Part shown: positions 1 through 39,065 of the stretch, one piece after another
Layout: the number at the start of each line of letters is the position of its first letter
Numbering within the stretch: the stretch's first letter is position 1
Assembly (NCBI GenBank): GCA_007133205.1
Contig: SLND01000099.1
Location: forward strand, 1-39,065
DNA: 39,065 nucleotides
Source of the DNA: Natronospiraceae bacterium
GTDB lineage: Bacteria; Pseudomonadota; Gammaproteobacteria; Natronospirales; Natronospiraceae
Direction of reading: 5' to 3'
The notes under the pieces: model-generated
What the model was told of the DNA's origin: nothing
What the model saw: only the letters and a program-made list of their open reading frames with translations
The model's database searches: none
Translations under genes and position numbers: made by a program

Positions 1-143
1 CCATGATGGGACATGTGATGCGGCTGGGTGTGGGACTCGAATGCATGGACACCGGTGCCGCGTGCCGGACCTTCAATATTCTGGTGGGTGAGGAACGCCG
101 GGTTGCCGCCGGCCTGTTCATGATCGAGGCGGAGACGAACTGA
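1..143 (+). CDS. 3' end of an unidentified gene (possible hotdog-fold thioesterase)
   Basis: An open frame enters from the left edge and stops at TGA 141-143, giving about 46 residues that end ...RRVAAGLFMIEAETN. The strand-like run TFNILVGEERRVAAGLFMIEAE resembles the last strands of hotdog-fold acyl-CoA thioesterases (a basic residue, then VA-x-G, then a hydrophobic strand). That is only a resemblance, because no catalytic part is visible. It converges on rpoS with 18 bp between the two stop codons, so the two genes face each other tail to tail. The start and most of the protein lie outside the window. The coding call is moderately sure; the family is a guess. Confidence 0.45.
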   Translation, partial: MMGHVMRLGVGLECMDTGAACRTFNILVGEERRVAAGLFMIEAETN

Positions 144-161
144 GGGCCCTGCTACTCCCCG

Positions 162-1133
162 CTACTCGAAGAGCGCGTCTTCCGAGAGACCTTCCTTTTC
201 CAGGATGCGGCGCAGGCGCTTCAGCGCATCCATCTGAATCTGCCGAACCCGTTCACGGGTCACCCCGATACTGTCGCCCACCTCTTCCAGCGTGGCCTTG
301 TCATGCCCGTTGAGTCCAAAACGGCGCTGAACGACTTCGCGCTGCTTTTCGGACAGGCGGGACAGCCAGTCACTGATCACGGCATGGAGATCCTCGCTCT
401 GGAGCTGGCGCGAGGGGTCGGAATCCCCTTCGTCCGGAATCGCATCGAGAAGCAGGCGATCCCCGTCGCGGCCGATCGGGGTATCCACGGACGCAATCCG
501 CTCATTGAGGCCAAGCATGCGTTCCACATCCCGCAGCGGGCGATCCAGAACCTGCGCAATCTCCTCCGCCGTGGGTTCCCGGTCCAGGTCCTGTGCCAGC
601 TTGCGCGCCGCGCGCATGTAGAGATTGATTTCCTTGATCACGTGGATGGGGAGCCGGATGGTGCGGGTCTGGTTCATGATCGCCCGCTCGACGGTCTGGC
701 GGATCCACCAGGTGGCGTAGGTGGAAAAGCGAAAACCGCGCTCCGGGTCGAACTTCTCGACCGCGTGGATGAGCCCGAGATTGCCTTCCTCGATCAGATC
801 CAGCAACGGCAGTCCGCGGTTGATGTATCGACGGGCAATCTTGACCACCAGTCGCAGATTGCTCTCGATCATGCGCTTGCGCGCGGCCTCGTCACCGGCC
901 AGTGCCTTGCGCGCGAAATAGACCTCTTCCTCAGGGGTCAACAGGGGGGAAAAACCGATCTCGCTCAGGTACATGCGGGTCGCATCCACCTGTTCCTCGG
1001 TAAACCTGCTGGCCGTCCTATCGACCTCCTGGACCGCCTCGGCTACTTCGGGAGCCGCCCCCGCAGATTCATCCCGGCCGTCACCCTCGAGGGGCTTCCC
1101 GCCGGACTGAGGACTCTGCTTGTCTTCCCCCAT
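162..1133 (-). CDS. rpoS: RNA polymerase sigma factor RpoS (sigma-38)
   Basis: Stationary-phase and general-stress sigma factor. The 323 residues (E. coli has 330) carry region 1.2 from about residue 46 ([11 protein letters not shown]), region 2 with [19 protein letters not shown] at 92-110 and the -10 recognition helix [12 protein letters not shown] at 135-146, region 3, and a C-terminal region 4 helix-turn-helix ending RERVRQIQ. The region 2.5 stretch LPIHVIKE (161-168) keeps the lysine used by RssB for proteolytic control in enterics. The ATG at 1133 is chosen because GAGAGG lies 5-6 nt upstream; an in-frame TTG at 1157 has no such site. nlpD ends 88 bp upstream, the classical gene order, and in E. 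coli the main rpoS promoter lies inside nlpD. The N-terminal 40 residues are acidic and poorly conserved. Confidence 0.97.
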
Positions 1134-1221
1134 GGCAACCTCTCGCAGTTGGCCCAATCCCGCGTTATGTCAGACCCGGAATCCGTAATCCGCGCCGTTT
1201 CCCGCCGTGGGCAATTGCACT

Positions 1222-1935
1222 TCAGTCCGGGGCGGGCAAATAGTCCAATGGATTGACCGCGTCACCTTCCATCCGGATCTCGAAATGCAACATGGGCCGG
1301 TCACCCCGCCCCCTGCCCACCGATGCGATCCGGTCCCCGCCGGAAACACTGTCTCCCTCTTCCACCCGAATCTCACTGTTGTGGCCATAGGCGCTGAGGT
1401 AGACATTGTCATGTTTGATGATAATAAGCTTTCCGTATCCTATGAGTCCACTACCGGTGTACACCACTTCCCCGTCGGCTGCGGCCCTCACCGGATCCCC
1501 GTCGCTGCCGTCAATCTGCACACCCTTGTCCAGCTCGCTTTCCCCGAATCGTGCCAACAACTCACCTTCGAGCGGCCACTGCCACTCCAGGTCTTCCTGC
1601 CGCTGCGGGACCTGAGGCGCTTCACCTGCCGCCGGCTCCGCGACTTCCGCTTCCGGCTCCGGCTCACCGGCATCCCTCGGCGATACCCGATCAGGCTCGC
1701 TTGCTTGATCAGGTCGCAGAGCGAGCTCCTGTCCGGGATAGATCAGGTAGGAACCCCCGATATCATTCCACTCCGCCAGTTCGCGGTAATCAAGGCCATA
1801 TTCAAAGGCAATCGAATACAGGGTATCGCCTTTCTCCACGGTATGCGTCGGCGGCGCCCAGTGCAACGCTCCGGCACAGCCTGCAAGTCCCAGGGCAAGC
1901 ACAAGGACCGGACTGGCCACCCGGAAGCATTTCAT
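1222..1935 (-). CDS. nlpD: NlpD-type lipoprotein, LysM plus degenerate LytM domain
   Basis: Outer-membrane lipoprotein that in E. coli activates the amidase AmiC during daughter-cell separation. The 237-residue product starts with a lipoprotein signal whose lipobox LAGC puts the lipidated Cys at residue 20. A LysM domain follows at 31-73 (HTVEKGDTLYSIAFEYG...YPGQEL), then an acidic Pro/Glu/Ala linker, then an M23/LytM domain at about 120-233. The LytM domain looks inactive: where active M23 enzymes have HxxxD it reads GVQID, and the last motif is LHFEIR rather than HxH. This matches NlpD and EnvC, which are activators and not hydrolases. ATG 1935 forms an ATGA overlap with the upstream gene; an ATG at 1947 is an alternative. 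rpoS follows. Confidence 0.92.
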   Translation of the reverse strand: MKCFRVASPVLVLALGLAGCAGALHWAPPTHTVEKGDTLYSIAFEYGLDYRELAEWNDIGGSYLIYPGQELALRPDQASEPDRVSPRDAGEPEPEAEVAEPAAGEAPQVPQRQEDLEWQWPLEGELLARFGESELDKGVQIDGSDGDPVRAAADGEVVYTGSGLIGYGKLIIIKHDNVYLSAYGHNSEIRVEEGDSVSGGDRIASVGRGRGDRPMLHFEIRMEGDAVNPLDYLPAPD

Positions 1936-2516
1936 GTGTTTCGCCATACGATGTAGGCCACGATGCACACTATTACCACCATCCAGCCGATGAGGTCTAT
2001 GTGCCGCTTGAACCGGGCCTCCATGGGCGGGCCTCCCCAGGCCACCAGGGCAGCGACCAGATAGAAGCGCGCTCCCCGTCCGAGCAATGATCCCAGAATG
2101 AACAGGGGAAGGAACAGGGACATCGCCCCCGCCGCCACGGTGAATACCTTGTAGGGAATAGGCGAGAATCCGGCCAGCAACACGGCCCAGAAACCCCATT
2201 TTGTAAACCACTCCCTGGCGCGCTCGTAACCATCGGTATAACCCGCCTGCTCAATGAGCGGCTCGGCCAGGCCCATGGCGAAATGACCGATGAACCAGCC
2301 CAGCACGCCGCCGGCAACCGAGGCCAGAGTCGTGATGGTAGCCAGCCGCAGCCAGGCATGAGGACGGGCCAGGGTCATCGGCGCGAGCATCACGTCCGGG
2401 GGGATCGGGAAGAAGGAGGATTCGGCGAAGCTGAGCCCCCCGAGATACCATGGCGCCCTTGGATGGGCGGACCAGTGCATCACCCGTTCATACAGTGCGG
2501 AAAAGATGAGCATCAT
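1932..2516 (-). CDS. YqaA/DedA-like inner-membrane protein (VTT/SNARE-associated family)
   Basis: A 194-residue polytopic membrane protein. The visible pattern is that of the YqaA branch of the DedA/VTT superfamily: an early amphipathic segment with [15 protein letters not shown] (about 30-44), a Gly-rich membrane segment ([13 protein letters not shown]), the [16 protein letters not shown] re-entrant motif, a G-x-R motif (LLGRGARFY) and a terminal transmembrane helix ending IVWRNT. DedA relatives act as lipid flippases or scramblases, or in proton-motive-force maintenance; the role of YqaA itself is not settled. The start is ATG 2516 (a second ATG is at 2513) and it overlaps pcm by ATGA at 2513-2516. 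It sits between pcm and nlpD, which are adjacent in E. coli, so co-translation with these envelope and stress genes is likely. Confidence 0.85.
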
Positions 2517-3172
2517 TCCCGTCCGGGCCGCAGGGGTACGAAACTGACCAGCCCCAGTTCCTCCCTTGGAAATTCATCGCCTTCGCGGCGGATCAGCAAC
2601 AGGCGCTGTGCCCCCGCTCCGCCCACGGGGACCACCAGCCGTCCGCCGTCGGCGAGCTGCTGCAGCAGGGCATCCGGCAACTGTTCCGGGGCCGCGGTAA
2701 CCAGAATCCCGTCATAGGGCGCATGCTCCTCCCAGCCGGCATAGCCGTCTCCATGGCGGAAACGCACATTGCGAACCCGCAGGCGACGCAGGATGCGCCG
2801 GGCACGCTCGGAGAGCTCTCCAATGCGTTCCACGGTATAAACGCGATCCACCAGACGGGCAAGGATCGCGGTCTGATAGCCGCAACCGGTTCCGACCTCC
2901 AGAACCCGGGCGGGTGGTCCCTCCTGGATCAGTGCCTCGGTCATGCGCGCGACCACCCATGGCTGGGAAATGGTCTGACCGTGACCGATCGGGAGCGCGG
3001 TGTCCTCATAGGCGCGACTGGCCAGTGCCTCATCCATGAACAGGTGGCGCGGGGTCTCCCGGATCGCGTCGAGCACATCAGGATGACGAATCCCGTTGTC
3101 CTTCAGGCGTCTGACCAGTCGCTCCCGGGTCCGCCCCGAAGTCATGCCGATACCGTCAATTGATGGACTCAT
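2513..3172 (-). CDS. pcm: Protein-L-isoaspartate O-methyltransferase
   Basis: Repairs isoaspartyl residues in aged proteins by SAM-dependent carboxyl methylation in the cytosol. The 219 residues include the PCMT active-site region GHGQTISQP (about 63-71), the SAM motif [13 protein letters not shown] (90-101), and post-motif strands [12 protein letters not shown] and [14 protein letters not shown]. The C-terminus keeps the LxxVxFVPL signature. ATG 3172 is chosen since it makes an ATGA overlap with the surE stop and follows an AAGGGAA run; a Met nine codons in is an alternative. The surE-pcm pair is conserved in many proteobacteria and is tied to stationary-phase survival, in line with rpoS at the end of the same gene string. 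Confidence 0.96.
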
Positions 3173-3927
3173 TTCCCTTGTTCTCCACGATCCAGCCAAC
3201 CGGCGATCTGCTCAAGGGCATCATACCGGGTGAGGTCGACCTGCAACGGCGTTATCGACACGGCACCGCTGCGCAGGGCATGAAAATCGGTCCCCGGACC
3301 GGCATCCTCTTCCACCCCCGCCGGCCCGATCCAGTAGATCGGGCGGCCACGGGGATCCTCGTCACGGATTACCGCCTCGGCGCGCTTGCGATGCCCGAGC
3401 CGGGTGGCCTGGTAAGCGCCGAGCTCGTCCCAGGGGAGATCCGGCACGTTCACGTTGAGGATGGTGTCAGCGGGGAGCGGATCCCTGTGGATGCGCTTGA
3501 GCAAGGCGAGGATCACCTTCGCCGCGGTGGCGTAGTGGTTTTCTCCGCGTCCGTCCAGGGAGACCGCAATCGCCGGCAGACCCAGGAAACGCCCTTCCAT
3601 GGCCGCGGCGACGGTGCCGGAGTACAACACGTCATCGCCCATGTTGGCACCCTCGTTGATGCCGGAAATGACCATGTCCGGCACCTCCGGCAGCAGGCCG
3701 GTGATGGCCATGTGGACACTGTCGGTGGGTGTACCCTCGACGCAGTAGACCCGGGATTCCGGTCGATGGACCCTGAGGGGACGATCGAGGGTCAGGGAAT
3801 TGCTGGCCCCACTGCGATTGCGATCGGGCGCCACCACGGTCACTTCGGCCACCTCGGACAGGGTCTCTGACAGGACCCGCAGTCCGGGGGCAAGGTAGCC
3901 GTCGTCATTACTGAGCAGAATCTTCAA
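3169..3927 (-). CDS. surE: 5'/3'-nucleotidase SurE
   Basis: Metal-dependent nucleoside monophosphate phosphatase of 252 residues (E. coli 253). The N-terminus [16 protein letters not shown] carries the metal-binding Asp pair (D8, D9). [15 protein letters not shown] holds the conserved Ser, and [25 protein letters not shown] gives the metal-binding Asn and the dimer signature. The start codon is TTG (3927), read as Met; it is preceded by AGGGAGAG about 6 nt upstream, and no ATG fits the conserved N-terminus. It is first in the surE-pcm-yqaA-like-nlpD-rpoS string and is separated from the divergent Smr gene by 231 bp, so a promoter should lie there. The weak start codon may lower expression. 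Confidence 0.96.
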
Positions 3928-4158
3928 GCAACTCTCTCCCTGCCTGTCGAACCGTTTCTCCCTCGCCAGGAGCTGGAATCAGGAAACTCATGAGCAATCG
4001 ACGCATTCTCGCATCCGTGGCCGCTGGAGGTAGCCGGCCCGCGAGGCGCGTAGTGTAGCCGCTGTGCTGCAGGGGCGAGAAGCGCCCTGGCGATCTCGTC
4101 TTCGCGTCCCGACCCGCGGGCGGTTACAGTAGGGGCAGGCAATCGGGGAATCGCGGCC
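3928..4158. promoter_or_regulatory. Divergent intergenic region between surE and the Smr-domain gene
   Basis: 231 bp with no convincing open frame. It must carry the start signals for both surE (leftward) and the Smr gene (rightward). The SD of surE (AGGGAGAG on the minus strand) and a GGGGAA before ATG 4159 are visible. A short hairpin, GGGCG 4073-4077 with CGCCC 4083-4087, lies in the middle. I could not find a -35/-10 pair matching the sigma-70 consensus well on either strand, so exact promoters are not called. Confidence 0.4.
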
Positions 4159-4701
4159 ATGGGCAACAAAGACCGTATCTCACCGGAAGATGCCGCCCTG
4201 TTTCGCAAGAGCATTGGCGAAGTCGATCCCGTGGAGCACGACCGGGCGGAACTGGACGCCCCGCGACCGACTGCCCGGGCACGCTTTCGCCGGGCGGATG
4301 ACCGGGCCGCGCTCCGGGAAAGTCTGGAAGCGGGCGACCCGGCCGACTCCGAAACCGGCGAGGAACTCCTGTTCCAGCGCGAGCGGGTGCCGCGCAAGAC
4401 CATGCGGCGACTCCGTCGCGGGCGGATACCCGTCCGTGACCAACTGGATCTGCATGGCATGACGCGCAAGGCTGCCCTCGATCTGACCCGGGCCTTCATC
4501 CAGGAGGCGGTAGCGAACCGCCACGAGTGCGTATGCATTGTGCATGGCAAGGGCCACGGTTCCGGCAGTTCGGGGCCAGTGCTCAAGCACATGCTGAATC
4601 AGTCACTGCGCAACCACGATCGGGTACTGGCCTTCAGCTCCGCGCTGCCCCCGGATGGGGGAACCGGCGCGGTGTATGTCTTGCTCGACATCGAGCGCTG
4701 A
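4159..4701 (+). CDS. Smr/MutS2-domain protein (SmrA/SmrB-like)
   Basis: A 180-residue protein with a charged N-terminal arm (1-85) and a C-terminal Smr domain: DLHG at 97-100, the loop HGKGHGSG at 129-136 and the closing strand GGTGAVYVLL at 167-176. Stand-alone Smr proteins of this size in enterics are SmrA (YdaL) and SmrB (YfcN). SmrB cleaves mRNA at collided ribosomes; other Smr proteins nick DNA. Length and domain order fit both, and I cannot choose between them from sequence alone. It is transcribed opposite to its neighbours and is followed 49 bp later by a small DUF3096 gene and a terminator, so the two form a short unit inserted between surE and the truD side of the cluster. Confidence 0.88.
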   Translation: MGNKDRISPEDAALFRKSIGEVDPVEHDRAELDAPRPTARARFRRADDRAALRESLEAGDPADSETGEELLFQRERVPRKTMRRLRRGRIPVRDQLDLHGMTRKAALDLTRAFIQEAVANRHECVCIVHGKGHGSGSSGPVLKHMLNQSLRNHDRVLAFSSALPPDGGTGAVYVLLDIER

Positions 4702-4750
4702 CACCCTGGCGAAACAAGCACCACCACTTCACACAGAAGGAAACACAGTC

Positions 4751-4897
4751 ATGACCATATCCATCGATGCATCCATCATCGTACCCATAATCTCGATCGT
4801 GGCCGGCGTGATGATCTTCGTGCAACCGAAACTGCTCAACTACATCGTGGCCGGTTATCTGATTATTGTCGGCGTGCTCGGCCTGCTGGGTTATTGA
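4751..4897 (+). CDS. DUF3096-family small membrane protein
   Basis: A 48-residue protein made of two hydrophobic helices: residues 8-23 (IIVPIISIVAGVMIFV) and about 29-46, separated by the short polar turn QPKLLN. The pattern IxxIIAGxxIFxxPKLLNYIVAxYLIIVGxLGL is that of the DUF3096 family, whose function is unknown. The start is ATG 4751 with AAGGA 9 nt upstream; a longer frame from 4655 would run back into the Smr gene and adds residues without family likeness. The next gene is convergent, and a terminator-like hairpin lies at 4912-4932. Confidence 0.8.
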   Translation: MTISIDASIIVPIISIVAGVMIFVQPKLLNYIVAGYLIIVGVLGLLGY

Positions 4898-4911
4898 CCC
4901 CTGATGGGTTC

Positions 4912-4932
4912 AGCGAGGCTCGCTTACTTTTT
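4912..4932 (+). terminator. Rho-independent terminator after the DUF3096 gene
   Basis: On the plus strand AGCGA (4912-4916) pairs with TCGCT (4920-4924) across a GGC loop, followed by TAC and a run of five T (4928-4932). It overlaps the stop codon end of the convergent crotonase gene. A longer inverted repeat, GGCTCGC 4917-4923 with GCGAGCC 4937-4943, competes with it and could serve the minus strand. The stem is short, so strength is uncertain. Confidence 0.5.
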
Positions 4933-5682
4933 CGAGGCGAGCCGCTCCACCAGGGCATGCATGGCTTTCTGGGTTTCTTCGCTGAACCAGACTTCGAGCA
5001 TGGTGGCACGGGTACGATCATCCATGCCCTGAAACAGCTGCGTGAGGCCTTCCCGCACCGTGTGGCGCGTACGCGCCACGGCGGTTGCGGGCAATGCAGC
5101 CACTCCGGCAGCCCATTCCACCGCCTGGCGCCGGGTTGCTGACGGATCATCGGCCAGGGCATCAACCAGGCAGAGGCGCTGCGCCTCTTCCGGTGACAGC
5201 ATTTCACCCGAAACCAGCAAGCGGTTGGCATTGCCCCAACCCACCAGGCGGGCCATGGCATGGCAGATCAGCTCCGGCACCGGAAGTCCGACCTGGCTTT
5301 CATTCAGGCCGATCCGGTAGTCCCCCCGGCTCATGACCCGGTAATCGCAGAAGATTGCCAGTACGGCACCGCCGGCGGGACTGTGTCCGGTGAGACTCGC
5401 CACCACCGGGACCGGACAGGTCGCAATACGCTCCAGCAGTGAAAAGAAACTGCCCCAGAATTCATCCATTTCCTCCCGCGACAGCCGCAGCAGCACGGGC
5501 ACATCCAGTCCCGCCGAGAACATGCCCTCACTGCCGGTAATCACCACCGCGCGACTGCCCCCGGCCACTGCCTCCGAAAGACGGGTATCCAGCGCTTCCA
5601 CCAATTGCGGATTCAACGCATTGACCGGCGGGCGATCCAACTCCAGTTCGGTGACATCTCCCTGCTCATGCACTTCAATCAT
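4924..5682 (-). CDS. Crotonase-family protein, probably a delta3,delta2-enoyl-CoA isomerase (ECI1-like)
   Basis: A 252-residue enoyl-CoA hydratase/isomerase fold protein. The oxyanion-hole segments are FSAGLD (56-61) and GHSPAGGA (99-106). In hydratases the second segment reads GGGCEL with a catalytic Glu; here V107 takes that place. The other acid is kept as E128 in IGLNESQVGL. The strings PAGG-x-L-x-A-x-x-CDYR and IGLNE-S/T-Q are those I recall from mitochondrial ECI1, a one-glutamate isomerase that moves double bonds in unsaturated fatty acyl-CoA. Hydratase activity is therefore unlikely; this is inference from motifs. ATG 5682 has GAGGAG 8 nt upstream and overlaps the truD stop by 8 bp; a GTG at 5703 is a weaker alternative. 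It lies downstream of ispF-truD and converges on the DUF3096 gene. Confidence 0.8.
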   Translation of the reverse strand: MIEVHEQGDVTELELDRPPVNALNPQLVEALDTRLSEAVAGGSRAVVITGSEGMFSAGLDVPVLLRLSREEMDEFWGSFFSLLERIATCPVPVVASLTGHSPAGGAVLAIFCDYRVMSRGDYRIGLNESQVGLPVPELICHAMARLVGWGNANRLLVSGEMLSPEEAQRLCLVDALADDPSATRRQAVEWAAGVAALPATAVARTRHTVREGLTQLFQGMDDRTRATMLEVWFSEETQKAMHALVERLASKK

Positions 5683-6748
5683 GGTGCTGACTCCTCGCTT
5701 CACGATCCGTAATCAGTTCCCGCACGACAGTGGTGGCGAAACCACCCGGCGGCAATCGAAAATCGAGCTGAAGGTCCTGGCCGCGCCAGGTCCACTCCAG
5801 CTCTGAAACAGGCATCCGCAGGGCCCGGCGATCCTGTTCCATGTTGTGCCCCGTCAGTCGATCCGCTACCGGCGCATGCTCTTTGACCACCTGCTGTTCA
5901 ATGCGCGCCGCCTGGCCCCGTGCCGGGGTATCATCCGCGCCCCATAGCGGTCCTGTGGGGTGAATGTCTCCGCGCCGACAGCGATCTGCCAGCCCCGGAT
6001 CTCCCGGCGTGGAGAGAAAGCGGCTACGGGAACCCGCCAGCATCATGACGTCTCCATCGATTGGCCGGTCCCAGTCTTCGCGTTCTACCCGCTGTGCAAG
6101 CACCTGATTGAAGATCCAGGCCCGGCCCGCTGACAGCAGCAACCCGCGCAGGTTGCCACGTCGAGGCAGGGGACGATGCAGGAGACGGTGTACATTGTCA
6201 CCATCGCGACCGAAACGCTGGGGGCCGAAGTAATTCGGCACCCCGCGTGTTGCCACGGCCGCCAGGCGCTGCTCCAGCAACTGAACTTCCCCGTCACAAT
6301 CACGCAGAACGATCCGGAAACGATTTCCTGCCAGCGCGCCGCGCCGCAGCTTTCTGCGATGACGCTCGCAACACAGGATTCTGCCCCCTTCCAGCGACCA
6401 GCCCTCCGGTTCACTGTCCGTGACCGGCACCGTAAACCACTGCCGCGTGACCGCATCGCGGTCCTTCATGCCGGCATATCCGATATCCCGTTCGCGCACA
6501 CCGGCAAGACGCGCCAGTTGCCGCGCCATGTCATTGGTCGTTCGCTCACGCTTCTCCACCCGCATCAGCCAGTGCGGGCCTTCCCCGTCCGCATCGAAAC
6601 CGGCAATTTCCTCGACCCGAAAATCGGAAGGCGACATCCTCAAAGACCCATGTCCCACCGGGCCTCCATGCGCGACCGGAAGATCAGCGTCCCGAAACAG
6701 GTAATCCGTCGTATTCGCTACCCCGCGCGGCCGAGCTTCAATCATCAT
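5675..6748 (-). CDS. truD: tRNA pseudouridine(13) synthase TruD
   Basis: Isomerises U13 of tRNA-Glu to pseudouridine. The 357 residues match the 349 of E. coli. The catalytic motif GYAGMKD lies at 90-96 with the nucleophile D96, preceded by DFRVEEI (42-48) and the motif ERTTNDMARQLARLAGV. The NYFGPQRFGRDGDN motif follows, and the C-terminal FRLPPGGFATTVVREL is typical of the family. The start is one of two adjacent ATG codons (6748 or 6745); both overlap the end of ispF (by 11 or 8 bp) and follow CAGGGG. The open frame continues much further upstream out of frame with ispF, but that part has no family likeness. The order ispF-truD is conserved in gammaproteobacteria. Confidence 0.95.
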   Translation of the reverse strand: MMIEARPRGVANTTDYLFRDADLPVAHGGPVGHGSLRMSPSDFRVEEIAGFDADGEGPHWLMRVEKRERTTNDMARQLARLAGVRERDIGYAGMKDRDAVTRQWFTVPVTDSEPEGWSLEGGRILCCERHRRKLRRGALAGNRFRIVLRDCDGEVQLLEQRLAAVATRGVPNYFGPQRFGRDGDNVHRLLHRPLPRRGNLRGLLLSAGRAWIFNQVLAQRVEREDWDRPIDGDVMMLAGSRSRFLSTPGDPGLADRCRRGDIHPTGPLWGADDTPARGQAARIEQQVVKEHAPVADRLTGHNMEQDRRALRMPVSELEWTWRGQDLQLDFRLPPGGFATTVVRELITDREARSQHHD

Positions 6749-7265
6749 CCAGTGCCCCTGCATCAGTCGAAGCACTCGCCGCGTCATCGGCGACCAGCAG
6801 GGCGACGGCGTGCGCCGCCAGACCCTCTTCCCGACCCACTGCTCCGAGGCGTTCCGTCGTGGTCGCCTTGACGTTGACCCGATCCGCGGGCAGATCCAGA
6901 TCGGTGGCCAACACCGTCCGCATGTCGGCCACGTGCCCCACCATGCGCGGGGCTTGAGCCACAATGGTGACATCCACGTTGGAGGGTTTCAGACCCTTGC
7001 GCGCAAGTCGCTGCAGCACCACAGCCAGCAGCTGCCTGCTGTCCGCTCCGGCCCAGCGGGGATCATCATCGGGGAAGATGCGACCGATATCCGGCAAACC
7101 CGCCGCCCCAAGCATGGCATCGCACAGGGCATGCAGGCCCACATCCCCATCGGAATGGGCACGAACACCACGGTGGTGGGGAATCCTTACGCCACAGACC
7201 ATGACATGATCGCCGGCGGCAAATGCATGGACATCGTAGCCGTGCCCTACCCTGAACTGGTGCAT
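6738..7265 (-). CDS. ispF: 2-C-methyl-D-erythritol 2,4-cyclodiphosphate synthase
   Basis: Fifth step of the MEP isoprenoid pathway: cyclisation of CDP-methylerythritol 2-phosphate with release of CMP. The 175 residues show the metal ligands D11 and H13 in GHGYDVHAF and H45 in HSDGDVGLH. DIGRIFPDDDP follows, as does the C-terminal KATTTERLGAVGREEGLAA signature. It is about 16 residues longer than the E. coli enzyme because of an added Ala/Asp tail that ends in four acidic-rich residues. ATG 7265 has a strong GGAGAAGG Shine-Dalgarno. ispD, usually adjacent or fused, is separated here by the oppositely oriented VOC gene, so ispF needs its own promoter; a GATAAT at 7306-7311 is a candidate -10. 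Confidence 0.97.
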   Translation of the reverse strand: MHQFRVGHGYDVHAFAAGDHVMVCGVRIPHHRGVRAHSDGDVGLHALCDAMLGAAGLPDIGRIFPDDDPRWAGADSRQLLAVVLQRLARKGLKPSNVDVTIVAQAPRMVGHVADMRTVLATDLDLPADRVNVKATTTERLGAVGREEGLAAHAVALLVADDAASASTDAGALDDD

Positions 7266-7305
7266 GCCCTTCTCCAGCGGAGTGAGTGATCAGCAAAGAG
7301 TGCGG

Positions 7306-7336
7306 ATTATCCCATGAGCCCGGGTTCAGGCATAAT
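7306..7336. promoter_or_regulatory. Candidate face-to-face -10 elements for ispF and the VOC gene
   Basis: On the minus strand GATAAT (7306-7311) is a 5/6 match to the sigma-70 -10 box and would start ispF transcription near 7299. On the plus strand CATAAT (7331-7336) is also 5/6 and would start transcription at about 7343, the A of the VOC start codon. Each -35 region would overlap the other gene's -10, and neither -35 matches TTGACA well. Assignment rests on the -10 boxes only. Confidence 0.3.
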
Positions 7337-7342
7337 GCAGCC

Positions 7343-7825
7343 ATGATTCCCAGAGCCCGTTTCGCCCACGTCAATCTGGTGGCACGTGACTGGCGTCTTC
7401 TTGCCGAATTCTACGAACAGGTATTTGGCTGCAACCGCCTGCCTCCCGAAAGGGATTATTCGGGCCCGGATCTCGAAGCGGGCACCGGGATTGAAGACGC
7501 ACGCCTGCGTGGTATTCACCTCCAGCTCCCGGGCTATGAGGAAGGTGCAGGTCCCACCCTGGAAATCTTCGAATACCAACCGGAAGGTGAAGCCGGGCCA
7601 GGTAGCGTCAACGGGATTGGCTACGGTCACATCTGCTTCCAGGTCGCGGACGTGGAGGAGGCCCGGGAGACGGTACTACAGGCCGGCGGCTCTGCGGTGG
7701 GGGATGTGGTGACCCTTTCGCCGGCAAGACAGGCTTCGGTCACCTGGTGTTATGTCCGCGACCCGGAGGGCAACATCATCGAACTCCAGCGCTGGCGGCC
7801 CTTTGGTTTCGTGCCCGCCGGCTAG
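7343..7825 (+). CDS. VOC (glyoxalase/bleomycin-resistance/dioxygenase) fold protein
   Basis: A 160-residue single-chain protein with two beta-alpha-beta-beta-beta modules. The pattern of metal ligands is visible: H9 (FAHVNLVARD), E74 or E77 (TLEIFEY), H96 (GYGHICFQV) and E147 (GNIIELQ). The motif YVRDPEGNIIELQRW is common to glyoxalase I, epimerases and ring-cleavage dioxygenases, and I cannot assign a substrate. The ATG at 7343 fits the family start; no clear Shine-Dalgarno precedes it, and a -10-like CATAAT sits 7 nt upstream, which would give a leaderless message. It is encoded against the surrounding cluster, between ispF and ispD, and converges on ispD with 35 bp between stops. Its regulation must be separate. 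Confidence 0.85.
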   Translation: MIPRARFAHVNLVARDWRLLAEFYEQVFGCNRLPPERDYSGPDLEAGTGIEDARLRGIHLQLPGYEEGAGPTLEIFEYQPEGEAGPGSVNGIGYGHICFQVADVEEARETVLQAGGSAVGDVVTLSPARQASVTWCYVRDPEGNIIELQRWRPFGFVPAG

Positions 7826-7860
7826 AGAAGTGCGGGACATGCCGATCGCGCCACGTTGTT

Positions 7861-8556
7861 TCAATCCAGCAGTCGGCGCAACATCTCCAGGTCACCCGGC
7901 CGGGTGATCTTCAGATTCTCCGGCGCCCCCTCCACCAGTAATACCGAATGCCCCGCCCGACTCATGGCGGCTGACTCATCGGTGGGTTGTTCTCCCGCGG
8001 CCAGGGCATCGTCCAGTGCGGAGGTGAGTTGGCCGAGGCGAAACATCTGCGGTGTCTGGGCCAGCCACATGCCCTCCCGGGGACAGTTTTCCAGCAACAG
8101 CCCCTCTCCATCCGCCCGCTTGAGACTGTCCGGCACCGGCAGCGCAAGCATGCCCCCATCGGCTCCGGCGAGGACCTGTTCGATCAAGCGATTCAGGGCA
8201 TTGCGGGGAAGCCCCGGACGCGCGGCATCGTGCACCAGGACCCAGTCCTGATCCGCCGCGCCGGCCTCTCGCAGGGCGGCCAGACCGGCAGCGACGGAAT
8301 CACCACGGGTCACCCCACCTGCGCAGCTGAGAATACGGTCGCCGGCCGAGTCAGCGAGTTCCGGCGGCAGTGTCCTGCCGGAGGGCAGTACCACCATCAC
8401 GCAATCGATGCGGGAATCAGCGAGCAAGGCATGAACGCTGGCCTCGAGGACCGTGCCGTGCCCTCCGACGGGAAGGTATTGCTTGGGCGCGTTAGCGCCA
8501 AAACGCCGTCCGGCCCCTGCGGCGGGCACCAGGCCCCAGATGCGTGCCTCAGCCAT
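7861..8556 (-). CDS. ispD: 2-C-methyl-D-erythritol 4-phosphate cytidylyltransferase
   Basis: Third MEP-pathway step: CTP plus methylerythritol phosphate gives CDP-methylerythritol. The 231 residues (E. coli 236) start with the nucleotide-binding loop PAAGAGRRFG-x-x-x-PKQYL (about 11-27). VLVHDAARPG and QTPQMFR are the substrate and family signatures, and the end is NLKITRPGDLEMLRRLL. The ATG at 8556 overlaps the ftsB stop by 8 bp, giving likely translational coupling. The ftsB-ispD pair is conserved across gammaproteobacteria. Downstream, the convergent VOC gene breaks the usual link to ispF. Confidence 0.97.
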   Translation of the reverse strand: MAEARIWGLVPAAGAGRRFGANAPKQYLPVGGHGTVLEASVHALLADSRIDCVMVVLPSGRTLPPELADSAGDRILSCAGGVTRGDSVAAGLAALREAGAADQDWVLVHDAARPGLPRNALNRLIEQVLAGADGGMLALPVPDSLKRADGEGLLLENCPREGMWLAQTPQMFRLGQLTSALDDALAAGEQPTDESAAMSRAGHSVLLVEGAPENLKITRPGDLEMLRRLLD

Positions 8557-8959
8557 TGTCGTCCTCGTCGGTTTCCTCGGGGGGAATCAGGACTTCCTGG
8601 CCGACCTCTTCGTCCGGGTCTTCATCCTCGAGCGGCACCGGCATGGGCCAGCGCTCGGCGTCCAGTTGCAAGGCCTCCAGTGAGCGATCCAGTTCAATGA
8701 CTTCGTGAAAAGTCTCGCCCGGTGCGACCAGCCCCAGCTCCGAGCGCGCGCGCTCCTCGACCGCTTCAAGCCCCTCACGCAGGTTCTGCACCTCCGCTTC
8801 CAGGGCCTCGTTGCGTTCGCGAAGCGCCTCGTTCTCGGCTTCCTGACGCTCGATCCGGTCCTGCAACTGCCATACCTCGGGCAGACCCCCACGCCCGATC
8901 CAGAGCTGGTACTGCAGCACCAGCAACAGGACGATCAGTATGGCGAGCAGGATCCGCAT
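8549..8959 (-). CDS. ftsB: Cell division protein FtsB, with an acidic C-terminal extension
   Basis: Bitopic divisome protein of the FtsQ-FtsL-FtsB complex. Residues 3-20 form one transmembrane helix (ILLAILIVLLLVLQYQLW), followed by the GRGGLPEVWQL segment and a coiled coil from about 30 to 75 rich in Glu, Arg and Leu. GLVAPGETFHEVIE matches the conserved C-terminal part of E. coli FtsB. The protein is 136 residues against 103 in E. coli; the surplus is an acidic tail (for example EDEDPDEEVG and EETDEDDNG) that would lie in the periplasm. It lies between eno and ispD, the usual place, 100 bp after eno. Confidence 0.93.
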   Translation of the reverse strand: MRILLAILIVLLLVLQYQLWIGRGGLPEVWQLQDRIERQEAENEALRERNEALEAEVQNLREGLEAVEERARSELGLVAPGETFHEVIELDRSLEALQLDAERWPMPVPLEDEDPDEEVGQEVLIPPEETDEDDNG

Positions 8960-9059
8960 GCCCAGGGAACCTCTGATTGATCCGTCCGCAAAAAGCGAGC
9001 ATCAGGCTTTCCGGGAACGGGCTCCACCCTCGTCGCAGGTCCTGCCGGACCAGCGCGAC

Positions 9060-10550
<1,491 letters not shown>

Positions 10551-11399
10551 TCAATCCGAGCGGCCCTGGAGTTCATCCTCGGTACGCGGGTGAGCCCGCA
10601 TGGTGTCGTCCAGGGCACACAAGGTCTCGAGCAGACCGGCGACCCGATCCAGTGGCATGGAATTGGGGCCGTCGCAAAGGGCCTGATCGGGATTCGGATG
10701 GGTTTCCATGAAAAGCCCGGAAACCCCCGCTGCAACCGCCGCGCGGGCGAGCACCGGAATATGTTCTCGCTGTCCCCCCGAACTGCCTCCCTGCCCTCCC
10801 GGCAACTGGACCGAGTGGGTGCAGTCGAATACCACCGGGCAACCGGTGTCACGCATGACTGAAAGCCCCCGCATGTCCACAACCAGGTTGTTGTAGCCGA
10901 AGGAGAAGCCACGCTCGCAGACCATGATCCCTTCATTGCCCGTCGAACGCGCCTTTTCCACTACCCGGTTCATCTCCCACGGTGAAAGAAACTGGCCCTT
11001 TTTCACGTTCACGGGGATTCCGTGAGAGGCGGCGTTGATGATGAAATCCGTCTGGCGGCACAGAAAGGCCGGTGTCTGGATGACATCCACCACGGAAGCC
11101 ACCTCGTCGATGGGGGTGTACTCATGCACATCCGTGAGTACGTGGGCACCGGTCTCCTTGCGCACCTTTTCCAGAATCCTGAGCCCCTCTTCCAGGCCCG
11201 GCCCACGATAGCTGTTCAGTGACGTCCGATTCGCCTTGTCGAAGGAGCCCTTGAATACGTAGGGGACACCCAGGCGGCTGGTAAGCTCCGCCAGATGCCC
11301 GGCTACTTCGAGGGCAAGGGATTCACTCTCCAAGGTGTCCGGTCCCGCGATAAGAAACAGTCGCTGATCCAGGCCTATTTCCGCACCCGCAAGCTTCAT
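10551..11399 (-). CDS. kdsA: 3-deoxy-D-manno-octulosonate 8-phosphate synthase
   Basis: Condenses phosphoenolpyruvate with arabinose 5-phosphate to make KDO-8-phosphate for the lipopolysaccharide core. The 282 residues (E. coli 284) include [22 protein letters not shown], the [11 protein letters not shown] motif, [13 protein letters not shown] and [13 protein letters not shown]. The active site includes an invariant Asn in NVKKGQ, as in the metal-independent type that includes the E. coli enzyme. The ATG at 11399 is 7 bp after the pyrG stop, and its SD (GAGGT) lies inside the end of pyrG, so the two are probably co-translated. A longer in-frame extension upstream lies inside pyrG and has no KdsA likeness. 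Confidence 0.97.
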
Positions 11400-11406
11400 G
11401 TGAACC

Positions 11407-13113
<1,707 letters not shown>

Positions 13114-13135
13114 CTACCAGATTCTGCCCTGCGCC

Positions 13136-14473
13136 TCAATCAGCATTCTGCTCCGGCCACTCCCAGACAAGGCGATAGCCAGGCTCCGATGGCGCCGTCT
13201 GCCATGCCGGGTCCAGCAAGGTCTCTCCCACAGCCACCAGATCATCGCCGGCAAACAGGAGCGGAATACGATCCCGCTCCCCGGGCGGAAAACCCTGCAC
13301 CCGCAACCACTCCTTGAGTTGCCTGTGGTGGCGTCCGTCATGAAAGCGCTCTCCGCCCTGTCGATAGCAAACCTCGAGGGGGGCAGACAGCAGCCGCTCG
13401 GATACCTCGCCTGAAGCGTCCGCTTGCAGCAGATAACGACCGTTACGGGGCAACTCCAGCGGCCTGACAGGATTTTCCCAACGCCCCGGGGTGGGCGGCA
13501 GCTCGGGGGCGTGCGGCCGGGAGAGGCGAATGCAGCCACCGTGGCGCCAGATCGAATGGCCAGCCCAACGTACTTCCGGGCGGGCATCCGGGGCGGCCGC
13601 CAGCACTTCCCGGCGAATTCGCTCCACCACGTCGCGTGAAGGCACACTCAGGGTACAGGCCTCGAGCCACTGCCGAAGGGCATTCGACTGACGCTCGGGC
13701 GCGAGGTCCTGTATGCGCGCAATGGCCAGCCTCGATTCGGGCTCTTCACTCCCCAGGTCCATATGGGCCAGTTCCGCCAGCAGATCCGCGTCCTCGGCCA
13801 GGTGCCGGGCCAGGCGATCGGCCTGCCGCGGTGCCTGTGGCCAGCGCTCAATGAGATGGGGCAGGACCTGCCGGCGCAGGTAATTGCGATCCAGAGACGG
13901 GTCACGGTTGGAGGGATCCTCGATCCAGGACAGGCCATGCGCTCGCGCATACTCTTCCAGCGCCACCGCCGGCTCGGGAAGCAGGGGTCGCTGCAGCCAG
14001 CCGGCTGCAAAGGGACGTTGTTCGCGGATGCCGGCCAGGCCCCGGGTTCCGCTGCCACGCAGCATTCGCAACAACAGGGTTTCGAGCTGGTCGTTCGCAT
14101 GGTGGGCCGTCAGCAGCAGGTCGCCCGCCTTCATCACCGAGGCCAGCGCCGCATAGCGGGCCCGCCGTGCCGCTGCCTCGGACCCCTCACCCAGGGCGTC
14201 ATCCACCATCGTCTCGAGCCCTCGGTAACTCACATCGAGATCACTCGCCAGGGCCCGACAATGGTCTGCCCAGTCAGCCGACAGGGCCTGCATCCCGTGA
14301 TCCACATGAACGGCAATCAATCTCGCGCGCAGTCGCGAATCCGTGGCCAGAGCGTGCAGCAGCACGGTGGAGTCACGCCCGCCGGAAAGGGCTACCAGAA
14401 TGCGGCCGGGACCGGGGAGCAGGCGCTTCCGGATGCGGGCGGCAAGATCGTCTGTGGAATCGTGGGAAGCCAC
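13136..14473 (-). CDS. tilS: tRNA(Ile)-lysidine synthase
   Basis: Converts C34 of the tRNA-Ile CAU anticodon to lysidine, which sets both amino-acid and codon identity. The 445 residues start with an N-type ATP pyrophosphatase domain with the PP-loop SGGRDS at 30-35. AVHVDHGM and AHHANDQLETLLLRMLRGSG are the ATP and catalytic-site motifs, and IEDPSNRDPSLDRNYLR is the family signature. The C-terminal domain ends with the RLxPxGR-like QGFPPGERDRIPLLF segment. The start is GTG at 14473 and lacks a clear Shine-Dalgarno; the next Met is too far inside. It lies 33 bp after accA. Confidence 0.95.
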   Translation of the reverse strand: MASHDSTDDLAARIRKRLLPGPGRILVALSGGRDSTVLLHALATDSRLRARLIAVHVDHGMQALSADWADHCRALASDLDVSYRGLETMVDDALGEGSEAAARRARYAALASVMKAGDLLLTAHHANDQLETLLLRMLRGSGTRGLAGIREQRPFAAGWLQRPLLPEPAVALEEYARAHGLSWIEDPSNRDPSLDRNYLRRQVLPHLIERWPQAPRQADRLARHLAEDADLLAELAHMDLGSEEPESRLAIARIQDLAPERQSNALRQWLEACTLSVPSRDVVERIRREVLAAAPDARPEVRWAGHSIWRHGGCIRLSRPHAPELPPTPGRWENPVRPLELPRNGRYLLQADASGEVSERLLSAPLEVCYRQGGERFHDGRHHRQLKEWLRVQGFPPGERDRIPLLFAGDDLVAVGETLLDPAWQTAPSEPGYRLVWEWPEQNAD

Positions 14474-14506
14474 GGTGGCGGGGAACGGGGCCGGTCCCCG
14501 ATCAGG

Positions 14507-15466
14507 CTATTCCTTGAATCGCCCGAAGGACATCAGCTTGCGGTAACGGGCTTCCAGCAAGTCGTCCATCGGGGTCTGATCCAGCTGATACCAGGCATCC
14601 AGCAGTGACTTTCGCAGGGTTTCCGCCATGGCATCCCAATCCCGGTGTGCGCCTCCAAGAGGTTCCTCCAGGATATGATCGATCAGTTCCAGCTCCTTGA
14701 TTCGATTCGCGGTGACACCCATCGCCTCCGCCGCTTCGGAGGCATGTTCGGCACTGCGCCAGAGAATGGAGGCGCAACCTTCCGGAGAAATCACCGAGTA
14801 GATGCTGTACTGCAGCATGTTCACCCGATCGCCCACGCTGATTCCGAGCGCCCCGCCGGAACCGCCTTCGCCGATCACCGTGCAGATGATCGGCGTGCGC
14901 AGGCACGACATCTCGAACAGGTTCCTGGCAATGGCCTCGCTCTGTCCCCGCTCTTCGGCACCAATCCCCGGATAGGCCCCCGGAGTATCAATCAGGGTAA
15001 TGATGGGCAGGCGAAAGCGCTCTGCCATCTGCATCAGGCGCAGGGCCTTGCGGTAACCTTCCGGACGCGGCATGCCGAAGTTGCGATAGACCTTTTCCTT
15101 GGTGTCACGGCCCTTCTGTTGACCGATCACCATCACCGGGTGGTCATCCAGGCGCGCCACACCACCGATGATGGCCTTGTCATCGGCAAAGGCCCGGTCG
15201 CCATGGAGTTCCTCGAAATCAGTGAAAATTCGCTCGATGTAATCCAGGGTATAGGGGCGCTGGGGATGACGGGCGACCTGAGCCACCTGCCAGGCACTGA
15301 GACTGGAATAGATCTGCTCGGTCAGCGAGCGGCTCTTGCTCTGGAGCCGCGCAATCTCCTCGTTGATGTTGAGGGCCGAGTCATCCCCGACGTAGCGGAG
15401 TTCCTCGATCTTCGCCTCCAGCTCGGCGATTGGCTGCTCGAAGTCGAGAAAATTCAGATTCATCAT
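14507..15466 (-). CDS. accA: Acetyl-CoA carboxylase carboxyltransferase subunit alpha
   Basis: Alpha half of the carboxyltransferase that makes malonyl-CoA for fatty acid synthesis; it works with AccD, which is not in this window. The 319 residues exactly match the usual length. [19 protein letters not shown] is the helical N-terminus, GDRAFADD and [24 protein letters not shown] are family signatures, and [16 protein letters not shown] with [11 protein letters not shown] forms the oxyanion site. The two first codons are both ATG (15466, 15463), with GGGA upstream. It follows dnaE after 111 bp. dnaE-accA adjacency is conserved in gammaproteobacteria. Confidence 0.98.
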
Positions 15467-15577
15467 GCCATCCCGGATCAGTCATGAACCCGGACGAAGC
15501 GGCCACCCGGGCCACTCCGCCCCCGAATCCCCGGCATTGTACGGAGGAATGGGACGTGGTGCCATGTCAGCCACGAA

Positions 15578-18500
15578 TCAGGCTTCGACAGTCTCGGACG
15601 CGGCACGTCGGTACACACGCCGCAGCCCCCCTTCTCCCACCAGCCTCTCGAGCTGCATCAACAAGGTATTGCTTGGCCGTACCTGCCAGTCTTCGCCCAG
15701 CGGCACCTTCACCTGGGCAGTGCCATTGCGATAATGCACCATGACCCGGCAACCGCCGTCCCGGAAGGGAGTCAGGGTTTCGCGCAGGCGGCGGGGAAAC
15801 TCCCGGTCAACGTCCTCGGCGTCCCAGCGAATCACGAGGCCGCGCACGGCAGCCTCGCGCGCCTCGTCCATGTCAATGACTTCGCGGGCGGTGATTCGCC
15901 AGCCATTGATGAATTCGTCAAAACTCAGGCGGCCTTCGACCACCAGCAGGGCATCCTTCTTGAGGAGTTGATCGAAGCGCTTGTAGACGTCCTCGAAAAG
16001 CATCACCTCGATCCGCCCCGTCCGGTCGTCCAGGGTCAGCTGCATGCGCCCGCCCCGCTTCCTCATTTCCACCGCCAGGCCGGCCACCTTGACGTTTCGC
16101 TGGCCCCGACGCCCGGCGCCTTCGGGCTCCTCGACCGACACCAGACTGCCGATGCGGGCGGTCACTACCCGTTCCAGATCGGCTTCGAACTGGCGAATGG
16201 GATGACCAGTCAGGTACAGGCCCAGGGTTTCCCGTTCCGCCGCCAGGCGATCCAGTTCATTCCATTCGGGCACCTGCTCCAGCTCCGGACTCTCGGCTTC
16301 GGCCTGTGGCTCCGGTTCGGCAAGCCCGAACATGTCATTCTGTCCCGCCTCCCGCGCCTTTCGTGCCTGTTCCGCGCGCTTGAGGGTTTCCGGCAGGGCC
16401 GCCATAAGGCTTGCCCGGTTGGGACCCAGGTTATCCAGCACGCCGGCCTTGATCATGGCTTCCATCACGCGGCGGTTGACCTTCTGCAGGTCAACCCGGC
16501 GACAGACATCATCCAGATCACGGAAGGGACCGCCACGTTCCCGCTCTCCGAGCAGCACTTCCACCGCGGAACGCCCCACCCCCTTGATCGCACCCAGGCC
16601 ATAGCGGATGGCACCGCTCGAATCCACGGTAAAGGCATGGTCCGACTCATTGAGGTCCGGCGGCTTGACTTCCAGCTTCATGGACCGGCATTCGTCGATC
16701 AGGACCACGACCTTGTCGGTGTTGTCCATGTCGGACGACAGAGTGGAAGCCATGAAGGCCGCGGGATAATGCGTCTTCAGCCAGGCAGTCTGGTAGGAGA
16801 GTAATGCATAGGCGGCCGAGTGGGACTTGTTGAAGCCGTAACCGGCGAATTTTTCGATCAGGTCAAAGATGTACTCGGCGGTAGAGCCATCCACGCCCCG
16901 GTTCCTGGCCCCTTCCATGAACACCTTGCGTTGCCGAGCCATTTCCTCGGGCTTTTTCTTGCCCATGGCCCGGCGCAGTATATCCGCCTCACCAAGCGTG
17001 TAGCCCGCCAGGGTGCGGGCAATCTGCATGACCTGCTCCTGGTAGAGGATCACGCCATAAGTCGGCTTGAGGACCGGCTCCAGGTCGGGATGCGGATAGG
17101 AGACCTCGGCACGCCCGTGCTTGCGGTTGATGAAGTCATCGACCATGCCCGACTGGAGGGGACCGGGACGGAACAGTGCCACCAGGGCGACCACGTCCTC
17201 GAACTTGTCCGGTTGCAGCCGGCGGATCAGATCCTTCATGCCGCGTGATTCAAGCTGGAATACGGCCGTGGTCTCACAGCGTTTCAGAAGCTGAAAACTT
17301 GCCTTGTCCGACAGCGGAATACGATCAATGTCGATCTCAGGCTCGCCTTTCTCGGCCTGCTGGCGATTGGCAATCTTGACCGCATGATCAATGATGGTGA
17401 GCGTACGCAGGCCCAGGAAGTCAAACTTGACCAGGCCGGCCGCCTCCACGTCATCCTTGTCGAGCTGGGTTACCGCATTGTCGCCGCCGGGTTCCACGTA
17501 GAGCGGAGTGAAATCGGTGAGTACCGTGGGAGAGATCACCACGCCGCCGGCGTGTTTTCCCGCGTTACGCGCCAAGCCTTCCAGCTTGCGTGCGCGATCG
17601 ATGAGCTGACTGACTTCCTCGTCACGCTCATATTCTTCGCGCAATTCCCCCTCTTCCTGCAGCGCACGCTCCAGGGTCATCCCCACCTCAAAGGGGATCA
17701 GTTTCGCAATCCGGTCCACATAACTGTAGCCGTGTCCCAGAACGCGCCCGACATCACGTACTACCGCACGTGCCGCCATGCTGCCGTAGGTAATGATCTG
17801 GGAAACCTTGTCACGGCCGTATTTGTCCGCCACATAATCGATCACCCGGTCCCGCCCGTCCATGCAGAAATCCACGTCGAAATCGGGCATGGACACGCGT
17901 TCCGGATTCAGGAAGCGCTCGAACAGCAGGTCATAGGCCAGCGGATCCAGATCGGTAATGCCCAGGGCATAGGCGACCAGGGATCCCGCACCCGACCCAC
18001 GCCCGGGACCCACCGGCACATCGTTATCCCTGGCCCAGCGTATGAAGTCGGCCACGATCAGGAAGTAACCCGGAAAGCCCATGGAGTTGATGACTTCCAG
18101 TTCATGGTCCAGGCGCTCGTAATACCGGCGCACCCTGGCTTCCAGGTCGGTGGTATCGCTGGGGAAAAGCTGCCTGAGTCTTTCCTCCAGCCCGCGGCGG
18201 GCTTCGGACAGCAGATAGGATTCGCTGGTTTCCCCTTCCGGCATCGGCGGATCGGGAAGATGGGTTTCATCCAGTTTCAGCGAAACATTGCAGCGACGGG
18301 CGATGTGGACACTGTTTTCCAGTGCTTCCGGGATATCCGCGAACAGCTCCGCCATTTCCGACGGACTTTTCAGGTACTGATGGCTGCTGTAGCGCCGGGG
18401 TCGGCGGGGATCATCCAGGGTTCGCCCCTCGTGGATACAGACCCGGGTCTCGTGCGCCTCGTAATCCTTTTGCTCAAGGAAACGCACATCATTGGTCGCC

Positions 18501-19090
18501 ACCACCGGCGTGTTCGTGCTGGCGGCCAGTTCCACCGCCGCATGCACGTGGTCTTCCTCGTGCTCCCGTCCACTGCGCACCAGTTCCAGGTAGTAGGCAT
18601 CCGGAAAACGACTGCGCCACCATTCCAGACAATCCATGGCCTGCGGAGAACGCCCCGCGATCAGCGCCCGGCCCACATCACCTTCCCGCCCCCCGGAAAG
18701 GGCAATCAGGCCACGACATCGCTCCGTGGTAAACCAGCCACGATGAATCCGCGGCTGTCCACGGTGTTGGCCGTCGGTATAGGCGAGGCTGATCAGTTTG
18801 GTCAGGTTCCGGAAGCCTTCCTTGTCCCTGCACAGGAGAGTAATGCGGCACGGCTGGTCCCGGTCGGATTCATCCTCCACCCAGAGATCCGCGCCCAGAA
18901 TCGGCTTGATGCCCGCCGCCTCCGCTGCGCGGTAGAACTTGACCATGGCAAAGAGATTGGATTCGTCGGTCAGCGCAACCGCCGGCATGCCGTTGCTGGC
19001 ACAGGCATCCACCAGCTGGTTGACGCGAATCACGCTGTCGACCAGGGAATACTCGGTATGCAAGCGAAGATGAATGAAATCCACGTTCAT
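15578..19090 (-). CDS. dnaE: DNA polymerase III subunit alpha
   Basis: Replicative polymerase of 1170 residues (E. coli 1160). A PHP domain starts at [15 protein letters not shown]. The palm carries [23 protein letters not shown] and the catalytic [13 protein letters not shown]. The fingers contain the [13 protein letters not shown] motif. An HhH region follows, and QNDMF at about residue 915-919 is a canonical beta-clamp-binding motif. The OB fold is [23 protein letters not shown], and a C-terminal tau-binding-type domain ends the chain. ATG 19090 overlaps the rnhB stop by ATGA. An acidic stretch ([15 protein letters not shown]) right after the clamp motif is longer than I expect from E. coli. 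Confidence 0.98.
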
Positions 19091-19698
19091 TGTGCGCCTG
19101 ACCTGCCTGTCAGCAACTTGCGAACCGGCGCGAAACTGCGACGATGCTCTGGTGTCGGCCCGTACTCCCGCAGAGCCGCCAGATGGGCTCTGGTGGGATA
19201 TCCCATATGACCCTCGAACCCGTATTCAGGATACGCCTCGGCCAGCCTGCGCATCCAGCGGTCCCTTTCCACCTTGGCGAGAATCGAGGCGGCACCAATG
19301 GACGCCACCCTGCCATCCCCGCCGATGACCGGCTCCCCCGGTACCGGCATTCGGGGCAGACGGTTGCCATCCACCAGCACATATTGCGCTTCGGGGGACA
19401 GATTCAGAACGGCGCGCCGCATTGCCAGCATCGTCGCCTCGAGGATGTTGTGCTGATCGATTTCGGCCACATCGGCGTAGGCCACGGACCAGGCCCGTGC
19501 CCGCGCCCGTATCTGAACAGCCAGGTCCTCGCGGGCCCGTGAACTCAGGGTCTTGGAATCCGCCAGCCCCGGGATATCAGTCTCCGAAGCCAGGATCACC
19601 GCTGCCGCCACCACGGGCCCGGCCAGGGGGCCGCGCCCGGCTTCGTCCACTCCGGCCACCTGGTCCTCCCCTTCCGGAGTGAAATCCAGCCCGTCCAT
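19087..19698 (-). CDS. rnhB: Ribonuclease HII
   Basis: Removes single ribonucleotides and RNA primers from RNA-DNA hybrids. The 203 residues (E. coli 198) have the catalytic pair in [13 protein letters not shown] (D18, E19), a third Asp in VLVDGNRLP, and [17 protein letters not shown] plus [11 protein letters not shown] as family signatures. The ATG at 19698 shares one base with the lpxB stop (TGATG); a TTG one codon earlier is an alternative. It overlaps dnaE by 4 bp downstream. The lpxB-rnhB-dnaE order is conserved. Confidence 0.97.
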
Positions 19699-20849
19699 CA
19701 ACCGGACCGGGCGGCCAGACGAAGCACCGCACGGGCGGCCTGCTCCGGATCGCCCTCCCGCAACCTGGCCGACAACGCGGCAAATCGGGCTGCAAGGCGG
19801 TCACGCCCGGTCTGGTGTTCCAGCATCTTGATCACCGCCCTGGCGAGCAACTCCGGACGCGCCTCGTCCTGCATGAATTCGGGCATCAGATCCTCACCGG
19901 CCAGGATGTTGGGCATGGCAAAGCGCTCGGTCCTGATCAAGTTGAACATGTTCAGAAAGCGATAGGTCCAGGGATGGACCTTGTAGGCAACGACTGCCGG
20001 GCGGATCAGGAGCATGGATTCCAGGCTGGCCGTTCCCGAGGCACACAGCACCACATCGGCGGCAGTCATGGCCGTTCGCGCTTTCCCGTGCACGATCCGC
20101 AGCGGCAGATCCAGTTGATTGATCTCCGGTCGTCGGGCAATGGCCTCTTCGCAGGCAGTGTCCGCTGCCGGGATCACAAAGCTGACTTCGGGGTGCTGCC
20201 TGTGGATCTCGACAGCCGCCTGCAGAAAGATTGGTGCCAGACGCGCAACCTCACTGACACGGCTGCCCGGCAGCAGAGCCACCGTCAGGCCGGAACGAGG
20301 CAGGTCCAGCTCCTTGCGCGCCGCGGCCCGATTGCCGGGTCCGGTTATTTCGCGTGCCAGGGGATGCCCCGCGAAGAGGGCATTGCCACCGGCCTCCCGG
20401 TACAGTTCCGGCTCGAATGGGAACAGACAGAATACCTGATCCGCCGCGCGCAACACCTTGTGAATGCGACCGGGCCGCCACGCCCAGACCGTCGGGCTGA
20501 CATAATGAATGGTCGCAATTCCTGCCTTGCGCACCCGCCGTTCCAGCTCAAGATTGAAATCGGGGCTGTCGATTCCGATGACCACGTCGGGATCGTCCTC
20601 GACCAGATAACGCACCAGTTCACGGCGCAATTTAATCAAGCGGGGCACATGACGCAGAACTTCGGTAATCCCCATCAGGGAAAGCTCATTGATGTCCCCA
20701 ATGGGGCGGATGCCTTCGGCCCGCATCTTCGGGCCGGCTACCCCTTCAATTTCGGCTTCAGGATCCAGAGCCCGGATGCGCCGCATCAGTTCCGCGCCAA
20801 GCTGATCCCCGGAAGGTTCGCCCGCGATGATGGCCACTCTGGCTCCCAT
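19698..20849 (-). CDS. lpxB: Lipid-A-disaccharide synthase
   Basis: GT-B family glycosyltransferase that joins UDP-diacylglucosamine and lipid X into the lipid A disaccharide at the inner membrane. The 383 residues (E. coli 382) begin [33 protein letters not shown] is the membrane-associating helix, [16 protein letters not shown] and [15 protein letters not shown] are signature motifs, and [12 protein letters not shown] is the nucleotide site. ATG 20849 is chosen because GGAGG lies 8 nt upstream and because it matches the family start. It follows lpxA by 94 bp and is coupled to rnhB. Confidence 0.97.
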
Positions 20850-20943
20850 GCACCTGCCTCCGTAAGCTCGACTCTGCACCAGGGACTATAGCCCGATTAA
20901 ACGATCACCCCCTGGGATATTCGCGGGAACGAACCATGGCGAA

Positions 20944-21714
20944 TCACCGCACAATGCTGCGCCGCGCCGTGCGAACAAACTCGCGCATGACCCTGACTTG
21001 CGGCGTCGGGTCCGCCTCCCTGTCCAGCTGTTCCAGGGCTTCCTCCAGCCGCAGCCCGGACCGGTACAGGACCCGGTAGACGTGCCGTATGGCCTGAATG
21101 GTTTCCTTCGAAAATCCACGGCGACGCAGGCCGACCGAATTCAGGCCGTGCGGGCGGGCCGGAAAGCCGGACACCATGAGGTAGGGAGGTACATCACGCG
21201 TGATGCCGTTATCCATGCCACAGAAGGCGTGATCCCCGACCCGGCAGAACTGGTGGACCTTGCTGAAACCACCCAGCACCACGTGATCACCGATCTCCAC
21301 ATGACCCGCGAGCGTGGTCGCGTTGGCCATGATGTTATGGCTGCCTACCTGGCAGTCATGGGCCACGTGGACATATGCCATGACCCAGTTATCATTTCCT
21401 ATACGGGTTACCCAGCTTTCCTTGGTCGTGGCTCTATTGACCGTGCAGAACTCGCGGAAGGTATTGTTATCGCCGATTTCCAGACGGGTTGCCTCTCCGG
21501 CATATCCCGTGTCCTGGGGTCCTTCCCCCAGGGCGCAGAACTGATGGATCCGGTTATTGCTGCCAATCCGGGTGGGTCCCTTGATGACCACATGGGGTCC
21601 GATCACGGTGCCCGGACCAATCTCCACCTCCGGACCGATCACCGAAAATGCACCCACCTCCACATCGTCGGCAAGGCGGGCTGATGAATCCACCTCTGCC
21701 CGCTCGTGGATCAT
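20944..21714 (-). CDS. lpxA: UDP-N-acetylglucosamine acyltransferase
   Basis: First committed step of lipid A synthesis: transfers a 3-hydroxyacyl chain from ACP to the 3-OH of UDP-GlcNAc. The 256 residues (E. coli 262) form a left-handed beta helix of hexapeptide repeats ([15 protein letters not shown] and on) plus a helical C-terminus ([18 protein letters not shown]). The catalytic His is H119 (AHDCQVG), and H154 lies in VHQFC. At the chain-length ruler position, E. coli G173, this protein has M167, which predicts C10 rather than C14 acyl chains. ATG 21714 overlaps the fabZ stop by ATGA with GAGGTGA upstream. Confidence 0.97.
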
Positions 21715-22169
21715 CCGGTCACCTCGCGTGCGGCGCACATCAATTCGGCCTGTGCTGCCAGCTGCCCCTCCACTTCCGCCCGGCCCTGGAACTTCCACAC
21801 GCCACGACTGGCCCGAACCACTTCCGAGTGAAGGCTCAACTGATCACCCGGCTCGACCGGCCGCTTGAAGCGGGCCTTGTCGATCCCGACAAAGTAGAAG
21901 ATGGTGCCTTCCTGGGGCGCATTCCCCTCGGTCTCGAAGGCCAGCAGACCGGATGCCTGGGCCAGAGCCTCGAGAATCAGCACCCCCGGCATGACGGCGC
22001 GCTGGGGAAAATGCCCCGGGAAGAAAGGCTCGTTTACCGTGACATTCTTGATCGCCCGTATGGAGTGGCCGGGATGGCACTCGGTGACCCGATCAACCAG
22101 CAGAAACGGATAGCGATGTGGCAAGAGTTCCAGGATGCGGTGGACATCCATTTCAATCGGATCTGACAT
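21711..22169 (-). CDS. fabZ: 3-hydroxyacyl-[ACP] dehydratase FabZ
   Basis: Hotdog-fold dehydratase of fatty acid elongation. The 152 residues include [14 protein letters not shown], the catalytic His in [14 protein letters not shown] (H53) and the catalytic Glu in LILEALAQ (E67), with the later [19 protein letters not shown] signature. ATG 22169 has AGGGAG 6 nt upstream. It competes with LpxA and LpxD for 3-hydroxyacyl-ACP, which explains its conserved place between their genes; lpxD ends 24 bp upstream and lpxA starts in its stop codon. Confidence 0.98.
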
Positions 22170-22193
22170 TCGAGCTCCCTTGTTAATTCTGGT

Positions 22194-23201
22194 TCATTTT
22201 TCCAGCTTGCCCATGCGCCGTGCCATATCGTCAAGCTGGCGGATTCGTGCACTATTCCGCCGCCATTTCGAGGATTCGTCCATGGGCATGCTGCCTGAAT
22301 ACACCCCGGGCCTGGCGATCGAACGGCTCACCAGGGTCATGGCGGTAATGGTCACACCCGGGCAAATCGTCAGATGTCCCGCAATCCCCACGCCCCCGGC
22401 AATGGTGCAGGATTCCCCGATATCCACGCTTCCAGCCACCGCAGTGCAGCCGGCGATAATGGTGTCCGCTCCGATGCGCACATTGTGCGCAATCTGCACC
22501 TGATTATCGAGTTTGACGCCGGATTCGATCACCGTATCCTCGATGGCGCCACGATCGACCGTCGTATTCGCTCCAATCTCGACCCGATCATCAATCCGGA
22601 CGCCCCCCAGTTGCGGCACTTTCGTCCAGGCACCATCTTCGGGCACGAAACCGAAACCATCCCCGCCGAGAACAACGCCGGGATGAAGACGACAATCCTG
22701 CCCGATGCGTACCCGGTCCGTGATCACGCAGTTGCGCCCGATTCGCGACCGGGCACCGACCTCGGCTCCGGCACCGACCACGGCCCCTGCCTCGATCACC
22801 ACATCGTCCCCCAGCCGTGCCCCTGCTTCAATCACCGCACTCGCTGCGACGTGAACACCCTCGGCCAGACTGGCATCGGACGCCACGTGGGCCGCCTCCG
22901 ATATTCCCGGCGCAGGTTTCTCGGGCGGGTGCAATAACAAGGCCGCGCGGGCAAAATCGGCCTGCGGGTTGTCACTGAGCAGGCAGGCACAAGGGGAATG
23001 ATCGGCCAGCTCCCGGGGCAGGAGGACTGCCCCGGCCCGGGTCTTTCCCAGAGACTCCAGATACCGCCGGCCGGTAACGAAGCTGAGCTCACCCTCGGTC
23101 GCGGAATCGATGGAAGCGACCCCGCCAATACGGGTGTCACCATCACCTTCGAACTCCAGCTTCAGCTGGTCCGCCAGAGTTCTGAGCGCCCGATCTCCCA
23201 T
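22194..23201 (-). CDS. lpxD: UDP-3-O-acylglucosamine N-acyltransferase
   Basis: Third step of lipid A synthesis: adds the N-linked 3-hydroxyacyl chain. The 335 residues (E. coli 341) have an N-terminal uridine-binding domain (IGGVASIDSATEGELSFVTG), a left-handed beta helix of hexapeptide repeats from about residue 100, GGDGFGFVPEDG, and the catalytic His at residue 239 (QIAHNVRIG), which is the same number as in E. coli. A C-terminal helix is rich in Arg and Lys. ATG 23201 lies 8 bp after the skp stop without a strong Shine-Dalgarno, so it may depend on coupling. Confidence 0.97.
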   Translation of the reverse strand: MGDRALRTLADQLKLEFEGDGDTRIGGVASIDSATEGELSFVTGRRYLESLGKTRAGAVLLPRELADHSPCACLLSDNPQADFARAALLLHPPEKPAPGISEAAHVASDASLAEGVHVAASAVIEAGARLGDDVVIEAGAVVGAGAEVGARSRIGRNCVITDRVRIGQDCRLHPGVVLGGDGFGFVPEDGAWTKVPQLGGVRIDDRVEIGANTTVDRGAIEDTVIESGVKLDNQVQIAHNVRIGADTIIAGCTAVAGSVDIGESCTIAGGVGIAGHLTICPGVTITAMTLVSRSIARPGVYSGSMPMDESSKWRRNSARIRQLDDMARRMGKLEK

Positions 23202-23209
23202 GAAGTGGC

Positions 23210-23734
23210 TCAGTCCATGCCGTTTTCCTGACGCTCTTCCAGCCGCGCCAGTACCTCGTCGGTAATATCCACCCGATTGGCGGCATAGAAAACGCCTTCA
23301 CCAACCACCAGATCAAGGCCATTCTCTCTGGAGTAGGCCTGCACTTCACTCATGATCAGGCGCTGCAAGACGTTGAGTGCTTCATTACGACGTGCGTTCA
23401 GGTCTTCTGAATAATCACTCTGCTTGCGCTGCAACAGGCGCTGGAGATCACGGATTTCCGCCTCCATGTCCCGGCGCTCATCTTCACTCATGATTTCTTC
23501 GTCGCGGCTGAGCTCCTCCTGCAACTCCTGCAGACGTTCACGCTCCTCCATCATCTCGCGCTGCATGGGCGCGAATTCACGCTGCAGATCCTCGAAGGCT
23601 GCCTGGGCCTGGGGGGCTTCCTCCATCAGCTTTGCCACGTTCACAAACCCAATCTGCAGATCTTCTGCCTTGGCCATGGCGCTGGACAGGGCCAGGGCCA
23701 ACCCGATTCCAGCAATGACAACTACTCTTTTCAT
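23210..23734 (-). CDS. skp: Periplasmic chaperone Skp/OmpH
   Basis: Periplasmic trimeric holdase for unfolded outer-membrane proteins. The 174 residues begin with a Sec signal (MKRVVVIAGIGLALALSSAMAKA, cut before EDLQIG). IGFVNVAKLMEEAPQAQAA is the OmpH start, and a long charged coiled coil (about 45-125) forms the tentacles. The end, VVGEGVFYAANRVDITDEVLARL, closes the body domain. ATG 23734 follows AGGA; a longer frame adds twelve residues that would spoil the signal peptide. bamA is 39 bp upstream and lpxD 8 bp downstream. Confidence 0.95.
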   Translation of the reverse strand: MKRVVVIAGIGLALALSSAMAKAEDLQIGFVNVAKLMEEAPQAQAAFEDLQREFAPMQREMMEERERLQELQEELSRDEEIMSEDERRDMEAEIRDLQRLLQRKQSDYSEDLNARRNEALNVLQRLIMSEVQAYSRENGLDLVVGEGVFYAANRVDITDEVLARLEERQENGMD

Positions 23735-23773
23735 CTTCGTTCCTACCTCCGGCATGCATGCCATCGTCATGAT

Positions 23774-26305
23774 TCAGAAACCGGTTCCCAGTTCAAACTG
23801 GAAACGGTCAATTCGGTTGCGGTCCACGTCTTCGTCGGTTTCATTGAGCGGCTCCGCAATACTGAAGCGCAGGATCCCCATGGGTGTCATCCAGGTGGCC
23901 GCAAGCCCGATCGAATACCGGGCATCACCCAGATCCACGGCACTTCGGTCTTCCCACACGTTCCCGGCGTCGATAAAGAAGGCGAACTGGTAATCGGCCG
24001 GTCCCCGGGCATCCTCATCCCGCATGAAATCCGGAATTATAAACTCATTCTGCACGTTGGCACGTATTGTACCGCCCCAGGGGTTCTCCCGGTTGTCGAC
24101 CGGACCCAGGCTGGCGGACCGGAAGCCACGCACCGACCGGGATCCCCCGGCAAAGACATGCCGGAAGGGCGGGACCAGCTCCGTATCCCCATAGGTGTCC
24201 TGATAATCGAACCGGGCGTTCAGCCGATAGGTCCAGTCATTGCCGAGCGGCAGAAAACTGGTCTGCTCCAGGCGTACGCCCCAGTACTCCAGATCGAAAC
24301 CCGGAACCGCATAATCCAGGCTCAACTGCCGACGCTGACCCCGGGTTGCGAAAATCGCGCGGTTTCGGGTATCGCGCACCCATCCCAGATTCAGCTCCAG
24401 ATTCCGCATCTGGGACCCGCGATTTCGATCCGGATCGTCCAGATCGGGATCACTCTCGACCTCGAACTGATCCCCGTGATTGCGAATGAACTCACGCATT
24501 TCGGCCGAGGAACTGGCCGTACTCACGAAGTCACTCTGACGCCCACTGACACCCCACTGAACGGAATCGAATTCGGAGATCGGATACCCCCAGCGAACGC
24601 TGCCACCAAACATGGTCAGATCCGCGGGAGACTGGTCCCGCGCAAAGAACTCCTGGCTTTCATAGAAACCGGAAACCGACCGGGATACGCCATCCAGGTT
24701 GGTATAGGGCTCCTGGTGTTCGAAATTGTAGCGTTCCCCAAGGCGGTTACGCTCCAGTTGTACCTGGCCACGCTGCCCCCGCCCGAACAGATTCGAGTGA
24801 CGAATGGAGGTATTGACAATAAAGCCCTGCAGGTCGCCATATCCGGCACCGATATTGAACTCACCGAACTGGCGCTCCTGGATGTTCACGTCCAGGTCAA
24901 CCTCATCATCCGAACCCGGAACACGGCGCTCCTGAATATCCACATGTTGCACGAAAGGCTGTTGCCGCAACCGTGTCCGTGACCGATCGACCAGATTATT
25001 CTGAAGCGGTGCGCGTTCAAGCTGCCGCAGCTCACGACGATAAGTTTCGTCGTCTGTATCTTCAGTGCCGCGAATATTGATGTTGCGCACATAAATCCGC
25101 TGACCGGGATCAACGAAAAAGGTCCACGACACTTCTCGTTCCTCCCGGTGCAGATCCGGCACCGGCGTCACTTCCGCATGGGCATAGCCGGCCGCACCCA
25201 GACGGCGCTCGATGAAGTCCGCACTGTTCTCGGCTGCCGACATGGAATAGGTGTCGCCGGCCTGAACCTGGATCAGACTCTGCAACTCTTCTTCCGGAAC
25301 GGGATAATCGCCAATCATTTCCACGCCCCGGACTGTATAAACCTCCCCTTCGCTCACGTTCACGGTCAGATAGACATCACGTCGATCCTCGGAAATCGAG
25401 ACCTGCACGCCTTCCAGCTGAAAATCCGCGTAGCCACGATCCATGTAGAAGCTCTGGATCTGCTCCAGGTCCCCGCTCAGGCGTTCCCGGGAATACTGGT
25501 CACTCGGGCCGATGAGTGTCCGCCAGCTCCGTTCCTGCAATTCCATCTGCCCCATCAGCCGGTCGTTATCGTAGTTTTCATTGCCCACGAAATTGATCTT
25601 GCGAAGATAGGCTGGCCGGCCTTCCTTGATCTCCAGGGTGACCGCGACCTGGTTGTCCTCGAGCTCTTCCACGATGGCGTTCACCGAGACGCCATAACGC
25701 CCCTGTCCGTAATACACCTGGAAGAGTTCGACTTCCATCTGGTCGAGAAGCTGCTTGTTGAGCACCCGGCCTTCTGCGATACCCACTTCGCGCATGGCGC
25801 CATAGAGGTCCTCATCATCAATCTGGCGATTCCCGGTGATATCCAGGAAGGCAATGGTTGGACGCTCTTCCACTTCGACGACGAGAACACCCTGATCTTC
25901 CTTCATCCGGATGTCATCGAAGAAACCTGTCTGGTAAAGGGTCCGCATCGCCGAGCGGATCTGGGCCGGACCCACCAGATCACCCACATCCAGCGGGAGA
26001 TAATCCAGGACGGTCCCTTCATCGATTCGCTGGAGCCCGCGTATGCGGATATCCGCGATCTGGAAACCCTCACCCGGCGCCACCGGGACGTCGGCCTCTT
26101 GCTCGGGATCCACACCGGGCATGGGCTCCGGCTCCTCCGGCGGTGGAGCTTCCGGAGGTGGTTCATCCGGCGGAGGCTGCTGCGGCTGAGGTTGTTGTGG
26201 CTGCGGTTGCTGCTGAGGCTGCGGTTGGGGTTGTGCTTCAGCGAATGCACTCAAAAACAAGGCAGCAAGGCCAAACACGACAGGCAGTTGAAAACCGGCT
26301 CTCAA
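23774..26305 (-). CDS. bamA: Outer membrane protein assembly factor BamA, with Pro/Gln-rich linker
   Basis: Core of the BAM complex, which inserts beta-barrel proteins into the outer membrane. The 843 residues have a signal peptide (1-24, AEA then Q), a Pro/Gln then Pro/Glu low-complexity linker (25-64), five POTRA domains from about residue 80 (FQIADIRIRGLQRIDEG), and a 16-strand barrel. The barrel shows the lid-loop motif VRGF in GGSRSVRGFRS and a C-terminal beta signal ending in Phe (FQFELGTGF). The L6 cysteine pair of E. coli is absent. I prefer the TTG start at 26305, since GAGAGG lies 6 nt upstream and it gives a compact signal peptide; a TTG at 26341 adds 12 residues but sits at the edge of a hairpin. 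It lies between rseP and skp, as usual. Confidence 0.95.
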   Translation of the reverse strand: MRAGFQLPVVFGLAALFLSAFAEAQPQPQPQQQPQPQQPQPQQPPPDEPPPEAPPPEEPEPMPGVDPEQEADVPVAPGEGFQIADIRIRGLQRIDEGTVLDYLPLDVGDLVGPAQIRSAMRTLYQTGFFDDIRMKEDQGVLVVEVEERPTIAFLDITGNRQIDDEDLYGAMREVGIAEGRVLNKQLLDQMEVELFQVYYGQGRYGVSVNAIVEELEDNQVAVTLEIKEGRPAYLRKINFVGNENYDNDRLMGQMELQERSWRTLIGPSDQYSRERLSGDLEQIQSFYMDRGYADFQLEGVQVSISEDRRDVYLTVNVSEGEVYTVRGVEMIGDYPVPEEELQSLIQVQAGDTYSMSAAENSADFIERRLGAAGYAHAEVTPVPDLHREEREVSWTFFVDPGQRIYVRNINIRGTEDTDDETYRRELRQLERAPLQNNLVDRSRTRLRQQPFVQHVDIQERRVPGSDDEVDLDVNIQERQFGEFNIGAGYGDLQGFIVNTSIRHSNLFGRGQRGQVQLERNRLGERYNFEHQEPYTNLDGVSRSVSGFYESQEFFARDQSPADLTMFGGSVRWGYPISEFDSVQWGVSGRQSDFVSTASSSAEMREFIRNHGDQFEVESDPDLDDPDRNRGSQMRNLELNLGWVRDTRNRAIFATRGQRRQLSLDYAVPGFDLEYWGVRLEQTSFLPLGNDWTYRLNARFDYQDTYGDTELVPPFRHVFAGGSRSVRGFRSASLGPVDNRENPWGGTIRANVQNEFIIPDFMRDEDARGPADYQFAFFIDAGNVWEDRSAVDLGDARYSIGLAATWMTPMGILRFSIAEPLNETDEDVDRNRIDRFQFELGTGF

Positions 26306-26340
26306 AATGAACCTCTCAATTCCGGAACGAAAACGGGGCA

Positions 26341-26360
26341 AGCCCTGAACCCTCAGGGCT
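26341..26360 (-). promoter_or_regulatory. Perfect hairpin between rseP and bamA
   Basis: AGCCCTGA (26341-26348) and TCAGGGCT (26353-26360) form a perfect 8-bp stem with a 4-nt loop. It lies 8 bp past the rseP stop and 36 bp before the preferred bamA start. No T run follows on the minus strand, so it is not a standard terminator; it may be a processing or attenuation site, or block the upstream TTG. Confidence 0.5.
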
Positions 26361-26368
26361 CACTCATC

Positions 26369-27736
26369 TCATCCAAATATTCGCAACAGATCGTTGAAGA
26401 TCGCGAAGGTGATCAGGGCCGCGATCATCAGCAATCCAATCTGCTGACCGGCCACGAGCACTCGCTCGGAAACCGGCTTCCCGGTCACCCCTTCGGCAGC
26501 AAGGTAGAGCAGGTGTCCGCCATCCAGGACGGGGATCGGCAGCAGGTTGATGATCCCCAGGCTGATACTCACAATCGCCAGAAAACTGAGAAAAGATACC
26601 AGTCCTGAGCTTACGGTGACACCCGCATACTGGGCGATATTGATCGGCCCGCTCAGATTCTGGAGGGAAACATCGCCCATGATCATGCGTCCGAGCATCC
26701 GGACGGTCAGGCTGGACATTTCCCAGGTGTTGGCAATCCCGCGCCCGAGCGCGCTCACTGGGCCGTAGCGCTCATCCGCACGCATGGACTCGATCAGCTC
26801 TTCGGAAACCCGCGGCGCTGCCCCGATCTGACCCTGCGCACCCTCCTCCCCGTCTACCCGCTCGGGAGTCACCCGCAGCTCGCGGGTTTCACCGTCACGT
26901 TCCACGACCAGCAGCAACTCTTCCCCGGGCCGTGCTGAAACCCGGTCGCGGAAGGACTGCCAGGTGGTCACGGACTCGCCGTTCACGCTGCGGACCAGAT
27001 CCCCGGTCTCCAGGCCAGCACGCTGCGCCGGACCATCGTCGCTGAGTTCACCGATCTCCGGGGCCAACACCGCAAACCAGGGCCGAAACCCGAGCCCCTC
27101 CATCAGGCGCCCGGGTTCCGTAAGCTCGCGCCGATCCTCTGCCGGAACGCGCAGTTCCAGTTCCTGCCTGATCGCACCGCGCTGGACTTCCACCCGGACC
27201 GATTCATTCGCCAGCATCGCATCAAGCATTTCAATGCTCGCCGCCCGCCAGGTACTCGCACCACGCTCGTTGATGCGCAGAATTTCGTCATCCGCCTCGA
27301 TGCCGGCCTCTGCGGCGGGCGAATCGGGGACCACTTCACCAATTACCGGTTTCACGCCGGGCACACCGGACATGAAGAGCACCCAGTAGGCCAGGATTGC
27401 GAACAGGAAATTGAATGCTGGGCCGGCAAGCACCACCGTGGTTCGGCGCGCAATCGACTGGCGGTTGAAGGCGCGATGGCGCTCCGATTCGGGAACCGAA
27501 TCCTCGCGCTCGTCAAGCATCTGCACGTAGCCCCCGAGCGGAACCATCCCGATGCGGTATTCAATATCATCGGTCCCCATGCGCCGTGACCACAGGGGGC
27601 GACCAAAGCCGATCGAGAAACGCAATACCCGGATGCCACACAGGCGAGCGGCGAGATAGTGACCGAATTCATGCACGGTCACCAGGATTCCGATCGCCAG
27701 AATGAAGCCGAATACGGCCATCAGGAAGGTACTCAT
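26369..27736 (-). CDS. rseP: Site-2 intramembrane zinc metalloprotease RseP
   Basis: Cleaves the membrane segment of anti-sigma factor RseA after DegS, releasing sigma-E in the envelope stress response; it also clears signal peptides. The 455 residues (E. coli 450) carry the zinc motif HEFGH at 22-26 in the first transmembrane helix, [12 protein letters not shown], two periplasmic PDZ domains (about 120-190 and 210-300), and the third zinc ligand in [16 protein letters not shown] near residue 400, then a last helix. ATG 27736 overlaps the dxr stop by ATGA, with GGGAGA upstream. It precedes bamA, a sigma-E target in E. coli. Confidence 0.97.
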
Positions 27737-28929
27737 GGCCCCGTCTCCCGCTCTGTCCCGCGGCCTCCGGTGCCATCCATCCAGGCGCGAACCTCGGCGT
27801 CCAGTGCCAGCGTGTTTTCCAGATCACCGGCCGGGGCACCATCAAAGGCTTCCAGGGCCGCCTCCACCGCGCGCGGAATATCCCCGAAGCCGGCGCGGCC
27901 CGCCAGAAAATCGGCCACCGCAACCTCGTTCGCCGCATTCAGCACGGCGGGCATGCCGCCACCGGCCGTCATGGCCGTTTCGGCCAGCCGCAGGCAGGGA
28001 AAGGCCTCCCGATCGGGCGCCTCGAAATGCAGGGCACCCATGCTCACCGGGTCGAGACTGTCGACACCGGCGTCAAGGCGCTCCGGCCAGGCCAGTCCGG
28101 AGGCAATGGGAGTGCGCATGTCAGGTTGACCGAGCTGGGCAATCACGGAACTGTCCTCGAATTCGACCATCGAATGGACGATGCTCTCCGGATGAAGGAC
28201 CACCCGCAGCCGGTGGGGTTCCACCCCGAACAGCCAGCCCGCCTCAATCAGCTCCAGGCCCTTGTTCATCAAGGTGGCCGAATCCACCGAAATCTTGCGC
28301 CCCATGCTCCAGGTCGGGTGCTGACAAGCCTGTTCCGGAGTGACGTCTTCCAGGGCATCCGCCGCCCAGCCTCGAAACGGCCCGCCGGACGCGGTCAGGG
28401 TAATCGACCGCACCCCGGACAGCGCCTGCCCGGGACGATAGGCCGTCGGCAGACACTGGAAGATCGCATTGTGCTCTGAATCGATCGGCAGCAGCTCGGC
28501 GCCGCTTTCCTGCACCGTGCGCATGAACAGGGCCCCGCACATCACCAGGGCTTCCTTGTTGGCCAGCAGAACCCGCTTGCCCGCGCGAACCGCCGCCAGG
28601 GTTGGCAGAAGGCCGGCCGCACCGACAATCGCGGCCATCACGATATCGGCCTCCTCCAGCGACGCCACGGTTGCAAGGCCATCGGTACCGGCCAGCACCC
28701 GGGTAGGAAGGCCGGCGTCCTGCAACCGCGCCTCCAGCTTGCGGGCTGCATCGGCTTGAACCATGACCGCATAGTCGGGCCTGTGGGTCAGACATTGCTC
28801 CAGCAGGCGCTCGTGATTGCCGTGGGCAGTCAGGGCCAATACCCGAAACCGATCCCTGTGGCGAGCCAGCACGTCAAGCGTGTTGACCCCGACGGATCCG
28901 GTCGCTCCGAGTACGACCACCGACTGCAT
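27733..28929 (-). CDS. dxr: 1-deoxy-D-xylulose 5-phosphate reductoisomerase
   Basis: First committed MEP-pathway step, NADPH-dependent and the target of fosmidomycin. The 398 residues equal the E. coli length. [18 protein letters not shown] is the NADPH site, [10 protein letters not shown] and [12 protein letters not shown] hold metal and substrate residues, and ASGGPFRGW and [23 protein letters not shown] are family signatures. The end is an acidic/Gly tail. The ATG at 28929 shares a base with the cdsA stop (TGATG); a TTG one codon earlier is possible. With ispD and ispF it gives three MEP-pathway genes in the window. Confidence 0.98.
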
Positions 28930-29720
28930 CAAAGGGCCCCAGCTCCGGCGACAAGAATCAGGAAAACGGGAGCAGCCGCCAGCAGGCTGTCGGCGCGATC
29001 CAGCACACCGCCGTGGCCCGGCAAAAGCTCACCACTGTCCTTGACCCCGGCATGGCGCTTGAGCAGGGATTCGACCAGGTCCCCGACCACCGAGAAGAGG
29101 ACGGTGACCAGACCAATAACGACAAAGCCGAGAAAGCCGGTAACAGGCAGCAACCCGGCACCGACCAGCGCGACCGGCAGGGCGCACAGCAGGCCGCCAC
29201 CCACTCCGGCCCAGGTCTTTCCGGGGCTGATCCGGGGCGCCAGTTTCTTGCGACCGAACTGGCGACCGGCAAAATAGGCACCGACGTCGGCGGCCACGAC
29301 CAGCGCGAAGAGCATCAGCACCAGCCAGTTGCCGTATTCCTGCTGATGGAGTATCACGACCGCAGCCCAGCCCGTGATCAGGATGACCACGCCGAGGGCC
29401 AACCGAACCCAGCCCGGAATGGCAGCCTCCGGATTGATCAGCCAGATGATCGCCGCGAACCAGGCCGTCACTCCCAGCCACAGGAACAGGATATCCGGGC
29501 CGGTCCACAGTACCCCGGCAGCCAATATCAGTGTCAGTCCGGTGAATGCCCCGCGCAGCCAGGCCGGCATGTCATAACCGCCCAGCCGACTGAGTTCCCA
29601 GGCGGCAGCGCCGACAGCCGCAAGCAATAGCACTCCCAGCCAGAAACTTGGCAGCAGGAGAATGGCCGCAATCAGCAGCGGACCGACCACAAGTGCTGTC
29701 TGGACGCGTTGTTTAAGCAT
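28929..29720 (-). CDS. cdsA: Phosphatidate cytidylyltransferase (CDP-diglyceride synthase)
   Basis: Makes CDP-diacylglycerol, the precursor of all phospholipids, in the inner membrane. The 263 residues contain about eight hydrophobic segments. The CDS signature is complete near residues 214-241 ([13 protein letters not shown] followed by [14 protein letters not shown]), with the Asp residues that bind metal. ATG 29720 overlaps the uppS stop by 8 bp and has a very strong purine-rich Shine-Dalgarno, AAGGAGGGGAGGGG. The uppS-cdsA-dxr-rseP order is conserved. Confidence 0.97.
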
Positions 29721-30477
29721 TGCCCCTCCCCTCCTTCAAGTTTTCCGCAAGCTTTCCGTAGCGACGCTCCCGCCCGGCGAAGAACCACAATGCCTTCAAC
29801 AAGGCGGCCCGATCGAACTCCGGCCATAGCGTGTCGCTAAAATAGAGCTCCGTGTAGGCAAGGTGCCAGAGAAAGAAATTGCTGACTCGTCGCTCGCCAC
29901 CCGTACGAATGAAGAGATCCGGTTCCGGCACCCCCGAAAGACTCAGCATTTCAGCAAATCGGGTCTCGCCTATATCCTCCGGGCGCAACTCACCACGGCG
30001 AACCGCCTCGGCAAGCGCACGGGCCGCATTGAGAATATCCCAGCGGCCTCCGTAACCGGCTGCAATATGAAGATTCAGGTGTTCGTTGTGCGCCGTGAGC
30101 CGTTCGGCGTCATCCATGCGACGACGCAGATCCTCGGGAAAACGTGCAGCGTCACCGAGAAAGCGCACCCGGATACCATTGGCGTGCAATTCGGGGACTG
30201 CCTGCTTGAGAGAACGCCGGAACAGATTGATCAATTGCTGCACTTCAGAGGCAGGTCGGTCCCAGTTTTCGCTGCTGAAGGCGAACAGGCTGAGGTGGGG
30301 TATACCGAGTTCACCAACAGTTTCAATGATCTGGCGTGCCGCCTCTGCCCCCGCACGATGCCCCTGGTAGCGCGGCTTGCCGCGCGCCCGGGCCCAGCGG
30401 CCATTGCCATCCATCACGACCGCCAGGTGCCTGGGAAGACTGTGGCTCGGCGGTATGTCCAGTTCGGCTTCCCGCAT
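29713..30477 (-). CDS. uppS: Undecaprenyl diphosphate synthase (cis-prenyltransferase)
   Basis: Adds eight isoprene units in cis to farnesyl diphosphate to give the lipid carrier for peptidoglycan and O-antigen. The 254 residues (E. coli 253) show the catalytic Asp D23 in VVMDGNGRWAR, GHRAGAEAAR, FAFSSENWDRP, and the C-terminal signature PDLFIRTGGERRVSNFFLWHLAYTEL. ATG 30477 has only a weak AGGCG upstream and is 37 bp after frr. A tail rich in Arg, Lys and Glu ends the protein and overlaps the cdsA start. Confidence 0.98.
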   Translation of the reverse strand: MREAELDIPPSHSLPRHLAVVMDGNGRWARARGKPRYQGHRAGAEAARQIIETVGELGIPHLSLFAFSSENWDRPASEVQQLINLFRRSLKQAVPELHANGIRVRFLGDAARFPEDLRRRMDDAERLTAHNEHLNLHIAAGYGGRWDILNAARALAEAVRRGELRPEDIGETRFAEMLSLSGVPEPDLFIRTGGERRVSNFFLWHLAYTELYFSDTLWPEFDRAALLKALWFFAGRERRYGKLAENLKEGRGNA

Positions 30478-30514
30478 GTCAATCGCCTGCGTCGGATGGA
30501 AGGAGTGAGGCGCC

Positions 30515-31072
30515 TTAGACCTCCATCAATTCCTTTTCCTTGTCCTCTACCATCTCATCGACCTGCTTCACATAGCGGTCGGTGATCTGCTGGACTTCGT
30601 CCTGGGTCTTGCGCTCATCGTCCTCGGTAACTTCCTTTTCCTTGCGCAATTCCTTGACGTCACCGAGCACATCCCTCCGGATATTGCGAATCGCTATACG
30701 CGCATTTTCGGCTTCATTCTTGATAAACCGGATGAGATCCTTGCGGCGCTCCTCCGTGAGTGGCGGCAGGGGCACGCGGATTACTGTCCCCGCAGTGGCG
30801 GGTTGCAGGCCAAGATCGGACTGCATGATCGCCTTTTCAATCTTGGGCACCATATCCTTTTCCCACGGCGTCACCGTAAGCGTACGCGCATCCTCTATGG
30901 ATATGTTCGCTACCTGGTTCAGCGGTGTCGGCGCGCCGTAGTATTCCACCTTGATCGGCTCCAGAAGGCTCGTATTAGCGCGTCCGGTCCGAATGCGGGT
31001 AAATTCGTGCCTGAGCGACTCCACGCTCTTTTCCATCCGCTTGGAAGCGTCTTTCTTGAGTTCTTCAATCAT
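30515..31072 (-). CDS. frr: Ribosome recycling factor
   Basis: Splits post-termination ribosomes with EF-G. The 185 residues match the universal length: a three-helix bundle domain I (residues 1-30 and 105-185) and a beta-rich domain II between. The signature [23 protein letters not shown] is complete, and [25 protein letters not shown] follows. ATG 31072 overlaps the pyrH stop by ATGA, with GGAG 8 nt upstream. Confidence 0.98.
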
Positions 31073-31806
31073 GCCGCTTCTCCGTTGTCCACCAGGGTGC
31101 CGATGCCAGTACCATCCTGCACGATCGCCGCAAGCTGTCCAGGCTCAAAGACATTGAACACCCGTAACGGGAGATTATTGTCCCGGCACATGACAACCGC
31201 GGTCGCATCCATGACGTCGAGCTTCTGGGTCAGCACCTCATCATAGGTCAGATATTCATAGCGGCTGGCGGCCGGATTACTTACCGGATCATCCGAGTAC
31301 ACGCCATCCACCTTGGTTGCTTTCAGCAGCACATCCGCACCAACTTCTATCGCACGCAGGCTGGCAGCAGAATCCGTGGTAAAGAAGGGATTCCCCGTGC
31401 CGGCCGCGAAGATTACCACTCTACCCTTCTCCAGGTGGCGAACCGCACGGCGACGGATATAATCCTCACAGACTTCATTCACGCGGATTGCAGACATGAC
31501 CCTGGCGAAACTTCCCAGGCGCTCCAGTGCGTCCTGCATGGCCAGGGCATTCATCACCGTGGCCAGCATGCCCATGTGATCTGCTGTGACCCGATCCATC
31601 CCCGAGTCCGCAAGCCCGGCTCCCCGGAAAATGTTCCCGCCACCAATGACTACACCGACTTCCACGCCACGCGCGGAAACATCCCGAATCTCCCTGGCCA
31701 GGCGGGAGATTATCTGAGGATCAATTCCATAATCGGCATCGCCCATGAGCGCTTCACCGCTCAGCTTGAGCATGATCCGGCGGTAGCGGAGATCACTTTC
31801 GGGCAT
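31069..31806 (-). CDS. pyrH: Uridylate kinase (UMP kinase)
   Basis: Bacterial hexameric UMP kinase that makes UDP; regulated by GTP and UTP in the family. The 245 residues (E. coli 241) include [56 protein letters not shown] and [15 protein letters not shown] 31806 is chosen because AGGAGAG lies 8 nt upstream; 27 further residues of open frame upstream lack family likeness. It is 200 bp downstream of tsf, so it may have a promoter of its own. Confidence 0.98.
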
Positions 31807-31921
31807 GTTCGCACTCTCCTGCAGGGGTGCCAGCATGAGACACCCCATGGCTGAATCGCGCCCGACGCCGGGCAGGACCGTTTGCAAAGAACCCCGAAGC
31901 CGCGAGTATCACCCATAACAG

Positions 31922-31951
31922 GTAATAACCATGACCGCCCCGGGGTTCCAA
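31922..31951 (-). promoter_or_regulatory. Possible promoter for pyrH-frr
   Basis: On the minus strand TTGGAA (31946-31951) and TATTAC (31922-31927) are spaced by 18 bp; each matches sigma-70 consensus at 4 of 6. Transcription would start near 31915, leaving a leader of about 109 nt. The match is weak, and readthrough from tsf is equally possible. Confidence 0.3.
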
Positions 31952-31966
31952 TATGGCCTTTCATGC

Positions 31967-31994
31967 CACCCCCCGGCCAACAGACCGGTGGGTG
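31967..31994 (-). terminator. GC-rich hairpin after tsf (no T run)
   Basis: A 10-bp stem with one mismatch, 31967-31976 with 31985-31994, and an 8-nt loop, starts 14 bp past the tsf stop. No T run follows on the minus strand, so it is at best a weak or factor-dependent terminator or an RNA 3'-end stabiliser. Confidence 0.4.
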
Positions 31995-32007
31995 CTTCAC
32001 CGCAAGC

Positions 32008-32889
32008 TCAGTTGCCCTTTACCTGGGCCATGACCTCATCGGCAAAGTTGTCCTCGTCCTTTTCGATGCCCTCACCGACCTCGAAGCGGACAAAATCCGT
32101 GACCCGGGCCCCGGCGGAAGAAAGCAACTTTTCCACCTTCGTATCAGGGTCCTTCACGAAACCCTGGCCAAGCAGGGTCACTTCACCCAACCACTTGTTC
32201 AGGCGTCCCTGGATCATCTTTTCGATAATTTCCGGGGGCTTGCCACTGTCCGCAGCCTGGGCCTTGAGCACTTCCTTTTCCTTTTCAAGCTGCTCGGCAG
32301 GCACATCGTCGGCGGATACACACAGGGGGCTGCTGGCAGCCACATGCATGGCCAGATCACGGGCCAGAGTCTCGTCGCCTCCCGGCACTGCCACCACCGC
32401 ACCAATCTTCAGGCCATGAAGATAGTGACCAATGGCACCCTCTTCTTCCAGGGTCACGAAGCGGAAGCGACGGATGGCGATATTCTCGCCAATCTTGGCA
32501 ACCAGGGCCTTGCGGGAATGCTCAACGGTCTCACCGTCCAGCTCAAGCGATGCAACCGCATCCACATCCGCCGGCCGCTCGGCCAGGATGCGCTCGGCAA
32601 CCTTGTCGCTGAAATCCCGAAAATCATCGCCGCCAGCGACAAAATCCGTTTCACAGTTCACTTCCAGGACAACCGCGGTCCGGCCGTCATCGGATAGCTT
32701 CACCACCACCCGGCCTTCTGCCGCGGTCCGCCCGGCCTTCTTCTCGGCCTTGGCCATGCCGCTCTTGCGCATGTGCTCAATGGCCGCTTCCATGTCTCCG
32801 TCCACTTCCTTCAGTGCCTTCTTGCATTCCATCATTCCGGCACCGGTACGCTCCCGGAGCTCTTTCACCTGGGATGCGGAAATACTCAT
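32008..32889 (-). CDS. tsf: Elongation factor Ts
   Basis: Guanine-nucleotide exchange factor for EF-Tu. The 293 residues (E. coli 283) start with the UBA-like domain ([24 protein letters not shown]). The EF-Tu contact motif TDFVA lies at 81-85 in [14 protein letters not shown], and the core and coiled-coil parts follow. ATG 32889 has GAGAGG about 10 nt upstream and agrees with the family start; six residues upstream are in frame but unlikely. It follows rpsB by 60 bp as in nearly all bacteria. Confidence 0.98.
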
Positions 32890-32949
32890 TGTGTCTCTGC
32901 CTCTCAAACGGTTTCCGTGATTCCGCGCAAGCCCGAAGCCGAACAGGAT

Positions 32950-33990
32950 TCAGCCTTCGGAAGTGCTTGCGGTCTTTTTCTTCGCGGCCTTCTTCTTCGC
33001 AGTCTTCTTGGCTGCCTTCTTCTTGGTAGCCTTCTTTGCGGCCGCCTTCTTCTTGCTGGCCTTCTTCGAAGCGGTGGCGGCCTCGCTCTCGCTGCCGGAC
33101 TCTGCTGACGACTCCGCTGCGGCGGATTCCTCGCCACCTTCCGCCGCTTCCTTTTCCGCGGCCACCTTCTTCTTGGCTGCCTTCTTCTTCGCCGCCTTCT
33201 TCTGGGTGGCCTTCTTGGCCGTCTTCTTCGTCGCCTGGCGCGGCTTGCCGTCCTCGTCCAGCTCGACAAACTCGTCGGAAGCCTCGGTTTCCGAAATATC
33301 CGGCATGGAGGCCTTGCCGTCGATAATGGCATCGGCCACACCGCGGGCGTAGAGCTTGATCGCCCGAATGGCATCGTCGTTACCCGGAATCACGTAATCG
33401 ATTCCGTCGGGGTCGTTGTTGGTATCCACCACGCCGATCACCGGAATGCCCAGCTTGCGGGCTTCCTTGACGGCAATGTTCTCGAAGCCGACGTCTACCA
33501 CGAAAAGGGCATCCGGCAATCCGTTCATGTCCTTGATGCCGCCCAGGTCGCGCTGCAGCTTGTTCATTTCGCGCCGCAGCTGGGTGACTTCCTTCTTGCC
33601 AAGCACGTTGAAGGTGCCATCCTGTTCCTGCTCTTCGAGGTCCTTGAGCCGGCGGATGGAGCCACGCACCGTATTGAAGTTGGTGAGCATGCCACCGAGC
33701 CAGCGATAGGCCACATGAGGCATACCGCAGCGACGGGCTTCCTCGGCGATGGTTTCCCGGGCCGCCCGCTTGGTGCCGACAAAAAGAATCCGTCCGCCAT
33801 CCGCGGCGAGCTTGCCGGCATAGTTCAGGGCGTCCTGATACAGGGGCAGGGTCTTTTCGAGGTTGATGATGTGAATCTTGCTGCGCTGACCAAAGATGAA
33901 CTTGGCCATTTTCGGGTTCCAGAAGCGGGTTTGGTGCCCGAAATGCACCCCCGCTTCCAGCATGTCGCGCATGGATACGCTGGAAGACAT
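32950..33990 (-). CDS. rpsB: Ribosomal protein S2 with a Lys/Ala-rich C-terminal tail
   Basis: 30S subunit protein that binds last in assembly and bridges to S1 in gammaproteobacteria. Residues 1-240 are ordinary S2: [65 protein letters not shown]. The protein is 346 residues against 241 in E. coli. The surplus has three parts: a basic block at 254-276 (KK/AA repeats), an acidic Ser/Glu/Ala linker at 277-308, and a second basic block at 309-340, resembling histone H1 or AlgP-type KAAKK repeats. The frame is unbroken, so this is a real fusion-like extension. ATG 33990 has CGGAGAT upstream and is preceded by a long structured leader. tsf is 60 bp downstream. Confidence 0.97.
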
Positions 33991-34128
33991 AGTTGATCTC
34001 CGTTTTGTACGGGTTGGGCCTCCATACGCCCCATGCGACAACCCCGGCCGGACAGGCTCCTGGGAGACCATCCTGAACCGGGGCACCCGGCCGCATGTGC
34101 CGGCGTATGTGTGGTTTGCTAATTGAAG
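33991..34128 (-). promoter_or_regulatory. Structured 5' leader of rpsB-tsf mRNA (candidate S2 autoregulatory element)
   Basis: About 138 nt from the predicted transcription start to the rpsB ATG. Nested inverted repeats build one long imperfect hairpin spanning 34023-34109: CATACGCC 34023-34030 with GGCGTATG 34102-34109; CATGCG 34032-34037 with CGCATG 34092-34097; CCCCGG 34042-34047 with CCGGGG 34078-34083; CAGG 34053-34056 with CCTG 34072-34075. All four pairs are perfect and properly nested. E. coli rpsB also has a long leader through which S2 represses its own operon, so a similar role here is likely but inferred. Confidence 0.6.
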
Positions 34129-34134
34129 TCGGGC

Positions 34135-34163
34135 TTTATACCATAAGCGGGATTTGTACACAA
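34135..34163 (-). promoter_or_regulatory. Sigma-70 promoter of rpsB-tsf
   Basis: On the minus strand the -35 box TTGTGT (34158-34163) and the -10 box TATAAA (34135-34140, 5/6) are separated by exactly 17 bp. The predicted start is near 34128. It points at rpsB, the first gene of the leftward string, where a strong ribosomal-protein promoter is expected. Confidence 0.65.
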
Positions 34164-34253
34164 CGCGGGGCGCCCCTGAGAAGGCGCTCCACCGGGGTTT
34201 TCGGGAACCGTCCCGGGCCCGGTGGGCCTCGCCCCGCCCCACCCGGAATGGCC
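34164..34253. promoter_or_regulatory. GC-rich palindromic region upstream of map
   Basis: Between the rpsB promoter and the map start lie a perfect 10-bp palindrome GGGGCGCCCC (34167-34176) and an inverted repeat CCACCGG 34189-34195 with CCGGTGG 34219-34225. They could fold in the map leader RNA. I see no convincing plus-strand promoter for map here. Confidence 0.35.
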
Positions 34254-35027
34254 ATGTCCGTCACCATAAAATCAGCCGAGGAACAGGAAAAAATGCGGGT
34301 CGCCGGCCGGCTCGCCGCGCAGGTCCATGAAATGATCGGTGAGCACGTCCGCCCGGGCGTGACCACCGAAGAGCTGGACCGCATCTGTCATGACTTCATC
34401 GTCAACGAACAGCAGGCGATTCCCGCCCCGCTGAACTATCGCGGCTTCCCCAAATCGATCTGTACTTCGGTCAACCACGTGGTCTGCCACGGCATCCCGG
34501 GCCCGAAGAAGCTCAAACGGGGCGATATCATCAATATCGATGTCACCGTGATCAAGGACGGCTACCACGGCGACACCTCCAAGATGTACTTCGTGGGCAA
34601 GCCCTCGATCCAGGCGGAGCGATTGAGCCGGATCGCGCGAGAATCGATGCTTACGGGGATCCGCATGGTCCGCCCCGGTATCCGGCTGGGAGATCTCGGC
34701 CACGCCATTCAGACCCATGCCGAGGGCCACGGCTTCTCCGTGGTACGCGAATACTGCGGTCACGGCATCGGGCGGGGCTTTCACGAGGATCCCCAGGTCC
34801 TGCACTACGGCAAGCCCGGTACCGGCCTGGAGCTGCAGGATGGCATGACCTTCACCATCGAGCCGATGATCAATGCCGGTCGTCGTCATACCCGACTGCT
34901 GCCGGATGAGTGGACCGTGGTCACCAAGGATCACTCCCTCTCCGCCCAGTGGGAACACACCCTGCTGGTGACCGCGGACGGTTACGAAGTCCTTACCGCA
35001 CGGCAGGAAGAGAATGACCTCTACTGA
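34254..35027 (+). CDS. map: Methionine aminopeptidase, type I
   Basis: Removes the initiator Met from nascent proteins. The 257 residues (E. coli 264) have all five metal ligands: D96, D107, H170, E203 and E234, one less than the E. coli numbers. Motifs include [51 protein letters not shown] and [13 protein letters not shown] 34254 (MSVTIKS) is preferred because a CGGA lies at a workable distance; an ATG two codons upstream is too close to it. It is divergent from rpsB, as in E. coli, and overlaps glnD by 14 bp. Confidence 0.97.
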
Positions 35028-37698
35028 GCCGGCCACCCGGCGCCGCCGGGTGAACCTGGACTGGCTCGACGCACGCCTTGCCAGAGGTGTGAACAGTTCC
35101 GCCGATTACCGAAAGCTGCTGGAAGAGGGCCAGGAACAGCTACGCGAACTGATCCGGGAAGGTGCCTCGGCAGCCGTGCTGGTACACGGCAGGGCAAGGC
35201 TGGTCGATCGCCTCCTCGTGCATCTCTGGCGCCGACACGTGGGCCAGCCCCGCGGGCCGGTTCTGGCCGCGGTCGGTGGCTACGGGCGCGGTGAACTGCA
35301 CCCCTGCTCCGACGTGGACCTGCTCGTCCTGGTCGAAGCCGCCGAACGCGACCGGCATGGCCCCGCGATCGAAGCTTTTCTTACCGCGTTGTGGGACATG
35401 GGCCTGGACCTGGGCCACGGGGTCCGCAGCATGGAGGAGTGCCGCAGCGACGCGCGCGAGGATATCCAGTTCGCGACCAATCTGATGGAAGCGCGGCGCC
35501 TGGCCGGTTCTCGGGCCCGTTTCAAGACACTGCGGGAACTGGCCTTTTCCGACGCATTGTGGAGTTCGCGCGAATTCTTCCAGCGCAAGCTGGCGGAACA
35601 ACGCGCACGACACCACAAGTACCATGACACCGCCTACAAGCTGGAACCGAACGTCAAGGAAAGCCCCGGGGGCCTGCGCGATATCCAGATGATCGGCTGG
35701 GTGGCGAAACGTCATTTCGGCGCCCGCACCCTGCGCGATCTGGCCGGGTACGGCTTCCTGACCAATGACGAGTACCGCAGTCTGCTCCATGGCCAGCACC
35801 TGCTGTGGCGCATCCGCTGGCTGCTGCACGAATTTACCGGACGCAAGGAAGACCGCCTGCTGTTCGACCACCAGCTCCGCCTGGCCCGCGAATTCGGTTA
35901 TGAGGACAGCGAGCATAACCTGGCGGTGGAACAGTTCATGCAGCGTTACTACCGGGAGGTGATGAAACTCAACCGCCTCAACGAAATGCTGCTGCAACTG
36001 TTCAACGAGGCCATCCTGCTCGAACGGGACACCGACCCCGAACCCATCAACGAACACTTTCAGGTGCGCAACGGTTACCTGGAAGTAGTGGACCGGGAAG
36101 TGTTCCGGCGCGAACCGTCTGCCCTGCTGGAGCTGTTCCATGTGCTCCAGCAACACCCGGAAATCGAGGGCGTGAGCGCGGCCACCATCCGGCTGGTACG
36201 GGCCTCACGGGACCAGATCGATGAATCCTTCCGTGCCGAGCCCGAGCATCAGAAACTCTTTCTGGCCATCCTGCGCGAACCCCAGGGCGTGACCCATGAG
36301 CTGCGCCGGATGAACCGCTACGGCATTCTCGGCCGCTATATCCCCGAATTCGGACAGATCGTCGGCCGGATGCAGTACGACCTGTTCCACACCTATACCG
36401 TGGACGAACACACCCTGGTCGTGGTGAGTAATCTGCGACGTTTCGCCCTGCCCCGCTTTGATCACGAATTCCCCGAATGCAGCCAACTGATGCAGGCATT
36501 CGACAAGCCGGAGCTGGCCTACCTGGCGGGGCTCTTTCACGACATTGCCAAGGGCCGTGGCGGGGATCATTCCGAGCTCGGCGCCCGGGATGCCGAGCAC
36601 TTCTGTCGACAGCACGGCCTGAGTGACTATGACAGTCGCCTGGTCGCCTGGCTGGTACGCCATCACCTGCTGCTGTCCATTACCTCCCAGAAGCGTGATA
36701 TCAGTGACCCGCGAGTGATCCATGAATTCGCGGAGGCGGTCGGAGACCAGCGCCACCTGGATTACCTCTACGTGCTGACCGTCGCCGATGTCCGCGCCAC
36801 CAACCCGGAGCTGTGGAATTCCTGGAAGGCCTCCCTGTTCAACGAGCTCTATACTGCGACCACCCGCGCCCTGCGACGCGGGCTGGTCAACCCGGTCGCC
36901 CGCGACGAGCTGATTACCGAAACCCAGCGCGCCGCAAGGGCCCAATTGCTGGCGGACGGCATCGACGAAGAGGCGCTCGACAATGCCTGGGCGGCCCTGC
37001 CCGGCGACTATTTCCTGCGCCACTCGCCGGAGGAGATCATCTGGCAGACCCATGGCCTGCTGGAACACGAATCCGGCCAGGAACCGCTAGTGATGGTGCG
37101 GCGTGACAGCGAGCGCGGCGGAACCACGGTCTTCGTGTGCCTGCCGGCGGATGATCTCGCATTCGCCCGCAGTACCGCCGCCCTGGAACAACTCGGGCTC
37201 ACCGTCCAGGACGCGAGAATCGTCTCCACCCGGGATGGGCGGACCCTGTACACCTGGGTGGTGCTGGAAGCGGATGGCGGCGAGAGCGAGGATCCGCGCC
37301 GGCGAAACGAAATCCTTGCCACCATGCGCCGCGAGGCGGCGCGCATGGGAACCGCACCACGCGATGTCCGGCGCCGCGTCAGCCGTCAACAGAAGGTTTT
37401 TTCCACGCCGACCTCGATCCGCTTCTCCGACGATGAGCGCAACCGGCGAACCGTGGTGGAAATCATTACCGCGGACCGCCCCGGCCTGCTCACCCGCATC
37501 GCCGAAGCCCTGCGCGACTGCCGGGTGCGCCTCCAGAACGCCAAGATCACCACCGTGGGCGAGCGGGCCGAGGACGTGTTCTTCATTACCGATACCAATG
37601 ACCAGCCGGTGGACGACAGTGACCGGCGCGAGGCACTGGCAAGTGCCCTGACCGAGCGCATCGACCCGCCGACCGACCAGGAAAATCAGACTGGCTGA
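35014..37698 (+). CDS. glnD: Bifunctional [protein-PII] uridylyltransferase/uridylyl-removing enzyme
   Basis: Primary nitrogen sensor: uridylylates PII at low glutamine and removes UMP at high glutamine. The 894 residues (E. coli 890) contain the nucleotidyltransferase site GGYGRGELHPCSDVDLLVL (88-106), a GlnD helical linker with ESPGGLRDIQ, the HD hydrolase site LFHDIAKGRGGDHSELG from about residue 506, and two C-terminal ACT domains (about 700-780 and 810-885; EIITADRPGLLTRIAEAL). ATG 35014 lies inside the end of map, with AGGAAGAGA just upstream, so the two are coupled. dapC follows after 2 bp. Confidence 0.98.
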   Translation: MTSTEPATRRRRVNLDWLDARLARGVNSSADYRKLLEEGQEQLRELIREGASAAVLVHGRARLVDRLLVHLWRRHVGQPRGPVLAAVGGYGRGELHPCSDVDLLVLVEAAERDRHGPAIEAFLTALWDMGLDLGHGVRSMEECRSDAREDIQFATNLMEARRLAGSRARFKTLRELAFSDALWSSREFFQRKLAEQRARHHKYHDTAYKLEPNVKESPGGLRDIQMIGWVAKRHFGARTLRDLAGYGFLTNDEYRSLLHGQHLLWRIRWLLHEFTGRKEDRLLFDHQLRLAREFGYEDSEHNLAVEQFMQRYYREVMKLNRLNEMLLQLFNEAILLERDTDPEPINEHFQVRNGYLEVVDREVFRREPSALLELFHVLQQHPEIEGVSAATIRLVRASRDQIDESFRAEPEHQKLFLAILREPQGVTHELRRMNRYGILGRYIPEFGQIVGRMQYDLFHTYTVDEHTLVVVSNLRRFALPRFDHEFPECSQLMQAFDKPELAYLAGLFHDIAKGRGGDHSELGARDAEHFCRQHGLSDYDSRLVAWLVRHHLLLSITSQKRDISDPRVIHEFAEAVGDQRHLDYLYVLTVADVRATNPELWNSWKASLFNELYTATTRALRRGLVNPVARDELITETQRAARAQLLADGIDEEALDNAWAALPGDYFLRHSPEEIIWQTHGLLEHESGQEPLVMVRRDSERGGTTVFVCLPADDLAFARSTAALEQLGLTVQDARIVSTRDGRTLYTWVVLEADGGESEDPRRRNEILATMRREAARMGTAPRDVRRRVSRQQKVFSTPTSIRFSDDERNRRTVVEIITADRPGLLTRIAEALRDCRVRLQNAKITTVGERAEDVFFITDTNDQPVDDSDRREALASALTERIDPPTDQENQTG

Positions 37699-37700
37699 CC

Positions 37701-38897
37701 ATGAATCCGGACCTGGAAAAACTGTACCCCTACCCCTTTGAACGGCTCGCGGCGCTGAAAGCGGGCATCCAGCCCCCCTCGGATCGCGAGCACATTCCGC
37801 TGTCGATCGGTGAGCCGCAGCATGCGCCACCGGCTTTCATTCCCGAAGCACTGACAGCCCATCTGTCCGGACTCGGCAGCTATCCCATGGCCCCGGGGAT
37901 ACCGGAACTGCGCCGCGCCATCGCCAGCTGGCTGCAACGCCGGTTTGCGCTGGAACCCGGCATGGTGGACCCTGAAACCCAGATTCTGCCGGTGACCGGA
38001 ACCCGGGAGGGCCTGTTCGCCCTGACCCAGGCGGTGGTGGACCGAACTGGCGGGGACGCGGCCGTACTCATGCCCAACCCCTTCTACCAGATCTATGAAG
38101 GTGCCGCGCTGCTGGCCGGGGCCGAACCGGTGTATCTGGACACACCCGCGGAAAACGCCTATCTGCCCGACCTGGAGGCGGTCAGTGAGGCAACCTGGCG
38201 GCGCTGCCAGCTCCTGTTCCTGTGCTCGCCCGGCAATCCCACCGGTGCGGTCATGGATCGCGACTATCTCGCGCGCGCCATTGAACTGGCCGAACAGTAC
38301 GATTTCGTGCTTGCCGCCGATGAATGCTATTCCGAAATCTATCTCGACGAGACGGCACCGCCGCCCGGCCTGCTGGAAGTCTGTGCCGCCTCCGGACGCC
38401 GGGATTTTTCCCGCTGCGTGGTACTGCACAGCCTGTCGAAGCGCTCGAACGTGCCCGGCCTGCGTTCAGGCTTCATTGCCGGCGATGCCGATATTCTTGC
38501 GCCCTTCCGCCTGTATCGCACCTATCATGGCTGCGCCATGCCGCTGCCGGCGCAACACGCGAGCATCCCGGCCTGGGAGGACGACGACCATGTGGCGGAA
38601 AACCGTCGCGCCTATGTCCGCAAGTTCGACACGGTACTGTCCGTGCTGGAGCCGGTCCTGCCGGTACGCCGCCCCGCCGGTGCCTTCTATCTCTGGACGG
38701 CGGTGGGCGACGATGACGAGGCTTTCGCGCGCGAGCTTTTCCGGCAGGAGAACGTGACCGTCATCCCCGGCAGCTACCTCTCCCGCGACAGCGGGGGCCA
38801 GAACCCCGGCCGCGGCCATGTCCGGATCTCGCTGGTAGCCGGCGAGGATGAGTGTGAGGAAGCAGCCTGGCGGATTCGGCGGTTTGTGGAAAGATAA
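37701..38897 (+). CDS. dapC: Succinyldiaminopimelate transaminase (proteobacterial DapC)
   Basis: PLP-dependent class I/II aminotransferase of lysine and meso-diaminopimelate synthesis, making N-succinyl-LL-diaminopimelate. The 398 residues start MNPDLEKLYPYPFERLAAL, a hallmark of the proteobacterial DapC group. PVTGTREGLFAL, MPNPFYQIYEGAA and CSPGNPTGAV are fold-type I motifs, and the Schiff-base lysine is K247 in HSLSKRSNVPGLRSGF. The ATG is 2 bp after the glnD stop; glnD-dapC adjacency supports the call over other aminotransferases of this family. It ends before a repeat-bearing non-coding region. Confidence 0.94.
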   Translation: MNPDLEKLYPYPFERLAALKAGIQPPSDREHIPLSIGEPQHAPPAFIPEALTAHLSGLGSYPMAPGIPELRRAIASWLQRRFALEPGMVDPETQILPVTGTREGLFALTQAVVDRTGGDAAVLMPNPFYQIYEGAALLAGAEPVYLDTPAENAYLPDLEAVSEATWRRCQLLFLCSPGNPTGAVMDRDYLARAIELAEQYDFVLAADECYSEIYLDETAPPPGLLEVCAASGRRDFSRCVVLHSLSKRSNVPGLRSGFIAGDADILAPFRLYRTYHGCAMPLPAQHASIPAWEDDDHVAENRRAYVRKFDTVLSVLEPVLPVRRPAGAFYLWTAVGDDDEAFARELFRQENVTVIPGSYLSRDSGGQNPGRGHVRISLVAGEDECEEAAWRIRRFVER

Positions 38898-38917
38898 AAA
38901 AGTACACAGCACACAGA

Positions 38918-39065
38918 GCACAGTGTGCAGTGGGCCGAGCTAACCGATACGCTTAATCTGCTGTCTGATGGCAAAGTGCCATCCGTCAGCGAGTCGGAGG
39001 CATTGCCGTTCCGAAGCGCGACGACTTAGCCACTGGCACGGTCTGCTGTGCACTGTGCACTGTGC
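38918..39065. repeat. Palindromic element with imperfect terminal inverted repeats (possibly truncated by the window)
   Basis: The ends are GCACAGTGTGCAGTG (38918-38932) and CACTGTGCACTGTGC (39051-39065), inverted copies matching at 13 of 15 bases. Nested inside are GCTAA 38939-38943 with TTAGC 39026-39030, and CAGTG 38928-38932 with CACTG 39031-39035. In the middle is a perfect hairpin, GATGGCA 38967-38973 with TGCCATC 38977-38983. The right arm is a 7-bp tandem (GTGCACT units from 39048) that may run beyond the window. No credible frame. It could be a REP-like or MITE-like element. Confidence 0.45.

Follow-up and report, generated by a model that had tools for sequence, protein, structure and literature searches.

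A 56-residue proline- and glutamine-rich linker ahead of POTRA1 in BamA of a Natronospiraceae bacterium, most likely a lineage-specific add-on

In Escherichia coli BamA (NC_000913 b0177; PDB 9hg5, 5d0o), the first POTRA domain begins about three residues past the signal peptide, and no linker lies between the two. A stretch of 39,065 nucleotides from a Natronospiraceae bacterium (contig SLND01000099.1 of assembly GCA_007133205.1), hereafter referred to as the window, encodes a BamA protein in which 56 residues, composed largely of proline, glutamine and acidic residues, are placed at this very position. The preliminary description of the locus had set the protein against E. coli BamA, in which POTRA1 directly follows the signal peptide, a point which our comparison with strain K-12 confirmed, and had proposed an extended arm that might reach peptidoglycan, periplasmic chaperones or the inner membrane and whose coding DNA might change in length by slippage. 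The questions raised are what this tail is, how it came about, and whether a specific function has to be assumed for it.

The protein belongs fully to the BamA family. The gene occupies positions 23774–26305 of the minus strand and encodes 843 residues from a TTG start. Pfam recognizes POTRA domains in five stretches (E = 6.7e-58) followed by Omp85 (E = 3.6e-56), and this order of five POTRA domains and a barrel is given alike by Pfam, the structural model and Foldseek. POTRA1 to POTRA5 span residues 81–478 (24872–26065, minus strand), as delimited by Pfam, the alignment to E. coli BamA and the model, and the Omp85 beta-barrel spans residues 479–843 (23777–24871, minus strand; Pfam PF01103, Foldseek to E. 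coli BamA). The translation contains SVRGF, in which R726 and G727 are invariant across the alignments; VRGF/Y is what we take to be the loop 6 motif of the barrel in BamA and the Omp85 family. The top Foldseek match of the model is E. coli BamA within the BAM–SurA complex (9hg5, E = 7.4e-74). The neighbourhood is likewise that of E. coli, with the gene order rseP–bamA–skp–lpxD: a gene for an rseP-type M50 protease (26369–27736, minus strand) lies upstream and skp (OmpH; 23210–23770, minus strand) downstream. The same genome encodes a second Omp85-family protein (G000:C160:580-1416), presumably TamA-like.

The TTG start at 26305 is credible, because a GAGG-type Shine-Dalgarno sequence 6–7 nt ahead of TTG is common to the window gene and three same-family relatives (L007, L008 and L009), and because the bamA frame of the window offers no start inside or after the linker that would retain the signal peptide. 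The sole in-frame ATG within the linker is codon 62, and initiation there would remove the signal peptide altogether. In bamA of some other members of the order, e.g., L015 and L024, TTG is again the likely start.

The signal peptide comprises residues 1–24 (MRAGFQ...AFAEA; 26234–26305, minus strand), as judged by inspection of the sequence and by an AlphaFold helix at residues 9–19, and reads MRAGFQLPVVFGLAALFLSAFAEA. AxA-type sites at residues 22–24 and 20–22, seen by inspection, suggest cleavage, which is likely to occur at AEA|Q or AFA|E. The linker follows as residues 25–80 (26066–26233) and contains 22 proline, 13 glutamine and 11 acidic residues, with neither lysine nor arginine. Its core, residues 25–64 (26114–26233, minus strand), consists of a QP-type half and then a PPPE-type half; here the preliminary description was exact in its coordinates, proline, glutamine and glutamate making up 36 of the 40 residues (the exceptions are D47, A53, M62 and G64), and the stretch outside POTRA extends further, to residue 80. 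This acidic remainder, residues 65–80 (VDPEQEADVPVAPGEG; 26066–26113, minus strand), has no counterpart in the aligned relatives. Three Pro-Pro-Pro motifs (residues 44–46, 49–51 and 54–56; 26138–26176, minus strand), each followed by D or E, account for three of the four such motifs that occur among the 7552 residues of 17 window ORFs. The composition is a long way from that expected by chance: the richest 40-residue stretch of the linker holds 31 proline plus glutamine residues, compared with at most 11 in the 16 other window ORFs examined.

An extended or disordered arm, as had been proposed, agrees with the AlphaFold2 prediction. The pLDDT is below 50 for residues 1–77, where the signal helix is the sole secondary structure, although low values from a 29-sequence alignment with few linker rows are weak evidence of disorder; from residue 81 on, block means are mostly above 80, and POTRA1–5 and the barrel are ordinary. 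Adaptation to salt was considered as a reason for the acidity of the linker and was discarded. Mature BamA without the linker contains 17.4% D+E, against 13.7% in E. coli, and a same-family relative lacking the linker reaches 16.3%, so halophile acidity does not explain the linker.

At the DNA level, the proposed slippage-driven variation in length found no support. Weak tandem repeats are present at 26136–26237, and these do not exceed what the amino-acid pattern dictates. The tract contains no repeated 12-mer pair and three repeated 9-mer pairs, versus means of 5.8 and 21 in 2000 back-translations with the codon usage of the window, and its repetitiveness is typical under 5000 synonymous shuffles of its own codons. 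The low repetitiveness arises because rare codons are used unusually often: CAA makes up 6/13 in the linker versus 13% elsewhere (binomial p = 0.004), and CCA plus CCT 7/22 versus 12% elsewhere (p = 0.012). Recent slippage would make the DNA more repetitive than the protein demands; since the reverse is seen, and repeats in the DNA of the tract are no purer than its protein pattern needs, the tract bears no signature of slippage at present. Duplication at an earlier time may be considered as its origin. A source for the linker in some other gene of the organism was rejected, as the linker, used as query against the genome, recovered only itself and no second copy. A search of the genome for the P(E/Q) pattern gave five sites in three places, namely a PEPEPE tract inside a long ORF (contig C127), a PEPEPE-type site at the end of an ORF that we take to be FimV-like (C164), and a site where the longest ORF uses another frame of the strand (C108). 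Elsewhere in the window, the ORF for ribosomal protein S2 (32950–34242, minus strand) encodes a Lys/Ala-rich C-terminal tail of about 120 residues past the Pfam S2 domain, with DNA repeats at 32969–33236.

How unusual is the linker among relatives? The genus is represented by this genome alone (n = 1). Across the rest of the family (three genomes), the gap from the signal peptide to POTRA1 never exceeds 14 residues. Matches of BamA length were obtained for 16 of the 19 genomes of the order, and all 15 BamA proteins other than that of the window have 0–14 residues at this site. The comparison of N-termini called for by the preliminary description thus showed relatives that are mostly without a linker. 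At the class level, 369 genomes were searched with the linker plus POTRA1 and 344 matched; among the roughly 150 matches listed, only G135 aligns well into the proline-rich part, and the N-termini were read for 20 listed matches with room upstream. When a single measure of length, counted from where the hydrophobic core ends up to POTRA1, was applied to 174 loci (155 distinct N-termini, the window and E. coli included, second Omp85 genes and pattern loci omitted), the window linker, at 56 residues, was the longest and the median was 5, in a sample weighted towards the best matches to the window protein and by a measure that is crude. The next-longest linkers have 37 (L107), 31 (L175), 31 (L095), 29 (L114) and 24 (L161) residues, and the eight N-termini with at least 20 residues have unrelated compositions. 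L107 (JAJFKF010000024.1, Gammaproteobacteria bacterium OFTM314) and L095 (JANXOV010000041.1) resemble the window in having a Q/P- or V/P-rich linker at the identical site, but their linkers are shorter, differ in sequence, and are isolated cases. POTRA1 directly after the signal peptide is a typical and not a defining feature of BamA, from which the window protein departs. Also within the class, BamA proteins of G135 and G346, which have a genus number in common, carry Pro/Ser-rich linkers of PSASPPPS type (L062 and L063), and an 18-nt tandem unit, with two copies in one of them and a single copy in the other, records an actual change of length at the linker site.

Beyond the class, 70 genomes of the phylum were surveyed, 53 of them from other classes, and the N-termini of 31 of these 53 were read, many picked for long open frames. 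Linkers of at least about 23 residues were recognized by eye in four of the 31: G401 (~42, Pro/Ala/Gln), G414 (~44, basic), G436 (~23–25) and G398 (~24, Pro/Gln). The long linker of G414 (L238) is basic and His/Lys/Gly-rich, a charge opposite to that of the window. In the order of G401, all 80 genomes matched, and the best 30 of the 80 were read, taking in all 20 members of its family f195 (G401 contributes L228/L248), which we assume to be sphingomonad-like Alphaproteobacteria. Every one of these 20 BamA proteins has a proline-containing linker, of 12–52 residues (median 21.5) with 6–35% proline; the linkers were delimited by eye, starting one residue past the AxA-type site, and each was checked verbatim. 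By the cruder hydropathy measure, which mis-sets some linkers (L250 and L255 score 2 though their sequences contain longer ones), ten BamA proteins from other families of the order, among the same best 30 of 80, have 2–24 residues. The f195 linkers are like that of the window in being proline-containing, variable in length and placed at the identical site; they are unlike it in being Ala/Pro-rich and poorer in glutamine, with at most 35% proline and a net charge mostly between −3 and +2 (lowest −7), and we infer an independent origin. Proline-rich tails ahead of POTRA1 thus seem to arise independently and to vary in length. Because such linkers recur in separate lineages, the stretch before POTRA1 can be viewed as permissive, with lineages filling it independently of one another. 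Cyanobacterial Omp85 proteins may have a proline-rich N-terminal region, a point on which our reading does not draw. The excerpt of PMC3652856 lends this no support, the word appearing there only in a reference on Tic40, and no description of proline-rich N-terminal extensions of BamA or Omp85 was found in the open-licence literature, including the excerpts of PMC3652856 and PMC10267391.

According to the excerpts of PMC11366764 and PMC11970506, E. coli SurA docks by beta-augmentation on residues 75–80 of POTRA1, with the help of R64. In the alignment of the window protein to E. coli, R64 corresponds to R121, and the edge strand VRVLRD corresponds to IRMKED at residues 132–137 (25895–25912, minus strand), so that SurA docking at POTRA1 looks intact; this genome, like those of the three same-family relatives, has genes for SurA and BamB. 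Since the docking elements are kept and both genes are present, the linker is an addition and not a replacement.

Several specific roles for the tail can be weighed against this background. The best-specified rival to a passive spacer is an element of translation, which we consider unlikely: the Pro-Pro-Pro motifs at residues 44–56 would slow the ribosome as the signal peptide exits the tunnel and thereby aid Sec targeting, the tail itself being idle. The concentration of these motifs in the linker and its enrichment in rare codons are in keeping with a pause, as is the enrichment of E. coli polyproline motifs near starts and downstream of transmembrane helices described in the excerpt of PMC5811046. 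On the other hand, Pro-Pro-Pro is present in just 2 of the 20 convergent f195 linkers, 56 residues are more than a pause requires, and relatives export BamA without such a linker. Recruitment of chaperones, in which the tail would capture Skp or the prolyl isomerase SurA and so raise their local concentration at BAM, is distinctly unlikely. SurA does dock on POTRA1 in E. coli and is encoded in this genome, and skp adjoins bamA, but the three same-family relatives have SurA and no such linker, and a chaperone would find hardly any aromatic or hydrophobic residue to hold in the tail. Of the earlier proposal, SurA as a target of the linker is possible, while the known docking strand is a separate element that appears undisturbed. 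Contact with peptidoglycan, by which the arm would sense or tether the wall, is very unlikely. In the excerpt of PMC9242858, E. coli BAM binds peptidoglycan and is inhibited by its mature form, and the binders are POTRA3–5, BamB, BamC and BamE, not POTRA1–2; as these two domains do not bind and the linker has 11 acidic and no basic residues, the peptidoglycan target suggested earlier is disfavoured.

Proline-rich stretches withstand most proteases. This counts against a propeptide, i.e., removal of the tail by a periplasmic protease so that mature BamA starts near residue 80, as does the absence of a recognisable processing site in the linker by eye; a disordered tail would be open to protease and the sequence holds nothing that forbids removal, and we regard such processing as highly improbable. 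An artefact of assembly or annotation (repeat collapse, frameshift or wrong start) might be suspected in a single source that is a draft assembly (194 contigs, 84% complete). It is hardly credible, given that the longest exact repeat in the linker core is 11 nt and easily assembled, that the frame is open throughout, and that the start is conserved in relatives. As to reach, polyproline II rises by about 0.31 nm per residue, and 56 residues fully extended in this form would measure about 17 nm, although a flexible chain is much shorter on average. The wall lies 14–16 nm from the inner membrane in the excerpt of PMC13067283. Contact with the inner membrane, as had been suggested, is therefore possible on geometric grounds only. 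Domain II of TonB and TolA is comparable to the linker in being periplasmic, proline-rich, PPII-prone and of low complexity (PMC12204202 and PMC7098700, in excerpt), but TonB and TolA retain a helix in the inner membrane and transmit force across the periplasm, which they span, whereas the window BamA has a signal peptide that looks cleavable and shows no sign of an anchor in the inner membrane. Pfam gives only POTRA, POTRA_1 and Omp85 families in the protein, and thus no TonB/TolA C-terminal domain. A rod in which a retained signal peptide or an inner-membrane partner lets BamA bridge the periplasm through a TonB-like polyproline II stretch, coupling the insertion of outer membrane proteins to the inner membrane, is extremely unlikely.

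We favour, at somewhat better than even likelihood, the reading that the linker occupies a permissive site and acts there as a flexible, acidic spacer with a passive role. In a single lineage of the Natronospira family, an ordinary BamA would have acquired a disordered, polyproline-II-prone, acidic N-terminal tail of 56 residues; signal peptidase would cut at AEA|Q, and the tail would then extend from POTRA1 into the periplasm and serve passively, as an entropic spacer or bristle. No specific partner would be needed, the tail would be tolerated because the BamA N-terminus is permissive ahead of the first POTRA1 strand, and the site would have been filled repeatedly in evolution owing to weak constraint on length and composition. 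Both vary there, as seen in the 12–52 residues of family f195 and the 18-nt unit of G135 and G346, which argues for such weak constraint. Against a passive spacer, 90% proline, glutamine and glutamate over 40 residues with mixed synonymous codons could be the mark of prolonged selection for this residue pattern, something that a tail evolving in a wholly neutral way would not require. The linker is most likely a lineage-specific add-on and not a new machine, and most likely has no conserved partner.

BamA is essential, and its N-terminus belongs to the domain on which SurA docks. The linker described here is unusual in its length and in its proline and glutamine content, yet it is one of several proline-rich tails at the site before POTRA1, where disordered tails rich in proline, 12 to 56 residues long, have been acquired by separate lineages. 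Their recurrence is a caution against assigning a function to any single tail, and these natural linker variants allow testing how far the periplasmic end of BAM can be altered.
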